This document shows positions 1 through 64,000 of a stretch of 64,000 nucleotides of DNA, piece after piece. Source of the DNA: Bryobacteraceae bacterium (GTDB lineage Bacteria > Acidobacteriota > Terriglobia > Bryobacterales > Bryobacteraceae); NCBI GenBank assembly GCA_026002875.1, contig BPGE01000001.1, positions 682,001 to 746,000 of the forward strand. The letters run 5' to 3'. The notes below the pieces were generated by a model. That model saw nothing but the letters and a program-made list of their open reading frames with translations, did no database searches and was not told where the DNA came from. The position numbers and the translations under genes are program-made. Numbering within the stretch: position 1 is the first letter of the stretch; each line of letters begins with the position of its first letter.

Positions 1-717
1 CGCGATCTCAAAGGCCAGCAGCTCGCTCTCGCGCGCGCCCTTGCGCGACATGCGGACGTTGACGAAGTAGCGTCCGGACTCCTGATGGTTCAGCGCATAG
101 TGCTTGACGATGCCGACGATGCCCTGCGACTGCTTGCCCTGCACATAGGCCGCGGCCATGCGTCCGGCCAGCAGCGGGTCTTCGCCGAGATACTCGAAGT
201 TGCGGCCGTTGCGCGGCTCGCGCGTCAGGTTCAGACCGCCGCCAAGCGTGATGTTGAAACCCTGGTCGCGGAGCTCCTTGCCGATTGTCGCCGCGTACTC
301 GCGGGCCAGGTCCAGATCCCAGGAAGACGCGAGCGCCAGCCCGGAAGGCATGGCCGTCGAATAGCGCCCCATGCGCGCGCCGCCGCCGGATCCCACCATC
401 GCATCGTTCATCTGCAGGTCGGGCACGCCGAGCCGCGGGATGCCCGGAATGAAGCCGCCGCCGCCATTGGAGCGGTACACGATGGGAGGCGGCTCCTGGC
501 CAGTGAGGTTCATGTCCGCGCCGAAGAACCAGCCGATGCCATGAACCATCTGGATCTTCTCGTCCAGCGTCATCGCCTGCACCAGAAGGCGGGCGCGCTC
601 TTCAGGGGGAAGTTTCGGGTTCGACCACGGGCCTTTCGATGGCGGCGGTCCGCCGGGGAACTGCGCCGCCAGGGCAGGGAAGAGAACCAGTGTGCAGAGC
701 CAGCGCATGGGATTCAT
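1..717 (-). CDS. Glycoside hydrolase family 3 beta-glycosidase, N-terminal part
   Basis: Partial gene running off the left edge: 239 codons are present in one open frame. It starts with a Sec-type signal ([19 protein letters not shown]). GH3 N-terminal barrel landmarks follow: '[20 protein letters not shown]' and then 'KHYALNHQE', which contain the conserved substrate-contact Arg, Asn, Glu-Asp and Lys-His residues of the family. The product probably cleaves beta-linked oligosaccharides outside the cytoplasm. The catalytic Asp and the C-terminal domain lie beyond the window. The ATG (717-715) overlaps the TGA of the upstream carboxylesterase as ATGA, so the two genes are probably co-translated. 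Family call is secure; substrate is not known. Confidence 0.92.
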
Positions 718-2414
718 CCTTTCACAGCGAGTTCGCGCTCGGCGCGGTCGGGGTCGTTTTTCACCACGCAGGCGTCGTCAAAGATCATTGTGGGACCGGC
801 GGCCGCATTCCATGCAGGCCATTTTGGGATCCCAGGGTGGTTCGGGTCGCCGGTGCGGGCGAACTGGATCCACGCCCGGCTCATGCGCGTGGCGAGCGCC
901 TGGGCGCGCGGACCTCCGCCGGTCATGTGGTCGCACCGCTCGATGTTGTCGAACACGAACGGCAGCTCGAGGCAGTGGAACGAGCGCGGGCGTCCGTCGA
1001 GCACGGGCGTCTTCCAGCAGAACCAGTAGTTCCAGGCGGGAGCCGCATTCAGCGCCGCCTTGCGCGTGACCTGATCGATGGCCGCCTGCCGCACCGGCGC
1101 AGTGGCGATCAGCGAGAACAGATCCAGCGGCTTCGCCTTCGGGTTCGCCTTGCGGAACGCGGCGATGATCTCCGGGGCGCGGTCTTTGAAGATCTCCGAG
1201 ACGCGCTTCTCGAGGTCCGCCTCGGTCATGTTCTCCATCGCCGGGTTGCCCATGGCCGAAACAAATTCGTTCATGACTGTTCCGGCGATGACGGGCACAT
1301 GGGCCGAGACCTGCGGCGCGTCCGGGTCGAAGGGATGGCGCGGCAGGTCTTTCCCGTCGACGACCGGCGCCCAGCCGAGCGTGCGCCCCATGTCGCTCAG
1401 GCGGATGATGCCGGGGCGCGGCGCGATTTTGTTGCGCGCCGCCACGCCGGCAATCACGAGCGACTGCGCGGGCAGCTCGTGGAGCCTGCGCAGATCATTG
1501 CGCGAAAGGCCCAGTTCGGCGAGGGTGGCGGCGGCGAGTTGCGCCGCCAGATCGGGCGTGGAAAGGCGCAGCGCACTGCCGCTCTGCACGATGGCCTTGT
1601 GGAAGAGCCCCTTCGCCGCCGGCATGGCGAGCAGCGCGTTCACTTTGCCGCCTCCGCCCGACTGGCCGAAGATCGTGACGTTGGAAGGATCGCCGCCGAA
1701 GGCTGCGATGTTGTCGCGGACCCATTCGAGAGCGAGGATCAGATCGAGGACGCCAGCGTTGCCTGAGGACGCGTAGCGCGGATCGTACTCGGCCAGATAG
1801 AGGTGGCCCAGCGTGTTCAGGCGGTGATTCACGCTCACCACGACGACGTCGCCGCGCCGGGCGAGGTTCCCGCCGTGATACGACGGCAGCTCGTGGCCCG
1901 AGCCCGCCTGGAAGCCGCCGCCGTGCAGCCACACCATCACCGGGCGCTTCACCGTGCGCGACGCGCTGGGACCGGGCGTCCAGACGTTGAGCCGCAGGCA
2001 GTCCTCGCCGGGCTGGCCGTCGTCCCACTGGAACAGCCACGCGACTTCATCGTTGGCCCAGCCATCGCGCGGCGGCTGGGGGCACACCGGGCCGTAGTGC
2101 ATGCAGGAGCGCACGCCCGCCCAGGGTTCGGGCTTCCGCGGAGGAAGGAAGCGGTTGGCGCCGCCGGTGGGCGCGCCGTAGGGGATGCCCTTGAAGGTGA
2201 AGATGCCGCGGCGGATGTAGCCGCGGACGCGGCCCGCGGTCGTTTCGACCACGGCGAGCTGATCCGAGGCGAGGACGGGATCGCCGGCGGCTGCTTTGCG
2301 AACAGGCACGCTGGCGGCGCGGTCCTGTCCGGGCCTCTGTTGCGCCAGAGCGGGCGCGGCTGCCGCGGCAGTGGCTGCGGCGAGCAATGTGCGGCGGGGA
2401 AGGGGATGATCCAT
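714..2414 (-). CDS. Type-B carboxylesterase (para-nitrobenzyl esterase family), secreted
   Basis: About 566 residues, the usual size for alpha/beta-hydrolase carboxylesterases. The start ([20 protein letters not shown]) is a Tat-like twin-arginine signal ending in ALAQ. The nucleophile elbow is seen as GQSGGGG, with the oxyanion stretch '[13 protein letters not shown]' before it and the family Cys-Leu-Arg-Leu-Asn-Val 'EDCLRLNV'. I chose ATG 2414 because AGGAG (2427-2423) lies 8 nt upstream of it; the ATG at 2420 is only 2 nt from that site. The gene overlaps the GH3 gene by ATGA. It probably deacylates esters in the periplasm, perhaps on plant glycans given its partner. Confidence 0.9.
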
Positions 2415-2626
2415 TGCCATGACTCCTGCTCTCCGTGCGTTTGCTGTGATGATGTCGTCTCCGTGCCCGGAAGTGGTTTGACTTTGGGGCTGGATCCCGC
2501 CCGAGGCTGCAGATCCCCCGCAGGCGAAGGCGCTGCGCCTCCGGGCCAGCTACATCGTGGGATCGGACGCGGCGTGGGGCGCCGAGGTTACTCCCGGGTC
2601 ATGAGCTGCCGCTGGCGGGCGGCTGT

Positions 2627-2854
2627 TCATCGGCACAGGAGGCGCGCGGGCAGGTCGGGCGGGGCTGGATTGAGCCAGCTGTGCTGAATCAGGCGGGGGC
2701 GTTCCCCGCTCGTCTCGAAGTGCAGGGCTGTCGCCTCGCGGACATTGGCTTTGAGTTCATCCCAGGTGTCTGCCTGGGTGAAAATCGCATGGCCGAGAGC
2801 GCGGGCGCAGTAGCCGCCTTCTTCGGCATCGCGGATTTCAAAGATGATCTCCAT
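2627..2854 (-). CDS. HicB-like small protein, orphan
   Basis: 75 residues starting MEIIFEIRDAEEGGYCARALG, followed by a pattern (TQADTWDELKANVREA) that matches the HicB/UPF0150 partial RNase-H fold, in which antitoxins begin with a beta strand, a Gly-Gly-Tyr turn and an acidic helix. HicB proteins usually neutralise the HicA mRNA interferase. I see no HicA-like frame with a dsRBD-like 'GSHxxxx' motif within 200 nt on either side. The frame opens further upstream (to 2905), but the HicB fold begins at Met 2854, so I used that. It may be a solitary HicB-like protein of unknown role. Confidence 0.6.
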   Translation of the reverse strand: MEIIFEIRDAEEGGYCARALGHAIFTQADTWDELKANVREATALHFETSGERPRLIQHSWLNPAPPDLPARLLCR

Positions 2855-3046
2855 AGCCCTGCCGCCACTCTCGCTCGAATCCTTCGCGCGGCACAATCGC
2901 TTCAAATCGCCCGTCTGCGGCTGCGTTGCCCGGATCCTCGTTCCTGCGCCGCTGTGCGGGCACGGTTCGCCAATACTGGCATTATTCGAATTTATGGCAA
3001 TCTCCTATTGCATTTCTCCGGCTTGTACGCTAATCTGGAGTACGTG

Positions 3047-3160
3047 ATGCCGTTTGGCGCGACAGTCTGTGACCCTCAGCTCCTGTCGCCCAGGGGTGTC
3101 TCCATTCTCGTCATTGTAGGGATCATTCGGATTGGAGTCGCTGTACCGGCGCCCGCCTGA
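3047..3160 (+). CDS. Branched-chain-amino-acid leader peptide of the ilv operon
   Basis: A 37-residue ORF with a good Shine-Dalgarno GGAG (3037-3040) 6 nt before ATG 3047. Residues 18-33 read VSILVIVGIIRIGVAV: 5 Ile, 5 Val and 1 Leu in 16 positions. Four of the five Ile codons are ATT and two Val codons are GTA, AT-ending choices that stand out in this GC-rich genome. The stop codon (3158-3160) lies inside the 5' arm of a potential antiterminator. This is what a ribosome-stalling leader peptide should look like: shortage of charged Ile, Val or Leu tRNA would stall the ribosome upstream of 3151. It sits 150 nt upstream of ilvB, just before a terminator hairpin. Confidence 0.85.
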   Translation: MPFGATVCDPQLLSPRGVSILVIVGIIRIGVAVPAPA

Positions 3161-3204
3161 GTGACCCTACACCAAGGACAAATTCCGAGGGCCACCAGGC
3201 GGGC
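3151..3204 (+). promoter_or_regulatory. Antiterminator pairing of the ilv attenuator
   Basis: GCCCGCCTG (3151-3159, the last codons and stop of the leader peptide) is perfectly complementary to CAGGCGGGC (3196-3204), which lies at the top of the terminator's 5' arm and in its inner stem. The two structures are mutually exclusive. A ribosome stalled on the Ile/Val codons leaves 3151-3159 free to pair and blocks the terminator. A ribosome that reaches the stop codon covers it and lets the terminator fold. Confidence 0.75.
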
Positions 3205-3234
3205 AGATCCCCGCAGGTGGCCCTTTCGGTTTTT
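3188..3234 (+). terminator. Attenuator terminator upstream of ilvB
   Basis: AGGGCCACC (3188-3196) pairs perfectly with GGTGGCCCT (3216-3224). An inner stem GCGGG (3200-3204) with CCCGC (3210-3214) can stack on it. The hairpin is followed by TTCGGTTTTT (3225-3234). This is a Rho-independent terminator located between the leader peptide stop and the ilvB start, so it must be read through for the operon to be expressed. Confidence 0.82.
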
Positions 3235-3309
3235 GCCGGCCTGACGGAGTGATCCCTGTCCCGCAACGAGCGGTGGCTTGAGAGAAACAAGGAGAGGACA
3301 AGAGTCGAT

Positions 3310-5040
3310 ATGGCCCAAACGATGAGCGGTGCGCGGATTCTGATGGAATGCCTGCAGCGCGAGGGCGTGGAAGTAATCTTCGGCTATCCGGGGGGCGTGA
3401 CCCTGCCGCTGTACGATGCGATGTACGAAGGCCAGATCCGCCACATTCTGGTGCGGCACGAGGAGAACGCCTGCTTCATGGCTTCCGGCTACGCCCGGTC
3501 CACCGGCAAGGTCGGCGTCGCCTGCGCCACTTCCGGACCCGGCGCCACGAACCTGACCACCGGGTTGGTGGACTGCATGATGGACTCGATCCCCGTCGTG
3601 GCGCTCACCGGGCAGGTCTCGTCGAAGCTGATCGGCTCGGACGCCTTCCAGGAGGCCGACACGTTCGGCATCACCCGCTCGGCCACCAAGCACAACTACC
3701 TGGTGAAGGACATCAAAGAGCTCGCTTCGGTGATCCACGAGGCGTTCTACATCGCTTCCACCGGGCGGCCCGGCCCCGTTCTGGTGGACATCACGAAGGA
3801 CGTTCTCCAGGGCCAGGCGCACTACACGCCCGTGCACGCCATTCATCTGCCGGGCTACAAGCTGGTGACGGAAGGCCACGCCGGCCAGATCCGCCGCGCC
3901 GCGCAGATGATGTGGGAAGCCTCGCGGCCGTACGTTTACGCGGGCGGCGGCATCATTGCCAGCGGCGCTCATGAGGAGCTCCGCGAGCTCGTCGAGACGC
4001 TCGACGCGCCGGCCGTGCTTACGCTGATGGGCCTGGGCGCGCTGCCTGCCGATCATCCCAATTTCATTTCGATGCCCGGCATGCACGGCTCCTATGCGGC
4101 CAACATGGGCATGTACGAGTGCGACCTGCTGATCGCCCTCGGCGTCCGCTTTGATGACCGCGTCACCGGACGCCTCGCCTCTTTCGCGCCGCACGCCAAG
4201 GTGATCCACGTCGACATCGACCCGGCCGAGATCGGCAAGAACCGCGCCGCGGACCTGCCGATCGTCGGCGACGCGAAGAAGGTTCTTGGCCGCCTGGTGA
4301 GGGCGCTGAAGGAGAGCGCTCCGGAAATGCGCGGCCTGCGCGAAAAAGAGCGCCGCGAATGGTGGGAGCAGATCCGCGCCTGGAAGGAAGAGCATCCGCT
4401 GAAGCCCGTCTTCAGCGCGGACGAAATCAAGCCGCAGCATCTGATGGTGGAGCTCGACCGCCTCTGCAACGGCAACGCCATCGTCAGCGTCGACGTGGGC
4501 CAGCATCAGATGTGGGCGGCGCAGTTCATCCGGTTCAACAAGCCGCGCACGTGGCTCAGCTCGTCAGGACTCGGCTCGATGGGCTTCGGCCTGCCCGCCG
4601 CCATCGGGGCGCAGGTGGCGCATCCGGAAGCGCTTGTCGTGGCGCTGGTGGGCGACGGCGGCTTCCAGATGTCGATCCCCGAGATCTCGACCATCGCCAA
4701 CCAGGGGCTGCCCGTGAAGACCATCATCATGAACAACGGCTATCTGGGCATGGTGCGGCAGTGGCAGGACCTCTTCTATCAGAACCGCCTCAGCGCCGTG
4801 CAGATCGAGGCGTTCCCGAACATTGAGAAGCTTGCCGACGCGTACGGCATCAAGGGCCGCATCGTCGAGAAGCCGTCCGAGCTGCGCTCCGCGCTCGAAG
4901 ACGCCTTCCGCCATCCCGGTCCCGTGCTGGTCGACGTGCGCGTGTCGCCGTTTGAAAACGTCTATCCGATGGTGCCTGCCGGCGCGGCGATCAACGAAAT
5001 GGTGCTGGCGCCGCCCAAGCCCGTCGAGGTGCCCGCCTGA
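3310..5040 (+). CDS. ilvB: Acetolactate synthase, large catalytic subunit
   Basis: 576 residues, standard AHAS length. It joins pyruvate to pyruvate or to 2-oxobutyrate, the first shared step of valine, leucine and isoleucine synthesis. Visible landmarks: the N-terminal TPP domain with the catalytic Glu in 'VRHEENACFMASGYAR', the FAD/central domain ('GVRFDDRVTGR'), and the C-terminal TPP-binding motif GDGGFQM...NNGYLGMVRQWQ. It is preceded by AAGGAGAGGA and by the leader-peptide attenuator. ilvN follows after 24 nt, so the two subunits are made together. Confidence 0.97.
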   Translation: MAQTMSGARILMECLQREGVEVIFGYPGGVTLPLYDAMYEGQIRHILVRHEENACFMASGYARSTGKVGVACATSGPGATNLTTGLVDCMMDSIPVVALTGQVSSKLIGSDAFQEADTFGITRSATKHNYLVKDIKELASVIHEAFYIASTGRPGPVLVDITKDVLQGQAHYTPVHAIHLPGYKLVTEGHAGQIRRAAQMMWEASRPYVYAGGGIIASGAHEELRELVETLDAPAVLTLMGLGALPADHPNFISMPGMHGSYAANMGMYECDLLIALGVRFDDRVTGRLASFAPHAKVIHVDIDPAEIGKNRAADLPIVGDAKKVLGRLVRALKESAPEMRGLREKERREWWEQIRAWKEEHPLKPVFSADEIKPQHLMVELDRLCNGNAIVSVDVGQHQMWAAQFIRFNKPRTWLSSSGLGSMGFGLPAAIGAQVAHPEALVVALVGDGGFQMSIPEISTIANQGLPVKTIIMNNGYLGMVRQWQDLFYQNRLSAVQIEAFPNIEKLADAYGIKGRIVEKPSELRSALEDAFRHPGPVLVDVRVSPFENVYPMVPAGAAINEMVLAPPKPVEVPA

Positions 5041-5064
5041 GAGAGCGCGCGAGGAAAACCGACC

Positions 5065-5607
5065 ATGCTGATGACGATCTCCCTGCTCATGGAAAACAAG
5101 CCGGGCGCGCTGATGCGCGTCACCGGGCTGCTGTCGCAGCGCGGCTACAACATCGAGTCGCTCACCGTCGGGCGCACGCTCGATCCGACGCTGTCCCGCA
5201 TGACCATCTGCGTCGACGTCGAGCCGCGGCTGCGCCCGCTGCTCATCAAGCAGATGAACCGCCTCGTCAACGTCCTGCAGGCGCACGATCTGACGGAAGC
5301 CCCCGCCGTCATCCGCGAAATGGTCCTGCTGCGCATCCGCGTCAGCCTGGAAAACCGCACGGCGATCCTGAAAGAGGCCGAGATCTTCGGCGCGCGCGTC
5401 GTCGACAGTTCGGTGGACGGCTTCGCGCTGGAGGCCAGCGGCGATCCGGAAAAGCTCGAAGAGTTCGTCGCCGTCATGCAGACTTACGGCGACATCGAAG
5501 TCACGCGCTCCGGGCTTGTGGCCGTCTCGCTCGAGCCGCGCAAGCTCAAGCTCGCGCCCCCGATCCCGAAGGGGCACTCTGAATCCGAACCCGCTCACAC
5601 CCGATAG
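5065..5607 (+). CDS. ilvN: Acetolactate synthase, small regulatory subunit
   Basis: 180 residues. An N-terminal ACT domain (about residues 4-75: '[20 protein letters not shown]', '[11 protein letters not shown]') binds valine for feedback control in this family. A C-terminal small-subunit domain follows ('[13 protein letters not shown]'). It activates the IlvB catalytic subunit. The gene is 24 nt after ilvB and 22 nt before ilvC, in the same operon. The C-terminus extends slightly past the usual AHAS small subunit end with a charged tail. Confidence 0.95.
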
Positions 5608-5629
5608 AAGGAAGGAAGTCTCACTCACA

Positions 5630-6637
5630 ATGGCCAAGCGTTATTACGAACAGGACGGCTCGCTCGAGCCTTTGCAGGGCAAAACCGCAGCCATCATCGG
5701 CTACGGCTCGCAGGGCCACGCCCATGCGCTCAACCTGCGCGACTCCGGCGTCAGCGTCGTCGTCGGCCTGCCCGCCTCTTCGCGCTCCCGTGCGAAAGCT
5801 GAAAATGCCGGGCTCACCGTGCTGACTCCGGCCGAGGCCGCCGCGCGCGCCGACTTCATCATGATCCTTGTGCCGGATCATATCCAGGCGGACCTGTACA
5901 ACACGGACATCGCGCCTTCGATGAAGCCGGGCAAGACGCTCATGTTCGCTCACGGCTTCAATATTCATTTCGGCTTCATCCAGCCGCCCGCGGGCGTCGA
6001 TGTCTCGATGGTCGCGCCCAAGGCGCCGGGCCACCGCGTGCGCGAAGTGTTTCTTGAAGGCCAGGGCGTGCCGGCGCTCGTCGCTGTCGCGCAGGACGCC
6101 TCCGGCAACGCTTTGCGCAATGCGCTCGCTTACGCGCTCGCGCTCGGTTCGCTCAAGGCCGGGGTCATCGAAACCACGTTCCGCGAGGAGACCGAGTCCG
6201 ACCTGTTCGGCGAGCAGACCGTGCTCTGCGGCGGCGTCAGCGAACTGATCAAGGCGGGTTTCGAAACGCTCGTCGAGGCAGGCTATGCGCCCGAGATCGC
6301 CTATTTCGAGTGCCTGCACGAACTGAAGCTCATCGTCGACCTCATCTACGAGGGCGGCCTCAGTTACATGCGCTACTCGGTCTCCGACACGGCCGAGTAC
6401 GGCGACTACACGCGCGGGCCGCGCATCATCGACAGCCGCACGCGCGAGGAGATGCGGAAGATCCTCGCAGAAATCCAGTCCGGCGCGTTCGCCAGAGAGT
6501 GGATGGACGAGAACCGCAGCGGCCGGCAGAAGTTTCTGGCCATGCGCGAGGCCGCCCAGAAGCACCAGATTGAAGTTGTCGGCGCCGAGCTGCGCCAGAT
6601 GATGACCTTCCTCAAGAAGAAGAAGGTGGAGCAGTAG
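5630..6637 (+). CDS. ilvC: Ketol-acid reductoisomerase, class I
   Basis: 335 residues (class I size). It converts acetolactate or acetohydroxybutyrate to the dihydroxy acid with NAD(P)H and Mg2+. The Rossmann motif [17 protein letters not shown] is near residue 25, and the knotted C-terminal domain shows the metal-binding acidic residues ('[11 protein letters not shown]', '[20 protein letters not shown]'). Start ATG 5630 gives [10 protein letters not shown], a typical IlvC N-terminus; GAAGGAAG precedes it. A longer frame to 5516 overlaps ilvN and is not conserved. Confidence 0.97.
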
Positions 6638-6651
6638 AATTCCCGCCGCGC

Positions 6652-6677
6652 GCCGCGCCCCGCCTGAGGGGCGCGGC
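6652..6677 (+). other. Strong GC hairpin between ilvC and cimA
   Basis: GCCGCGCCCC (6652-6661), loop GCCTGA, GGGGCGCGGC (6668-6677): a perfect 10-bp stem 14 nt after the ilvC stop. No T-tract follows, so it is not a standard intrinsic terminator. It could stabilise the ilvBNC end of the transcript or mark a processing boundary before cimA. Confidence 0.5.
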
Positions 6678-6709
6678 TGCGGCGGTTCGACAGGGAGCAG
6701 GAGCGGAAG

Positions 6710-8316
<1,607 letters not shown>

Positions 8317-8320
<4 letters not shown>

Positions 8321-8688
8321 AGCGCCGCGATCCCGAGCTTGAACGCGCGCTGCGCCGCTCCGTGCGGCGCAGGGACGCCTCGCGCGACGAGGCGATTCTC
8401 GACGTCATCCGCCGCATCCCGCGCGGGCGCGTCGCCGCCTATTCCGCTGTCGCCGCCGCCGCAGGCTATCCGCTGCACCACCGGCTGGTCGTACAGTTGC
8501 TGCGCCATCGGGGAGACCGCCTCCCGTGGCATCGCGTGCTGGGCGCGGGCGGCGAAATCCGGCTGCGCGGCGAAGCGGCTCTCGAACAGCGTCTGCGGCT
8601 CGAAGCTGAAGGCGTCCGCTTCCGCGGCAGCCGCGTTTCGCCCGAACACATCCTCTCTTCCGAGGACCTCGTCTGCCTGCGCCTGTGA
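8317..8688 (+). CDS. Alkyltransferase-like protein (ATL, MGMT fold without the cysteine)
   Basis: 123 residues starting at GTG 8317, which overlaps the cimA TGA as GTGA. The frame matches the C-terminal DNA-binding domain of O6-alkylguanine-DNA alkyltransferase: 'IPRGRVAAYSAVAAAAG' (helix-turn-helix and Arg finger region), then 'LPWHRVLGAGGEIRL'. In alkyltransferases this is PCHRV with the acceptor Cys; here it is PWHRV. That substitution defines ATL proteins, which flag O6-alkylguanine for nucleotide-excision repair rather than repairing it. An N-terminal basic stretch is extra. Why it is coupled to citramalate synthase is unclear. Confidence 0.85.
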
Positions 8689-8891
8689 CGCGAAGGTGCA
8701 ATGCATCTGCGGTGAAGCACACTGCTCCTTTTTGCGGGAATTGTCTGCTCCACGCGCGGAATGTCATCGATCACGCTGCGCTGGGAATCACGAGGGATGG
8801 AAAACCGCCACCCGCCGCTCGTTTCGAAAAACAACCGCGCGATCGGAGCAATCTCGAAACAGTCGGAACAGCTCGGCAGCTCAAGCTCTGA

Positions 8892-9671
8892 TCAACGAGG
8901 TTGCGTGGATGCGAGCCGGCGGGACAGGATCAAGGCCCCCAACCCGCCTGCGAGGAGCAGCCACGTTCCCGGTTCTGGGATTTCTCCGCCGGGAGGCTGT
9001 TCAGCCGTCCACAGGGCGTCGTCCCACACGCGGAACTCATCGATGTAGCCCGGGAAGGAAAATCCTCCGAAATTCGACTGGTAGCCGATGGCGAAGGCGT
9101 TGCCGCCGTCCGTGATCAGGGAGCGCGGCGAGCTGCCCCGCAAGACTCCGTCATAAAAGAGGAAGGCTTGCGTCGGGGTGACCGAAAGCGCCACATGCCC
9201 CCAGCGGTTCGCTCCGACATATGGAGTTCCGGTGGGCATGATTCCTCCGAACCAACCGTTCAGTCCCCAGACCACGATCTCGCCGTCCAGCAGCCGGATG
9301 TCAAAACCCAGACCTGCGTCCGGGTTGCTGCGTCCCGCCAGATAGTGCTGGACTCCGCTCGTCATGCTGTTGCCGTCCGGATAGATCCAGAACTCGATTG
9401 TGAAGGGCTGCGTGGGAAAGTACAGTGCATTCGAGTTGTTGTTCCGCACGGAAGAACCGTTGCCGGGAAACCAGCCCGAGGCGCCCCCCGCGACACTCTG
9501 CGCCGTGCTGATTTGCGCCGTTCCAAAAGCAGTCCACCCCCCGCCCGCCGTGTCAATGAACGCCGTGCTTCCGTTTGTGCCATTCATCGGCAGATTCGAC
9601 AGGAGGGTGGCAGCAGAGGCGGAAGCAAGCAGAAAAAAACCCGTCACGAAGAAGCGAACATTGAAGCCCAT
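8892..9671 (-). CDS. Secreted LamG-type lectin-like protein with PEP-CTERM anchor
   Basis: 259 residues. A Sec signal at the N-terminus (FFVTGFFLLASASA) is followed by a concanavalin A/LamG-like beta-sandwich ('FTIEFWIYPDG', 'RWGHVALSVTPTQAFLFYDG', 'YIDEFRVWDDALW'). The C-terminus is the PEP-CTERM sorting tail: PEP (in IPEPGTW), a hydrophobic helix (LLLAGGLGALIL) and basic residues. Proteins of this kind are processed by an exosortase and usually travel to the outer surface or matrix. No Shine-Dalgarno is visible; a -10-like hexamer ends 6 nt before the ATG, so the mRNA may be leaderless. Confidence 0.85.
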   Translation of the reverse strand: MGFNVRFFVTGFFLLASASAATLLSNLPMNGTNGSTAFIDTAGGGWTAFGTAQISTAQSVAGGASGWFPGNGSSVRNNNSNALYFPTQPFTIEFWIYPDGNSMTSGVQHYLAGRSNPDAGLGFDIRLLDGEIVVWGLNGWFGGIMPTGTPYVGANRWGHVALSVTPTQAFLFYDGVLRGSSPRSLITDGGNAFAIGYQSNFGGFSFPGYIDEFRVWDDALWTAEQPPGGEIPEPGTWLLLAGGLGALILSRRLASTQPR

Positions 9672-9677
9672 GTTCTA

Positions 9678-9706
9678 GAGATACACTTGCTGAGTTTCAG
9701 AGTCAA
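9678..9706 (-). promoter_or_regulatory. Candidate promoter of the PEP-CTERM gene (leaderless)
   Basis: Reading the minus strand: TTGACT (9706-9701), 17-nt spacer, TATCTC (9683-9678), 6 nt, then ATG 9671. The predicted transcription start is at or next to the start codon. A second TTGACA (9731-9726) with TATTGA 17 nt later is an alternative. The palindrome GAGTCAATACTC (9700-9711) covers the -35 and may be an operator. Confidence 0.5.
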
Positions 9707-9731
9707 TACTCAGATATTGCGTTGCTGTCAA

Positions 9732-10163
9732 AATTCGCACCGCCTGGGTGCGCGCGCCGGTCTGTTCTCCAATTGCCGGGGGAACTCAGACCAGCCGCCG
9801 CAGGCCGGGGAAGGGAGCCACGATGCCCCCGGGATATCGGCAGGGATGAAGACCGCCGCTCCCGGCGCCGGGTTCAGAGTTGCGCACAAAGGCCGAGCCA
9901 GGGGCCGGAAAAAGCGCCCCCCGCCCGGCCCTGGTCTGCGGCCCATTTTCGACGGAGCATCCCGCATCAGGTACGGGGGCGGGCATTGCCCGCAGGAGCC
10001 GCTGCGCAGATGTCGACTGGTGGCGTCCGGCGGATCAGCGCTTCTGAAGGCGCCGGCGGACTTTTCCCCGCTGATTGCGGCCTGGTCCCGCGGAAGCCGT
10101 TCTTCCGCGCCGCACCGCCAGCGCCAGAACCCGCCGCCGCATATACTCGACTCGGAGGCTCTC
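9732..10163 (+). other. Non-coding gap upstream of the DUF1080 gene
   Basis: About 430 nt with no convincing gene on either strand. Open frames here lack start signals and recognisable motifs. The only clear signal is the Shine-Dalgarno GGAGG (10154-10158) for the next gene. Confidence 0.5.
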
Positions 10164-11654
10164 ATGTCCGCCTGCACGATCGACCGCCGCACGTTCGCCG
10201 CATCGCTGCTTGCACCGCTGGTTTCCGCGCAGTCCCCGGACTGGGTGGATCTGTTCAACGGCCAGTCGCTGGACGGTTGGAAGCCCAATGAAAACCCCTC
10301 GTCGTGGCGGGTGGAGGGAGGCGCCATCGTCACGGCCGGGCCGCGCTCGCACCTGTTCTATGCGGGGCCCGTGCAGTCGGCGCGGTTCCGCAACTTCGAG
10401 CTCGAGGTGGAAGCGCTCGCCGAACCGCTGGCCAATGGCGGCGTGTACTTCCATACGGCGTTTCAGCCCGAGGGCTGGCCCGTGCGGGGTTTCGAGGTGC
10501 AGATCAACAACACGGCTACGGGGGAGGGCAACTACCGCGAGAACAAGAAGACGGGTTCGCTGTATGGCGTGCGCAACGTCTACCGCCAGTTCGTCAACGA
10601 CAACGAGTGGTTCACGCTGAACGTACTCGTGCGGAACCGCAACGTGCAGGTACGGCTGAACGGGATGCTCGTGGTGGACTATACCGAGCCCGCGCCGCCG
10701 CCGCCTTATCCCGGCATGGAAAAAGAGCGCAGCATCGGGCAGGGAACGTTCGCCCTGCAATGCCACGACCCCGGTTCGCGCGTCCGCTTCCGCCGCATCC
10801 GCGTCCGTCCCTTGCCGGACAACCTCCCTCTGCCGGAAGGCGCTGTCGAGCCGGCCGCGGACGCCGGCTGGCGCGACATCCTCGCCTTGGGCGCCCAGAA
10901 CTATCCCATGGTGGACTACCACGTCCATCTCAAGAGCGGGCTGACGCTCCAGCAGGCGCTCGACCGCTCGCGCATCGACGGCATCTTTTACGGAATCGCC
11001 ATCAACTGCGGCAAGGGGCATGAGGTGGAGAACGACGAAGGGGCGATGAAATTCTTCGAGCGGATGAAAGGCCAGCCGTGTTTCATCGCCATGCAGGCCG
11101 AGGGGCGCGAGTGGACGCAGATGTTCTCGCGCCGCGTGGCCGCCATGTTCGACTATGTCTTCACGGACTCGATGACCTGGACCGACAACCGCGGCCGCCG
11201 CATGCGCACATGGATTCCCGCAGAGGTGGGAACCATCGCCGATCCGCAGGAATTCATGGACACGCTGGTGGCGCGGGCGGTGGAGATCATCGAGAAAGAG
11301 CCCATCGACATCTACGTCAATCCCACCTACGTTCCGGATCAGCTCCAGCCGCGCTATGACGAATTGTGGACCGAAGAAAGGATGCGGAAAGTCCTCCAGG
11401 CTCTCGCAAAGAACGGCGTGGCGATGGAAATCAACGACAGATATGAGATTCCCTCGGCGAAATTTATCCGCATGGGCAAGGAAATGGGCGTAAAATTCGC
11501 CTTCGGCACCAACAACGCAGGAGCGAAGGATCTGCGCCGGTGCGATTACGGCCGCCGCATGGTGCGCGAGTGCAAACTTGCCTGGAGCGACTTCTGGACG
11601 CCGGCGCCCCGGGGCGCACGGGCAGTGGACCGCAAGGGGGGTGCGCTGCGGTAG
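10164..11654 (+). CDS. DUF1080 (3-keto-glycoside hydrolase-like) domain fused to an HxH metal-hydrolase-like domain
   Basis: 496 residues. A Tat-like signal (DRRTFAASLLAPLVSAQ) leads to a DUF1080 beta-sandwich at about 25-225 ('WVDLFNGQSLDGWKPNENP', 'ANGGVYFHTAF', 'GFEVQINNT', 'GSLYGVRNVYRQFVNDNEWFT'). DUF1080 proteins include 3-keto-disaccharide hydrolases. After a linker, residues about 245-490 begin with 'MVDYHVHLKSGLT' (His253 and His255) and contain 'EINDRYEIPSAKFIRMGKEMG' and 'FAFGTNNAG', the style of PHP or amidohydrolase barrels. Start ATG 10164 has GGAGG 5 nt upstream. The second domain's reaction is unknown; the two-domain combination suggests serial action on one sugar derivative. 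Confidence 0.8.
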   Translation: MSACTIDRRTFAASLLAPLVSAQSPDWVDLFNGQSLDGWKPNENPSSWRVEGGAIVTAGPRSHLFYAGPVQSARFRNFELEVEALAEPLANGGVYFHTAFQPEGWPVRGFEVQINNTATGEGNYRENKKTGSLYGVRNVYRQFVNDNEWFTLNVLVRNRNVQVRLNGMLVVDYTEPAPPPPYPGMEKERSIGQGTFALQCHDPGSRVRFRRIRVRPLPDNLPLPEGAVEPAADAGWRDILALGAQNYPMVDYHVHLKSGLTLQQALDRSRIDGIFYGIAINCGKGHEVENDEGAMKFFERMKGQPCFIAMQAEGREWTQMFSRRVAAMFDYVFTDSMTWTDNRGRRMRTWIPAEVGTIADPQEFMDTLVARAVEIIEKEPIDIYVNPTYVPDQLQPRYDELWTEERMRKVLQALAKNGVAMEINDRYEIPSAKFIRMGKEMGVKFAFGTNNAGAKDLRRCDYGRRMVRECKLAWSDFWTPAPRGARAVDRKGGALR

Positions 11655-11987
11655 CCGGCAGGCGTGCGGGTGGAGCCGTTGACGTCAGCTCCGGGCCGCT
11701 CTGATCGTCCGAAATTGGCGGGCGCCGCTGGCCTCGCGCGTGTCAACCGGAACGGCCCGATGCGCATCCCGCGCGCGTGACCGTTCTCCATCGAAGCGCG
11801 GCAACGAATGGACCGTATCTGTTCAGGCTGATCAGGTCTTCCCCTGGGACATCCGCGATCCTGCCACTGAAGCGGCAAGGCTGCCTGGGATCAAGAAAGC
11901 CGCCGGAGCGGCCGCCCTACAAGGCTGTTCCCGGTTCGTCCCGGATTCCGTCGTGGAAGAAGGGGCTGATGGTTCCTGTCCTCTCTT
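11655..11987. other. Gap between two convergent genes
   Basis: About 330 nt between the 3' ends of the DUF1080 gene and the monooxygenase gene. I see no gene, tRNA or strong terminator in it. Confidence 0.45.
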
Positions 11988-13283
11988 TCAGGCGGCAGTC
12001 AAGCCGAGGCGCGAGGCCATGTCTTCGTAGGCTGGGCCCCAGGCCGGAAGGCTGGCGAGGACCTGCGCGGCGTGCTGAGCCACCCAGCCGTCGGTTTGCG
12101 GGCCGGGCGCAGGCACGCGCTCCAGTCCGTGCAGCTGTTTCCAGACCTGCTGCCAGCGGGCATCGTACGAAGCCAGAGCGCCCGCATCGGCGCCGCCGCG
12201 CAGGATTGATTCGATCTTCGCGGCCAGGTCGGCGCCTTCCCAGAAGCCGAGGTTCATCGAGTGCACGCCCGCAGGGCCCGTCAAGTGCGCCGCGTCGCCG
12301 GCCAGCCACAGCCTGCCCGCGCCGAACCTCTTCGCCAGCCGGCGCTCGAAGCGGACCACAATGCGCCAGGTCAGCTTCTCGATCGAGCCCGTGAACCAGG
12401 GGGCCCGCTCGCGCAGGTATTCGCGCAGGTGCGCCTCATCAAGCACCGGAAGGTCGAGCCCGTGCGACAGCAGCACGCGGTCCTTCTGCCGTTCGGTGGG
12501 GAAATCGCCGAAGCCGGCCTTGCGCAGGGCCTCGACCGGATCGGGGGCGGAGGGCCTGTAATCCGGCAGTTCGAAACTCCACCGGGCCGCGCCGCCGGGC
12601 AGCGGCCAGAGGACATTCATCGTGCCGCCGTCGAGGGCCACGCGCACCGTGTTCTGCAGGTCGGCGTCGGTCTTGAACTCGAAGACGGCGAAATACTGCG
12701 CCGGGCCGACCTCTGGAAATTCGGAATCCAGCGTCCGCCGGACGCGCGAGTTGTAGCCATCGGCGCCGACGACGAATTTCGGTTCGAGTTCCCAGGTTTT
12801 CGCCACGACCCATTCCGTATGGGCGACGATATAGCCGCGGGATTCCTTCTCGAATTTCTGCACGGTGACGCGCGCGTGGTCATCGCCCTGCGCCACGGCC
12901 GCGGCCTCGTGCCGCCAGCCGACGCGCACGCCGAGCTTTTCGAGTTCGTCCTCCAGCAGGTTCTCGAGGGCGTCCTGCCGGACCACGGCCAACGGGTGCT
13001 GCGCATCGCCGGCATCCAGAGCCACGCGCGTGCCTTCCCGGTCGCAAAAGGCGATGCGCCGCACGGGGTAGGACTCGGCGAGGATCTTCTCTTTCAGGCC
13101 GAGCTGCGCGAACAGATCCAGCGCCTGCGGGTGCACCGCCAGGGCATAGCTGTGCGTGCAGGCCCAGACGCCCGTGTCGATGATGCGCACGTTGACGTTG
13201 CGGCGCGCCAGCGAAAGCGCAGTGAACAGCCCGACGGGGCCGGCTCCGACGACAAGAACTTCGGGTTTCAGTTCATCGAACAT
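11988..13283 (-). CDS. FAD-dependent aromatic monooxygenase (UbiH/PHBH family)
   Basis: 431 residues from ATG 13283 (GAGGAG upstream). The Rossmann GxGxxG motif is in 'LVVGAGPVGLFTALSLARRNV' at the N-terminus. The second FAD motif 'RLWLAGDAAHLTGPAGVHSMNLG' (GD-x8-P type) is near 285-305, and a 'VVGADGYNSRVRR' DG motif near 160. These are the three fingerprints of class A flavoprotein monooxygenases. The likely role is hydroxylation of an aromatic compound in the cytoplasm using NAD(P)H and O2. The substrate cannot be told. It stands alone, with the gap on one side and a repeat region upstream. Confidence 0.85.
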   Translation of the reverse strand: MFDELKPEVLVVGAGPVGLFTALSLARRNVNVRIIDTGVWACTHSYALAVHPQALDLFAQLGLKEKILAESYPVRRIAFCDREGTRVALDAGDAQHPLAVVRQDALENLLEDELEKLGVRVGWRHEAAAVAQGDDHARVTVQKFEKESRGYIVAHTEWVVAKTWELEPKFVVGADGYNSRVRRTLDSEFPEVGPAQYFAVFEFKTDADLQNTVRVALDGGTMNVLWPLPGGAARWSFELPDYRPSAPDPVEALRKAGFGDFPTERQKDRVLLSHGLDLPVLDEAHLREYLRERAPWFTGSIEKLTWRIVVRFERRLAKRFGAGRLWLAGDAAHLTGPAGVHSMNLGFWEGADLAAKIESILRGGADAGALASYDARWQQVWKQLHGLERVPAPGPQTDGWVAQHAAQVLASLPAWGPAYEDMASRLGLTAA

Positions 13284-13501
13284 GGCAGCGCTCCTCGTAT
13301 GAATACGGGCAGATGCAGAATACACCGGGCGGTGACGGCAAGACAAGAAGCACCTTGCGGCGGCCGCGCCGCAGGCGGCAAGCGTCGGCCGGTTCCAGGC
13401 AGCCACAGGGTGGAGATTCGTTGATGGCGCGCCCGAGACCAGGGCCAGTTTGCCGGGCCGGGCGGGGCGCGAGGGGACCGCTCACTCCCGGCGGCTGACG
13501 C

Positions 13502-13553
13502 CGCCTTCGTTCGCGGCACTGACTACCGCTGGCGGCGCCTTCGTTCGCGGCAC
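13502..13553 (+). repeat. 18-bp direct repeat CGCCTTCGTTCGCGGCAC
   Basis: CGCCTTCGTTCGCGGCAC occurs exactly at 13502-13519 and again at 13536-13553, in a non-coding stretch. The palindrome GGCGGC-tgac-GCCGCC overlaps the left side. The second copy leads directly into a longer element that recurs near 57.9 kb. Confidence 0.7.
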
Positions 13554-13595
13554 AGAACCCGCTGCAGGGCGCCGCGATGCTCTTCCCTGCTGATG
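13536..13595 (+). repeat. Dispersed intergenic repeat, copy A
   Basis: About 60 bp sharing CGCGGCACAG-n-ACCCGCTGCAGGGCGC and a downstream TCTTCC-n-TGCTGATG with copy B at 57926-57984. On the minus strand both copies spell ALQRVLCR preceded by Glu-Glu, so the element might derive from a decayed coding sequence. It lies in the 477-nt gap 13284-13760, where I see no gene. Confidence 0.6.
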
Positions 13596-13760
13596 GAGAG
13601 CAGGGGCATCAGGGTTGACGGGAGCAGGCATTTCCCGATCCGGGCAAGGAGGGGGGGAGTCATGAGACACCCGTTCGCGTGCTCATGTCCGGGAACAGAC
13701 GGAAAAGCAGTTTGAAAAACGAACGGATTTCTGATAGAAGGGTGCGGAGGGATCCTGAGC

Positions 13761-14333
13761 ATGAAGCGGCTTTTTTCGAAGCAGTCCGGCCTGATTCTGC
13801 TCCGCTGGGCGGCCGTGGCTGCAGCGCTGCAGCTTGGGACCGGGGCTCTGAACCAGCAAGCGACGCCTGAGCATCCGATCACAAGAACCGGCATCGTCAT
13901 CGGCTGGTTTGCGCTTGTTTTTTTCCTTGCCGCGGTCTATCACCTGATTGCGCGGGGATGGCGCAGCCCGCTGGGGTGGACCTGCGCTTCGCTGGCGGCC
14001 GTGAATTACGCGGCGGTGTCTCTTCACTCGGACACGCTGGCGCCGGTGATTGCCCTGTCGTCCCTCGTAGCAGCGGCTGCTGTCCTGTTCCGGCTCGGGG
14101 CGCAGCCGGCGCTGATGCTTGCGGCGGCTTCCAGTCTGGTCCTTGGTTTGGGGGCGTTTTTCGCCAGTATTCTGCTGGCTGCGCCGCTGAATGGAATCTG
14201 CAGCCGGTCTGCGCCGTGGGTTTGCCAGCTGGCAGGACTGCTTTGGGGAAGCGTTGCTGCAGCCGTTCTGTGCCTGGCGTTCTGGTATTCGGCAAGACGG
14301 CTGGATGGCCCCGCTCAGCCCGCCGGACGATAG
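13761..14333 (+). CDS. Membrane protein of unknown function
   Basis: 190 residues with about five hydrophobic segments (roughly 12-30, 45-63, 70-88, 95-125 and 145-175) and short polar loops, ending in a short basic tail. GGAGGG stands before ATG 13761. I do not recognise a family. A long frame on the opposite strand is composed of Arg/Pro/Gln-rich low-complexity sequence and is its shadow. It converges with the PAP2 phosphatase gene 20 nt away. Confidence 0.6.
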   Translation: MKRLFSKQSGLILLRWAAVAAALQLGTGALNQQATPEHPITRTGIVIGWFALVFFLAAVYHLIARGWRSPLGWTCASLAAVNYAAVSLHSDTLAPVIALSSLVAAAAVLFRLGAQPALMLAAASSLVLGLGAFFASILLAAPLNGICSRSAPWVCQLAGLLWGSVAAAVLCLAFWYSARRLDGPAQPAGR

Positions 14334-14352
14334 GCGGGGGCGTGGCGGCGCG

Positions 14353-15102
14353 TCACCGGGCGTGGGGCGCGCGGGCGATGCCGCGGCCGATGAGAATTCC
14401 GGAAAACGCGCCGAAATAGACATCCGAGGGCCAGTGGCGGTAGCCGGTGACGCGGCTGACGCTGATGGCCGCAGCCGTGGAAATCAGGCTGATTTTGAGC
14501 CATTTCGGCGCGCGCGGATGCGCAGCGACAGCGGTTGCGACGGCGAAAGAAGTGAGGGCATGGCCGGAGGGAAACGCGTCGCCGCCGGAATAGAACGAGC
14601 CGCGCGAGCCCGGCGCATCAGGCCTTTCTCTCCATGTTGCGCCTTTGATTGCGTAAGTCACCGCGAGCCCTGAGGCGAGCGCGAGCGCCGCATCCCGGCC
14701 GAGGTGCGACCAGGCAGGCTTGCCGGCATAATGGCCGTAACCTGTTGTCACGACCGTGGCCATCGTGAGGCCGGCCATGGAGCCGATCAACGAAACGCGG
14801 CGGCTCCAGTCGCGCTGCGCCGGAGTGCCGGGCAGGGCATCCACCATGGAGCGGTCGGCGGATTTCAGCGCCACCGCGCCTGCCACCAGCGGCAACGCGA
14901 GAGTCCACGTCTGCCGCTGCGACATCTTGAATGGCGCGGTCCAGATGCGCTTTTGATCCGTGGCGAAATCGCGCAGGAAATCGCCTGCGGGACTGCCGTG
15001 CTGCCCGAAAATGGACGGGCAGCAGGCCACATACAGGAGGAAAATCCCCAGAGCGCGGAATCGCCGGAATTTGCGCTTCGTTTCGTGGCCGGCTTTTCCC
15101 AT
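14353..15102 (-). CDS. PAP2-family phosphatase, secreted
   Basis: About 249 residues. A signal peptide (FRALGIFLLYVACCPSIFGQ) precedes a PAP2/acid phosphatase fold with the three family motifs: K-x6-RP ('KGATWRERPDAP'), PSGH ('DAFPSGHALTSFAVATA') and SRxxxxxHxxxD ('SRVTGYRHWPSDVYFG'). It should remove phosphate from lipid phosphates, such as undecaprenyl diphosphate or phosphatidic acid, on the periplasmic side. The start is uncertain: ATG 15102 or ATG 15123, neither with a clear Shine-Dalgarno. Confidence 0.85.
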   Translation of the reverse strand: MGKAGHETKRKFRRFRALGIFLLYVACCPSIFGQHGSPAGDFLRDFATDQKRIWTAPFKMSQRQTWTLALPLVAGAVALKSADRSMVDALPGTPAQRDWSRRVSLIGSMAGLTMATVVTTGYGHYAGKPAWSHLGRDAALALASGLAVTYAIKGATWRERPDAPGSRGSFYSGGDAFPSGHALTSFAVATAVAAHPRAPKWLKISLISTAAAISVSRVTGYRHWPSDVYFGAFSGILIGRGIARAPHAR

Positions 15103-15242
15103 CACAAAGGGCAGTGCTGGCATGGATCGACGGAAACGCCCTTCCGCAGGCTGCGGGAGGGCCGGAACACATGCCCGGTTGCGGGCGTGGCGGCTCCGGT
15201 CTGAGAGTAACACATTGCGCCGCGCAGCCCGCCGGGCCAGCT

Positions 15243-16568
15243 TCAGCGGAACCGCGCGCCGCGCAGGATGGGGGAGCGCTGCGGCTGAGCCGGGGGCGGC
15301 TCGGGCTCGGGCGGGGGCGCGGGCTTGCGCACGCGGCCATCGAGATGAGCGGCGATCCGCTCTTCCTTGGCCTTCTGGAATTTGGGCGAGCCCGGCTCGA
15401 GCCCGGACACTTCCCGGACCTCGGCATCGGTCACTTCCATGGCCACGGCGAGGCAGCGGCTGAGGAAGTTCCTGATCCGGTCCTGCACGACGCGGTGCTC
15501 GCTGGTGAGACCGAGCAGCAGGACCTGCTCGCCAGGGGCTTTGGAGAGCACGGCGAAGGTCTGTGAAGCGCGTTTCAGTTTCGGGCTCCTGATCGCTGCG
15601 GCGAGTTTCTTTGCCGATGCCTCGAGCTTCTGCCAGGGTGCGGCCTCCTGCTTCGTCATCTGGGTGGCGGCCACGAGGGCGGAGCGCTCTTTCGGCGTCA
15701 GCTTCTCGGTCAGGCAGTACAGGACGATGGCGTACCAGTCGACGTGGAACGGAGCGCCGAACGGGATCATCGCCTTGAGTTTCGCCAGCTTCTGGAAGGC
15801 GGGGAGATTCACCTTGGGGCCTTTCAGGCCGGGGGAGAACAGCGTGAGCAGCCCTTCCTGATCGAGCGCGGCGAAGACGTCGCCGGGGTTGGGTTCCTGG
15901 GTGATCTCGTACAGCTCTTTGAAGAGCGCGCGCGGGGCGATGAGTTTCTGCACGCCGGCCTCGCGGGCGTTGAGAAACTGCTGCCAGGTTTTCTCTTCGA
16001 CGTTGAAGCCGAAGCGCGTCTTGAAGCGGATGAGCCGCAGCAGGCGGACGGGGTCGTCGTAGAGCGCGTAGGGGCTGACGGCGCGGATCTCCCTGTGCTC
16101 GATGTCGCCGGCGCCGTTGGTGGGATCGATCAGCAGGCCGCGGGAGGCGCGGTTGAGAGAGAGGGCGATGGCGTTGATGGTGAAGTCGCGGCAGCGCAGA
16201 TCCTCGTGGATGGTGGCGGGCGACACCTGGGGTTTTGCGCCCGGTTTGGAGAATTTTTCGATATGCGCCATGGTGATGGCGCAGCGCGCGCCGGAGGGGA
16301 AGAGCAGTTCGGCGGACTTGCGCAGATCGTCGACGGCGACGATTTCAGCCTTATGCTGTTTGGCCAGATCCTTTGCGAACTTCAGCGCCGGGCCTTCGAC
16401 GGTGAAGTCGAGGTCGCGGATGGGAAAGCCGCCCAGCATGTCGCGCAGGGCGCCGCCGGTGAGGAACAGGCTGACGTTGGCCGCCGCGGCGGCCTGCTGC
16501 ACCAGGTCGAGCACGGCGCGCTGCTCGACGCTGAGGTGATTCTCGAGAATGAACATGTAATCGCTCAT
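15243..16568 (-). CDS. cca: CCA-adding tRNA nucleotidyltransferase / poly(A) polymerase family
   Basis: 441 residues. The class II nucleotidyltransferase head shows 'LTGGALRDMLGGFPIRDLDFTVEG' (GG, then the RDxDF catalytic acidic pair), 'DLRCRDFTINAIALSL' (RRD-like) and 'YALYDDPVRLLRLIRFKTRF' (nucleotide-selecting DxxRxxR). The helical tail is divergent and ends in a proline-rich stretch. It adds or repairs the tRNA 3' CCA or, less likely, adds poly(A). Bacteria of this group can have separate CC- and A-adding enzymes, so the exact specificity is open. All three tRNAs in this window already encode CCA. xerD-like gene upstream, 33 nt. Confidence 0.85.
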   Translation of the reverse strand: MSDYMFILENHLSVEQRAVLDLVQQAAAAANVSLFLTGGALRDMLGGFPIRDLDFTVEGPALKFAKDLAKQHKAEIVAVDDLRKSAELLFPSGARCAITMAHIEKFSKPGAKPQVSPATIHEDLRCRDFTINAIALSLNRASRGLLIDPTNGAGDIEHREIRAVSPYALYDDPVRLLRLIRFKTRFGFNVEEKTWQQFLNAREAGVQKLIAPRALFKELYEITQEPNPGDVFAALDQEGLLTLFSPGLKGPKVNLPAFQKLAKLKAMIPFGAPFHVDWYAIVLYCLTEKLTPKERSALVAATQMTKQEAAPWQKLEASAKKLAAAIRSPKLKRASQTFAVLSKAPGEQVLLLGLTSEHRVVQDRIRNFLSRCLAVAMEVTDAEVREVSGLEPGSPKFQKAKEERIAAHLDGRVRKPAPPPEPEPPPAQPQRSPILRGARFR

Positions 16569-16601
16569 CGTGCCGGCCTCGTTTCCGTGCGCACGGCGCA
16601 G

Positions 16602-17498
16602 TCAGTTGCGCGGATGGAATTCATCCACGGTGCTCCTGAGGCGCGTGCGCATGACATGGGTGTAAATCTCGGTGGTGGAAATATCGGCGTGGCCCAGCAT
16701 CGCCTGGACGCTGCGCAAGCCGGCGCCGCCTTCCAGCAGGTGGGTGGCAAAGCTGTGCCGCAGGACGTGCGGCGAAAGTTTCTGAAAGATTCCGGCCTGG
16801 CGGCCGTAGCGCCGCAACAGCATCCAGAAGGCCTGGCGTGTCATGGCGGCGCCCCGTGCGGTGACAAAAAGGTGCGGACTGGCCCGTCCTTTCAGCAGCT
16901 GCGGGCGCGGCGCAGCGAGATAGTCCCGCAGCGCCTCCTGGGCTTTGGATCCCAGAGGCACGAGCCGCTGTTTGCCGCCCTTGCCGGTGACGCGCACGAA
17001 GCCGAGGTCGAGATTGACATCAGTCAGGCGGAGCGAGATGAGCTCGCTGACTCTGAGCCCCGTAGCGTACAGCGTTTCCAGCATGGCGCGGTCGCGACGC
17101 CCGCGGGGCGAATCATCGGGGGCGGCGAGCAGCGCCTCAACCTGATCGGCGGTCAGGTATTTGGGCAGGGTGCGCCAGGTTTTCGGCGCCGTCAGAAGCG
17201 CGGACGGGTCTTCGCTGATCTTTCCTTCGAGGAGAAGAAAGCGGAAAAACTGCCGGAGTGTGGAGAGCCGCCGTGCGGAGGTGCGCGGGCTGAGCCGCGC
17301 CTGCTGCATCTGGTCGAGGTAGGCGCGCAGGTGTTCGGCAGTCACCGGCCAGGGTAGGCTGGCGCGCGCGCAGAAATCGAGAAAGTCCTTCAAATCGAAG
17401 GAGTAAGCGGCGATCGTGTGGGCCGAGAGCCCCTTCTCGATGCGGGCGCAGGAGAGGAATGCTTCGACAGCTCCAGCGAGCCCTTCCTCGGCAGCCAT
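16602..17498 (-). CDS. xerD: Tyrosine recombinase, XerC/XerD type
   Basis: 298 residues, standard Xer length. A SAM-like N-terminal DNA-binding domain (about 1-95) is followed by the catalytic domain with all residues visible: Arg in 'TGLRVSELISL', Lys in 'VTGKGGKQRLVPL', His-x-x-Arg in 'SPHVLRHSFATHLLEGG', His in 'MLGHADISTTEIYTHV' and Tyr in the same stretch. There is no sign of an integrative element around it, so it is probably the housekeeping dimer-resolution recombinase; XerC versus XerD cannot be settled here. TATCAT (17511-17506) ends 7 nt before the ATG with no Shine-Dalgarno. Confidence 0.9.
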   Translation of the reverse strand: MAAEEGLAGAVEAFLSCARIEKGLSAHTIAAYSFDLKDFLDFCARASLPWPVTAEHLRAYLDQMQQARLSPRTSARRLSTLRQFFRFLLLEGKISEDPSALLTAPKTWRTLPKYLTADQVEALLAAPDDSPRGRRDRAMLETLYATGLRVSELISLRLTDVNLDLGFVRVTGKGGKQRLVPLGSKAQEALRDYLAAPRPQLLKGRASPHLFVTARGAAMTRQAFWMLLRRYGRQAGIFQKLSPHVLRHSFATHLLEGGAGLRSVQAMLGHADISTTEIYTHVMRTRLRSTVDEFHPRN

Positions 17499-17578
17499 TT
17501 GTGTAATGATACAATACCAGCGTAATTCTTTGAAAGTAAAGGCTCACCGAAAGGCGGCCCGCCCGCGGCGACCAGGGA

Positions 17579-18079
17579 GTGCAATCCGGCTTGAGCGGAT
17601 CCACCGCAAAAAAAGTGCTTGTCGACCGGTATGACCGGTCCCGGATCCGCGGTTTTGTGCAGGCGCAGACGCTGATGCAGGGGGGCGAGCTGGAGCTGCT
17701 GAGCACCGATGGCACCGTGATGCGGCTGCCGGGCGGGCAGGTGAAGACGGTCTCTTTCGTGCGCGAGTTCGAGGGGCCTTCGATTTGGGAGGAGCGGCGC
17801 GAATTTCTTGCGCGGCCGAAAGCCCCGGGGCTTTGGGTGGAATTGCGGTTCCGGGACGGAGGGCGGCTGGAGGGCGTGATTCCCAATGATCTGCTGCTGC
17901 TGGAGGGGTCCGGAGTGATGGTGACGCCGCCGGATCCGACCGGCAACACGCAAAGGGTGTTTGCGCCGAGGCAGAGCCTTGCGGGCGCTGCCGTGCTGGG
18001 GGTGATCGGGGCGACGCGCCGGCGGGCGCGCAGGCCTTCCGGGAAAGAAGGTCAGATCACGCTGTTCGGAGAAGACTGA
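17579..18079 (+). CDS. Small beta-rich protein of unknown function
   Basis: 166 residues from GTG 17579 (TTG 17591 is an alternative start). Not recognised. It has an alternating beta-strand pattern with 'LWVELRFRDGGRLEGVI' and a C-terminal 'QRVFAPRQSLAGAAVLGVIG'. The core resembles the small protein at 62239-62616 ('[17 protein letters not shown]'), suggesting one lineage-specific domain family. A -10-like TACAAT lies at 17510-17515. The 3' end overlaps the convergent gene at 18057 by 23 nt. Confidence 0.6.
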   Translation: MQSGLSGSTAKKVLVDRYDRSRIRGFVQAQTLMQGGELELLSTDGTVMRLPGGQVKTVSFVREFEGPSIWEERREFLARPKAPGLWVELRFRDGGRLEGVIPNDLLLLEGSGVMVTPPDPTGNTQRVFAPRQSLAGAAVLGVIGATRRRARRPSGKEGQITLFGED

Positions 18080-18638
18080 CCGGGCCGAGCTGGTGCGTGG
18101 CCAGATCTTCCCACAGGCTGGGCGCCACGTTCCGGACGAGCGTCAGCTCCCCCACGACGAACTGCCGCGGATGGCGGCACTCCTGCCATCGCCGGCGGGC
18201 TTCGGCGAGAACCTCGTTGAACGGCAGAGCGCCCAGATTCTGGGCGATCGTGACGTGGGGATGGAAGGGGAAGAAATCTTCGGCGAAGAACAGGCCGTGG
18301 TTGAGAACCCTGTGGGCGTGCTCGACTGCCTGCCGTCCGCTGGCGAGCGAGAGATAAATGACGCCCGTGGAGTCGAAGACCTCGACATCGCCCAGAGACG
18401 CTTCGAAGGAGGGGATTTCTTTCGACAGCCGGGCAAGTTCGCTGACCAGCGCATCCTGGGGTGCGGTCAGCCTGCGGGGCGGCAGAATCGTGAGGTGAGA
18501 ACGGAGCGTGCAGCCTGGAACCAGATCCGAACGGAGCGCGCTCAGGAATCCGCCCAGAGGCTCTGGAATGTACGCCACCACAGCGTAAAAGCCTGCGCAA
18601 TGCGGCTCCGCCGGGTGGCCGCCTGAGGAAGAATCCAT
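18057..18638 (-). CDS. 2'-5' RNA ligase superfamily protein
   Basis: 193 residues from ATG 18638. Two HxTx motifs of the 2H phosphoesterase fold are present: 'SHLTILPP' and 'HPHVTIAQ'. Members open 2',3'-cyclic phosphates or join RNA ends; the cellular role in bacteria is unclear. TACAAT (18652-18647) lies 8 nt before the start and there is no Shine-Dalgarno. The C-terminal 23 nt overlap the convergent gene ending at 18079. Confidence 0.8.
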   Translation of the reverse strand: MDSSSGGHPAEPHCAGFYAVVAYIPEPLGGFLSALRSDLVPGCTLRSHLTILPPRRLTAPQDALVSELARLSKEIPSFEASLGDVEVFDSTGVIYLSLASGRQAVEHAHRVLNHGLFFAEDFFPFHPHVTIAQNLGALPFNEVLAEARRRWQECRHPRQFVVGELTLVRNVAPSLWEDLATHQLGPVSLLRTA

Positions 18639-18740
18639 AGAACTCAATTGTAACGTGAGGAACGCCGGATTCGACGCCGGCCTTCCCGCCGCACTCACTG
18701 AATCAGACGCGCGCGGACAGGGCGCGGATTCGTGATTCGA

Positions 18741-19556
18741 TCACCGTTCGCGCGCAGGACGCCGCGCCGGATCGAGCTGATAGACGCGGACGTAGTCGAT
18801 CTCGAAGCGCTGCGGGAAGATCGAATCGTCGATGCCCTTCTGCCCGCCCCAACTGCCGCCGATGGCGAGGTTCAGGATCAGGTAAAACGGCTGGTCGAAC
18901 GGCCAGACGGCTTCGCCCGCGCCCTCGTTTTCGTACGTGAAGTAGGTCTTGCCGTCCACGGACATGGCGATGCGCTTCGGGGACCAGTCGACGGCGTAGA
19001 CATGGAAGTCTTCGTAGGGCGCCTTCACGGTCATGCGGTTGCCTTTGTTGGTGCCGCGGACGTGGTTGTAGGCTTCCGTGTGGATGTTGGCGTGGATGAC
19101 GTCGGGATCGAAGCCGACGTTCTCCATGATGTCGATCTCGCCGCACTTCGGCCAGCCCGCTTTGTCGATGTTCTGGCCCAGCATCCAGATGGCGGGCCAC
19201 GTGCCGCGCCCCGTGGGCAGTTTGGCGCGCACTTCGATGCGGCCATAGCGCCAGTACTGGCGGCACTGCGTGGTGACGCTGGCCGAGGTATAGCGCGCCG
19301 TTCTGCCGTCCTGGCTCCAGTCTTCGCGGCGGGCTTCGATGACGAGGACGCCGTTTTCAACGCGGGCGTTCTCGCGCCGCTCGACGGTGTAGAACTGCAG
19401 CTCGTTGTTGCGGATCATCCCGCGCTCGTAATTCCAGCGCACGGGATCGGGCAGGCCCGGGGCGTCGAACTCGTCCGCCCACACAAGGCGGTAGCCTGGG
19501 GGCTGAGCCGCGGCAGCGCCGGCGAGCAGAGCAAGAAGCAGAGGAAGAACTCTCAT
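18741..19556 (-). CDS. GH16 beta-glucanase (laminarinase type), secreted
   Basis: 271 residues from ATG 19556 (GGAGAC upstream). A Sec signal (VLPLLLALLAGAAAAQ) precedes a jelly-roll domain. The GH16 catalytic motif ExDxxE is seen in 'GEIDIMENVGFD': nucleophile Glu, Asp, acid/base Glu. The substrate-cleft segments 'RGTWPAIWMLG', 'HVYAVDWSP' and 'PFYLILNLAIGG' are all present. It should cut beta-1,3 or mixed beta-1,3/1,4-glucans outside the cytoplasm. It is a single gene with no porin or sugar transporter next to it. Confidence 0.93.
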   Translation of the reverse strand: MRVLPLLLALLAGAAAAQPPGYRLVWADEFDAPGLPDPVRWNYERGMIRNNELQFYTVERRENARVENGVLVIEARREDWSQDGRTARYTSASVTTQCRQYWRYGRIEVRAKLPTGRGTWPAIWMLGQNIDKAGWPKCGEIDIMENVGFDPDVIHANIHTEAYNHVRGTNKGNRMTVKAPYEDFHVYAVDWSPKRIAMSVDGKTYFTYENEGAGEAVWPFDQPFYLILNLAIGGSWGGQKGIDDSIFPQRFEIDYVRVYQLDPARRPARER

Positions 19557-19615
19557 TGCGTTGTCTCCCGCCTCCAGCATATTCCTCCGGGCCGCGCAAC
19601 GGCGGGCGGGAGGAG

Positions 19616-19936
19616 TCAGGCGGAAGCGGGGGCGGCTTCCGCCCCGGCGGGGAGCTCCTGCTGCAGGGGCTCGGGCTCGCGCCAGCGGGCTTCTTCAAAG
19701 CCGACGTACTTGCAGATGCGCAGAGCGCCGTCTTCGGCTTCGAGCACGTCGCCGACTTCGAGGGGCGAGGCCGAGCCGCGGAGCTGCATCCAGGCGTCAT
19801 AGAAGCCGCTGGCTTCCACTTCGCCGCCGGGCTCGTAATCGCGCGGTTTCAGCCAGGCGAGGCCGCTGGTGTGCGGGGCCCAGCGGAAGTTCTGGCGGAC
19901 GTGCTCCTTCATCTTGTGAACGCGGAACAGAGCCAT
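19616..19936 (-). CDS. Conserved-looking small protein of unknown function
   Basis: 106 residues (MALFRVHKMKEHVRQNFRWA), rich in aromatic residues and Glu, with 'VGDVLEAEDGALRICKYVGF' in the middle and an Ala/Glu-rich tail. No family recognised; no signal peptide or membrane segment. The frame extends to 19972, but Met 19936 is preferred because TTGACA and GACAAT stand just before it, which makes the upstream extension unlikely to be transcribed. Confidence 0.55.
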   Translation of the reverse strand: MALFRVHKMKEHVRQNFRWAPHTSGLAWLKPRDYEPGGEVEASGFYDAWMQLRGSASPLEVGDVLEAEDGALRICKYVGFEEARWREPEPLQQELPAGAEAAPASA

Positions 19937-19942
19937 GCCCTG

Positions 19943-19972
19943 ATTGTCGCGCCAGAAACAGAAGCGTGTCAA
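19943..19972 (-). promoter_or_regulatory. Sigma-70-like promoter giving a leaderless mRNA
   Basis: Minus strand: TTGACA (19972-19967), 18-nt spacer, GACAAT (19948-19943), 6 nt, ATG 19936. The -35 is a full consensus match and the -10 matches 4 of 6. Transcription would start at about the ATG. Confidence 0.55.
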
Positions 19973-19988
19973 AATGTTCTGGCCGGGA

Positions 19989-20933
19989 TCAATCCGCAGC
20001 GGCGGAGGTCATGGCCAGAAGGCGCTGGCCGGCGGCGTCGAAGAGCCGCGCATGGGAGGCGGGGGAGGCGTCGAGCAGGAACAGGGGGGCGGCGCCGAGG
20101 CGCTCGAATTTCGCGGGAGGAGCGTCGAGGGCAACGGGATCGCGCAACTGGTTCGAGCGGAGATCGAGGACGAGAACCTGGCTGGTGCCGGCGCTGGCGA
20201 CGAGCAGTTTCTTTTCTTCGGCGAGCAACGCGAAGCCGACGGGGTCGGCGAGGCCATGGCCGGCGGTGACGAGGGTATCGACTTTCGGCATGGCGTCCCA
20301 GCCCGTGTAGCGGAGCACTTCGTTGCGGCCGCGGTCGGCCACGTAGAGAGCGCCGCCGATCCACTGGATTTCGCCGGCCCTGTCGAGCGGCATGAGCATG
20401 CGCGGCTGCTGGTCCTGCTTGAGGATCCAGAGCGTGCCGGAGTCGCGGGCCTGGGTGGCGAGGAAGGCCTCCCTGGCGTCAGGCGCGACGGCGATGGAGA
20501 CGATGCGCTCGCCGATGGCCGCGAGATCGGCGCTCCAGGCGGCGCGCAATTCGCCCTGCGCGGTTTTCTTCCAGAGTTCGAGCTTCTGTTCGCCGGGCAG
20601 GTAGAGGGCGAGAGAGGAGGCGTCTTCGCTCCAGGCGGCGCGGCCAACGGCTGCGGCCTGCCCGCTGAACTCCCGCCAGACGGGGATGGCGCCGTCGAGC
20701 CGCCGCACAAGGTAAAGGGCGCCGGACTTGGACAGCAGAGCGGTTCTGCCGTCGGGGGCGGCCCAGGCGGCGTCGAACTCGCGGACGCGGGGCCTGCCGG
20801 CGCTCGCCGTCTCTTCACCGGCGACCACGAGCCGGATGGTGCGGGTGACGTGGTCCACCAGAACGCCCGCCATGGAGAGGGGTTGAGCAACGGCGGCGGC
20901 ACAGAACAGACAGGACACGAGAAGCGTTCGCAT
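19989..20933 (-). CDS. Secreted beta-propeller-like protein
   Basis: 314 residues. A Sec signal (TLLVSCLFCAAAVAQ) is followed by repeated short beta-strand units typical of WD40/YVTN-like propellers: 'AWAAPDGRTALLSKSGALYLVRR', 'AWSEDASSLALYLPGEQKLELW', 'GGALYVADRGRNEVLRY' and 'LVLDLRSNQLRDP'. No catalytic motif is visible. It may be a periplasmic binding or scaffold protein. It is 55 nt downstream of the oxidoreductase gene on the same strand, possibly in one transcript. Confidence 0.7.
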   Translation of the reverse strand: MRTLLVSCLFCAAAVAQPLSMAGVLVDHVTRTIRLVVAGEETASAGRPRVREFDAAWAAPDGRTALLSKSGALYLVRRLDGAIPVWREFSGQAAAVGRAAWSEDASSLALYLPGEQKLELWKKTAQGELRAAWSADLAAIGERIVSIAVAPDAREAFLATQARDSGTLWILKQDQQPRMLMPLDRAGEIQWIGGALYVADRGRNEVLRYTGWDAMPKVDTLVTAGHGLADPVGFALLAEEKKLLVASAGTSQVLVLDLRSNQLRDPVALDAPPAKFERLGAAPLFLLDASPASHARLFDAAGQRLLAMTSAAAD

Positions 20934-20988
20934 AGGCCCAGGGGATTTGTCCTGTTAGATACAGCCGCCGCAGCGCAGGTTGCGCAAA

Positions 20989-22158
20989 TCAGGCGTCTGC
21001 CACCGCGACGGGGCGCCCGCCCTCGGCGATGGAGCGGCGGGCGGCCTCGATGACAGCTTCGTTGTAGGCGGAGTTGGCGGGCGTCGCCATCAGGCCGGCG
21101 CGGTCCCAATCGGCCAGTTTCGAGCGGCGTTCTTCGAGTCCGAGGCCCTGCAACTCCAGAGCCCGCTCGACGATGTAGGCCACCGACCGGTAGCCGTAGC
21201 CGACGGGCGCGAGGCCCGGACCACCGGCGTCGACGTACTGGAAATAGTCGGTGGAGGGCTCGGCGTACATGGTGGAACCCGGGCCGCCCGGGTTTCTCAC
21301 ATAGCAGTACTGAATTCCGCGGTACTGGTCATCGTGCCGGAGCCATGCGCCGCGCTCCGCCGTGGAGCAGTACATCGTGAGCCCCTGCGTGTTGGTGCCG
21401 GGCGCGGCGTCGGGGAAGCCGATGGCATTCTGCACGTTGAGGCAGGCGCCGTTGGACCAGATGACGCGGGCGTCGGTCCAGAGCCAGCCTTCCACGCCGT
21501 TGGGGAAGCGGTCGCGGATGCCGTAGACGGAGACTTCCACGGGCTTCAGACCCGTGATGAATGCGACGAGGTCCACGTAGTGGCAGCCGATGTAGGTGAA
21601 GGCGTCAGTGGCCTCGCAGGAGAACCAGTTCTGGAAATTGGAACTGCGGTAGTACCACTTTTCGAGCAGGCAGGCCGTGCCGAGGCGGAACTCGCCGAAA
21701 AGGCCTTCGCGGTAACGGCGGCGGGCGAGCAGGGAGCGGTCGTCGAAGCGCTTGTGATACTCGACGCCGACCAGCAGGCCGCGCTCGCGGGCTTCCCGTT
21801 CGATGTGGCGGGCCTCTTCAAGCCGGAGCACGAGGGGCTTGACGGCGAGCACGTGCTGATCGTGGCGCAGGGCGCAGAGCACGGCTTCATAGTGAAGCTG
21901 GTCCGGCAGCGCGATGACGACGAGCTGGCGGGGTTCGAGCCCGGCGATGACTTCCGGGTAGGGCTCGAGGCGCGGAGTGAATTTCTGGCCGGGGAAGGCG
22001 CGCTGGAGGAGAGGCGCGGCGGCCAGCTCGTCGAGCGTTTCCCTGCGCCGGGCGCAGACGTCGATGGCGCCGATGCGGCCGAGCCGCTGCAGGTGGTAGA
22101 GGGACGGCAGAAGCTGGTCATGGGCGATCATGCCGCCGCCGATCATCGCCACGCGCAT
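20989..22158 (-). CDS. Gfo/Idh/MocA-family oxidoreductase
   Basis: 389 residues. The N-terminal Rossmann domain has 'AMIGGGMIAHDQLLPSLYHL' (GxGxxA) and 'VKPLVLRLEEARHIE', where the family EKP is VKP. The C-terminal alpha/beta domain carries 'GCHYVDLVAFITGL', with the His-x-x-Asp pair of the active site. It is an NAD(P)-dependent sugar or inositol-type dehydrogenase. GGAGGAAA precedes ATG 22158. Only 12 nt separate it from the aminotransferase upstream, so the two may act on the same compound, for example by oxidation and transamination of a sugar. Substrate not inferable. Confidence 0.85.
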   Translation of the reverse strand: MRVAMIGGGMIAHDQLLPSLYHLQRLGRIGAIDVCARRRETLDELAAAPLLQRAFPGQKFTPRLEPYPEVIAGLEPRQLVVIALPDQLHYEAVLCALRHDQHVLAVKPLVLRLEEARHIEREARERGLLVGVEYHKRFDDRSLLARRRYREGLFGEFRLGTACLLEKWYYRSSNFQNWFSCEATDAFTYIGCHYVDLVAFITGLKPVEVSVYGIRDRFPNGVEGWLWTDARVIWSNGACLNVQNAIGFPDAAPGTNTQGLTMYCSTAERGAWLRHDDQYRGIQYCYVRNPGGPGSTMYAEPSTDYFQYVDAGGPGLAPVGYGYRSVAYIVERALELQGLGLEERRSKLADWDRAGLMATPANSAYNEAVIEAARRSIAEGGRPVAVADA

Positions 22159-22170
22159 CGGGTTTCCTCC

Positions 22171-23541
22171 TCAACGCTCCGCCAGCACCTCGGCGAACGC
22201 CTCGCGCAGAACCTCGCAGCCTTCGTGCAGGGCGTCCTCCGTGATGACCAGAGGCGGGCAGATCTTGATGGTGCAGCCCTGGGGGCCGACAGGGTTGAAC
22301 ATGAGCAGGCCTTTTTCGACGCAGCGCCAGACGATGGCGTGCGCGAGCGCGCCGTCGGGCGTGCGGTGTCTGGGGTCCACGACGGCCAGCCCGGCGACGA
22401 GGCCTTTCCCGGCGATGAATCCCGCCTGCGGGAACTCGGCCTGGATACGCCGCAGCCCTTCCTGCAGAACCGGTTCCATGCGGGCGGCATGACCGGCGAG
22501 ATCTTCTTTCAGAATGAGATCGATGTTGGCCAGCGCGGCGGCGCAGCAGACGGGGTTGCCCGTGTGCGTGGAAGACGCCGAGCCGGGCGCGGGCAGGTCC
22601 ATCAGGTCGGCGCGGCCGGCGACAGCGGAGATGGGCAGCGAGCTGGAGATGCCCTTGCCCCATGTGGTCAGGTCGGGCACGACGCCATAGTGCTCGTAAC
22701 CCCAGAATCTGCCCGTGCGGCCGAAGCCGGCCTGCACCTCGTCGAAAATCAGCAGCGCTTTCTGGCCGGTGCACCAATCGCGGAGCGTGCGGACGTAGCC
22801 GGCGGGCGCGAAGGCGGCCGTGCCGCCCTGGTACGTTTCCATCAGCACGCCGCAGACCTGGCTCGGGGCCACGCCGGCCTCGGCGAGGGTCTTTTCGAAC
22901 AGGCCGAAGCTCGTGTCTTCCGTCCAGTAGCCGTCGGGGAAGGGGACCTGGACGAAGCGCGGGTCAGGGTCGCCGATCCATTCTTTCAGCGCGGGGATGC
23001 CGCCGGCGAGCTGCGAGCCGAGGGTGCGGCCGTGGAAGGCTTTTTCAAACGAGACGATGACGTTCTTGCCGCGGCCGCCTGTCCTGAGGCCGTGCATGCG
23101 CGCGATCTTGATGGCGAACTCCACGGTTTCGCTGCCCGTGGTGAGGATGAAGACCTTGTCGAGCGGCGGGGGCAGCAGGGAGACGAGCTTTTCGGCCAGC
23201 TCCGCGCGGATTTCGGAGGGGAAACAGTAGTTGGTCAACAGTCCGTGCTGCGCCTGGCGGGTGATGGCTTCGATGATTTCGCGGCGTCCGTGTCCGGCGT
23301 TGGTGATGAGGACGCCGGAGGACCAGTCCAGCCACATGTTGCCCCAGCGGTCGAAGACCTGGAAGCCCTCCGCGCGGTCCCAGACGACGGGCGGCTGGCC
23401 CTGCATGGCGCGGATCTCGGTGCGGCAGAGCCTGTCGAGGACTGGCAGGGATTCAGGAACCGGGAACGGCGTGACGATGCGGCGGAAGCGGGTTTCGACA
23501 CGCGGAACGGCTCGGGATGCGGGTACAGTCTCCAGAGGCAT
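22171..23541 (-). CDS. Class III PLP-dependent aminotransferase
   Basis: 456 residues from ATG 23541 (GGAG 4 nt upstream). Fold-type I, class III signatures: 'LTTGSETVEFAIKIARMHG', 'FEKAFHGRTLGS', 'LLIFDEVQAGFGRTGRFWGYEHYG' (Asp binding the PLP ring) and the Schiff-base Lys in 'DLTTWGKGISSSLPISAVAG'. The family includes 4-aminobutyrate and ornithine aminotransferases; the substrate cannot be set from sequence alone. It is upstream of, and probably co-transcribed with, the Gfo/Idh oxidoreductase. It is divergent from efp, with 70 nt between. Confidence 0.9.
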   Translation of the reverse strand: MPLETVPASRAVPRVETRFRRIVTPFPVPESLPVLDRLCRTEIRAMQGQPPVVWDRAEGFQVFDRWGNMWLDWSSGVLITNAGHGRREIIEAITRQAQHGLLTNYCFPSEIRAELAEKLVSLLPPPLDKVFILTTGSETVEFAIKIARMHGLRTGGRGKNVIVSFEKAFHGRTLGSQLAGGIPALKEWIGDPDPRFVQVPFPDGYWTEDTSFGLFEKTLAEAGVAPSQVCGVLMETYQGGTAAFAPAGYVRTLRDWCTGQKALLIFDEVQAGFGRTGRFWGYEHYGVVPDLTTWGKGISSSLPISAVAGRADLMDLPAPGSASSTHTGNPVCCAAALANIDLILKEDLAGHAARMEPVLQEGLRRIQAEFPQAGFIAGKGLVAGLAVVDPRHRTPDGALAHAIVWRCVEKGLLMFNPVGPQGCTIKICPPLVITEDALHEGCEVLREAFAEVLAER

Positions 23542-23611
23542 GTCTCCATTAGATGACGATGGCCTCCGCGGCCGCAATGTGATAGATCCAGAGCAGAAGG
23601 AACTGTGACCG

Positions 23612-24181
23612 ATGATCGCGGCATCGCAACTGCGCAACGGAATGGCCATCCGGTACGAGGGAGAGATTTACAAGGTGCTGCTCGCGGATTACCATCCCGG
23701 GCAGGGCAAGATGGGCGGGGTCGCGCACGTCCGCCTGAAGAATCTCTCCACCGGGACCACATGGGAAACCAGCCTCCGCGGCGATCTGAAAGTGGAAGAC
23801 CTGCCGCTGGAAAAGAAGGCGATGGATTTCCTGTACAGCGATTCGGGGATCTGCACGTTCATGGATTCGGAGACCGGCGAGCAGGCGGAGGTTCCGGAGA
23901 AAGTGATCGGCGAGGCGGCGCGGTTTCTGCTGCCGGAAATGCGCGTGGCCGTGGAGTTTCTGGGCGAACGGCCGGTGGGCGTGGAGATGCCGGACTTCAT
24001 TGAAGTGGAGATCGCCGACACGGCGCCGCCGGTGCACGCGCAGAACGACAGCACGTGGAAGCCGGCGCGGCTGGAGAACGGGGTGGAAGTGATGGTGCCG
24101 CAGTTCATCAAGACGGGGGACCGGATCCGGCTGGATCTGAACACGCTGAAATACATGGACCGCGCGAAGGCGGCGAAGTGA
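23612..24181 (+). CDS. efp: Elongation factor P
   Basis: 189 residues with the three beta-barrel domains of EF-P: KOW-like 1-63, OB 65-127 and C-terminal about 128-189 ending 'VPQFIKTGDRIRLDLNTLKYMDRA'. It relieves ribosome stalling at polyproline. The tip loop, which is PGKG with the modified Lys34 in E. coli, reads 'HPGQGKMGG': Gln sits at the Lys34 position and a Lys two residues later. AAGGAA precedes the ATG. The gene ends exactly where the convergent radical SAM gene ends (stops are adjacent, no terminator between). Confidence 0.95.
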   Translation: MIAASQLRNGMAIRYEGEIYKVLLADYHPGQGKMGGVAHVRLKNLSTGTTWETSLRGDLKVEDLPLEKKAMDFLYSDSGICTFMDSETGEQAEVPEKVIGEAARFLLPEMRVAVEFLGERPVGVEMPDFIEVEIADTAPPVHAQNDSTWKPARLENGVEVMVPQFIKTGDRIRLDLNTLKYMDRAKAAK

Positions 24182-25153
24182 TCAGGCCAGGACGTGCACG
24201 AGGCCGGCCTCGCGCGCCCATTTCAGGGCCTGGCGGTGTTCGGCCAGGGTGATGCGGCGGTCCAGAGGCGGATGCTGTTTCGCTTTGTATTCCGGCCTGT
24301 ACTGGCCCATGATGTTGACCCAGGTGTCGCGGGAGAGATTTTCCGCGACCCATTTGACGAAGCGGTCAGTGCCCGCCAGGTTGTCCGGGAGCACGAGATG
24401 CCGGATGAGCAGCCCGCGCCGGGCCACGCCCCGGTCGTCCAGCTGGAGCACGCCTGTCTGGCGGTGCATTTCGGTCACGGCTTCGGCTGCGCGCTCCGGA
24501 TAATCCGCCGCGCCTGAAGACAGACGGGCGGCGATTTTTCCATCCATATACTTGAAATCCGGAAGATAAATATCCACGATTCCGTCCAGCAGTTTGATGG
24601 CTTCCAGAGACTCGTATCCGCCGCAATTGTAGACCAGCGGCAGACGGAATCCGCGGCGCACGGCGTGCGACAGCGCGCTGATGATGTTCGGCAGCAGATG
24701 CGTGGGCGTGACGAGGTTGAGGTTGTGGCAGCCCATGTTCTGGACGGAAAGGAAGAGGCGGCCGAGCTCTTCGTCTGAGTAAAACCAGCCGTCGCCGCGG
24801 TGGTTGATCTCCCAGTTCTGGCAGAAAACGCAGAGCAGATTGCAGCGGGAGAAGAAAACGGTGCCGGAGCCGCTGCGTCCGGTGACGGGAGGTTCTTCGC
24901 CGAAGTGCGGATGCGCGGAGAAGACTTTGGCGCGCGCGGGCAGGCGGCAGACGCCGGTTTCTCCCTGCAGGCGGTTGACGCCGCACTGACGGGGACAGAG
25001 CCGGCAGGAGCGGTAGATTTCGCGCAGTGCGCGGGCGCGCGCGTCAAGCTCGCCGGTCTGGGCGAGTCTGAGATAGGACGGCTCAGGGAGCTGCCGGGGC
25101 GGGGCGAGCGCTGCACCGAAGCCGGCGGCGAATTCTCTCCGTGTCGGTTCCAT
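24182..25153 (-). CDS. Radical SAM protein (PflA-like), with a Tat-like N-terminus
   Basis: 323 residues from ATG 25153 (AGGAG, 9 nt). The CxxxCxxC cluster is 'CNLLCVFC', preceded by an extra cysteine region 'SCRLCPRQCGVNR' and 'GETGVCRL'. This arrangement is typical of the COG1313 PflA-like group. 'VYNCGGYES' and 'DIYLPDFKYMDGKIA' are further family landmarks. The first residues, MEPTRREFAAGFGAALAPP, look like a twin-arginine leader although the hydrophobic part is short. Function of this radical SAM branch is not established. Confidence 0.85.
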   Translation of the reverse strand: MEPTRREFAAGFGAALAPPRQLPEPSYLRLAQTGELDARARALREIYRSCRLCPRQCGVNRLQGETGVCRLPARAKVFSAHPHFGEEPPVTGRSGSGTVFFSRCNLLCVFCQNWEINHRGDGWFYSDEELGRLFLSVQNMGCHNLNLVTPTHLLPNIISALSHAVRRGFRLPLVYNCGGYESLEAIKLLDGIVDIYLPDFKYMDGKIAARLSSGAADYPERAAEAVTEMHRQTGVLQLDDRGVARRGLLIRHLVLPDNLAGTDRFVKWVAENLSRDTWVNIMGQYRPEYKAKQHPPLDRRITLAEHRQALKWAREAGLVHVLA

Positions 25154-25283
25154 CGGGACGGCTCCTGCTCCCAATGTGCGCGAGTCCGGCGCCGGTGTCC
25201 ATCCCATCGGTGCAGGATCTTGCTTGCCACAGCAAGGCGGCCTGAGACATCCTGTGAATGGCGCCCGGAGGCAGCGAAGGATC

Positions 25284-26537
25284 ATGACCGGGGAGATCCT
25301 CTATCTGACTGAACTGCTGGGGCTGAAAGTGTATGACCTGAGGCGGCGTCCGCTCGGGCGGGTGCGCGACGCGGTGCTGGTGCCGAAGCTGCATCCGGTG
25401 CGCGTGGACCGGTTTCTGGTGGCGGGCGGCGGCGGCTACACCTGGCTCTACGTGCGCCACGACCAGGTGGCCGAGATCAGCCTGGACGGCATCTGGCTGC
25501 GGGACGAGATGCTGGTGCCGTACCACGCCGACGAGTACGCCTTGCGGCTGGTGCGGGACGTGCTCGACCAGCAGATCATCGACGCGCGCGGGCGCAAGGT
25601 GGTGCGCGTTACCGACATTACGTTCGAAATCCGGCGGGAGGCGGACGGGGACGTTCTTCATGTGCTGGAAGTCGACATCGGGATGCGGGCCGTGCTGCGG
25701 CGGCTTTTGCAGGGATGGGTGCCGCGGCGGTGGATCCGCCGCCTGCAGCGGAGGGTGCCCCCGAACTCCATCCGGTGGGACCTGTGCAACATCGTGGAGC
25801 CGGACCCGCAGAGGCGGCTGCGGCTGAACATCTCGATGGAGCCGCTCGAGCAGATGCACCCGGCCGACCTGGCCGACATCGTCGAAGAGCTGAGCCCGGA
25901 GGACCGGGAGGCGATCATCGAAGCGATCGACACGGAGGTGGCGGCCGAGACCCTGTCCGAAATGGACCCCGAGACGCAGGCGCGCATCATCGAATCGCTG
26001 GATGCGGGCAAGGCGGCCGACATTCTGGAAGAGATGGCGCCGGACGAAGCGGCCGACGTGCTGGCCGAGCTGGAAGAGGAGACCACGGAGGAGATTCTCG
26101 AAGAGATGGAGAGCGCTCCCAAGGCGGAAGTCGAGGAGCTGCTGGAATACGACGAGGATACGGCGGGCGGTCTGATGAACACGGAGTTTGTCGCCGTGCA
26201 CGAGGAAGCGACGGTGGCCGACGCCATCGACGCGCTGCGGGCGCGGCAGGACCTGGCCGAAACCGTGACCACGATTTTCATTACTGACACGGACGACCGC
26301 CTGCGCGCCGCCATTCCCATCGCGCGGCTGTTTCTGGCGAAGCCGTCCCAGCGCGTCAGCGAACTGGTGCGGCCCGACGACGAGATCATCCAGACGACGA
26401 CGGAGACGCCCGCTTCGCGCGTGCTTGAACTGTTCGACAAGTACAACCTGCTCACGCTGCCCGTCATCGACGACGAGCAACGCCTGGCCGGCGTGATTAC
26501 GGCCGACGACATCATCTCCGTGCTGAGGAACCGCTGA
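25284..26537 (+). CDS. Soluble MgtE-N / CBS-pair protein with a PRC-barrel-like head
   Basis: 417 residues from ATG 25284. Residues about 1-160 contain two beta-barrel segments of PRC type ('DLRRRPLGRVRDAVLV', 'DARGRKVVRVTDITFEI'). About 195-300 is a superhelical MgtE N-domain ('PADLADIVEELSPEDREAIIEAI', 'GKAADILEEMAPDEAADVLAEL'), and about 300-417 a CBS pair ('AGGLMNTEFVAVHEEATVADAI', 'LPVIDDEQRLAGVITADDII'). The MgtE transmembrane channel domain is absent. In MgtE these two domains sense Mg2+ and gate the channel. The stop overlaps the next gene as TGATG, so it probably regulates that transporter. Confidence 0.88.
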   Translation: MTGEILYLTELLGLKVYDLRRRPLGRVRDAVLVPKLHPVRVDRFLVAGGGGYTWLYVRHDQVAEISLDGIWLRDEMLVPYHADEYALRLVRDVLDQQIIDARGRKVVRVTDITFEIRREADGDVLHVLEVDIGMRAVLRRLLQGWVPRRWIRRLQRRVPPNSIRWDLCNIVEPDPQRRLRLNISMEPLEQMHPADLADIVEELSPEDREAIIEAIDTEVAAETLSEMDPETQARIIESLDAGKAADILEEMAPDEAADVLAELEEETTEEILEEMESAPKAEVEELLEYDEDTAGGLMNTEFVAVHEEATVADAIDALRARQDLAETVTTIFITDTDDRLRAAIPIARLFLAKPSQRVSELVRPDDEIIQTTTETPASRVLELFDKYNLLTLPVIDDEQRLAGVITADDIISVLRNR

Positions 26538-27781
26538 TGCTGCGGCGGCTGCGCCACCACATCGCGGTCTTCTTCGCCGTCATCGGCCCCGGTTTCATCA
26601 CGGCGATGGTGGACAACGACGCGGGCGGCATTTTCACCTACTCGCAGGCCGGGGCGAAGTACGGCTATCTGCCGCTGTGGACTCTCGCCCCGATCACGCT
26701 GCTGCTGGTGGTGACGCAGGAAATGTGCGCCCGCATGGGGGCGGTGACGGGCAAGGGCCTGTCGGATCTGATCCGCGAAGAGTTCGGCCTGCGGACCACG
26801 TTCTTCATCATGACGCTGCTCGTGCTGACGAACCTGACGAACGTGATGGCGAACTTCGCGGGCGTGGCGAGCTCGCTGGAGCTGTTCGGCATCAGCCGCT
26901 ATCTGACGGTGCCGGCGGCGGCGGCGGGCGTGTGGATGCTGGTGGTTCGGGGCACGTATGCGCGAGTGGAGAAGGTCTTTCTGATCGCGTCCTCCGTATA
27001 CGTCTGCTACATCATCTCGGGCGTGATGGTGAAGCCGGACTGGACGCAGGCGGCCATCTACAGCGTGCGTCCGGTGCTGATGCTGGAGCCCGGCTACATC
27101 ACGATGCTGGTGGGGATGGTGGGCACGTCGGTGGCACCGTGGATGCAGTTCTACCTGCAGGCGGCTGTGGTCGAGAAGGGGATCACGGCCAAGGAGTACG
27201 TGGAGAGCCGCCTGGAAGTGATCGTAGGCTGCATCGCGATGACGGTGATCGCGTTCTTCATCATCGTGGCGTGCGCGGGCGCCATTCACGACGTGGCGCC
27301 GCGCGACATCGAGGACGCGACCGATGCGGCGCTGGGCCTGCGGCCGTTCGGGCAGTATGCGTTCCTGCTGTTCGCGATCGGGCTGTTCAACGCATCGCTG
27401 TTCGCCGCCTGCATTCTGCCGCTGTCGACGGCGTACACGGTGTGCGAAGGGCTGGGCTTCGAGTCAGGCGTCAACAAGGGCTTCCGCGAGGCGCCGGTCT
27501 TCTACTGGCTGTTCACTCTGCTGATCGTCATCGGGGGCGGCGTGATTCTGCTGCCGGGATTCCCGCTGGTGAAGATGATCCTGCTGAGCCAGGTGATCAA
27601 CGGCGCGCTGCTGCCGCTGGTGCTGATCTACATGATCCTGCTGGTGAACAAGGACCGGCTGATGAAGAAGTGGAAGAACACGCGCTTCTACAACGTGGTC
27701 GGCTGGACCAGCGTGGTGATCCTGACGGGGCTGACGGTGGCGCTGGTGATCCTGAGCATCCGCGATCTGATGGCGGGCTGA
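26537..27781 (+). CDS. NRAMP-family (SLC11) transporter, probable Mg2+ type
   Basis: 414 residues with about 11 membrane helices. The TM1 motif, DPGN in Mn/Fe transporters, is 'DNDAGG' (residues 26-31): Asp kept, Pro to Ala, Asn to Gly. The TM6 motif MPH is 'APW' (residues 200-202): the metal-selecting Met is Ala. Loss of that methionine marks the NRAMP-related magnesium transporters described in other bacteria. Together with the coupled MgtE-N/CBS gene, Mg2+ uptake is the best guess. Mn2+ or other divalent ions cannot be excluded. Confidence 0.85.
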   Translation: MLRRLRHHIAVFFAVIGPGFITAMVDNDAGGIFTYSQAGAKYGYLPLWTLAPITLLLVVTQEMCARMGAVTGKGLSDLIREEFGLRTTFFIMTLLVLTNLTNVMANFAGVASSLELFGISRYLTVPAAAAGVWMLVVRGTYARVEKVFLIASSVYVCYIISGVMVKPDWTQAAIYSVRPVLMLEPGYITMLVGMVGTSVAPWMQFYLQAAVVEKGITAKEYVESRLEVIVGCIAMTVIAFFIIVACAGAIHDVAPRDIEDATDAALGLRPFGQYAFLLFAIGLFNASLFAACILPLSTAYTVCEGLGFESGVNKGFREAPVFYWLFTLLIVIGGGVILLPGFPLVKMILLSQVINGALLPLVLIYMILLVNKDRLMKKWKNTRFYNVVGWTSVVILTGLTVALVILSIRDLMAG

Positions 27782-27787
27782 GAGGGC

Positions 27788-28768
27788 TCAGGCGTACCCG
27801 CCCGAGTCGGGCCGGCCGTGCTGGTCGAGCCAGTCGAGCATCGCGCGGACGCTGGCTGTCGCCAGGCAGACGCAGGTGTCGGCGCCGCCGTAATAGATGT
27901 ACAGCGTGTCGCCGTCGGGGCGCATCGTGTAGCCGCAGGGGAAGACGACGTTGGCCACGTCGCCCTGGCGCTCGTAGGACTCTTCCGGACCGAAGATCCA
28001 GCTGTCGCTGCGCAGCAGGCAGCGCTCGGGCGTGTGCAGATCGAACAGCGCGAGCCCGAGCCGGTAGAGCGCGCCGGAAGCGGTCTGGCGCACGCCGTGA
28101 TAGATGACGAGCCAGCCGCGGTCCGTTTCGATGGGCGGGGGCGAGAGGCCGATCTTGTTGGCGTCCCACCAGGCGCCCTCGCGCGCCCGGAGGATCAGCT
28201 TGTGGCTGCCCCAGTGGCGCAGATCCGGCGAGTAGGAGATCCACATATGAGCGCCGCGCCAGGTGGTGACGGGGCGGTGGATCAGCGCCCAGTGGCCGCC
28301 GATGCGCCGGGGCAGCAGCGCAGCGTCCTTGTCCTCGGGCGGCATGATGACGCCGAAGCGCTCGAAATGGCGGAAGTCTTCCGTGAGCGCCAGCGACACG
28401 CCTGGGCCGCCTTTCGAGTACGAGGTGTAGGCGACGGCGTAGCGGTCGAGCTCGGGCACGAAGGTGATGCGGGGATCTTCAATGCCCCAGACTTCCTCCG
28501 GGTGATTCGCCGGGTCCGGCAGGAGCGTCGGCTCGGGGTCGATCTCCCAGCCCGTGATTCCGTCGCGCGAGCGCGCCGCGCAGAGATGCGAAATGCCGCT
28601 GCGGTCTTCGACGCGGCACAGCAGCAGCGTGGCGCCGTCCTTCAGCAGGCACGCGCCCGCGTTGAAGACGGAGTTGACCGGGTAGGGCCAGTCCTCGGCC
28701 CGCAGGATCGGATTGTGGCGGTAGCGGTGGAACAGGATTTCGTGCTTGTTGTTGGCGAGATTCGTCAT
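27788..28768 (-). CDS. GH130-family phosphorylase/hydrolase
   Basis: 326 residues from ATG 28768 (a TTG at 28795 would overlap the upstream gene by 11 nt). Five-bladed propeller family: 'YPVNSVFNAGACLLKDG', 'VWGIEDPRITFVPELDRYAVAYTSYS', 'DKDAALLPRRIGGHWALIHRP', 'GWLVIYHGV' and 'VVFPCGYTMRPDGDTLYIYYGGADT'. Many members phosphorylyse beta-mannosides; some are hydrolases. No signal peptide, so it acts inside the cell. It lies directly downstream of the GT4 fusion gene and is probably co-transcribed, fitting turnover of a glycan or disaccharide that the partner makes. Confidence 0.87.
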   Translation of the reverse strand: MTNLANNKHEILFHRYRHNPILRAEDWPYPVNSVFNAGACLLKDGATLLLCRVEDRSGISHLCAARSRDGITGWEIDPEPTLLPDPANHPEEVWGIEDPRITFVPELDRYAVAYTSYSKGGPGVSLALTEDFRHFERFGVIMPPEDKDAALLPRRIGGHWALIHRPVTTWRGAHMWISYSPDLRHWGSHKLILRAREGAWWDANKIGLSPPPIETDRGWLVIYHGVRQTASGALYRLGLALFDLHTPERCLLRSDSWIFGPEESYERQGDVANVVFPCGYTMRPDGDTLYIYYGGADTCVCLATASVRAMLDWLDQHGRPDSGGYA

Positions 28769-28784
28769 GGCTTCGCGATTCCCG

Positions 28785-31079
28785 TCACGAACCAAGAATG
28801 TCGCCGGCCTGGTGCATCTCCTCGAGGGCGAAGTGGAAGCTCAGCGTGGACTCGGCGCCTTCGTTCTGGTTGACGCGGTCCGGATGGAGCCCGTCGCGGC
28901 AGCCGCCGGTGGTGGCGTCATAGAGAGGCAGGCCGAGGTCGTTGCGGCCGAGGAACCACTCGAAGGCGCGGCGGGCCTCGGTGCGCCAGCGTTCATCGCC
29001 TGTAGCGCGCCAGGCATCGAGGCAGGCGGAGACCATCGTGTGCGCTTCCACCGGCTGCTGATCGAAGCGCGCCCGCTCCTGCCCCCGCCGCCAGAAGCCG
29101 TTGGACCCGATCGGCACCAGGTGGCCCTGCTCGGCCGTCTGCACGCGGGCGAGCCAGTCGAGCGACTCGAGCCCCGCTTCCAGCCAGTCCTTGCGGTTCA
29201 GGCTTCGGCCGGTGACGATGAGCGCCTGGCTGAGCCGGGCGTTGCAATAGGCGAGGATCTCCTCGAACCAGAGCCAGTCCGGCTGTCTGACGAGCGAGTA
29301 GAGCCGCATCAGGCGGCCGGCGAGGTCCTCGCGGAGGGCCTGGGCGGCCCGGTCGCCGGGGAAGCGCCGCAGGTAATGATGCAGGCCGAGCAGGACATAG
29401 GCCCACGCGCGCGGGCTCGAGAATTTCTCCACTGCAGGCAGAGCGGCTTCCAGAAGCAGGCCGGACGCGCCGCGCAGCCCGTCGCGTTTCGATTCTCCCA
29501 GCACCATGCCCAGCGCCCAGACAGCGCGCCCGTGGCAGTCCTCGCTGCCGGTCTCGTCCAGCCAGCGCTGGTCGAAGCCCATCCAGTTGCGGAACCGCCC
29601 GGTCTCGCGCCGGAAAGCGTGATGCAGGAAGGCGAGGTAGCGCTCGGCGAAAGGCCACTCGATGCCGCGCCGCTCGAGCATCACGCTCAGCACGAGGGCG
29701 CGCGCGTTGTCGTCGGTGGTGTAGCCCTCTGCGTAATTCGGAACCGTGTGAATGGCGTGCTGGAAAAGCCCAGCCGGTCCGGTCAGCGTGCGCAGGTGAT
29801 CGTGCCGGGGAGCGGGCAGCTCGACGGCCCGTTCGCGCAGGGTGGCGGCAGTGAAGACGGCCCGGGGCCTGCGGCTGCGGTCTTCGCGCGCCTTTTCGAA
29901 GGAGCGAAGGTACATGGCGGCCACGTTCGGCCAGGCCATTTCGCGGCAGGCGAGGTAGGCGCGCTTCCGCATGGCGTGCCGCTCGGCCTCGTTGTCGAGA
30001 AGCCGCAGTACGGCGTCGGCGATGCCGGCGGGGTCGGCGAACGGGACCAGCACGCCGCGCCCTTCGGCGAGCAGCTCTTCGGCGTGCCAGTAGGGAGTCG
30101 AAATCACGGCCTTGCCGGCGCCGACGGAGTAGGCCAGCGTGCCGGAAGTGATCTGGGCCGGATTGAGATAAGGCGTGATGTAGATGTCGGCGGCGCCGAT
30201 GAAGTCCAGCAGCTCCTCCTGGCTGACGAAGCGGTTGTGGAAGACGACGTGGCGGTCCACATCCAGCTGCCGGGCGAGACGCTCCAGCGAGTAGCGGTAG
30301 CTCTCGCCGTGACGCATCCGCACGTGAGGATGGGTGGCGCCGAGCACGACGTAGACGAGGCTGGGGTGCCGTTCGAGCACGCGCGGCAGCGCCGCGATGA
30401 CGTGCTCGATTCCCTTGTTCGGCGACAGCAGGCCGAACGTGAGCAGGACCGTCTTGCCCTGGAGGCCGAACTGGTCCTTGTAAAAATTCGGATCGACGAA
30501 AGGAACGTCGGGAATTCCGTGGGGAATGCAGTCGATTTTCTCTTCAGGAATGCCGTAGATATCGCGGGCGAATTCCACGCCTTTCCGCGTCATGACGACC
30601 ACGCGGTCGCTGAGGGCGGCGATTTCCTCGAGCACCCGCCGCTGGTTTTCATCCGGCTCTTTCAGCACCGTGTGCAGGGTGGTGACGACGGGCATGCGGA
30701 GCTGGCGGAGCATCGCCAGGATGTGGCTGCCGGCGGGCCCGCCGAAGATGCCGTACTCGTGCTGGACGCAGACGAGGTCGACGCTGTTGATGTTGAGGAA
30801 GTCCGTTGCGCTGATGTAGGAGTCGATTTCGTTCTGGTCGAGCTCGAAGCGGACGCGCTGCGGGTAGGGATATCCCTCCGGCCGGTCGTTGACCGGGATG
30901 GCGATGACGCCGAGCTCCGGCGCCGCAGCGGCGAGGGCTTCGCACAGGTGCGTCGTGAACGTGGCGATTCCGCATTGCCGCGGCAGGTAGTTGCCGACCA
31001 CGGCGATCTTCTTGAGCGTCGGCGGCGCGCCGGCGGCCGGAATCAGCAGCGGCGCATCCGGATTGACGGCGGCGTGCAT
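28785..31079 (-). CDS. GT4 glycosyltransferase fused to an alpha/alpha-barrel domain
   Basis: 764 residues from ATG 31079. Residues about 20-410 form a GT-B glycosyltransferase: 'GNYLPRQCGIATFTTHLCEAL', 'QHEYGIFGG', 'TFGLLSPNKGIEHVIAALP' and the donor-binding 'EELLDFIGAADIYITPYLNPAQITSGTLAYSVGAGKAVISTPY'-type region. Residues about 430-764 are an alpha-helical repeat domain ('GYTTDDNARALVLSVML', 'GRAVWALGMVLG', 'WFEEILAYCNARLSQALI', 'NEGAESTLSFHFALEEM') like six-hairpin glycosidases. No signal peptide. Possibly it both makes and trims an intracellular glycoside handled by the GH130 partner. Confidence 0.83.
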   Translation of the reverse strand: MHAAVNPDAPLLIPAAGAPPTLKKIAVVGNYLPRQCGIATFTTHLCEALAAAAPELGVIAIPVNDRPEGYPYPQRVRFELDQNEIDSYISATDFLNINSVDLVCVQHEYGIFGGPAGSHILAMLRQLRMPVVTTLHTVLKEPDENQRRVLEEIAALSDRVVVMTRKGVEFARDIYGIPEEKIDCIPHGIPDVPFVDPNFYKDQFGLQGKTVLLTFGLLSPNKGIEHVIAALPRVLERHPSLVYVVLGATHPHVRMRHGESYRYSLERLARQLDVDRHVVFHNRFVSQEELLDFIGAADIYITPYLNPAQITSGTLAYSVGAGKAVISTPYWHAEELLAEGRGVLVPFADPAGIADAVLRLLDNEAERHAMRKRAYLACREMAWPNVAAMYLRSFEKAREDRSRRPRAVFTAATLRERAVELPAPRHDHLRTLTGPAGLFQHAIHTVPNYAEGYTTDDNARALVLSVMLERRGIEWPFAERYLAFLHHAFRRETGRFRNWMGFDQRWLDETGSEDCHGRAVWALGMVLGESKRDGLRGASGLLLEAALPAVEKFSSPRAWAYVLLGLHHYLRRFPGDRAAQALREDLAGRLMRLYSLVRQPDWLWFEEILAYCNARLSQALIVTGRSLNRKDWLEAGLESLDWLARVQTAEQGHLVPIGSNGFWRRGQERARFDQQPVEAHTMVSACLDAWRATGDERWRTEARRAFEWFLGRNDLGLPLYDATTGGCRDGLHPDRVNQNEGAESTLSFHFALEEMHQAGDILGS

Positions 31080-31228
31080 GGGCTGGCGCTTCCTCCGCGT
31101 GAATGGCGATCGGGATGCGATGGGGCCTGCGGGCGGTCCGGCGGATGGGGCGCACTTCGGGGCGGGGGGCAGAGCCGCGGCGCCTCCGGCGCCGTCCGGG
31201 ATCCGCGCGTGGCCGCAATCATCCGCCA

Positions 31229-31246
31229 GGGGAAAAGACTTTCCCC
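31229..31246 (-). other. Hairpin in the 5' leader of the GT4 gene
   Basis: GGGGAAA (31229-31235) and TTTCCCC (31240-31246) form a 7-bp stem with a 4-nt loop, about 150 nt upstream of ATG 31079 on the minus strand and just downstream of the promoter candidate. Role unknown. The rest of the gap 31080-31375 holds no gene. Confidence 0.4.
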
Positions 31247-31268
31247 CGGACAAAGCGCTTTCAATTCT

Positions 31269-31298
31269 CTGATATCACCCGGATAGGAGTTTTGTCAA
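31269..31298 (-). promoter_or_regulatory. Promoter candidate for the GT4-GH130 operon
   Basis: Minus strand: TTGACA (31298-31293), 18-nt spacer, TATCAG (31274-31269). -35 is a perfect match, -10 matches 4 of 6. It gives a leader of about 180 nt before the GT4 start codon. Confidence 0.55.
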
Positions 31299-31375
31299 AT
31301 TCCCTGAGCGGGCGGAATTCAGCTGCTGAATTCCCCCTTGCCGGGCGGCCGCGAGGGCGGGCTTTCCGGACCGAT

Positions 31376-32482
31376 TCAGGGTCTTTTCCGCTCGAGCAGG
31401 AACGTGCAGTTTTCCAGCCTGGACGGGCCGGTTCCGTCGTTGACCGCGAACTGCATGTCGGCCCAGTAGCCGCGCCGCACCCGGCCGTTCCACAGCGAGG
31501 CGGCTCCGTAGGCGCCGTCCCGGCGCAGGGCGTAGAAGTTGATGTCGAAGCGGTTGAGCAGGTCCGTGTTGTTGCGGAAGTTGCGGGCGATCCGTTTCAG
31601 CGCCTCCAGGCAGGCTTCGCGGGGCGCCATGCCCTGCCGCATCATCTCGACGATCGTGTGGGCGCCGGCGATGCGGATGTTTTCCTCGCCGCGTCCGGTG
31701 GAGCCGGCGGCGCCGACGTCCTGATCGACATACAGGCCAGCTCCGATGATGGGGGAGTCGCCGACGCGTCCGGGGATCTTCCACGCGAGCCCGCTGGTGG
31801 TGGTGACGCCGCTGATTTCGCCTTTGGCGTTGAGAGCCAGCAGATTGATCGTGCCCGTCGGCGGGTTGGCGGCGACGTCGAGCGCCCAGGCGATCATCTC
31901 GTCGCTGGCGCCGGGGAACTGCCTTTTCAGCCTTTCGGCCGCCTTGAGCATTTCGGGCGAATCGAGGCCGTCGGTCCAGTTGTTGTTGCCTTCGCGGTCG
32001 CGGAGGGACTGTTTCCAGGCGATCCAGGCCATGCGCGCGCGCTCGGTGAGGAGGTTCGTTTCCTCGAAGCCCCAGGCGCGCGCGAAGCGCAGCGCGCCTT
32101 CGCCCACCAGCATGATGTGGTCGGTCTGCTCCATGACGAGTTTCGCCAGGCGGGCGACGTTCTTGATGTTGCGCACGGAGGCCACCGAACCGGCGCGGCG
32201 CGTGGGGCCGTGCATGACGCTGGCGTCCAGCTCGACGACGCCTTCCTCGTTGGGGAGTCCGCCGTAGCCGACGCTGGTGTCGTTGGGATCGTCCTCGACG
32301 AGAGTGACGCCCGCGACGGCCGCTTCCAGCGTGTCGCCGCCTGCTTTCAGCACTTCCATGGCGCGCGCGCAGGCCTTCAGGCCGTTGGCGCTGGAGACAA
32401 CCAGATCCTTCGGCCCTGTCTGCGCCGCCTGCGCCGCGAACGGCAGCGCCGCGTTCATCGCCAGCCAGTCCCTTCTGCGCAT
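31376..32482 (-). CDS. N4-(beta-N-acetylglucosaminyl)-L-asparaginase family (Ntn hydrolase)
   Basis: 368 residues from ATG 32482 (GGAG 5 nt upstream). Signal-like start (MRRRDWLAMNAALPFAAQAAQ). The family is recognised by 'VEDDPNDTSVGYGGLPNEEGVVELDASVM', shown here in part, and by the autocatalytic Thr in 'EISGVTTTSGLAWKIPGRVGDSPI'. Cleavage before that Thr makes the alpha and beta chains. 'GRGEENIRIAGA' is the substrate pocket. It removes asparagine from glycosylated Asn or acts on isoaspartyl peptides. A secreted form fits scavenging of glycoproteins. The small gene at 32520 is divergent. Confidence 0.9.
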   Translation of the reverse strand: MRRRDWLAMNAALPFAAQAAQTGPKDLVVSSANGLKACARAMEVLKAGGDTLEAAVAGVTLVEDDPNDTSVGYGGLPNEEGVVELDASVMHGPTRRAGSVASVRNIKNVARLAKLVMEQTDHIMLVGEGALRFARAWGFEETNLLTERARMAWIAWKQSLRDREGNNNWTDGLDSPEMLKAAERLKRQFPGASDEMIAWALDVAANPPTGTINLLALNAKGEISGVTTTSGLAWKIPGRVGDSPIIGAGLYVDQDVGAAGSTGRGEENIRIAGAHTIVEMMRQGMAPREACLEALKRIARNFRNNTDLLNRFDINFYALRRDGAYGAASLWNGRVRRGYWADMQFAVNDGTGPSRLENCTFLLERKRP

Positions 32483-32519
32483 TTTTCTCCGATCCTCTTC
32501 CTTCGCTACACTGATTCTG

Positions 32520-32915
32520 ATGATTCCGCGGCTGCTCGCGCTGACCGCGTCAGTTTCCTTATTCTGGGCCTCCGGACAACCCCGCCGCAAGCCGGAACCG
32601 CCCCGTTTCGAGGTGGTCGAGTTCAGGGCGCAGCGGCACGAGGAGCGTCTGCACATCGACGGCCGCGTGCGCAACACGGGCAGCGCAGTGGTGCGTTTCC
32701 CGGTGCTCGTGTTCGAGTTTCTGAGCTCGGACGACAAGGTGGTGTCGACGCGGCGCACGGATCTGGAGCCCGAAGAACTGGGGCCGGGAGAAGAGTCGGT
32801 GTTCCTGCTGCAGGCGCTGCCGCCCGCGCGCGCCGTGTCGATCCGGCTGGAGATGCAGGACCGGGACCGGCGCCATTACCCGCTGGTCAAGAGCGGTCCT
32901 TATCCCATCGAATAA
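32520..32915 (+). CDS. Secreted small FxLYD/DUF-like beta-sandwich protein
   Basis: 131 residues from ATG 32520. A hydrophobic start (MIPRLLALTASVSLFWASG) is followed by a single beta-sandwich with 'RLHIDGRVRNTGSAVVRFPVLVFEFLSSDDKV', here only in outline, resembling FxLYD or CARDB-like domains; function unknown. TACACT (32507-32512) ends 7 nt before the ATG and there is no Shine-Dalgarno, another leaderless candidate. aroA follows 20 nt later. Confidence 0.62.
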   Translation: MIPRLLALTASVSLFWASGQPRRKPEPPRFEVVEFRAQRHEERLHIDGRVRNTGSAVVRFPVLVFEFLSSDDKVVSTRRTDLEPEELGPGEESVFLLQALPPARAVSIRLEMQDRDRRHYPLVKSGPYPIE

Positions 32916-32935
32916 GAGAAGCGAAAGGAAAACGG

Positions 32936-34228
32936 ATGGTTGAAGTGATCCACCCGGCGCGCCGCCTGCATGGCAGCCTCACCCTGCCGGGCGACAAGTC
33001 CATCTCGCACCGCTACGCCATGCTGGCCTCGGTGGCCGGAGGGCTGTCGACGATCCGGAATTATTCGTCCGGGGCCGATTGCCACTCCACGCTGCGCTGC
33101 ATCCGTTCCCTGGGCATCGAGGTGGAGGTGCAGGGTTCCGAAGTGCGCATCCGCGGCCGCGGCCTGCACGGCTATCAGGCGCCGGCGGGGGATCTGGACG
33201 CGGGCAACTCCGGCTCGACGATCCGCATGCTGTCCGGACTGCTCGCCGGGCAGCCGTTCGAGTCGCGGCTCGTCGGCGATGAGAGCCTCTCGCGCCGGCC
33301 GATGCAGCGCATCATGGAGCCGCTGCGGCGCATGGGGGCGTCGGTGGAGGCGCGGGAAGGGAAGTATCCGCCCCTGGTGATCCGCGGCGGCGAGCTGCAG
33401 CCGATCGACTACGAATCGCCTGTGGCCAGCGCGCAGGTGAAGAGCTGCGTGCTGCTGGCCGGGCTGATGGCCGACGGCGCGACCAGCGTGCGCGAGCCCG
33501 CCCGCACGCGCGACCACACGGAAGTGGCGCTGCGCGAATTCGGGGCGGAAGTGGAATCGGGCAGCGGCTGGGCGCGGGTGCGCGGTCCGGCGCGGCTGGA
33601 GCCGCGCGAGCTGGTAGTGCCGGGCGATCTGAGCTCGGCGGCGTTTTTCCTTGCGGCGGCCGCCATGCTGGAGGGCTCGGATCTCATTCTCGAAAACATC
33701 GGTCTGAACCCGACGCGCGCGGCGCTGATCGATTTTCTGGCCGCCGCGGGGGCGCGCATCCAGGTGCTGGACATCGGCATGAGGCACGGCGAGCCGGTGG
33801 GTGTGCTGCGGGTGCGGGGCTCGAAGCTGGCCGGAGGCGTGATCGAGAAAGGGCTGTCAGCTGCGCTGATCGACGAGATTCCGGTGCTGGCCGTGCTGGG
33901 CGCCGTCAGCGAGGAAGGCCTGACGGTGCGTGACGCCGCCGAATTGCGGGTGAAAGAGACGGACCGCATCGAGACGGTGGCGGAAAACCTGCGGCGGCTG
34001 GGAGTGAAGGTTGAGACGGCGCCGGACGGCCTGCGCGTGGAGGGCCGGCAGCGGTTCCGCGCCGGGACCGTGGACAGTTTCGGCGATCACCGCATCGCCA
34101 TGGCGTTCGCGGTTGCCGGACTTTCGGCCGACGGGCCGGTGACGATTGAAGGCGCCGAGGCGGCCTCGGTGTCTTTCCCCGAGTTCTGGAGTAAACTGCG
34201 AGAGGCCGCCGGCCAGGGGGCGCCGTGA
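32936..34228 (+). CDS. aroA: 3-phosphoshikimate 1-carboxyvinyltransferase (EPSP synthase)
   Basis: 430 residues from ATG 32936 (AAAGGAAA upstream). It joins shikimate-3-phosphate and PEP in aromatic amino acid synthesis. Motifs: 'LPGDKSISHRYAMLASVA' (substrate Lys, Ser, Arg), 'LDAGNSGSTIRMLSGLLAG' (GNSGT-like with Ser in place of the usual Thr), 'DESLSRRPMQR', and 'RVKETDRIETVAENLRRLG' with 'DSFGDHRIAMAFAVAG' at the C-terminus. The GNSGS variant with 'AGQPF' resembles Bacillus-type class II enzymes, but the glyphosate class is not certain. The next gene starts by GTGA overlap. Confidence 0.95.
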   Translation: MVEVIHPARRLHGSLTLPGDKSISHRYAMLASVAGGLSTIRNYSSGADCHSTLRCIRSLGIEVEVQGSEVRIRGRGLHGYQAPAGDLDAGNSGSTIRMLSGLLAGQPFESRLVGDESLSRRPMQRIMEPLRRMGASVEAREGKYPPLVIRGGELQPIDYESPVASAQVKSCVLLAGLMADGATSVREPARTRDHTEVALREFGAEVESGSGWARVRGPARLEPRELVVPGDLSSAAFFLAAAAMLEGSDLILENIGLNPTRAALIDFLAAAGARIQVLDIGMRHGEPVGVLRVRGSKLAGGVIEKGLSAALIDEIPVLAVLGAVSEEGLTVRDAAELRVKETDRIETVAENLRRLGVKVETAPDGLRVEGRQRFRAGTVDSFGDHRIAMAFAVAGLSADGPVTIEGAEAASVSFPEFWSKLREAAGQGAP

Positions 34229-34884
34229 GCGAACAGGATGCACGAAGCAGCGCGGATCTCACGCTCCCGGGGCTCGTGCACGACCTCAACAACATCTTCG
34301 AAACCATCTCGGACGCCGCGGAGCTGCTGGCTTCCGACGAGCGCTGGCGCGAGCTGGCCGGCGCCCTGCTGCGCAGCGTCGACCGGGGGCGCCGCATCGT
34401 TGGCGTCTACGCCGACCAGAACCGGGCCGGCGCCGAGCTCGGTGAAGTAGTCGACCGGGCGGAAACGTTCCTCCGCGACTTCCTGCGCCACCTGGCTGGC
34501 GCCAAGATCCGCATCCACCGGCGCATCGGCCGCGACCACCGGCTGCCAGGCAGCGCCGCCGACTGGGAGCGCGTGTTCATGAACCTGCTGCTGAACGCGG
34601 CGCAGGCGATGCGGGAGCGCGAAAGCGGCGATATCGAGGTTCACTCCCGGGTGGAGGGCGATCAGCTCGTCGTCGAGGTCATCGACAACGGGCCGGGCAT
34701 CGACGAGGCCATCCTGCCGAAGATTTTCACGGCGCGTTTCTCCACGCGCTCGAAACATGCGGGGCTCGGGCTGCACATCGTGCGGACGCTGGTGGAGGCC
34801 AACGGAGCTACGGTCAGCGCGGCCAACCGCGCTTCCTCTTCCGGCGCCGTCTTCACGATCCGCGCGCCTGTGGCGCCCGAGTAA
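34225..34884 (+). CDS. Short sensor-less histidine kinase
   Basis: 219 residues from GTG 34225, overlapping the aroA stop by GTGA. H-box 'LVHDLNNIFETI' (His-Asp-Leu-Asn-Asn, as in NtrB-like kinases), N-box 'WERVFMNLLLNAAQAM', G1 'VEVIDNGPGI', F-box 'KIFTARFSTRS' and G2 'GLGLHIVRTLVEANG' are all present. There is no signal peptide, membrane segment or PAS domain, so input must come from a partner protein. No response regulator gene is adjacent. It is translationally coupled to aroA, an odd partner. Confidence 0.85.
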   Translation: MSEQDARSSADLTLPGLVHDLNNIFETISDAAELLASDERWRELAGALLRSVDRGRRIVGVYADQNRAGAELGEVVDRAETFLRDFLRHLAGAKIRIHRRIGRDHRLPGSAADWERVFMNLLLNAAQAMRERESGDIEVHSRVEGDQLVVEVIDNGPGIDEAILPKIFTARFSTRSKHAGLGLHIVRTLVEANGATVSAANRASSSGAVFTIRAPVAPE

Positions 34885-34932
34885 CCCGAATTTCAGGAAT
34901 CAACACGCGGTCTGAAGCGTCCTACTCTGGTG

Positions 34933-35778
34933 ATGGCAGTCTTGCGGAAATTGCTTCAGGCTCTCCTGTGGGGCGGCCTCGCCGTCCACGCGCAGGATCC
35001 CGATCCGCTCGAAATCATCCGACGCAGCGTGGAAAAGGACCGGCTCAACTTCGAGCGCGCCAACGATTACAGCTACGTCCAGCACACCGAGCAGCGCATG
35101 CTGGACAAAGACGGCCGCGTTGCGAAGGTGGAGTCCCGCACCTATGACGTAATCGTGATCGACGGCGAACCGTACGAGAAGCTCATCGCCAAAGACGGCA
35201 AGCCGCTTTCGGAATCCGAAGCCCGCAAGGAACAGGAGAAGCTCGACCGCGAACTCGCCCGCCGCCGCGCCGAGAGACCGGATCAGCGAGCCCGCCGCCT
35301 GAGCGAGCAGGAGAAGCGCCGCCGGGAAGGGCGCGAGTTTGCGCGGGAGATTCCCGATGCGTTCACGTTCCGGCTTGCCGGGCAGGAGACGCTCGAGGGG
35401 CGCCCCGTCTGGGTCATCGAGGCGGAACCGAAACCGGGCTACAAGGGCAAGGCGAAGCGGGCTGATCTGCTCTCGAAGTTCCGCGGGAAGCTTTGGATCG
35501 ACCAGCAGGACTTCCAGTGGGTGCGCGTGGAGGCGGAGACGATCGCTCCAGTGCGGTTCGGCTGGATTCTCGCGAAACTCGATCCAGGGGCGAAGATGAC
35601 GTTCGAACAGCGCCGCGTGCACGGCGAGGTCTGGCTGCCCTCGCAGGCGCGCATGCGGCTGGATGCGCGGCTGGCGCTGGTGCGCAAGCTGCGCGCGGAA
35701 GTCGAGGTGACCTGGCGCGACTACCGCAAGTTTCAGACCGATTCCCGCATCACGGAAGTCAGCGAAATCACGCCCTGA
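34933..35778 (+). CDS. Secreted protein of unknown function, outer-membrane-lipoprotein-sorting-like
   Basis: 281 residues from ATG 34933 (GTG 34930 possible). Short signal (LRKLLQALLWGGLAVHAQ). The centre is a highly charged helix (Arg/Glu-rich, about 95-145), followed by beta strands with 'GRPVWVIEAEPKPGYKGKAKRADLL', shown in outline, 'GKLWIDQQDFQWVRVEAE' and 'LWLPSQ'-like patterns that resemble LolA/LppX-type or DUF-type acidobacterial proteins. No enzyme motif. It ends next to REP-like hairpins. TACTCT (34923-34928) lies just before the start. Confidence 0.6.
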   Translation: MAVLRKLLQALLWGGLAVHAQDPDPLEIIRRSVEKDRLNFERANDYSYVQHTEQRMLDKDGRVAKVESRTYDVIVIDGEPYEKLIAKDGKPLSESEARKEQEKLDRELARRRAERPDQRARRLSEQEKRRREGREFAREIPDAFTFRLAGQETLEGRPVWVIEAEPKPGYKGKAKRADLLSKFRGKLWIDQQDFQWVRVEAETIAPVRFGWILAKLDPGAKMTFEQRRVHGEVWLPSQARMRLDARLALVRKLRAEVEVTWRDYRKFQTDSRITEVSEITP

Positions 35779-35781
35779 AAT

Positions 35782-35806
35782 GGGGACAGGAACACAATTC
35801 CCCTTT
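35782..35806 (+). repeat. REP-like imperfect hairpin
   Basis: GGGGACAGGAACACAATTCCCC, here as GGGGA (35782-35786) with TCCCC (35799-35803) followed by TTTTT. It directly follows the stop codon at 35778 and resembles the perfect hairpin at 35987-36019 and a looser copy at 41618-41657. Confidence 0.5.
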
Positions 35807-35986
35807 TTATGAAGCCGCCTCCGATTCCGGCGGAAAGGAGTTTTCGCCGGACGGCGGCTCCCGAAACGGCCTCTGGAGCTGCGGGACGACACAGATCCAT
35901 CGATCTGGCGCCGCCCGGGCCGGCCGGCCCTTCCCCGGCCCGCGAATCGGGAGCAGGCTCAGCCGATGCGTGCCGGAGCAGGGGCG

Positions 35987-36019
35987 AAAAAGGGGACAGT
36001 GGTTCCAGTCCCCTTTTTT
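35987..36019. terminator. Bidirectional terminator, REP-like
   Basis: AAAAAGGGGAC (35987-35997), loop of 10, GTCCCCTTTTTT (36008-36019): an 11-bp stem with A-tract and T-tract on the two sides, between the ends of two convergent genes (35778 and 36025). It can end transcription in both directions. Confidence 0.75.
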
Positions 36020-36024
36020 CCGGG

Positions 36025-36777
36025 TCAGAAGTTGACGATGGCGGCGAAATCTTCGGGCTTGAGCGACGCGCCTCCCACCAGCGCGCCGTCCAGATCGGGC
36101 TGCGCCATGAGGCCGCGGATGTTGTCGGGCTTCACGCTGCCGCCGTAGAGAATGCGCAGCGCATCGGCCGCAGCTTTGCCGTATTTCGCTTCAGCGAGTC
36201 CGCGCAGGAACCTGTGGGCGTCCTCGGCCGTCTCGGGCGTGGCCACCTTGCCTGTACCGATGGCCCAGACCGGCTCGTAGGCGATGATGATGCGCGCGAA
36301 CTCCTCGGCGCTCAGCCCGGCAATGCCGCCGTCAAACTGCCTCTGGAGCACTTCGTTGGTGCGGCCGGCCTCGCGCTCTTCCAGCAGTTCGCCGACGCAG
36401 ACGATCGGCGTGAGGCCCGCCTCCAGAGCGGCGCGCGTGCGCCTGAGCACGGTTTCGTCCGTTTCGCCGAAGTACTGCCGGCGCTCGCTGTGGCCGATGA
36501 TGACGTACGTGCAGCCGGCGGCCTTGAGCATGGCCGGAGTCACCTCGCCCGTGAACGCGCCTTCCTTGTTCTGCCAGTAGCAGTTCTGCGCGCCGATGCC
36601 GACGCGGCTGCCGGCAGCCGCTTCCACCGCCGCAGGGATGTCGATGAAGGGCGGGCAGATGGCGATGTCGGCGTGCGTGGATTTCTCCACGAGAGGCAGA
36701 AAACGGGCGAAGAATTCCTTGGTTTCTGCCGGCGTCTTGTACATTTTCCAGTTACCGGCGATCAGGGGTGTGCGCAT
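36025..36777 (-). CDS. tpiA: Triosephosphate isomerase
   Basis: 250 residues. It interconverts glyceraldehyde-3-phosphate and dihydroxyacetone phosphate. All active-site parts are present: '[10 protein letters not shown]' (Asn, Lys), '[18 protein letters not shown]' (His), '[19 protein letters not shown]' (catalytic Glu and loop 6) and '[11 protein letters not shown]'. TAGAAT (36789-36784) ends 6 nt before the ATG and no Shine-Dalgarno is seen, so the message may be leaderless. It stands alone rather than next to gap or pgk. Confidence 0.97.
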
Positions 36778-36899
36778 GACTTGATTCTATCCGTTTGCCG
36801 ACCCTTGCGTCCGATTCGCCGGCGCCGCCCGCGCGGGTCCGCGGGCTGCGGAGGACCGGAACACGGCGCGCCGCGCGCCTGCCGCGCCGGCGGCGCTCT

Positions 36900-36929
36900 T
36901 TGCCTTGCAGCCGGTCACCATGGCATAAT
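36900..36929 (+). promoter_or_regulatory. Promoter candidate for the HAD phosphatase gene
   Basis: TTGCCT (36900-36905), 18-nt spacer, CATAAT (36924-36929, 5 of 6). It gives a leader of about 147 nt before ATG 37083. Nothing else is recognisable in the 36778-37082 gap except the strong GGAGGAGG site before the start codon. Confidence 0.4.
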
Positions 36930-37082
36930 GAAAAAGTCAGCAGGCCCTGGTCCGCGCCTCGCCTCCCCGTAGTTTTTCCTTCAATTCCGTCACGTCAAGG
37001 GAATTTCATTCAGCCGAAACCCGTCTTTCACCTGGGGCTGAAAACCTGAAAATGAACGACACGACTCGGAGGAGGAATCTCC

Positions 37083-37913
37083 ATGGCCGTGAACACAAAC
37101 CGCAAGCTCCATCTGCTGGCGAGTGATTTCGATCACACGCTCAGCTTCAACGATTCGGGGCACGTGCTGAGCGAAATGCTCGGCGTACCTGCGTTCGAGG
37201 AGAAAGTGCGCGCTCTCGAGCGCATGCATCTGGTGCAGCAGGGAGGAGAGCTCGCGTACCTGCTGCTGCACGATCCTGATTTCCGCGCCGTCCGGCCGCA
37301 TCATCTGCGCGAAGCCGGCCGGCGGATCCGCCTGAAAAAGAACATTCCGCTTCTGGTGGAAATGCTGCAGAATCTCGAGGGGATCGAGTTCACCTTTCAC
37401 GTGATTTCGGCGGCGCCCGAAGAGGTGATCCACGCCGCTCTGGAAGGCATCATTCCAGCGGCGAACATCCACGGAACGCGGTTCGACTATCACGCCGAAA
37501 CCGGAGAGATTCTCGGCATCCGGCGCGTGAGCGCGGGATACGGCAAAGTGGCCGTGCTCGAGGAGATCCGGCAGGAGCTGGGCGTGAGCTACAACCGCGT
37601 GGTCTACGTCGGCGACGGGAGTTCCGACATCCATGTGATGCTCCATCTCAACCGCAACGACGGCCTGACGGTGGCGGTGAGCGAGAACCGCTTCATCACG
37701 CAGATCGCCCGCCGCACGGTGCTCAGCGACGACGCCCTGAGCGTGGCCGTTCCGGTGATGGAGGAAATTCTCGGATGGGACTCGGCGCGCGTCCGCGCCT
37801 TCTTCGAGGCGCACGGGATGTCGCTCCGCGAATGGACCAAGGTCCGCACGGACAGGCTCAGCTTCACGGGACGGCCCGGACCGGAGATCCCGGCCCCGCA
37901 GGTGATGCCATGA
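37083..37913 (+). CDS. HAD-superfamily phosphatase (PSPase-like)
   Basis: 276 residues with all HAD motifs: I '[12 protein letters not shown]' (nucleophile Asp plus general acid Asp), II 'VISAAPEE' (Ser), III Lys in '[10 protein letters not shown]', IV '[14 protein letters not shown]'. The cap is helical and inserted between motifs I and II, like phosphoserine phosphatases and the phosphoethanolamine or 2-hydroxy-3-keto-5-methylthiopentenyl-phosphate group. Substrate not clear. Strong Shine-Dalgarno GGAGGAGG. The stop overlaps the next gene as ATGA. Confidence 0.85.
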
Positions 37914-38137
37914 GCGCGGCGGATCTGATCGGCTGGGGCGCCACGGGGCTGTTCGCCGCGTCCTACTTCGTCCGGGATCCGCGCCGTCTGCGCCTGATGC
38001 AGGCGGGCGCGGCGCTCGTCTGGATCGCCTACGGCCTGATGCTGGGGGCCGCGCCCGTCATCGGCGCCAACGCGGCCGTGGCGGCGCTGGCCCTGTTCAG
38101 CCTGAGGAGAACGCACAGGTCCGATCAAACAACATAA
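37910..38137 (+). CDS. Small membrane protein, YgjV/PQ-loop-like
   Basis: 75 residues, three hydrophobic segments separated by '[23 protein letters not shown]'-type turn, similar in layout to the YgjV inner-membrane family. It starts at ATG 37910 inside the HAD stop (ATGA), so it is made with the phosphatase. Function unknown. Confidence 0.62.
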
Positions 38138-38161
38138 GCCGTTTCTGTTTGAAACAGGCTT
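38136..38161 (+). terminator. Terminator-like hairpin after the HAD operon
   Basis: AAGCC-GTTTC (38136-38145), loop TGTTT, GAAAC-a-GGCTT (38151-38161): two 5-bp stems with one bulged A, starting in the stop codon of the small membrane protein. The following T-run is short, so termination may be partial. Confidence 0.45.
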
Positions 38162-38188
38162 TGAGAATTTGTCCGGCTGCACTATCAT
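38161..38188 (+). promoter_or_regulatory. Promoter candidate of the kinase-regulator operon (leaderless)
   Basis: TTGAGA (38161-38166, 5 of 6), 16-nt spacer, TATCAT (38183-38188, 5 of 6), 5 nt, ATG 38194. No Shine-Dalgarno before ATG 38194 or ATG 38197. Transcription would start on the start codon. Confidence 0.55.
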
Positions 38189-38193
38189 AGGGC

Positions 38194-38787
38194 ATGATGG
38201 CTGCCGCAGCCCGTCCGCGCCCAGGCGAATCCGGCGCTCTGCGGCGGCTCCGCGAGGCCGAGCGGCGCCGCCTGAGCCGCGCTCTTCACGATGAAACGGG
38301 TCCCCTGCTGTGCGCCGCCGGGCTGACGGCCGAGCTGTTGCGCAACACGCTCGGCGCGGCCACGCCGCAGCAGGAAGAGCTGTTCGCTAAGCTGTCTGCC
38401 GCCCTGGAAGCGGCCGTCGCGTCCGTGCGCCGGCTCAGCCAGGCAGCCGCGCCCGGGCTGGCGGCGCGCCACGGAATCGAAGGCGCGCTGCGCCTGCTGG
38501 CGGAGGCGCACGGGGCCGAGCTGTGCGTCATGTCGCCGCCGCGGCTGCCGACGGCTCCGGGCGAAGCCCTGTGCGAACTGGTCCGCGATGTTCTGCTTGT
38601 GCAGGAACGCGGCGCCGCGCGCATCACCGCAGACGAGAGAGGCGTCCGCATCGAGGCGCCGCAGCCAGTCGATCAGGAGATGGAAGCCCTGCTCCTTGCC
38701 GCCGCCTGCGATGCAGGTCTCGAATTCAGCCAGCGCATGGAGGCTGAGGCTGCGATCATTGAACTGCAGCGCCGGGAGAACGCGTGA
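38194..38787 (+). CDS. NarL-type histidine kinase remnant or dimerisation protein
   Basis: 197 residues. 'LREAERRRLSRALHDETGPLLCAAGL' is split here: the HisKA_3 phospho-acceptor box reads RALHDETGP, as in NarX/DegS-type kinases. The rest should be a HATPase domain, but I cannot find the N-box or the DxGxG motif; residues 120-190 look like a shrunken, degenerate version. It may be a non-catalytic phosphorelay or antagonist partner of the regulator encoded next, whose start overlaps its stop by TGATG. Confidence 0.65.
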   Translation: MMAAAARPRPGESGALRRLREAERRRLSRALHDETGPLLCAAGLTAELLRNTLGAATPQQEELFAKLSAALEAAVASVRRLSQAAAPGLAARHGIEGALRLLAEAHGAELCVMSPPRLPTAPGEALCELVRDVLLVQERGAARITADERGVRIEAPQPVDQEMEALLLAAACDAGLEFSQRMEAEAAIIELQRRENA

Positions 38788-39455
38788 TGTACACGATCCT
38801 GCTCGTCGACGACCATCGCATCATCCGCGACGGACTGCGGGCGATGCTGGAGGCGTCGGGAGAGTTCCGCGTTGTCGGGGAGGCGGAGACGGGGGCGCAG
38901 GCGATCGCTCTCGCGGCTCGGCTGCAGCCTCACCTGGTGGTGATGGATCTGAGCCTTCCTGGCATCAACGGAATCGAGGCCACGATCGAACTGCTGCGAG
39001 AGTCGCCGCACTCGAAGGTCGTGATTCTGTCCATGTACGATGATCAGGCATCCGTCGTGCAGGCCATGCGCAGCGGGGCGCGCGGATTCGTGCTGAAGAA
39101 AGCCAGCCAGGCGGATCTGACAGCGGCTCTGCACACTGTGGCGCGGGGCGGCACCTATCTGAGCCCCGAGGTGTCGGACAAATTCCTCGAGTGTGTGCGG
39201 AAAGGCGACTTCACGCGGCGCAATTCCTCGGTGCTCGCCGTGCTGACGCCCCGCGAACTGCAGGTGATGCGGCTGATCGCGGAGGGCAAGTCCAGCAAGG
39301 AGATCGCGGGCGTGCTCGACCTGAGCCTCGAGACGGTTCGCGGCTACCGGAAGAGCCTCATGCGAAAATTGAATGTGAACAATGTGGCCGCGCTCACCCA
39401 GATCGCGGTAGCGGAAGGGCTGACGCGCGCCTCGCAACTGGGCGCTTCCGCATGA
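38787..39455 (+). CDS. NarL/FixJ-family response regulator
   Basis: 222 residues. The receiver domain (1-120) has 'LVDDHRIIRDGL', the phospho-Asp in 'VVMDLSLPGING', Ser/Thr 'VILSMYDD' and Lys 'GFVLKKAS'. The LuxR-type HTH (about 150-210) has 'LTPRELQVMRLIAEGKSSKEIAGVLDLSLETVRGYRKSLMRKL' in outline. It is a transcription factor paired with the upstream kinase-like gene (TGATG overlap) and followed by a hydrolase by ATGA overlap; probable targets unknown. GTG 38784 is an alternative start. Confidence 0.93.
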   Translation: MYTILLVDDHRIIRDGLRAMLEASGEFRVVGEAETGAQAIALAARLQPHLVVMDLSLPGINGIEATIELLRESPHSKVVILSMYDDQASVVQAMRSGARGFVLKKASQADLTAALHTVARGGTYLSPEVSDKFLECVRKGDFTRRNSSVLAVLTPRELQVMRLIAEGKSSKEIAGVLDLSLETVRGYRKSLMRKLNVNNVAALTQIAVAEGLTRASQLGASA

Positions 39456-40384
39456 CTCAAACCATCCTGAAGGAATCTCCGTGGGGTCCGCTGGAAGTGG
39501 CGGACGCTCATCTGCACTTCTTCTCGCACGGTTTTTTCAGCCTTCTGGCCAAACAGGCGGGACTCGACGGCGCGGCTGCAGCCTGCGCCCGCGCCGGAGT
39601 CGAGGCGCCGCCGGAAGATCCACGCGAGTTTGCGGCACGCTGGGCAGCCGAGCTGGACCGGCACAATGTTTCGCGGGCGGCCCTTCTGGCCTCTCTCCCG
39701 GGAGACGAAGCCAGCGTGGCGCAGGCGGTCGCGTCGCAACCGCAACGGTTCTTCGGCTGGTTTTTCTGCAACCCCCTGATGCCGCACGCCGCCGTCCGCG
39801 TCGAGGAATGGCTGAACCACGGTCTGCGCGGCGTTTGCCTGCTTCCCGCCATGCATGGCTACGCCCTGTCCGACCCGCGCGTGGAAGAGATCCTGCAGGT
39901 TGCGGAGCGGCACCATGCCGTCGTCTTTGTGCACTGCGGCGTGCTCAGCGTCGGCATCCGCGCCCGCGTGGGAGCGCCCTCGCCGTTCGACATGCGCTTC
40001 TCCAATCCGATCGACCTGCACCCGCTGGCGCTGAAGCATCCGAAGCTGCGTTTCATCGTTCCGCATTTCGGCGCCGGGTATTTCCGCGAGGCGCTGATGA
40101 CGGCCTCGTTGTGCCCCAACGTGCACTTCGACACCTCTTCCTCGAACACGTGGACGAAGTATCTGGCGCCGCCGCCCACCCTGGAGCAGGTGTTCGAGCG
40201 CGCCCTGGAAGTGGCGGGACCGCAGCGGCTGCTGTTCGGCACCGATTCGTCGTTTTTCCCGCGCGGCTGGGTGACTGCGGTGTTCGAGCGCCAATGCGAG
40301 GCGCTCTCGCGTCTGGGTGTTGGCGTCGAGGATGCCAGGGCGATTTTCGGGGGCAACTTACTCCGCCTCATGCAAACACCCTAG
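39452..40384 (+). CDS. Amidohydrolase-family metal-dependent hydrolase (COG2159)
   Basis: 310 residues from ATG 39452, overlapping the regulator stop by ATGA. 'EVADAHLHFFSHG' holds the N-terminal HxH metal pair, 'VFVHCGVLSVG' the middle His, 'FIVPHFGAGYFREAL' the next His, and 'RLLFGTDSSFFPRGW' the catalytic Asp. These are the marks of the ACMSD/COG2159 barrel (decarboxylases or hydrolases of aromatic or keto acids). Being locked into a two-component operon suggests that regulator controls or is tuned to this enzyme. Confidence 0.85.
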   Translation: MTQTILKESPWGPLEVADAHLHFFSHGFFSLLAKQAGLDGAAAACARAGVEAPPEDPREFAARWAAELDRHNVSRAALLASLPGDEASVAQAVASQPQRFFGWFFCNPLMPHAAVRVEEWLNHGLRGVCLLPAMHGYALSDPRVEEILQVAERHHAVVFVHCGVLSVGIRARVGAPSPFDMRFSNPIDLHPLALKHPKLRFIVPHFGAGYFREALMTASLCPNVHFDTSSSNTWTKYLAPPPTLEQVFERALEVAGPQRLLFGTDSSFFPRGWVTAVFERQCEALSRLGVGVEDARAIFGGNLLRLMQTP

Positions 40385-40452
40385 CCCGCCACTTTGAGCG
40401 AGATTTCAGGCAGCCTGCGCGCACTCCCGTGGCAGGGAGAGATCGATTCGCG

Positions 40453-41010
40453 ATGGAACAGGCTCTGGACGCGCTGCGTCAGGCGCTGGCTGCGGCTCAA
40501 TGCCGGCGCCGGGCGACGAGACGCGTGCTGCACTACCCGCTTTATCCTGCGCCGCGAGTGGCAGTCCTGGGGCTCGAGCTGGCCGGCCCGGAGGGTGTCC
40601 GGTGCTTTCCGGAATGGACGCCCGAAGAGCTGGAAGGCATGCGCCCGCAGGCGCTGGCCGGGTGGTGGCCCGACCTGGTTGAAGTGGCGCAACAGATGCG
40701 GTCGGGGAGGCTGGCGCTGCCGGATCTGCAATACCCGATTCTAGTGTTCTCGCGCCCCGGAGCTGCACCGCTGCCGCAACGGTGCCATTCCCTTCTATGG
40801 GAGTGGTTGCGGATGCCGGCGTTCGTGCAGGTCCGCAATGAGTCAGGAGAGCTGCTGGCCTTCGAATGCTCCGCGCGGGATGGTTTTCATCTTGCTCCCG
40901 GAGCGGATGCCGCGGATCTGCCGCTGGTTCTTTCTCCGCGGCCCTGCCCCTGCGGCAATCCCGCTCCTGTTTACCACCTCGAGAGCGCCTTTCAGGCTGC
41001 TGCGGGTTGA
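40453..41010 (+). CDS. Conserved-looking protein of unknown function
   Basis: 185 residues from ATG 40453 (GGGAGAG upstream). Not recognised. It has 'LPDLQYPILVFSRPG', 'LLWEWLRMPAFVQVRNESGELLAFECSARDG' in outline, and a C-terminal 'PRPCPCGNPAPVYHLE' with a Cys-Pro-Cys motif that might bind a metal. No signal peptide. It lies between the amidohydrolase and a tRNA. Confidence 0.55.
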   Translation: MEQALDALRQALAAAQCRRRATRRVLHYPLYPAPRVAVLGLELAGPEGVRCFPEWTPEELEGMRPQALAGWWPDLVEVAQQMRSGRLALPDLQYPILVFSRPGAAPLPQRCHSLLWEWLRMPAFVQVRNESGELLAFECSARDGFHLAPGADAADLPLVLSPRPCPCGNPAPVYHLESAFQAAAG

Positions 41011-41045
41011 TCCTGCCCCTGCTATCCTTGGGATGAAAGCCCGCT

Positions 41046-41130
41046 GCGGACGTGGCGGAACTGGCAGACGCACTGGACTTAGGATCCAGCGGGGCAACCC
41101 ATGGGAGTTCGACTCTCCCCGTCCGCACCA
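41046..41130 (+). tRNA. tRNA-Leu (anticodon TAG)
   Basis: Acceptor GCGGACG pairs with CGTCCGC, followed by encoded ACCA (end 41130). Anticodon stem CTGGA/TCCAG with loop CTTAGGA gives UAG, decoding CUA leucine. A long variable arm is present, as expected for tRNA-Leu. Confidence 0.93.
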
Positions 41131-41231
41131 GGCTTGTCCCGCCGCAAAAGCCCGAGACCGGGCATCCCGGCTGTCTGGCGCTTCGGATGCATGCCGGCAG
41201 GCGATTTGTTACACTGAGTCTGAAAGCGGGC

Positions 41232-41307
41232 GGCCAGGTAGCTCAGTTGGTAGAGCGCGGCCCTGAAAAGGCCGGCGTCGGCGGTTCGAGTCCGTCCCTG
41301 GCCACCA
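41232..41307 (+). tRNA. tRNA-Phe (anticodon GAA)
   Basis: 76 nt. Acceptor GGCCAGG pairs with CCTGGCC, then ACCA. D-arm GCTC/GAGC; anticodon stem CGGCC/GGCCG with loop CTGAAAA gives GAA. T-arm contains GGTTCGAGTCC. TACACT upstream (about 41210) may be its -10. Confidence 0.93.
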
Positions 41308-41839
41308 ACCCCGCAAAATCCCTCCATCTCGCCCTGCTCCACCCGCGACAGCCATTGGCACCGCAGGTCATCAAGCGACGTCCCTGACGGAGATGAGCCC
41401 GCCCAGAATCGCATTCAGCCATCCCGGCACCTCGAGCCTGCAGGCAGCCGTCGTGCCCTTGCGAGGCTCAAGGAAGGTCTCAGCCGGTCTCCGCACTGCC
41501 TCACCTGCCTTTCGAGGACACAGGATGCGCCAGACGACCGGACGGGAACGGATTCCCGGATCCAACGCCCGGAATCGTTCCCGCCGCTGACGTTGTTTTT
41601 TCATCGAGGCGTCGCCAGGGCAAAAAGAGGACACAAAACAAATCCGGGTTCTCCTGTTCCCGCATTCCGCTGCGGCCTGCTATGATAAGCGGGCATGCGG
41701 AACGGGCCGCATTGCATCAAGGGAAGCCAGCCGTCTGCCGCTTCGCTGATACCCGGGCCGGAGAAACATTCGGAGCGCCAGGCAGGTGCAGTCCGCGGCA
41801 TTCACCTCCATCCATATGAAGTGAGGGAACCGGTCTCGA
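41308..41839. other. 532-nt gap between tRNA-Phe and the membrane protein gene
   Basis: No supportable gene. It contains a loose REP-like element (AAAAAGAGGACAC ... TCCTGTTCCC, 41618-41657) and TATGAT (about 41681-41686), a -10-like site 8 nt before an ATG at 41696. That ATG opens a 50-codon frame ending in the start of the next gene; I could not support it as a gene. Confidence 0.4.
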
Positions 41840-43345
41840 ATGCATGAGCGGCGGAAGACCCGGAAGCGGCTCGCGCTGCTGGCGCTTGCGCTGACGCCAT
41901 CGGCCGCAGTTCTTCTGTACGGATTGGAGCAGCCGCATCTCGGATTTTTCAAGGACGACGGCGTGTACCTGGCGTCCGCCTACTCGCTGGCCAGCGGCGA
42001 CGGATACCGGACGGCAAGCCTGCCCGGGACGCCCTGGCAGGTCAAGTATCCGCCGCTCTATCCGGCGCTGCTGTCGGCGGCGTTGCTGCCGGATGGCCCG
42101 CTGGAGGTGCAGTTTTCGATCGCCAGCGTGCTGAACTGGCTGGCGCTGCCCATTTTCGCCATCCTCGTCCTGCGGCTGTTCGAGAAAGAACATTTTCCTG
42201 CTCCGCTGCTGCTGACCCTCGTTTGCCTGGCGTTTGCGGGAACCGTCACGGCGGCCCACACGCTGCTTGCAGACCTGTGGATGACAGTGGCAGTGATCGG
42301 AGTGTTTCTCTTCCGGGAGCGCTCGCCGGGTGCAGCTGGATTGCTGGGGGCGGCTGCGTATCTGTTCCGGACAGCCGCGCTGCCGGTGCTTGCCGCCGTG
42401 CCAGCCGAATATCTCCTGCGGCGCCGGTTCCGCGACGCTGCATTGTTCTGTCTCATCATTGCCCCGGTCATGGTGGGGTGGGCGCTCTGGTCCAATGCCC
42501 ATGCTGGACCCTTGCGGGACTATAACGACTACTTTCAATCTACTTACAGCAACGTGATGGCCTATGAGCAGCCCTGGACTCTTCCCTGGACCTGGTTTGT
42601 CTGGCAGGCGAAGCGGGTGCTGACGCAGATTGGCAGAATCTGCATTCCGGATCTGCTGGGAGGACCGGCGCTGCATCCGTTGCGGCTGGCTGCCGGCGCG
42701 GCTCTTGCCGCCTCGGCAGTCTTTCTGCCGCGGATCTACGCGGTGTCCGTGTTTCTGTATCTGCTGACTCTTGTTCTCTGGCCCTGGTATGTCTATCCGA
42801 GACTCATCGTGCCCGTGGCGCCTTTTCTTGTAGCGGCTGCAGCCAAAGCCCTGCAATCTCTCTCACGAAGAAAGATCACGCTGCCGACGGCTCCGATCGC
42901 CGCAGTGTTCGTCATGTTTCTCGTAGGTGAAGCAGGACGGCAGGCTGCCGTGATCCGGGCTGGAAAGGAAACGCTGGCGCGGGAGTCGGCCATGTATACA
43001 TGGGTTCAACAAAACACGGATCCCGCGGCCACGTTCGCCGCGTACCGTGATGCGCTCCTGTTTTTCCGCACGAAGAAGAGGGCGGAAAGCATCCACAGCT
43101 CCGTTCGGGAGGAGATTCTCGATCCAGGCGCGCCGGCAAAGCGCCTGGAAGGACTGGCGGAGTGGGCGAGAAAACGAGGGCACGCTTACGTCGTCTACCA
43201 TCCGTCGGACTACCAGATGCAGGAAGATCTGGCCCGCCGCGTCCGGGAGAGGCTGGCACAGGAAGGAGAGGCAGTCTTTGAACACGACGGCCTCGTGATA
43301 TTCCGTCTGAAGCAGCCAGATTTTGATCCTTCAGACCGGCAGTGA
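41840..43345 (+). CDS. Polytopic membrane protein, GT-C glycosyltransferase-like
   Basis: 501 residues. An N-terminal helix precedes 'FFKDDGVYLASAYSLASGDGY', an acidic loop of the ArnT/PMT-like GT-C type (the Asp-Asp pair would be catalytic), and 'KYPPLYPALLSAAL' as in that superfamily. About 9-10 membrane helices run to residue about 360, then a soluble C-terminal domain of 140 residues follows. It probably moves a sugar from a polyprenyl carrier to a periplasmic acceptor. Substrate unknown. No good Shine-Dalgarno was seen. Confidence 0.7.
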   Translation: MHERRKTRKRLALLALALTPSAAVLLYGLEQPHLGFFKDDGVYLASAYSLASGDGYRTASLPGTPWQVKYPPLYPALLSAALLPDGPLEVQFSIASVLNWLALPIFAILVLRLFEKEHFPAPLLLTLVCLAFAGTVTAAHTLLADLWMTVAVIGVFLFRERSPGAAGLLGAAAYLFRTAALPVLAAVPAEYLLRRRFRDAALFCLIIAPVMVGWALWSNAHAGPLRDYNDYFQSTYSNVMAYEQPWTLPWTWFVWQAKRVLTQIGRICIPDLLGGPALHPLRLAAGAALAASAVFLPRIYAVSVFLYLLTLVLWPWYVYPRLIVPVAPFLVAAAAKALQSLSRRKITLPTAPIAAVFVMFLVGEAGRQAAVIRAGKETLARESAMYTWVQQNTDPAATFAAYRDALLFFRTKKRAESIHSSVREEILDPGAPAKRLEGLAEWARKRGHAYVVYHPSDYQMQEDLARRVRERLAQEGEAVFEHDGLVIFRLKQPDFDPSDRQ

Positions 43346-43645
43346 GACGGCGGCTCGGGGCGGAGGCAGTGCTCGTTCTCGCTTCGTGTGACTCGATCCC
43401 TCCCGACGCCAGGCGGCGCTAACGACAGTCTGAGCTGCTGACAGTAGTGCACTGACTCGAGCCTCGCACACAGGGCGGAAGTTGCCGCTCAGGGCGGGAG
43501 TCTGTCCATAGGGTTGCCGACTGCTGATCTGCGAGGCCCGGAACGGGCGGCGCGCACAGCGAGGCCGTCGACGCTGGGATCTCATCCGGCGGCAGCAGGC
43601 GCGGCGTTACCGCGCGAGCCACACAGCAAGAGGATGCGGGCATGC
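43346..43645. other. 300-nt gap before tRNA-Leu
   Basis: No gene or clear regulatory element seen on either strand. Confidence 0.4.
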
Positions 43646-43734
43646 TGGTGGCGAAGGTGGGGGTCGAACCCACACGAACCCAAAGGTTCGCCAGATTTTG
43701 AGTCTGGTGCGTCTGCCAGTTCCGCCACTTCGCC
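43646..43734 (-). tRNA. tRNA-Leu (anticodon CAA)
   Basis: 89 nt on the minus strand. Acceptor GGCGAAG pairs with CTTCGCC and is followed by encoded ACCA. Anticodon stem CCAGA/TCTGG with loop CTCAAAA gives CAA, decoding UUG leucine. Long variable arm present. Confidence 0.93.
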
Positions 43735-43834
43735 AGTGGGGTTCGATCCACATTGTAGCATTGCGGTTCCGGGCGGCTTCGCCGACGGCGGACAGCGCGG
43801 TGCAGCGGCTGCGGAGAGGGCTTACACTGAAGGC

Positions 43835-44077
43835 GTGGAAGAGCCGCAGCAGGAACGCAAGGGCCTCAGCCCGTATGCGAAGGCGGGTGCGTACGCGGGA
43901 CTGGCGTTCGTGACGCCGATCAGCGGGTACGTGTGTTACCGGATCGGCGACTGGCTCGACCAGAAATACGGGACGGATTACCTGTATCTGGCTGGCCTGA
44001 TTCTGGGCTGCGCGGCGGGGATGTACGAGACGTTCCGGCAGGCGGTGCGGATCGAGGGGCTCGACAGGCGGCAATGA
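43835..44077 (+). CDS. AtpZ/AtpI-like small membrane protein
   Basis: 80 residues from GTG 43835. Two membrane helices ('YAGLAFVTPISGYVCYRIGDWLD' in outline, 'YLYLAGLILGCAAGMYETFR'). This is the AtpZ/AtpQ pattern found at the head of Fo operons, helping assembly or Mg/Ca transport in other bacteria. TACACT (43823-43828) ends 6 nt before the GTG and there is no Shine-Dalgarno. Overlaps the next gene as ATGA. Confidence 0.75.
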   Translation: MEEPQQERKGLSPYAKAGAYAGLAFVTPISGYVCYRIGDWLDQKYGTDYLYLAGLILGCAAGMYETFRQAVRIEGLDRRQ

Positions 44078-44457
44078 AGGACCTCGACTACAACCGCGTG
44101 ATCCGCCGCATCAGCTGGATCGCCGCTGGAGTCACGGCAGCGGGGGCGGCGGCATGGTGGGGATTCGGCAGCGCCAACGGAATGTTCAGTTTTCTGGGAG
44201 GGGCGGGGATCGCCGGCGTGTCGTTCTGGCTGCTGCACCAGCTCGTCGAAGACCTGCAGGCGGCGGCTGAAGGAAGGCCGGTGAAGAAGGTGCGGCTGAT
44301 CACGCACGTCTTCCGCGTGCTGCTTCTGGGCGCAATCGCCTATGTTATCCTCGAGATTTGCGGGGGCAGCCGCGTTGCGCTTGCCTCCGGCCTCACCGTC
44401 GCGCTGACGGCCGCCACCATCGAAGTCCTGATCGAGCTTTTCTATGCACGAGCATGA
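44074..44457 (+). CDS. atpI: ATP synthase I-like protein
   Basis: 127 residues, about four membrane helices, matching UncI/AtpI, which helps assemble the c-ring. ATG 44074 overlaps the stop of the previous gene by ATGA, and its own end overlaps atpB by 14 nt. Sequence similarity in this family is low, so the call rests on position and topology. Confidence 0.7.
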   Translation: MKDLDYNRVIRRISWIAAGVTAAGAAAWWGFGSANGMFSFLGGAGIAGVSFWLLHQLVEDLQAAAEGRPVKKVRLITHVFRVLLLGAIAYVILEICGGSRVALASGLTVALTAATIEVLIELFYARA

Positions 44458-45184
44458 ACTGTGGTTCACGGCGCTGCTGAACAAGTACGCAGCCGCGCCC
44501 GCCAACGCGCTCTTCCAGCTGGTTGGCTATCATACTGAAGATCCCGCCAAGCCATGGTCGAACTACATGGCCATGGAAATCCTCGTCATCCTGATTCTCT
44601 GCTCGGCTGCGCTGGCGCTGCGCGCCTCGCTCAGCGTGGACCGTCCGGGCAAGTTCCAGCTTGTCATTGAAGGAATCTACGGCTTCATCGCAGACCTGGC
44701 CAGGGACATCATCGGGCACGGTTACAGGAAGCGGCTGCCGTGGTTCGCGATGATCTTCCTCTTCTTGCTGACGTCGAACCTGCTGGGCATCATTCCGTCG
44801 TTCGAATCGCCGACGATGTATTACTTCGTCCCCGCGGGCGCGGCGATCGCCACCTTCTTCTATTACAACGGCCAGGGCATACAGGAGCAGGGACTGCTGG
44901 GGCACCTGAAACATTTCTGCGGCCCCGTGCTGCTGATCGCGTGGTTCATGTTCCCGCTGGAAGTGATCAGCCACCTGATCCGGCCGGTCTCGCTGACCAT
45001 CCGACTGTACGCCAACATGCTGGCGGGCGAGCAGGTGACGCTGGGGTTCCTGGCCATGGCGCCGTGGGTGATTCCCGTCATCTTCATGGCGCTGCATACG
45101 TTCGTTTCATTCGTTCAGGCATTCATCTTCATGATGCTCGGCATGGTCTACGTGGGCGAAGCCGTGGCGCATGAAGGGCATTGA
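44444..45184 (+). CDS. atpB: ATP synthase Fo subunit a
   Basis: 246 residues with five to six helices. The essential Arg is in 'RPVSLTIRLYANMLAGE', the proton-path Arg-Leu-x-Ala-Asn motif; 'FLFLLTSNLLGIIPSF' and the C-terminal 'VSFVQAFIFMMLGMVYVGEA' are also typical. It forms the proton half-channel next to the c-ring. ATG 44444 starts within the end of atpI. Confidence 0.95.
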   Translation: MHEHELWFTALLNKYAAAPANALFQLVGYHTEDPAKPWSNYMAMEILVILILCSAALALRASLSVDRPGKFQLVIEGIYGFIADLARDIIGHGYRKRLPWFAMIFLFLLTSNLLGIIPSFESPTMYYFVPAGAAIATFFYYNGQGIQEQGLLGHLKHFCGPVLLIAWFMFPLEVISHLIRPVSLTIRLYANMLAGEQVTLGFLAMAPWVIPVIFMALHTFVSFVQAFIFMMLGMVYVGEAVAHEGH

Positions 45185-45280
45185 TCGCGGCATCATCGGC
45201 CGTCAGTGTGAGGCCCCGGCGTCCCAACGCACGGTGCGCAACCACCTCCTGAGGGCCAATTCATAAAGGAGAAACCACCG

Positions 45281-45568
45281 ATGCAGGTTCGCAACTTTCT
45301 GATTCTGGCGGCGCTGCTGCTTCTGGCCGCGCCGGCATTCGCGCAACAGGGACAGCAGTCCGGCGGCGTGTTCGTGCTGCCTGGCGCGTTCGCCATGGCG
45401 ATCGCGTCAAGCGTCTGCGCGCTGGCGCAGGGCAAGGCCATCGCCGCTTCGGTTGAGGGCATCGCACGGAACCCGGGAGCGACGGGCGCCATCCGCATCC
45501 TCCTGATTCTGGGCCTGGCATTCATCGAGTCGCTGGCGCTGTTCACGCTGATCAACATCGGCCGCTGA
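45281..45568 (+). CDS. atpE: ATP synthase Fo subunit c with an N-terminal signal-like extension
   Basis: 95 residues, longer than the usual about 80. It starts with 'VRNFLILAALLLLAAPAFAQ', a cleavable-signal-like segment ending Ala-x-Ala, then Gln/Gly-rich linker and the two-helix hairpin: 'ALAQGKAIAASVEGIARNPGATG' (loop Arg-Asn-Pro) and the ion-binding Glu in 'GLAFIESLALFTLINI'. Ala/Gly at the neighbouring sites suggests proton coupling rather than Na+. Preceded by a 96-nt gap and a GGAG site; followed by a strong terminator. Confidence 0.93.
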   Translation: MQVRNFLILAALLLLAAPAFAQQGQQSGGVFVLPGAFAMAIASSVCALAQGKAIAASVEGIARNPGATGAIRILLILGLAFIESLALFTLINIGR

Positions 45569-45596
45569 CAGCCGGCGGATTCCGAAACGAACCGAA

Positions 45597-45629
45597 AGGG
45601 CCCGGCGCGCAGCCGGGCCCTCGGTTTTT
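45597..45629 (+). terminator. Rho-independent terminator of the Fo cluster
   Basis: AGGGCCCGGC (45597-45606), loop GCGCA, GCCGGGCCCT (45612-45621), then CGGTTTTT. A 10-bp GC stem with a T-tract 29 nt after the atpE stop. It ends the Fo transcript before any F1 gene appears. Confidence 0.85.
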
Positions 45630-45641
45630 CTACGCTAAGAG

Positions 45642-46529
45642 ATGATGAAGCTGCACGGCATCTTCCCTCCCATCACGACGCCGTTCAACGCCGACGGCGA
45701 AATCTACGAGGCCAAGGTGGCCCACAACGTCGGGAAGTGGAACCGCACTGGACTGGCCGGCTACGTCGTCTGCGGATCCACGGGAGAGAGCGTCCATCTG
45801 ACGTTCGACGAGAAGCTGAAGATGTTCGAACTGGTGGCGAAATACGCCGCACCCGAGAAACTTCTGCTGTGCGGCACGGGCGTCGAGAGCGTCAAAGAGA
45901 CGCTGGAGCTGACGCGGCGGGCGGCCGAAATGGGCTACAAGGCGGCCATGGTGCGGACGCCGCACTATTACAAGAACCTGATCAACAACGGCGCGGCGCA
46001 GGCGCTTTATTTCCGCGCGGTGGCGGATCAAAGCCCGGTTCCGGTGATGATTTACAACTGGCCCCAGGCCACAGGGGTCGATATTCCGGCAGAAACGGTG
46101 GCTGAATTAAGCCATCATCCGAACATTATCGCCACCAAGGAAAGCAGTGGAAATATTGAAAAAGTGATGCAGATGATCCGGGAATGCAAGCCCGGATTCC
46201 AGGTGCTGGTGGGGTCGGCTCCCACGCTCGCCCCGTCGCTGGCCGTGGGCGCTGCGGGAGCGGTTCTGGCGTACGCGAATGCTGCTCCCTACTCGGTGAT
46301 TGCGATCTGGGAGGCGCACCGTCAGCGCGAGTTCGACGCGGCCATGGACTGGCAGCGGAGAATTGCGCGCGCCGCCGTTCTCGTGACGGCGAAGTACGGA
46401 ATTCCAGGACTCAAATACGCCATGGATCTGAATGGCTACTATGGCGGCCCGTGCCGGCTTCCCCTGGCGCCTTTGGCCCCCGAAGCGAAGAAGGAAATCG
46501 AGGACGCATTTCAGGGGCTGAACAGCTGA
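45642..46529 (+). CDS. Dihydrodipicolinate synthase/N-acetylneuraminate lyase family aldolase
   Basis: 295 residues, TIM barrel. Schiff-base Lys about residue 166 in 'IIATKESSGNIEKV'; Tyr in 'VPVMIYNWPQATGVDIP'; 'CGSTGESVHLTFDEK' is the carboxylate-binding GxxGE loop. The pattern fits 4-hydroxy-2-oxoglutarate aldolase or a sugar-acid lyase better than lysine biosynthesis DapA, but this is open. TACGCT (45631-45636) ends 5 nt before ATG 45642, just after the atp terminator. Confidence 0.83.
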   Translation: MMKLHGIFPPITTPFNADGEIYEAKVAHNVGKWNRTGLAGYVVCGSTGESVHLTFDEKLKMFELVAKYAAPEKLLLCGTGVESVKETLELTRRAAEMGYKAAMVRTPHYYKNLINNGAAQALYFRAVADQSPVPVMIYNWPQATGVDIPAETVAELSHHPNIIATKESSGNIEKVMQMIRECKPGFQVLVGSAPTLAPSLAVGAAGAVLAYANAAPYSVIAIWEAHRQREFDAAMDWQRRIARAAVLVTAKYGIPGLKYAMDLNGYYGGPCRLPLAPLAPEAKKEIEDAFQGLNS

Positions 46530-46563
46530 GGTTTCCCTGCGGGGCGTGCAGGAGCGTGACGCA

Positions 46564-47133
46564 ATGAGCGGAATGCGCGAGTGGCTTGACGGCCTGGCGG
46601 TTTCTCCAGAGGCCGCGGCGGCGATTCTCGCCGCTGGCGAAGGATACGAGATGCCCCTTGTGTGCCGCAATCCTGTTCGCGGCCCCGAAGTGGATGCCGT
46701 CCGCGGCAGGAGCGCGGAGGATCTGTTTCCCCGCGCCCTCAGTCCGGAAGGCGCGCTGGCTGGACTCTGGCTGTACCTGCGCGATTTCGAGGCCTGCCAT
46801 CATGTAGCGCAGGACCTGGCGACGAAAGAAGGCAGCTACTGGCACGGCATCCTGCACCGGCAGGAGCCCGACGACTGGAATGCGGGCTACTGGTTCCGGG
46901 CGGCGGGCGGTCATCCGATCCACGAGAGGTTGGTGCAAGAGGCCGTGGCGCTGGCTGAAAGGCACACGGCCGCGCATTGGAAGCCGGGACAGCGATGGGA
47001 CGCTGAGGAGTTCATCCGCTTTTGCGCCCGGGCGCGGCGGGAGCCGGGGAGCGCGGCCGAGCAGCTCGCCCGCGCCATTCAGATGGCCGAGTGGCGCCTG
47101 CTGTTCGAGTGGTGCGCCCGCGTGCGAGGATAG
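46564..47133 (+). CDS. Protein of unknown function
   Basis: 189 residues from ATG 46564 (GGAG 9 nt upstream). It contains 'CHHVAQDLATKEGSYWHGILHRQEPDDWNAGYWFRAAGGHPIHE', of which only the short motif HRQEPD-WNAGYWFR is used here; this resembles a conserved stand-alone family in Acidobacteriota and Planctomycetota. Mostly helical, cytoplasmic, no signal. 34 nt downstream of the aldolase gene and probably co-transcribed. Confidence 0.6.
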   Translation: MSGMREWLDGLAVSPEAAAAILAAGEGYEMPLVCRNPVRGPEVDAVRGRSAEDLFPRALSPEGALAGLWLYLRDFEACHHVAQDLATKEGSYWHGILHRQEPDDWNAGYWFRAAGGHPIHERLVQEAVALAERHTAAHWKPGQRWDAEEFIRFCARARREPGSAAEQLARAIQMAEWRLLFEWCARVRG

Positions 47134-47164
47134 AACGAAAGTCGGGAACGGGGAGCGAGAGCGC

Positions 47165-48388
47165 ATGAAGCGATGGGCCGTGATCGGGGCGGCTGTCCTG
47201 GCGGCGGCAGTGATTTTGTGGCTGGCCACGCGGAAGCCTGCGCCGCCCGAAGTCCCGTTTGCGCGCGTCAGCCAGGAAACGCTGGTCAGCATCCTGACGA
47301 CGAATGGCAGGACGGAACCGGCCGAATGGGCGCCGTTGCGGGCTGAGCGCGCGGGAAGAATCCGGCGTGTCACAGTGGAGCGCGGGGCTCAGGTGGCGGC
47401 GGGCGCGCTGGTGGCGGAGATGGATGACAGCGATGCGGCGGCGGCCGTCACTGCGGCGGAAGCCCGTGCGGCAGCAGCGCGCGCCGACCTGCGGGCCCTC
47501 GAGCGGGGAGGGCGGCAGGCGGAGATTGCGCAGATCGAGGGCGTCATCGCAAAACTGCAAATCGAGCTGGAAGCCGCGCGGCGGGACGCGTCCGCACTGG
47601 AGCGGCTCGCAGCGAAGGGCGCGGCTGCGCGCGCTGAACTGGATCAGGCGCGCGACCGCACGGCTCAGCTCGAGTCGGAGCTGAAGGCGCAGCAACAGCG
47701 ACGGTCAGCGCTCGTGGCCGACACGGACCTGGAGGCGGCGCGTGCGCGCCTGCGGGAGGCGGAAAGCCAGCTGGCCGGCGCGCGCCTGCGGCTGGCCCAG
47801 TGCCAGCTCCGCGCCCCGCGGGCTGGGACGGTGTACGACCTTCCCGTGCGCGCCGGCGACTGGCTGGAGGCGGGCGCGCTCGTGGCGCGGATCGGGGAAA
47901 TCGCGAAGCTGAAAGTGGCGATCTACGTCGACGAGCCGGAGCTCGGGCGCGTCCGGCAGGGGCTGCCGGTGCAAATCACCTGGGATGCCGCGCCCGGCAA
48001 GAGCTGGCCGGCCAGCGTGGAAAAGATGCCGACGCAGATTACGCCGCTCGGCACGCGCATGGTGGGCGAAGTGTGGGCCATGTGCGAGAATCCGTCGCTG
48101 GATCTTCCGCCGGGCGCCAATGTCAACGTGCGGATCCGGTCGCAGGAAGTGGAGAATGCGGTGACCGTGCCGAAGGCGGCGCTGCGGCGGCAGGGGGACG
48201 AACTGGGCGCCTACGTTCTGGCCGGCAGCCGGATCGAGTGGCGCAGAGTCGAGATCGGCGCAGCGAGCGAGGTCAAAGCCGAGGTGCGCAGCGGATTGCG
48301 CCCGGGAGAGGCTGTCGCGCTGCCGTCAGACCGGCCGCTGGAAGCAGGCATGGAGGTACGGGCGGTGTTTCCCGAAAGCCGTCCGTGA
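47165..48388 (+). CDS. HlyD/RND-family periplasmic adaptor protein
   Basis: 407 residues. An N-terminal membrane anchor (WAVIGAAVLAAAVILWLA) leads to lipoyl half-motifs ('AERAGRIRRVTVERGAQVAAGALVAEMD' and 'RAGTVYDLPVRAGDWLEAGALVARIG', each in outline), a long alpha-hairpin (about 85-190, Ala/Glu/Arg coiled coil), a beta-barrel and a membrane-proximal domain. Such adaptors join an inner-membrane pump to an outer-membrane channel. Neither pump nor channel gene is beside it here. Confidence 0.83.
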   Translation: MKRWAVIGAAVLAAAVILWLATRKPAPPEVPFARVSQETLVSILTTNGRTEPAEWAPLRAERAGRIRRVTVERGAQVAAGALVAEMDDSDAAAAVTAAEARAAAARADLRALERGGRQAEIAQIEGVIAKLQIELEAARRDASALERLAAKGAAARAELDQARDRTAQLESELKAQQQRRSALVADTDLEAARARLREAESQLAGARLRLAQCQLRAPRAGTVYDLPVRAGDWLEAGALVARIGEIAKLKVAIYVDEPELGRVRQGLPVQITWDAAPGKSWPASVEKMPTQITPLGTRMVGEVWAMCENPSLDLPPGANVNVRIRSQEVENAVTVPKAALRRQGDELGAYVLAGSRIEWRRVEIGAASEVKAEVRSGLRPGEAVALPSDRPLEAGMEVRAVFPESRP

Positions 48389-48401
48389 GCGTCAGCCCGC
48401 G

Positions 48402-49295
48402 TCAGACGGCGCGCGGACGGGCAGCGGGCAGCAGATGATCATCGCCGGGCGATTCGCGCCGGCTTGCGCGCTCCTCGAGCTCCTCGGCGTAATCGACACC
48501 GGCGGCCGTGATCTGGAACCGGTTGTTGTCGCCGCGCGTCAGAAGCCCCCGCTCCTTCAGGTACCAGAGCGTGAATTCCAGATGATCGCGCGGGATGCCG
48601 AGCAGATCTTCCAGTTCAAAGATCGTGACGCCCGGCGCGTGCGGGTCCTGCTGACGCTTGGAGTACAGGGCGCGCAGAACACCGTAACGCTTCCTCCGTT
48701 CCGCTTCCGGTCCCATCGCCGCCTGCGGCGACTGAAACACGCGCCATCGCGCATGCAGCATGGCCGCATGGCTCAGGTCATAGGCGGCGCGCTTTTCCGG
48801 ATCGCTGAGGACGCGGTACGCCTCCACAATCTGGCGGAAGACGCGTTCGTCTCCGGTTTCCTGATTGTCCGGATGAAACTGCTGCGCGAGCATCCGGTAG
48901 ACGCGGTGAATGGTCTCCGGAGAGGCCTTTGGATTCACCTGCAGAATCTCGTAATAGTCCACCTCGGCCGCCTCGCCGGATGGGGCAGGCTCAGCTGGCA
49001 GAAAGCGGAGCCCTGCCCGATACCCGCCGCCCGGGGATGGACGGCACCAACGCACGGCAGCCCGCGCACGGAGCTGACCGCCGAAAGTGCCATCCGTTGC
49101 CGCAGACTCAAGGACGACTACCTCGCCGGGATGCAGAGGGCTGGGGCAATGCAGTCCGACGCCGGCTTCATGCGCATCGGTCACCTGGGCCGTCACGGAC
49201 TTCTGCCGGGCCTCGCTGCTCAGGGCCACCAGCAGCCGCGTTGTTTTCGGAAGCCGCCTGTGGCCCCGTTTTTCTTCCGGGATGGGATTCGTCAC
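48402..49295 (-). CDS. PilZ domain - J domain - winged-helix-like fusion
   Basis: 297 residues from GTG 49295. Residues about 8-100 are PilZ-like ('KRGHRRLPKTTRLLVAL' with the Arg-x-x-x-Arg c-di-GMP loop, then 'DAHEAGVGLHCPSPLHPGEVV'). About 112-180 is a J domain with the HPD motif ('QQFHPDNQ'), which calls Hsp70/DnaK. About 230-285 is a winged-helix-like end ('TIFELEDLLGIPRDHLEFTLWYLKERGLL' in outline). It could link a second messenger to chaperone action or DNA binding. CACAAT (49308-49303) lies 7 nt before the GTG. Confidence 0.78.
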   Translation of the reverse strand: MTNPIPEEKRGHRRLPKTTRLLVALSSEARQKSVTAQVTDAHEAGVGLHCPSPLHPGEVVVLESAATDGTFGGQLRARAAVRWCRPSPGGGYRAGLRFLPAEPAPSGEAAEVDYYEILQVNPKASPETIHRVYRMLAQQFHPDNQETGDERVFRQIVEAYRVLSDPEKRAAYDLSHAAMLHARWRVFQSPQAAMGPEAERRKRYGVLRALYSKRQQDPHAPGVTIFELEDLLGIPRDHLEFTLWYLKERGLLTRGDNNRFQITAAGVDYAEELEERASRRESPGDDHLLPAARPRAV

Positions 49296-49379
49296 AAATC
49301 CGATTGTGCCGCGAACAGGCCCCCGGAAAGAATTCCTTGAAACTCCAAGCCCCAGCCGGAGAAAAACCCGAGACGCATC

Positions 49380-50306
49380 TCAGGGTTTGACCTGAGGCTG
49401 CTGAGCCGGAGCGGCCGGCTGCTGCATGGCAGGCTTGCCGAAATAGGACTCATCCAGCACGACGCGGCTCTTGTCTTTCACCGCCTTCATGGCTTTGTCC
49501 GCGTTTTCCGCCGTCAGCCGTTTTTCGATCTCGGCCCGTACTTCTTCGAACGGCTGCGCGCCGCGCTTCTGCACCTGAATCAGGTGGTAGCCGAACTGCG
49601 TGCGGACAGGCTGGCTGATCTCGCCGACGGGCATCGAGAAGACGGCGTTCTCGAACTCCGGAATCATCCTGCCGCGGCCGAACGAGCCGAGTTCCCCGCC
49701 GTTCTGGCCGGAAGCAGTGTCGTCGGACTCGGCTTTCGCGACGGCAGCGAAATCCTCGCCCTTCAAAATGCGCTGGCGCAGGGACTCGGCGCGCGCCAGG
49801 GCTTCCTCCGGCGTGAGATCCTTCTGGCCTTCCTTGAGCGGGACGCGCGAGCCCTGGAAGCGGACAAGGATGTGGCGCGCCGTCGCGTTTTCAAACTCAT
49901 TCAGGTGCGCGTCGTACCACGCCTTCATCTGAGCCTCCGTGGGTTTGGAGATCTCGGCGAGATGCTGATAGAGGAGCGAAGCGAGCGTGCTCTCCTGCTG
50001 GAGGAAGAGCTGGACTTTCACGGAAGGCTTGTCTTCGACGTGCAGCTTGCGGGCTTCTGCGGCGTAGGACATGACCTCGCCGAGCTGTTCGGCCAGACGG
50101 CGGCGCGTTTCCGGCGAGTCCGGTCCGAGCTGCTGGCGCAGGTTTTCCGGCAGGTTCCGCATCATCGAGTCGAACTCGGAGCGGGTCATCTTCCTGCCGC
50201 CGGCTTCGAAGACGACAGGATCTTCGGCCGGAGACGCTTTCGGCGCGGCGGCAGGAGCCTGCCCCCACACCACTGCGCCGAGCATCGACAATAGAAGGAA
50301 TCTCAT
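49380..50306 (-). CDS. Periplasmic peptidyl-prolyl isomerase, SurA/PpiC type
   Basis: 308 residues from ATG 50306. Signal peptide (FLLLSMLGAVVWGQ), a SurA_N-like helical chaperone part (about 35-130) and one parvulin domain (about 135-245) with 'ARHILVRFQG', 'GEDFAAVAKAESDDTASGQNGGELGSFGRG' in outline, and 'VRTQFGYHLIQVQKR'. Folds or carries outer-membrane proteins. The C-terminal tail is rich in Gln and Pro. Its start is 6 nt from the divergent ABC gene start. Confidence 0.9.
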   Translation of the reverse strand: MRFLLLSMLGAVVWGQAPAAAPKASPAEDPVVFEAGGRKMTRSEFDSMMRNLPENLRQQLGPDSPETRRRLAEQLGEVMSYAAEARKLHVEDKPSVKVQLFLQQESTLASLLYQHLAEISKPTEAQMKAWYDAHLNEFENATARHILVRFQGSRVPLKEGQKDLTPEEALARAESLRQRILKGEDFAAVAKAESDDTASGQNGGELGSFGRGRMIPEFENAVFSMPVGEISQPVRTQFGYHLIQVQKRGAQPFEEVRAEIEKRLTAENADKAMKAVKDKSRVVLDESYFGKPAMQQPAAPAQQPQVKP

Positions 50307-50312
50307 TGTTCC

Positions 50313-52178
50313 ATGGTAACGCGAGGACTGCCCCACGCCGAACGCACGCCGGCCCGCGGCCGGGCCAACCTGCCCGCGCCGAAGCTCGACTGGAAGCGCG
50401 TCTGGCCGGACATCCGGGATCTGATGCGGCCGCGGCGGGGTGTTCTCCTGCTCGGCCTCGTGCTGATCGTCGTCAGCCGGCTGTGCGGACTGGTGCTGCC
50501 CGCGAGCACGAAGTTCCTGATTGACGACGTGCTCGCGAAGCGCCGCGCAGAGCTGCTCGGGCCGCTGGTAGCGGCCGTGCTGGCGGCGACGGCGGTGCAG
50601 GCGGCGACGGGCTTCGCCCTGACGCAGCTGCTTTCGAAATCCGCCCAGCGTCTGATCGCCGAATTGCGCATGCGCGTGCAGCGCCACGTCTGCCGCCTGC
50701 CCGCGGCTTTCTTCGACAGCCAGAAAACCGGGCAGCTCGTCTCGCGCATCATGAACGACGTCGAGGGCGTCCGCAACCTCGTCGGCACAGGGCTGGTGGA
50801 GTTCCTCGGCGGACTGCTGACCGCCGTCTTCTCGTTCGTCATCCTGATGCGCATCAGCCCGCAGCTGACGCTGATGGCGCTGCTGATCGTGATCGCGTTC
50901 GGGCTGATTCTGCGCAAGGGCTTCCGCACGCTGCGCCCGATCTTCCGCGAGCGCAGCCAGATTACCGCCGAGGTGACAGGCAGGCTGGCGGAGACGCTCG
51001 GCGGCATCCGCGTCGTGAAGGCCTATCATGCGGAGGCGCGAGAGGACGAGGTGTTCGCCGCAGGCGTGCGGCGCATTCTCGAGAACGTCTTCCGCTCGCT
51101 GACGGGCGTTTCCCTGCTCAGCCTGTCGGCAACAATTCTGCTGGGAATTGTCGGAGCGGCCGTCATGTACATGGGCGGCCGGCAGATTCTGGCCGGCACG
51201 CTGACGCTGGGCGGATTCGTGACGTTCACGGCGTTTCTCGCATTCATGATCGCGCCCGTGTTCCAGGTGGTCGGCATTGGAACGCAACTGACCGAGGCCA
51301 TCGCCGGACTGGAGCGGACGCGCGAACTGCTGGACACGCCGTCCGAGGATCAGGCCTCAGGCCGGACCACGGTGCTGGGCGAGGTCCGTGGAGAGATCCG
51401 GTTCGAAGACGTCTGGTTCCAGTACGAGGCAGGCAAAGAGGTGCTGCGCGGCGTGAGCTTCACGGCCGAGCCGGGCACGGTGACGGCGCTGGTCGGCTCG
51501 TCCGGGTCGGGCAAGTCCACCATTCTCGGGCTCATCGCTTCGTTCTACACGCCCACGCGCGGCCGCGTGCTGGTCGACGGGGTGGACCTGGCCAGCGTGA
51601 CGCTGGAAAGCTACCGGCGGCAGTTGGGCGTAGTGCTGCAGGAAACGTTCCTGTTCGACGGGACCATCAGGGAAAACGTGGCTTTCGCGCGGCCGGATGC
51701 GAGTCATGAAGAGGTGCTGGAAGCCTGCCGGCTGGCGCGCGTGGACGAGTTCGCCGAACGGCTCCCGGAAGGCTATGACACGGTGGTGGGCGAGCGCGGC
51801 GTGAAGCTGAGCGGCGGGCAGAAGCAGCGGGTCTCGATTGCGCGCGCCATTCTGGCCAACCCGCGCATCCTGCTGCTGGATGAAGCGACGTCGAGCCTCG
51901 ACAGCGAGACGGAAGCGTTGATCCAGGCGGGTCTCGGACACCTGATGGAGGGGCGGACGACGTTCGTCATCGCGCACCGGCTCTCCACCATCCGCCGCGC
52001 CCACAGGATCCTGGTCGTCGAGGAGGGGCTGGTCATCGAAGACGGCACGCACGAGGAGCTGATGGCTGCGCGCGGCCGGTATTTCGATCTGTATACGCGC
52101 CAGCACGGGCTGGAGAAAAACCTCTTTCTCGCGCCCGGCGAGGCCGACTGGCAACCGGCGGAACCCGCGGCCGAGTGA
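50313..52178 (+). CDS. ABC-type exporter, fused membrane and ATPase domains (MsbA-like)
   Basis: 621 residues. Six-helix exporter domain (about 45-335), then the ATPase domain with Walker A 'GSSGSGKST', Q-loop, signature 'LSGGQKQR', Walker B 'ILLLDEATSSLDSETE' and the switch His 'VIAHRLSTI'. Homologous to MsbA and other lipid or drug exporters; substrate unknown. The N-terminus before residue 25 is not conserved, so ATG 50313 is the only clear start. AAGGA lies 13 nt upstream. The gene is divergent from the isomerase and its promoter must overlap it. Confidence 0.92.
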   Translation: MVTRGLPHAERTPARGRANLPAPKLDWKRVWPDIRDLMRPRRGVLLLGLVLIVVSRLCGLVLPASTKFLIDDVLAKRRAELLGPLVAAVLAATAVQAATGFALTQLLSKSAQRLIAELRMRVQRHVCRLPAAFFDSQKTGQLVSRIMNDVEGVRNLVGTGLVEFLGGLLTAVFSFVILMRISPQLTLMALLIVIAFGLILRKGFRTLRPIFRERSQITAEVTGRLAETLGGIRVVKAYHAEAREDEVFAAGVRRILENVFRSLTGVSLLSLSATILLGIVGAAVMYMGGRQILAGTLTLGGFVTFTAFLAFMIAPVFQVVGIGTQLTEAIAGLERTRELLDTPSEDQASGRTTVLGEVRGEIRFEDVWFQYEAGKEVLRGVSFTAEPGTVTALVGSSGSGKSTILGLIASFYTPTRGRVLVDGVDLASVTLESYRRQLGVVLQETFLFDGTIRENVAFARPDASHEEVLEACRLARVDEFAERLPEGYDTVVGERGVKLSGGQKQRVSIARAILANPRILLLDEATSSLDSETEALIQAGLGHLMEGRTTFVIAHRLSTIRRAHRILVVEEGLVIEDGTHEELMAARGRYFDLYTRQHGLEKNLFLAPGEADWQPAEPAAE

Positions 52179-52205
52179 TCCCGTGAGGGGCGGCCAGCGG
52201 CGGAG

Positions 52206-52409
52206 ATGGCGATGACACAGACCCGGCTCTTCAGGATTTTGGGTGGCATCGCCTGCCTGATCTTTGCGCTCGCGGCGGGCGCCATCGGTCTGATGATGGG
52301 CTTCCCGGGCACGCGGCGGGAGGCGGACACAGGCAGCCCCGCAGCTTTTGCCGCGGCTCTTCTGCTGTTCCTGGCGGGCGTTGGCCTGCTGCTGGCGAAA
52401 CGCCGCTGA
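52206..52409 (+). CDS. Small two-helix membrane protein of unknown function
   Basis: 67 residues with two hydrophobic helices ('ILGGIACLIFALAAGAIGLMMG', in outline, and 'AAFAAALLLFLAGVGLLLAKRR') and a short soluble turn. No family recognised. 27 nt after the ABC exporter gene on the same strand. Confidence 0.45.
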   Translation: MAMTQTRLFRILGGIACLIFALAAGAIGLMMGFPGTRREADTGSPAAFAAALLLFLAGVGLLLAKRR

Positions 52410-52436
52410 AGCCGGGCCTGCGGCGCTTGCCGCGGC

Positions 52437-52871
52437 TCAGACGCGGTAGTAGTCGGCGCGCCAGTTCTTGATGGCCCGCTTGATGGCGTCGGGTTCCATG
52501 TTCTCTTCCGCTGCGCGGCGCGCCAGTTCCACGAACTCTTCATCGGAGGCGAACCGCAGCGCGACGATCTGTTTCACGCCAAGACGCGGGTCGAGGAGCT
52601 TTCCTGTCAGCGCGTAATGGCGGAGATTCTCTTCGGCGCGGATGGCGCGGTCCTGCGCTTTCAGAGCGAAGATCCGCGCGTAGCCGGCGATGAAGAACGC
52701 GCAGAAGGAAAGCACGACGATCAGCGAGGCGCTGTACAGGCGCTGATGGTCGCCGAGCGATTTCCAGAGATTCACCAGCGAACCGCCGCAGGTGAGCAGC
52801 AGCACGGGCGCAAGGACGAAGTGGTAGCCGGGCACGAGGCGGGCGTGGTTGGAGTAGTTCTGTTCCTTCAT
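52437..52871 (-). CDS. DUF6526-like membrane protein
   Basis: 144 residues starting MKEQNYSNHARLVPGYHFVL, a characteristic N-terminus of the DUF6526 family. Two membrane helices (about 18-35 and 45-67), then a cytoplasmic helix-rich tail. Function unknown. AAGGA-like site is absent. It sits alone between the ABC locus and the epimerase gene. Confidence 0.75.
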   Translation of the reverse strand: MKEQNYSNHARLVPGYHFVLAPVLLLTCGGSLVNLWKSLGDHQRLYSASLIVVLSFCAFFIAGYARIFALKAQDRAIRAEENLRHYALTGKLLDPRLGVKQIVALRFASDEEFVELARRAAEENMEPDAIKRAIKNWRADYYRV

Positions 52872-52942
52872 GGGCGGATCTCCGTACAGTCGATCCGATG
52901 GTAGCAGCGTCAGGCGCGGTGCAGAAACGTGGCTGGCGCAGC

Positions 52943-54040
52943 TCAGGCCCTGCGCGGACGCAGGCCGAGGCCGGGGCGCTGCGGCAGGATCAGCCGGCCT
53001 TTCTCGACGCGCACCCCCTCATACGGGTCATTGGCGATCAGCAGGTGGCCGTCGAGATCCGCATAGTCGGCCAGCGGAGAAAGGTGCGCCGCCGCGGTGA
53101 TCGCCGCCGAAGACGACACCATGCAGCCCAGCATGACCTTCAGCCCCAGCGAACGGGCCATTTCGATCATGCGCTTCGCCTCCAGCAGGCCGCCGCATTT
53201 GTCGACCTTGACGTTGACGCCGTCGAAGTAGGGCGCCAGCCGCGGCACGTCCGCAGGATGCAGGCAGGCCTCGTCCGCAATCACCGGAATGTGGACGCGC
53301 TTGCGGATCCAGTTCATGTCCTCGAGATTCGCGGCTGGCAGAGGCTGCTCGATGAACTCGACGCCCTGCTTCTCCAGCCAGTTGATCTTTTCCACCGCCT
53401 CTTCTTTTGATTTGAAGCCTTCGTTCGCGTCCACGCGCAGCGGTTTCTTCGTCACCGAACGGACGGCGGCGATCACCTCTTCATCGTTGTCGAGGCCCAC
53501 CTTGATCTTGAGCACAGGGAATTCTTCCGCTTCGCGGACCTTCTGGCGGATGACCTCCGCCTTGTCAATGCCGATGGAAAACGTGGTCAGCGGAGCGGCT
53601 GCGGGGTCGAGCCCGAACATGCGCCACAGCGGCACGCCGAGCTTCTGGGCGTTCCAGTCGAGCAGGGCGATATCGAGAGCAGCCTTGGCGGCGAACTGCC
53701 CCTGGACGCGGCGGAAGACCGCGTCCATCAGGGGGACGAACGCCTCCGGCTTCTGTTCGAGCAGCCACGGGCGGATGGATTCGATCGCCTGCCGGTTCGT
53801 CTCCGCGCTCTCCTTGTAGCGGATGATGGGCGCGCCTTCGCCAATGCCCGTGATTCCGTCCCGCGAATACGCGACGAAGAACGTGTCACGGTACTCGCTG
53901 GACGACATCACGGTGGTCCAGGTGTGGCGCAGGTTCAGGCGGCGGATGCGCGTTTCCAGAGAAGGCTTCGCATCTGGCGCCCCGGCGGACAGGGGCGCGC
54001 CCGCCAGAACGGAAGTGGAAAGAAATGTTCTGCGCTTCAT
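52943..54040 (-). CDS. Dipeptide epimerase, enolase superfamily (L-Ala-D/L-Glu type), with a Tat-like signal
   Basis: 365 residues. A start of 'MKRRTFLSTSVLAGAPLSAG' (twin Arg) suggests export. Enolase-superfamily catalytic parts: Lys-x-Lys in 'FPVLKIKVGLDNDEE', metal Asp/Glu/Asp in 'PLRVDANEGFKS', 'VEFIEQPL' and 'IPVIADEACLHP', and the final Lys in 'GVNVKVDKCGG' with 'GCMVSSS'. This matches L-Ala-D/L-Glu epimerases. ATG 54040 overlaps the NlpC/P60 stop by ATGA. The pair resembles the ykfB-ykfC murein-peptide genes of Bacillus, but there the enzymes are cytoplasmic. Confidence 0.85.
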   Translation of the reverse strand: MKRRTFLSTSVLAGAPLSAGAPDAKPSLETRIRRLNLRHTWTTVMSSSEYRDTFFVAYSRDGITGIGEGAPIIRYKESAETNRQAIESIRPWLLEQKPEAFVPLMDAVFRRVQGQFAAKAALDIALLDWNAQKLGVPLWRMFGLDPAAAPLTTFSIGIDKAEVIRQKVREAEEFPVLKIKVGLDNDEEVIAAVRSVTKKPLRVDANEGFKSKEEAVEKINWLEKQGVEFIEQPLPAANLEDMNWIRKRVHIPVIADEACLHPADVPRLAPYFDGVNVKVDKCGGLLEAKRMIEMARSLGLKVMLGCMVSSSAAITAAAHLSPLADYADLDGHLLIANDPYEGVRVEKGRLILPQRPGLGLRPRRA

Positions 54041-54903
54041 CGCATCCTCCAGCGGCGGCAGGCCACCAAAGTCTTCGTCCAGGGCTCGTCGTCGATCCGG
54101 CTGATCTGCAGGACAGGCTTCGTGCTGGTAGTCGAGTGGATGAATTCGCCCGCGCCGAGATAGAACCCCGTGTGGTTGATCTTCCTGTCGCTGGGTCCGA
54201 AGAAGACCAGATCGCCGGGCTGGAGTTCTTCGCGGGTGATCTTGAGCATGCCGTCCCAGTCTGCCTGCGGCTGCGCATCGCGCGGCATCAGCACGCCGCC
54301 GCGTCGCACGAGCATCTGCGTGTAGCCGGAGCAGTCGAACCCGAAGCTGGTGGTGCCGCCCCAGGTGTACGGCAGCCCGAGGAAGCGCTTCGACAGTTCG
54401 ATCAACGCTCCCAGCGGCAGCGGTTGCGGATCGAACAGAACATCCCCGCGCTGAATCCACGCCTCCTGGCCGTCGGGCAGCCGCACGCGGATCCAGCGCC
54501 GTCCGTCCTTCTCGGGCTCTTCCAGAACTTCCAGCATCGTCTCATAAGGAACCGTCAGCAGCGGCGCGCGGCGGGTGACCGATGGCTCGGGATAAAGATG
54601 AGCCCGCAGGCTGTCGACAAAAACCGTGCGACCTGTTTCGGCGTAGCGCTCGCCTTCGTTCAGCATGCGCAGCGCCGCACGGCGCACCCAGCCTGGATAG
54701 TCATCATGAATGGTGCGGATGCGTACCCACTCGCCCTCGGTCTGCTCCACCTTCACGGTCATCCCGTAGCGCGCCTGGCTGACGACATCCACGTCTGCAG
54801 CCGGTTTGGAGAACATGTCGAGCACAGGAACCAGAACGACGGCTCGTTGTTGGGCCATTGCGGCGCTCATCAGGACTCCTGCCAGCAGGAAGAGGCGCAC
54901 CAT
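54037..54903 (-). CDS. NlpC/P60 murein peptidase with SH3-like domains, secreted
   Basis: 288 residues. Signal 'MVRLFLLAGVLMSAAMAQQ', two SH3b-like domains (about 25-80 and 90-145), then NlpC/P60 (about 165-288) with catalytic Cys in 'SFGFDCSGYTQML', His in 'NHTGFYLGAGEFIHST'. It should cut the gamma-D-Glu-diaminopimelate bond of peptidoglycan stem peptides. TATACT (54915-54910) ends 6 nt before ATG 54903. The next gene is coupled (ATGA): epimerase for the Ala-Glu dipeptide that this cut releases. Confidence 0.9.
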   Translation of the reverse strand: MVRLFLLAGVLMSAAMAQQRAVVLVPVLDMFSKPAADVDVVSQARYGMTVKVEQTEGEWVRIRTIHDDYPGWVRRAALRMLNEGERYAETGRTVFVDSLRAHLYPEPSVTRRAPLLTVPYETMLEVLEEPEKDGRRWIRVRLPDGQEAWIQRGDVLFDPQPLPLGALIELSKRFLGLPYTWGGTTSFGFDCSGYTQMLVRRGGVLMPRDAQPQADWDGMLKITREELQPGDLVFFGPSDRKINHTGFYLGAGEFIHSTTSTKPVLQISRIDDEPWTKTLVACRRWRMR

Positions 54904-54909
54904 ACCGCC

Positions 54910-54915
54910 AGTATA
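54910..54915 (-). promoter_or_regulatory. -10 element of the murein-peptide operon (leaderless candidate)
   Basis: TATACT (54915-54910, 5 of 6), 6 nt, ATG 54903. No Shine-Dalgarno. A -35 match is weak. It lies between the divergent starts at 54903 and 54927. Confidence 0.45.
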
Positions 54916-54926
54916 GGAGAGCGCAG

Positions 54927-55847
54927 ATGGTAAGCTGCGAAACGGTGGGCATCCCGCGCAAAAGCCTGATTGTGGCCTTCACGGGCTTCGTTCTGGCCGC
55001 CGCCGCTTTTCTGATCTGGCGCTCTGGCCCGTGGCAGGGAACGGACGCGCGGGCGCTGCTGGCTGAGCTGCCGCCCGGCGACGGCCTGACGGTGTTTGTC
55101 AACACCCGCGCCCTGCGGCAATCGGGCATTCTGCAGAGACTCGCTGGCGAGGCGGGCGCGGAGAGCGACGAATACCGGGGATTCGTGGCGGCCACAGGAT
55201 TCGAGTACCGGCGCGATCTGGACGCCTTCGTTCTGCGTTCCGAGAATGGACGCCGCTGGATCGTGGCCGAGGTGCGCCTCGATTACGGCAAGCTGCGCCG
55301 CTATTTTCTGGCGCAGGGTGGGCGGTGCGTGAGCGAGCTGTGCTCGATGCAGGGTTCGGTTCCGGAAAGGCAGATCTCCTGGGTGCGGCTGAAGAGCGGG
55401 AGGCTCGGCATGGCCGTGAACCCGGATCCGCTGGCGGCGGCTGCGTTCGGAGAGAAACCTACGCCTCCTTCGTGGGCTGTGCCCGGCGCGCCGCTGTGGG
55501 TTTACCTGCCAGGAAAGATGCTGGAAGCGCCTGACGGCGCGCCCGCATGGCTTTCGCTTGCAGTAGAAGAAATGCGCGGCGCGCGATGGCTCCTGTGGAG
55601 CGCGCTGCCGGAGAGCAACGGCTTGCGGCTCAGCCTGGAAATCCAGTGCAACGGCGCGGACAAAGCCCGGCAGATGGCAGGACGGTGGGAAAGCGTGCTG
55701 CGGTCCCTGCACGAGGCAGCGCAGCAGCAGGGCGACGAAAACTCTTTGCCCGCGCTGCTGGCCGAGGGCCGGTTCGAGGCGAGCGGGGAACGGGTCGCGG
55801 GCCGGTGGCAGATTGAATGGGGCAGGCTCGAGAAACTGCTGCCTTGA
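54927..55847 (+). CDS. Membrane-anchored protein of unknown function
   Basis: 306 residues from ATG 54927 (AGGAGA upstream). One N-terminal membrane helix (about 13-32), then a periplasmic domain with 'LAELPPGDGLTVFVNTRALRQSGI' in outline, an arrangement I have seen in acidobacterial hypothetical proteins. No catalytic motif. Divergent from the NlpC/P60 gene with 23 nt between starts. Confidence 0.55.
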   Translation: MVSCETVGIPRKSLIVAFTGFVLAAAAFLIWRSGPWQGTDARALLAELPPGDGLTVFVNTRALRQSGILQRLAGEAGAESDEYRGFVAATGFEYRRDLDAFVLRSENGRRWIVAEVRLDYGKLRRYFLAQGGRCVSELCSMQGSVPERQISWVRLKSGRLGMAVNPDPLAAAAFGEKPTPPSWAVPGAPLWVYLPGKMLEAPDGAPAWLSLAVEEMRGARWLLWSALPESNGLRLSLEIQCNGADKARQMAGRWESVLRSLHEAAQQQGDENSLPALLAEGRFEASGERVAGRWQIEWGRLEKLLP

Positions 55848-55880
55848 GAGGATGCGGGCGGGGGAGGGAGTTGCAGAGGA

Positions 55881-56183
55881 TTACTGGAGCCGGTCCTTCA
55901 GCCGCGCCTTGTCCACCAGTTCGTCGAACACGGCCAGCACCTGCTTGCGGAAGCGGTAGATGCGGCGGACGTTCTCGCGGAACTGGCCGTCATAGAGCGG
56001 ATGCGACATCCACTTCCGCACCATGTCGGGCGGAATGGCGATGTCGCGGCGCAAATCCTCAGGAGAAGCGCCCCGCAGGAACAGCCCGTAGAACATCGCC
56101 GCCTCGCGCTGCACTTCGATCGGATCGAATCCGTCGCCGGGCGGCGGCGTCATTGGAACCGGACTGTTCGGCGTCGAACCCAA
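55881..56183 (-). CDS. Small helical protein, possible DNA-binding
   Basis: 100 residues. TTG 56183 has GAGGGG 8 nt upstream, so I took it over ATG 56153. 'LRRDIAIPPDMVRKWMSHPLYDGQF' has a helix-turn-helix-like rhythm; the C-terminus is basic. TATACT (56215-56210) may be the -10. Family not recognised. Confidence 0.5.
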   Translation of the reverse strand: MGSTPNSPVPMTPPPGDGFDPIEVQREAAMFYGLFLRGASPEDLRRDIAIPPDMVRKWMSHPLYDGQFRENVRRIYRFRKQVLAVFDELVDKARLKDRLQ

Positions 56184-56215
56184 GGCTGCGCCCCTCGTTC
56201 AGAAACTGAAGTATA

Positions 56216-56567
56216 AACGGACTCCGCCGACAGAGGCAAGGCCCCTGCAGCCGGCTGCCACGACCCTGCCGCTGACTGCCTTCCCGCCGTTCCGGACGGG
56301 AAAGCAGGCGTCAGCGGAACAGATCATGCCGGCCCTGTCCATCGGATGCGCAACGGGGGCGATTGGTTTCCCGGCTTTCCAACCCGCAGAGGCAACGCGC
56401 AGGCGTCCGCCGGTCCATTGCAATCTGGCTGCAAAGAAGGCAGCTTCGACAGCGTCGCTCTCCGCCGGGGCTGTCCAGTTTCCCTGGGGGCGCCAGCGAC
56501 AGCGCCCTCCGCGGATGCGCGCAGGCAACTCCTTTGCCGATCCGCGGCCGGACTCAGGCGGCCCGCG
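56216..56567. other. Gap with no supportable gene
   Basis: About 350 nt of GC-rich sequence. Open frames exist on both strands, but none has a start signal or a recognisable motif. Confidence 0.4.
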
Positions 56568-57758
56568 TCATTTCGTCCGCCACAGATTGGGCAGGAAGCG
56601 GTAGTACAACAGATGCCGCCAGGTGGACCAGTCGTGGCCGCCGTGGCCGCCCACATAGTATTCATGCCGGATGTTGTGCCGCTTGAGAGCCTCGTGGAGC
56701 GCCACGCAGCGCGCCCCCATCGCGACGTTGGCCTCTTCAGTGCCCTGTCCGACGAACAGGTAGGCCACCTTGCGGTTCACATCCGGGTCGTTCAGGAACC
56801 TCTCGAGCGACTTCTCCGCGTCCACATCGCCCGCGCTCAGAATGCCAAACGAAGCGAACAGATCCAGGGAGCGGAGGCCCACGAACATGGTGTGGCGCCC
56901 TCCCATCGACAAGCCGGACAGCGCGCGCCCGCGCGGATCTTTCCGCACGCTGTACAGGCTTTCGACCAGCGGGATGACGTGCTTGCGGAGTTCCGCCTCG
57001 AAGAGGTCGAAGGTCAGTTCCACGTGTCTCGGGTGATTGCGGTGGATCATCTGGTTGTTCGGGATGACGATCACCATGGGCACGGCCTTGCCCTCCGCCA
57101 GCAGGTTGTCCATCATCAGGTCCACGCGCCCGTCGTAGACCCAGTTGCGGGGCAGGTCGCCGCTGCCGCCGACGAGATAGAGAACCGGGTATGTTTTCCT
57201 GCGGTCGTAGCCGGGCGGCGTGTAGACGTACAGATCGCGCTCCCCGTTGGTGACGGTGGAATGATACACGTGGCGGGTCACTGCCCCGTGAGGAACGTTG
57301 CGGGCGTCGTAGTAGTTGGGTTCGCTGCCATGCACGACGAGCGTGCTGTAAGGGGGCATCGCCGTGGAACCGGCGATCGTGTTGTTCGGGTCGGCGACGC
57401 GCACGCCGTCGATGAGGAAGTGATATTGGTACATGTCCGGCGGCAGCGGCCCGATCTCCAGAGTCCAGACGCCGTCCTCGCCTTTCGTGAACGGCACGGG
57501 CTTGTTCCCCTTTCCGATTGCAGTCAGCACCGCGCCGGTCAGCAGAACCTGTTTGGCCTCCGGCGCGCGGACGCGGAACAAGACGGTCCGGTCGTCGCGG
57601 ACTTCCGGCGAATTCAGCGTGGCGGTGAAAGGAAGGAGATTCTCCGTGTTTTTCTGCGGCCGCCAGTCGAAGTTCACGTTCGACTGCTGCGCGGGCAGCA
57701 ACGCTGCCGTCAGGACAGCGGAAAACAGCAGGCGCATGGATCTCTGGAAGGAAGACAT
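56568..57758 (-). CDS. CE1-like esterase with an N-terminal E-set (CBM48-type) domain
   Basis: 396 residues from ATG 57758 (TTG 57764 or ATG 57737 are alternatives). Signal peptide (LLFSAVLTAALLPAQQ). Residues about 45-130 are an immunoglobulin-like E-set ('DRTVLFRVRAPEAKQVLLTG', 'MYQYHFLIDGVRVADPNN'). The alpha/beta-hydrolase part has 'YPVLYLVGGSGD', the nucleophile in 'ALSGLSMGGRHTMF' and the His in 'VGGHGGHDWSTWR'. Typical of secreted feruloyl or acetyl esterases often found with xylanases. Confidence 0.9.
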   Translation of the reverse strand: MSSFQRSMRLLFSAVLTAALLPAQQSNVNFDWRPQKNTENLLPFTATLNSPEVRDDRTVLFRVRAPEAKQVLLTGAVLTAIGKGNKPVPFTKGEDGVWTLEIGPLPPDMYQYHFLIDGVRVADPNNTIAGSTAMPPYSTLVVHGSEPNYYDARNVPHGAVTRHVYHSTVTNGERDLYVYTPPGYDRRKTYPVLYLVGGSGDLPRNWVYDGRVDLMMDNLLAEGKAVPMVIVIPNNQMIHRNHPRHVELTFDLFEAELRKHVIPLVESLYSVRKDPRGRALSGLSMGGRHTMFVGLRSLDLFASFGILSAGDVDAEKSLERFLNDPDVNRKVAYLFVGQGTEEANVAMGARCVALHEALKRHNIRHEYYVGGHGGHDWSTWRHLLYYRFLPNLWRTK

Positions 57759-57925
57759 GGACAATTCTCTGGTCTGAATCGCCTCTGCCGGGCTACGTGA
57801 AAGGCAGAGTGCGAGGCCATTCTATCCCGGCGCTTTCGCCGCCTGCGCTGCCAGAGCCGTTCTCTCGAAAATCGCTTGCTCAGCCGAGACCGGGCCGCGG
57901 ACCGCTCGCCCACGCGGCCTGCGGC

Positions 57926-57984
57926 CGCTTCGCCCGCGGCACAGCACCCGCTGCAGGGCGCAGTGGTTTTCTTCCATGCTGATG
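57926..57984 (+). repeat. Dispersed intergenic repeat, copy B
   Basis: Shares CGCGGCACAG-n-ACCCGCTGCAGGGCGC, then TTCTTCC-n-TGCTGATG, with copy A at 13536-13595. Translated on the minus strand both give ALQRVLCR after a Glu-Glu pair. It lies in the 57765-58056 gap, which holds no supportable gene. Confidence 0.6.
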
Positions 57985-58056
57985 TGCCGCAGGGTGACCG
58001 GGGGCTCGCTCTCCGGCGCGTGGAACAGAGCGGTCTGGCAGCCGTGTGCCGAAGGT

Positions 58057-58461
58057 CTACCGCCTCCGCGCCTGCGGCGGCAGCAGCAGCGGCTCGACAC
58101 GCGCCCAATAGCGCGAGAACCGCTTCAGGTCAGGCTCGCGCGCCAGGGTAACCAAGGGCTCGGTCGCCTGCACCTCGACAGAAAAGTGTTCTGCCAGCTG
58201 CCGGATCGCGCGCCGCGCCCGGGGATCCGGCGTGGCGGTGGTCACGATCGCGTCTGCACCGTGCTGGCGGGCGAAAGCGGCCACCTCTTCTTCATACCGT
58301 CCGCGGCGGATTTCGACGGGCAGCTCCAGCAGGCACTCGTAGATGAACTGGATGCGCTTGAGGCTGTAGCCGGCGACCGTCTCTTCATCAAAAACATAAA
58401 CGGCCGGTTCTGTTCCGTCTGCACGGAGCCAGTCCTGCTGCACCCAGCGAACGGTCTTCAT
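58057..58461 (-). CDS. Photolyase N-terminal-domain-like protein (separate gene)
   Basis: 134 residues from ATG 58461, overlapping the stop of the FAD-domain gene by ATGA. It starts 'MKTVRWVQQDWLRADGTEPAV' in outline and continues 'YVFDEETVAGYSLKRIQFIYECLLEL', then 'AFARQHGADAIVTTATPDPRARR': the alpha/beta Rossmann-like antenna domain of cryptochrome/photolyases, without the catalytic domain. The FAD-binding half is the gene just upstream. Together they would form one photolyase-like protein from two chains in reversed gene order. Confidence 0.72.
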   Translation of the reverse strand: MKTVRWVQQDWLRADGTEPAVYVFDEETVAGYSLKRIQFIYECLLELPVEIRRGRYEEEVAAFARQHGADAIVTTATPDPRARRAIRQLAEHFSVEVQATEPLVTLAREPDLKRFSRYWARVEPLLLPPQARRR

Positions 58462-59249
58462 CCCTGCACCTCGATCCGGAACAGACGCCGGGCCAGGTCT
58501 TCGTAGGTCCCATCGAACGGGCAATCGTCCCGGCGCGGACAATCACCGCAGAAACGCCCGCCTGTGTACTTCTCCAGGTTCTCCCGGTTGAAGAAATACG
58601 GCTTGTGGCTGAACGTCGAGGCGACCCACTGCCACGACAGGTTGTTGCTCGCCGGGTCTCCGTCGAGCAGATGCCGCAGGAACCACCGCGCGCCCGCCTG
58701 CCAGCGCACGCGCCGCCAGTGCACGACATAGGCGGCGACCCACATGCGCGCGTGATTGTGCAGGTAGCCGGTCTCGTGCAGTTCGCGGGCGAAAGCGTCC
58801 ATGCACGCCAGTCCAGTGCCGCCCCGGCTCATGTCGGCCGGCAATTCCTCTGCGTAGTCTTCCGTCCGCCAGCCGGTCTTGCAGGGTTCCTGATCCTGCC
58901 AGATGCCGTCGCCGGTCCGGCGCCAGACGCGCTGCCAGTAATCGCGCCACGCCAGTTCCTGGATGAACTTCGCAATGCGCTGCGGGTCTCGCGCCCTGGC
59001 CAGCGCGGCGCGGCGGACTTCGGCCAGCGACAGCACGCCATGGCGGATGTACATGGAAAGCCGCGTCACCGCGCCATCGAGGAAATTCCTTGTGGAGCCG
59101 TAGCGCTCCGGCTCGATGCGCTCGAGCGCTGCCAGAGCTGCGCTATGGCCGCCCGGCGTGGGACTCGCGTCTCCCTCCGCTTCGGGGAACACGGTGCGCA
59201 GATACGAAGTGAGTGCTTCGCGGTTCGAGAACGTACGCCGCAGAGTCAT
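58458..59249 (-). CDS. Photolyase/cryptochrome FAD-binding domain protein, antenna domain absent
   Basis: 263 residues from ATG 59249 (ATG 59276 possible). Catalytic-domain landmarks: 'TRNFLDGAVTRLSMYIRHGVLS', in outline, 'FIQELAWRDYWQRVW', 'TGYLHNHARMWVAAYVV' and 'DGDPASNNLSWQWVASTFSHKPY' (FAD contacts and the electron-relay Trp). The C-terminus has a Cys cluster 'FCGDCPRRDDCPF', which may hold a metal or Fe-S centre as in some related bacterial proteins. The usual N-terminal alpha/beta domain is missing and is encoded next. Blue-light DNA repair or light sensing is the likely role. Confidence 0.8.
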   Translation of the reverse strand: MTLRRTFSNREALTSYLRTVFPEAEGDASPTPGGHSAALAALERIEPERYGSTRNFLDGAVTRLSMYIRHGVLSLAEVRRAALARARDPQRIAKFIQELAWRDYWQRVWRRTGDGIWQDQEPCKTGWRTEDYAEELPADMSRGGTGLACMDAFARELHETGYLHNHARMWVAAYVVHWRRVRWQAGARWFLRHLLDGDPASNNLSWQWVASTFSHKPYFFNRENLEKYTGGRFCGDCPRRDDCPFDGTYEDLARRLFRIEVQG

Positions 59250-59377
59250 GCCGCTCAGGAAGTGCCGCAGCCGCATCCAGCCGTGAATTCCGGCAGAACC
59301 GCGGCCCCTGAAATGATGCCGCAGGCTCGCGCAGAGATGGAAAACAGACGGCGGGCGGTTGAATCCGGCGCGCCGCG

Positions 59378-60979
59378 TCACTGGCTGCGCACGCGCCGCT
59401 CGGCGCCGTAGACGGTCAGCAACGGATGGCGCAGAACGGCGCGCACTTCCCACGTGCGATTGGGCGGCAGGTTTTCTACGCGGAGGCTGAACCGGCCGGG
59501 GGCGGTGCGCCGGAGCCTCTCTGTCATGGTGAACGGGCCGGGCCTTTCCGTAAGATCGAGGCCGGTGACATCGCGGTACTCGAAGCCGGCTTCTACGGCG
59601 TCCGCTTTACCCATGTCGAGGATCTCGCCCGCGAGGACCAGAGCCCGCGCGGCTGCGTCCCAGCGGGCCTCGATTGTTTCGACCCGCGGCGGCAGAAGCG
59701 CCGGCTCGACGTTCGTCAGCTTCAGAACCACCGGGTTGGGCCACTTGCGGTCGTTGTACAGCCGCTGGGCGCGCATGGCGCGGATGTGCAGGCCATCGGA
59801 GTCCTGCCGCCAGGTGGTGACGGGCTTCACATCGGGCTGGTATTCCAGCACGCGGTCATTCTGGCTGAGGACGCTGGCTGTGGTCTTTGCCGTGGCACGG
59901 ACGCTTTTCAGGGTGATGTCGCGCCAGGCGCCGTACGGCCAGCGCTCGGCCGTGGCAGCGAACACGTAAACGGTGTTTTCGTCTTTCTTCTTTGTGAACC
60001 AGTAATCGCCTTCGTTGGTGACCACCCAGGGGCGGACGCCATGGATGGCTTCTCCGTTGACGAACATCCACAGGGCGATCTCGCGGAGGCGCTCTTCCTG
60101 TTCGATGGGGAGTTCGCCGTTGGGCTTGGGGCCGACATTGAGCAGGAGGTTGCCCCCCTTGGCGCGCGTCTCGATCAGCAGGCGGATCAGTTCGCCGCCG
60201 GACTTGTAGGTTTCATTGGTGGGCTTGTACTGCCACTGCGTGCCCATGGTGATGCAGGATTCCCAGGCGCCTTCCAGGGGCACGCCAGGCACGTGCTGCT
60301 CGGGCGTGGCGATGGCGCCGCGGGTGACGACAATGGAGGGCTGGAGCTTCCAGGCTAGTTCGCGCAGGCCCTCGGGCGGACCGTCGAGAAAGAGGACGTC
60401 GATGGGGCCGTATCTCGTGAGCAGCTCCCGCAACTGGGCCAGATTGTGCGCCATCAGGCCGGGATTGTTGACAGGGCTCACTTCCGGCGTATTGCGCTGG
60501 ATATCGATGCCGTGTTTCCACAGCCACCAGAAGTCATCGGGAGAAAAATACAGGCCCGGAGCGATGCCTTCCGCGCGGAACGCCTCGAGGATTTCCCGGG
60601 TGATATCCCGGCCGAACGGCGTGTTGCGGATGCAGAAATCCGTCGTGGCCGTGTCGAACATGCAGAAGCCCGAGTGATGCTTGGCCGTGAAGACGACATA
60701 GCGCATGCCGGCGAGCCTGGCCAGCGCCGCCCACTCCCGCGGCTCGAACCGCCGCGCGTGGAACGTCCGGGGCAGGTCGAAGATGAAGCGGCGGAGGTAG
60801 GATTCGTCCGCGCCCGCCATGGAATGGCTGATCACCGCGCCGAGCTGGCTGTCCAGGCTCCAGTGGATGAAAAGGCCGAAGCCCTGATCGCGGAACCACT
60901 CGAGGCGCTCCGGCCGGTTTTGCGCCGCCGCGCCAACGGCCAGCAGAGCGGTCAGGCATAGCCGAAAAATGGATCTCAT
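59378..60979 (-). CDS. GH29 alpha-L-fucosidase, secreted
   Basis: 533 residues from ATG 60979. Signal peptide (FRLCLTALLAVGAAAQ). The barrel has 'FGLFIHWSLDSQLGAVISHSM', 'MRYVVFTAKHHSGFCMFDT', 'GLYFSPDDFWW' and the nucleophile Asp region 'GPIDVLFLDGPPEG', then 'KGGNLLLNVGPKPNGELP', followed by a beta-sandwich tail. It removes terminal fucose from glycans. Single gene, divergent from hpnH. Confidence 0.93.
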   Translation of the reverse strand: MRSIFRLCLTALLAVGAAAQNRPERLEWFRDQGFGLFIHWSLDSQLGAVISHSMAGADESYLRRFIFDLPRTFHARRFEPREWAALARLAGMRYVVFTAKHHSGFCMFDTATTDFCIRNTPFGRDITREILEAFRAEGIAPGLYFSPDDFWWLWKHGIDIQRNTPEVSPVNNPGLMAHNLAQLRELLTRYGPIDVLFLDGPPEGLRELAWKLQPSIVVTRGAIATPEQHVPGVPLEGAWESCITMGTQWQYKPTNETYKSGGELIRLLIETRAKGGNLLLNVGPKPNGELPIEQEERLREIALWMFVNGEAIHGVRPWVVTNEGDYWFTKKKDENTVYVFAATAERWPYGAWRDITLKSVRATAKTTASVLSQNDRVLEYQPDVKPVTTWRQDSDGLHIRAMRAQRLYNDRKWPNPVVLKLTNVEPALLPPRVETIEARWDAAARALVLAGEILDMGKADAVEAGFEYRDVTGLDLTERPGPFTMTERLRRTAPGRFSLRVENLPPNRTWEVRAVLRHPLLTVYGAERRVRSQ

Positions 60980-61059
60980 CACGGCTTCATCCCTGGGGGG
61001 CATTCTATCGGAGGGCCGGAGCGAAATGAACGGCGGCTTGAGGCGGCGGCCGCCGTTCG

Positions 61060-61089
61060 TTGACAGGACAGTCCGCCAGGTGCTAAAAA
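61060..61089 (+). promoter_or_regulatory. Promoter candidate for hpnH
   Basis: TTGACA (61060-61065), 18-nt spacer, TAAAAA (61084-61089). -35 perfect, -10 4 of 6. It gives a leader of about 35 nt before ATG 61130; no clear Shine-Dalgarno. Confidence 0.5.
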
Positions 61090-61129
61090 GCGAAAGGGGC
61101 TTCGCGTTTCTGGCGCCCGCACAATCTCT

Positions 61130-62242
61130 ATGGCGATACCCATTTCGCAGATGTGGACAGTGGCCGCATACGTCCTGAAGCAGCGGCTGAAGGGACGGAA
61201 GCGGTATCCGCTGGTGCTCATGCTGGAGCCGCTGTTCCGCTGCAATCTCGCCTGCGCGGGCTGCGGGAAGATTCAGTACCCGCATCATATTCTGAAGCAG
61301 CAGCTGACGCCGGAGGAGTGCTTCCGCGCCGTGGATGAGTGCGGCGCGCCTATCGTGAGCATCCCTGGCGGCGAGCCGCTGCTGCACCCGCAGATCCACG
61401 AGATCGTGGAAGGGCTGATCGCGCGGAAGAAATACATTTATCTCTGCACGAACGCGCTGGTGCTGAAAGAGAAGCTGGATCTTTTCAAGCCCAGCAAATA
61501 TCTGTCATTCTCGGTGCACCTGGACGGGCAGAAAGAGCACCACGATTTCTCCGTGTGCCGCGAGGGAGGCTTCGAAATCGCGGTCGAGGCGGTGAAAGAA
61601 GCCGTGCGGCGCGGCTTCCGTGTGACGACGAACACGACGCTGTTCGACGGCGCGGACCCGAAGAGCGTGCGGGCGTTTTTCGACGAAATGATGGACCTGG
61701 GCGTGGAAGGGATGATGCTGTCGCCCGGCTACGCCTATGAAAAAGCCCCGAATCAGGAGCTCTGGCTGCAGCGTGAACGCACCAAGCGCCTGTTCCGGCT
61801 GATCCTGTCGAACCGGAAGCGGCGCTGGGTGTTCAACCAGTCGGCGCTGTTCATGGAATTCCTGATGGGGCTGCGCGAGTTTTCCTGCACTCCATGGGGC
61901 ATGCCGACGTACAACCTGTTCGGTTGGCAGCGGCCCTGCTATGTGCAGCAGGACGGGTACGCGGAGACGTTCGAGGAGCTGCTGGAAGAGACCGACTGGT
62001 CTCGATACGGTCCGGAGAGCGGCAATCCGAAGTGCGCCAATTGCATGATGCACAGCGGATTCGAGGCCACGGCTGTCCACCATACTTTTTCCAGCTGGCG
62101 CGGATTCCTGGACACGATCCGGGCGACATTTTCTCTGTATGAGGATCGGGAGGCGGCGGAGGAGCTGGAGAAGCTGCAACCGGCGCCGCACCCGTGGGAG
62201 CTGGTGCAGATCGGAGGGACCAACCGGGAGCGGGCTTCATGA
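61130..62242 (+). CDS. hpnH: Adenosyl-hopene transferase HpnH (radical SAM)
   Basis: 370 residues. The radical SAM cluster '[17 protein letters not shown]' (CxxxCxxC) and '[18 protein letters not shown]' are followed by the HpnH-specific C-terminus with '[20 protein letters not shown]' and '[18 protein letters not shown]' (auxiliary Cys). It adds adenosine to the hopanoid core, the first step in extended hopanoid synthesis. No squalene-hopene cyclase or other hpn gene is beside it. The stop overlaps the next gene by ATGA. Confidence 0.93.
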
Positions 62243-62616
62243 GCACGGCGATGGCGAAGACGGCGCTGCAGGGGCTGGTGTGGAAGGCGGAAAACGAGGC
62301 GGATCTGCGCGAGGGCATCGAGGCGGCGTTTGACTACCGCGGGGATGTGACGCTGCTGCTGAAGAATGGCGCGCGGATCGAGGGCTATCTCTTCGATCGG
62401 CGCTCGCGCGCGAGCCTCGACGAGAGCCAGGTGCGGCTGATTCCGACGGGAAGCCAGCAGAAGCTGGTGTTCCGTTACTCCGACATCGCGGGCATCGAAT
62501 TCAGCGGCCGCGACATGGCGGCGGGCAAGCGCTGGCAGGACTGGGTGCGGCGTTACGCGGAAAAGAAAGCAGCCGGCGAGAAGAACATCCAGCTCGAGCC
62601 GGAGCGGCTGGTATAG
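62239..62616 (+). CDS. Small beta-barrel-like protein of unknown function
   Basis: 125 residues from ATG 62239 (ATGA overlap with hpnH). '[21 protein letters not shown]' and '[23 protein letters not shown]' suggest an Sm-like or similar small barrel; it resembles the protein at 17579-18079. It is co-translated with hpnH, so it may assist hopanoid synthesis or have a lineage-specific role. Confidence 0.6.
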
Positions 62617-62874
62617 CTGGCCGCCCCTGCAACTGCGGCCCCGCGGGACCACGCACGAGGAGTGGGCGGGTTATGCTCGCTCCGCAGCGCCTCAATGCAT
62701 GATTGCCGCGAACTGCCGAAACTTCAGTGAGGACGGCATCCAGGCATCAGTCTGTGCTTATTCGGCATGAAAGGTGAAGCCGTCTCGGCTGGCGAACAAC
62801 CCGGTGTCCCGGGGCGAGCAGGCAGCACGGGTCGAGGTCTCGGCTGTTTCCAAGGCCGAATGGCTACCAGCCGT

Positions 62875-63969
62875 TCACGCCACTGGATCGGGCTGGGCCG
62901 GAAGGATCACAGTTCCGTCGGGACGCCCTTCCGAGACACGTCTGAGGCGGCGCAAGTTGGTGGCAATGTCGATGAAGATTTCAGCGGATTCGATTGACAC
63001 GCCCCCAAACCACAAAACAGCCCACACGACTGCCATCAGGATCAGCATCCCTTCCCAAATGCTGTCGAGTGAAACAGAAGAGATCAGGTTCAGGAAAGAT
63101 GTCTCCTTCTCTAGCTTCTTCATCTCGTTTCTCAGATCCATCAGCCGGCCTTCAGCCTCCGTTTTGGCCCTCTGCAGGACCTCGGGCCGGTTGGCAGCCG
63201 CGGCCTCGTCGATTTCCTGGTGCAGCGCTGCCCTCTGAAAGACGAGATCCAGGTGTTTGAAGACCTTTTCATCAAACTCCGACTCTGTAGGCGACTGCTG
63301 TAGGTAGCGTGAAACAGCATCCCTGATTCCATCGCGTCCCGCAGACGTCCTCAAACGCCCTCGGTTGGCCTCGAGAAACCTGTTGATGCTCGCGAAATGT
63401 CCGCCGAAGTCCTCCGCGGCCAACGCCGAAGCGGAACTGTCAATTCTCGCCGTCAGTTGAGAGATTTCGGAACGTTTCTGACGAAGCTCCTCCTCGAGGC
63501 GGCTCCGGCTTTTCAATTTGGTCTCCAGGTCTGCCAACTCGCGTTGGGCACGGGGCAAACTTTCCGACTTCAGGAAATTCAGCCGGATGGCGGCTTGCTC
63601 CCGGCTTGCCGCGACTTCTGGAGGAACGCTCTGGTCGAGGACCAGCATCAGTCCGAAGGCTCCAATCAGCGAGAGAGAAAGGAACAACACGCCAAGTTGG
63701 ATCCTGATCGCAGTTCTCAACAGAAATTGCGGGTCAGTCACCTTCAGACGAACACTTTGACCGCTTTCTGTGGACAGCCTGAAGACCGCATAGCGGATGT
63801 ACGCGAAAGGGGCAACAATGAAGTCCACAAGCGTCAGCCACAGACCCTTTAGAAGGGAGCCTGGTTGGCCCGCAGAGAAGAAGAAGAGAGAAAGCCCGCA
63901 AAACAGCAGGAAAAGGAGAAGGACGACATACACTCGGTCACCGCTCAAGAGACCGCTAAATAGGTTCAT
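62875..63969 (-). CDS. Membrane-spanning coiled-coil protein of unknown function
   Basis: 364 residues from ATG 63969 (AAAGGAAA upstream). Membrane helices at about 14-34, 45-62, 88-110 and 315-335. A long charged coiled-coil region lies in between (about 120-300, Glu/Lys/Arg/Leu rich), then a short C-terminal tail. No recognised family. It stands alone at the right edge. The 62617-62874 gap before it shows no gene. Confidence 0.55.
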   Translation of the reverse strand: MNLFSGLLSGDRVYVVLLLFLLFCGLSLFFFSAGQPGSLLKGLWLTLVDFIVAPFAYIRYAVFRLSTESGQSVRLKVTDPQFLLRTAIRIQLGVLFLSLSLIGAFGLMLVLDQSVPPEVAASREQAAIRLNFLKSESLPRAQRELADLETKLKSRSRLEEELRQKRSEISQLTARIDSSASALAAEDFGGHFASINRFLEANRGRLRTSAGRDGIRDAVSRYLQQSPTESEFDEKVFKHLDLVFQRAALHQEIDEAAAANRPEVLQRAKTEAEGRLMDLRNEMKKLEKETSFLNLISSVSLDSIWEGMLILMAVVWAVLWFGGVSIESAEIFIDIATNLRRLRRVSEGRPDGTVILPAQPDPVA

Positions 63970-64000
63970 TGGGATACATTTCCTTTCCTTCCGGGGCGGT

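Follow-up and report, generated by a model that had tools for sequence, protein, structure and literature searches.

The leaders of ilvBN, ilvGMEDA and leu of Escherichia coli follow the classical logic of protector, antiterminator and terminator with gene-specific leader codons, and the leaders presented here probably share this logic; the E. coli leaders are, however, led by a Shine-Dalgarno sequence, in contrast to the probably leaderless one described below. All three attenuators are named in the accessible part of the corresponding source (PMC1183508). As far as the accessible sections of the respective papers go, the leader of Corynebacterium glutamicum ilvBNC—the ilvB-II motif—resembles the present one in the ilvBNC operon, the branched-chain leader peptide, the three alternative hairpins, the leaderless leader mRNA (a probable feature here) and, in Corynebacterium, the conserved control codons CUU and GUA (PMC11857589, PMC10272879). 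The Corynebacterium peptides, however, usually have 15-17 residues with few regulatory codons, whereas those found here have 15-51, and a comparison made by description adds that in the present system the stop codon falls within strand 2, the operon includes cimA and Rfam offers no match. The Mycobacterium ilvB1NC leader likewise has a uORF with a GUA regulatory codon, a terminator opposed to an antiterminator and masking by the stop codon, but its leader of 166 nt carries four regulatory codons, LVVI (PMC13236596). The ilvB-OMG motif is also an ilvB-linked uORF and is spread over several phyla, being represented by 41 members (PMC10272879), although no Rfam family of that kind was matched here. 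Finally, the attenuator RNA of Sinorhizobium meliloti trpL has its 5' end at the leader start codon, but it concerns tryptophan and a member of the Proteobacteria (PMC7298713).

With regard to the Acidobacteriota, the accessible text of one survey reports the attenuators predicted in this phylum almost all without an associated function (PMC2965389). The sequence-only reading of the present DNA was aware of no ilv attenuator described from the phylum, and, as far as the open-licence literature shows, none of this kind has been described there. The present results thus extend the leader-peptide attenuation of ilv operons to this large phylum; the mechanism of the ilvB attenuator is the classical one, its most unusual features being the probable leaderless start and the apparent gene-by-gene retuning.

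The window, i.e. the whole stretch of 64,000 nucleotides analysed, comes from a genome consisting of one contig. It carries on the forward strand, at 3310-8320, the gene order ilvB-ilvN-ilvC-cimA, all four genes being named by NCBIfam equivalogs above their cut-offs: the large subunit of acetolactate synthase (ilvB, 3310-5040; TIGR00118, 797 bits), its small subunit (ilvN, 5065-5607; TIGR00119), ketol-acid reductoisomerase (ilvC, 5630-6637; TIGR00465) and citramalate synthase of the isoleucine branch (cimA, 6710-8320; TIGR00977, 699 bits). They are preceded by a leader ORF together with an antiterminator and a terminator, which we interpret, with a probability of about 0.92, as a ribosome-mediated transcription attenuator of ilvBNC-cimA that would sense charged Ile- and Val-tRNA. 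The analysis establishes the parts themselves and their conservation, the fact that terminator and antiterminator covary and, at separate loci, a choice of leader codons that in most cases suits the gene behind the leader.

The leader ORF at 3047-3160 has 37 codons and ends with the TGA at 3158-3160; its re-reading bore out the earlier claim of 11 Ile/Val/Leu among 16 consecutive residues. These regulatory codons occupy 3098-3145 on the forward strand, and the Ile/Val/Leu run is kept in relatives. The binomial chance of 11 such residues in 16 is 7e-6 at the operon fraction of 0.172, a value given for the best stretch chosen and left uncorrected. The Ile codons, described previously as mostly ATT, and the two GTA codons for Val are indeed unusual, ATT accounting for 4/5 of the leader Ile codons against 9/92 in the operon, and GTA for 2/6 of the Val codons against 1/136.

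As for the RNA structures, the segments 3151-3159 (GCCCGCCTG) and 3196-3204 are exact reverse complements of each other, and a perfect match of at least 9 nt was obtained in 18 of 5000 shuffles of 3161-3234. The 9-bp antiterminator proposed from the sequence is confirmed, and minimum-energy folding makes the helix longer: 3151-3170 pairs with 3187-3204 over 17 bp (-31.6 kcal/mol). Its 5' arm (strand 2, 3151-3170, forward strand) overlaps the leader stop codon, and its 3' arm (strand 3, 3187-3204, forward strand) serves also as the 5' arm of the terminator, both being assigned with the aid of covariation. The terminator at 3187-3225 was computed with an 8-bp stem (3189-3196/3216-3223) and an inner 5-bp stem (3199-3203/3210-3214), in place of the 9-bp stem first described; its energy is -33 to -36 kcal/mol, varying with the stretch folded, and its 3' arm (strand 4, 3216-3225, forward strand) comprises the 8-bp stem plus 2 bp present in one fold. 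It is followed by the T-tract TTTCGGTTTTT (3224-3234, forward strand), which in the window species is interrupted by CGG. Strand 1 (3115-3130, forward strand) pairs with 3157-3171 over 15 bp to form a hairpin of -30.0 kcal/mol, the likely protector helix 1:2, which appears weaker than the other parts. It is stronger in the window genus and in genomes G047 and G127 than in the family as a whole; there its duplex energy is only mildly better than that of shuffles (z of -0.93 +/- 0.13) and its score exceeds the 95th percentile of shuffles in 17/118 leaders. According to the folding, antiterminator and terminator compete for strand 3, and antiterminator and protector for strand 2, so that the three states are mutually exclusive. 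The earlier reading had overlooked the likely 1:2 helix, the antiterminator in its full length, the promoter conserved in relatives and the start, which is likely leaderless; the last two are described next.

The promoter consists of a -35 box, TTGCAT (3008-3013), and a -10 box, TAATCT (3031-3036), both on the forward strand and separated by 17 nt. TTGCAT is exact in 112/117 relatives, and 124/126 family regions match a promoter with this -35 box, a 17-nt spacer and a TANNCT-like -10 box located 5' of the leader; it should be noted that the scan was consensus-based, requiring at least 5/6 of the -35 box and favouring TA...T and the 17-nt spacing, so that these counts carry some selection. A simple consensus scan of the leader region missed both the promoter and the terminator, whose -35 box, loop and tail probably fall outside its rules. 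The sequence-only reading had taken GGAG at 3037-3040 for a Shine-Dalgarno sequence; this part of it is probably wrong, since the motif directly follows the -10 box and lies between it and the expected start, probably outside the transcript. The codon GTG 3044 is found 7 nt past the -10 box, in frame with ATG 3047, and is the probable start of the leader ORF (3044-3160, forward strand, stop TGA 3158-3160), the ATG being the alternative. An in-frame GTG at 6-7 nt past the -10 box is present in all five members of the genus as well as in G047 and G127, and the position of ATG 3047 is occupied by ACG in G144, the GTG being kept in all five genus members. Promoter spacing thus suggests that the leader mRNA of the window is probably leaderless, beginning at GTG 3044. 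SD-like 4-mers occur between the -10 box and the leader start in 10/117 relatives, the window species included, versus 79/118 before ilvB, where the stretch searched is longer. A start codon lies 6-7 nt past the -10 box in 48/117 leaders (6-9 nt in 57/117); leaderlessness is nevertheless not universal in the family, because 49/117 leaders start 11-19 nt and 11/117 start 24-66 nt past that box. Leaderless genes were predicted at an average of 13.3% in three Acidobacteria genomes, according to the part of that study available (PMC3160421).

The same region bears on the idea that the terminator ends an upstream transcript and that what reads as the leader is the last part of a 159-aa ORF running from GTG 2681 to 3160. 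In the window this frame does stay open across 2681-3160, as it does within the 600 nt preceding ilvB, but in relatives it is closed inside the promoter (G099, G047), 14-36 nt before the -35 box (G127, G144) or 63-105 nt before it (G126, G044). Moreover, the long frame encloses the conserved promoter, and the gene-sized ORF upstream of the leader region (714-2420) is on the opposite strand, which makes this explanation extremely improbable.

To follow the attenuator across the family, ilvB was located in 150/150 of the family genomes searched, and the upstream regions of 125 of them plus one more (126 in total) were inspected with a rule that asked for a terminator preceded by an ORF that begins with ATG or GTG, is 12-60 codons long and includes a stretch of 12 residues of which at least 7 are I/L/V. 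The rule held in 110/126 regions, compared with 1/126 reverse complements and 4/630 shuffles. Seven rows with only 6 I/L/V (G116, G011, G138, G018, G117, G004, G065) belong to the same leader type by their promoter and ending. The 118 leaders counted are the 126 minus four unassigned (G109, G132, G050, G083) and four excluded (G069, G085, G114, G084); the leader of G083, situated on a short contig, was found later, G085 and G114 have leader-like ORFs missed by the leader picker, and G084 has no leader. The peptides span 15-51 residues (median 36) with long Ile/Val runs; reading frame, stop position and type of residue are kept, and the length and the preceding sequence vary. A covariance model of the attenuator core matched 134/150 family genomes at E<=1e-5, the 72 training genomes being among those matched. 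Four matches (G000:C1:4248452, G001:C35, G007:C20, G144:C44) were rejected as attenuators of this kind, having no convincing leader. The one in the window's own genome (L360, G000:C1:4248452-4248533) is weak and terminator-like, with no I/V/L leader.

The alignment of ilvB upstream regions that had been proposed along with the attenuator was run on 72 cores, five from the window's genus and one from each of 67 other genera, without G051 and with the G054 row shortened. In the terminator, 97.7% of the 639 cells are paired, and 6/9 pairs have changed on both sides with 74 compensatory cells; the observed values were reached in 0/500 shuffles (4/500 for the pair count), and slid partners gave at most 66.7% paired. 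The antiterminator, held in a single fixed register, is 85.1% paired with both-side changes in 5/7 pairs, its 15 compensatory cells standing against 17 with partners slid by -3, so that this measure does not discriminate. Most of the unpaired cells are explained by a one-base register shift in 16/72 rows. When the shift is allowed, 449/476 core pairs form in 68 genera, whereas permuted partners with the same freedom give a mean of 425 (sd 2.6) and reach 449 in 0/5000 cases. Examples are TTCGCCTG/CAGGCGAA in G012, CCCGTC/GACGGG in G149 and CCTCGCC/GGCGAGG in G089. The helix test performed per genome is weaker, with 52/115 above the 95th percentile of shuffles and 21/115 above all 60. Terminator and antiterminator thus covary over 68 genera, and, together with the conserved leader composition, this supports the original interpretation as a ribosome-mediated attenuator.

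It should be pointed out that a terminator with an antiterminator would, taken alone, fit also a riboswitch platform, and ppGpp riboswitches control ilvB in some bacteria, as stated in the accessible part of PMC10272879. A leader binding a metabolite or tRNA (T-box, ppGpp or another riboswitch) and regulating ilvB, with the ORF being incidental, is, however, highly improbable: within the window, no Rfam family except tRNA reached its gathering score, the search of 2900-3320 at E<=5 yielded two unrelated matches far below theirs, and the reading frame, stop position and residue type are conserved, with leader residues that vary with the downstream gene. The control could also be exerted through translational coupling, Rho or a transcription factor, the hairpin being a minor element. 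A conserved dyad, CATTATTCGAATTTATG (2980-2996, forward strand), with AT at positions 2-3 and 15-16 in 111/117 relatives, is found 5' of the -35 box and suggests an additional DNA-binding regulator; also, the substitution of candidate regulatory codons of Streptomyces coelicolor ilvB was without effect, according to the portion of the report at hand (PMC1262725). We consider this alternative very unlikely, since a T-run terminator and an overlapping antiterminator that covary over 68 genera are hard to explain without intrinsic termination. The dyad itself is AT-rich, lies directly 5' of the -35 box and has T-N11-A spacing. Such an element we take to be a putative activator operator; it may be the site of a DNA-binding activator acting in addition to attenuation.

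Returning to ribosome-mediated attenuation, we infer the start site, translation, stalling and regulatory response of the leader to be as follows. RNA polymerase would start at ~3043-3044, so that the transcript would be leaderless, or nearly leaderless, and a ribosome could bind straight to the GUG at its 5' end. When Ile and Val are sufficient, the ribosome would reach the stop codon at 3158-3160 and cover strand 2, whereupon the terminator 3:4 would end transcription. When either amino acid runs short, it would stall within ~3098-3133 and open helix 1:2, strand 2 would take strand 3 into the 17-bp antiterminator, and polymerase would continue into ilvB. If the leader is not translated, strand 2 would remain locked in helix 1:2, favouring termination.

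The codon choice seen in the window extends to the family, as revealed by comparing the last 18 codons of the 118 leaders with 42 ilvB genes of the same family. ATT makes up 63% of leader Ile versus 19% in ilvB, and GTA 55% of leader Val versus 5%; CTT rises from 7% in ilvB to 41% in the leaders, and GTG falls from 50% to 3%. GTA stands at codon -5 in 89/118 leaders. Codons for Ala and Pro in the leaders are likewise shifted to T in the third position, and because of this the bias may be partly structural or directed against internal starts. The ending PA, shared by 90/118 leaders, reflects RNA pairing, since the last codons CCC GCC TGA form strand 2. Among its 46 tRNAs the window's own genome has three tRNA-Val genes, one for each of UAC, GAC and CAC, and hence a simple selective-charging theory does not obviously predict GTA.

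The same genome contains a candidate for a second attenuator of the same kind, before hisI and the following hisG, the former named by NCBIfam NF000768 above its cut-off. An ORF of 24 codons, four of them for His in a row (L298:2507-2581, minus strand), lies 75 nt before hisI; behind it comes a terminator with a 9-bp stem and TTTT, and GGCGGGCG near the end of the ORF is the exact complement of a part of that terminator. Judging from this single genome, the arrangement looks like another leader-peptide attenuator. No such leader was seen in the stretches read before leuA, trpE and two homoserine dehydrogenase genes of this genome.

Within the family, copies of the attenuator occur also before other genes. 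At separate loci in three genera (G008, G080, G128, G101, G050, G068), cimA is preceded by its own copy with an Ile/Leu leader (loci L356, L373, L375, L377, L386, L387), the cimA of G068 being a fragment below the NCBIfam cut-off. The six cimA leaders total I 25, L 20 and V 4, compared with V 22, L 10 and I 2 in four ilvB leaders from the same genera and V 482, I 416 and L 149 in the 114 other ilvB leaders; because the choice of leaders used their I/V/L content, such composition counts carry some selection. A leuA copy in G140 (L381) shares the core and has a Leu-rich leader (L 7, I 1, V 0). Leader codons thus largely follow the downstream gene—Ile/Leu for cimA, Val for ilvB and Leu for leuA. 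The matching is imperfect, however, since two ilvN leaders (G008, G080) are Ile-rich (I 10, V 4, L 1), even though all three amino acids depend on the small subunit, and the ilvA (threonine ammonia-lyase) leaders of genus g69 (G109, G069, G132; loci L378, L379, L380) are short and arginine-rich, having no more than two Ile close to the end; in this genus ilvB showed no leader. The gene names of G080 ilvN, G069 ilvA and G132 ilvA were given by eye. In G002 a copy precedes a 103-residue ACT-like protein, which no NCBIfam model names at E<=1e-20. It should also be noted that the genera with separate copies may be related, and the gene-matched copies are then not independent events.

Taken together, these copies incline us, if by a narrow balance, to a branched-chain regulon built on one core, often leaderless, which would have been re-coded gene by gene, each copy before a separated pathway gene sensing an amino acid that belongs to that gene, and would operate beside histidine attenuation in the same organisms; the re-coding, held with the same slight preference, would run to Val for ilvB, Ile/Leu for cimA, Ile for ilvN and Leu for leuA. 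If true, nature would have carried out a series of sensor-retuning experiments in the Acidobacteriota. The covarying, codon-biased and mostly gene-matched leaders form a natural data set on codon choice, leaderless initiation and the evolution of sensing specificity.

The attenuator probably recurs outside the order too, though with less certainty. Within the order, two other families gave covariance-model matches in 3/10 genomes (E<=0.01), the best ones preceding an ilvB recognized by eye, with an Ile/Val-rich leader. Among other families of the class, 4/48 regions obeyed the rule of an ORF plus terminator; among other classes of the phylum, 7/40 did. In those other classes, attenuator-like arrangements were seen by eye in G257 (two loci), G284, G353, G369 and G296; the loci L260, L262, L265, L267, L258 and L294 there represent possible ilvB attenuators with Ile/Val-rich leaders. 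The ungapped complement between leader end and terminator, evaluated against 500 shuffles, was not better than shuffles in G369 (292/500) and G310 (182/500), weak in G284 (49/500 as good) and moderate in one G257 locus, G353 and G296 (15-28/500); it was clear only in the other locus of G257, where 1/500 shuffles was as good.
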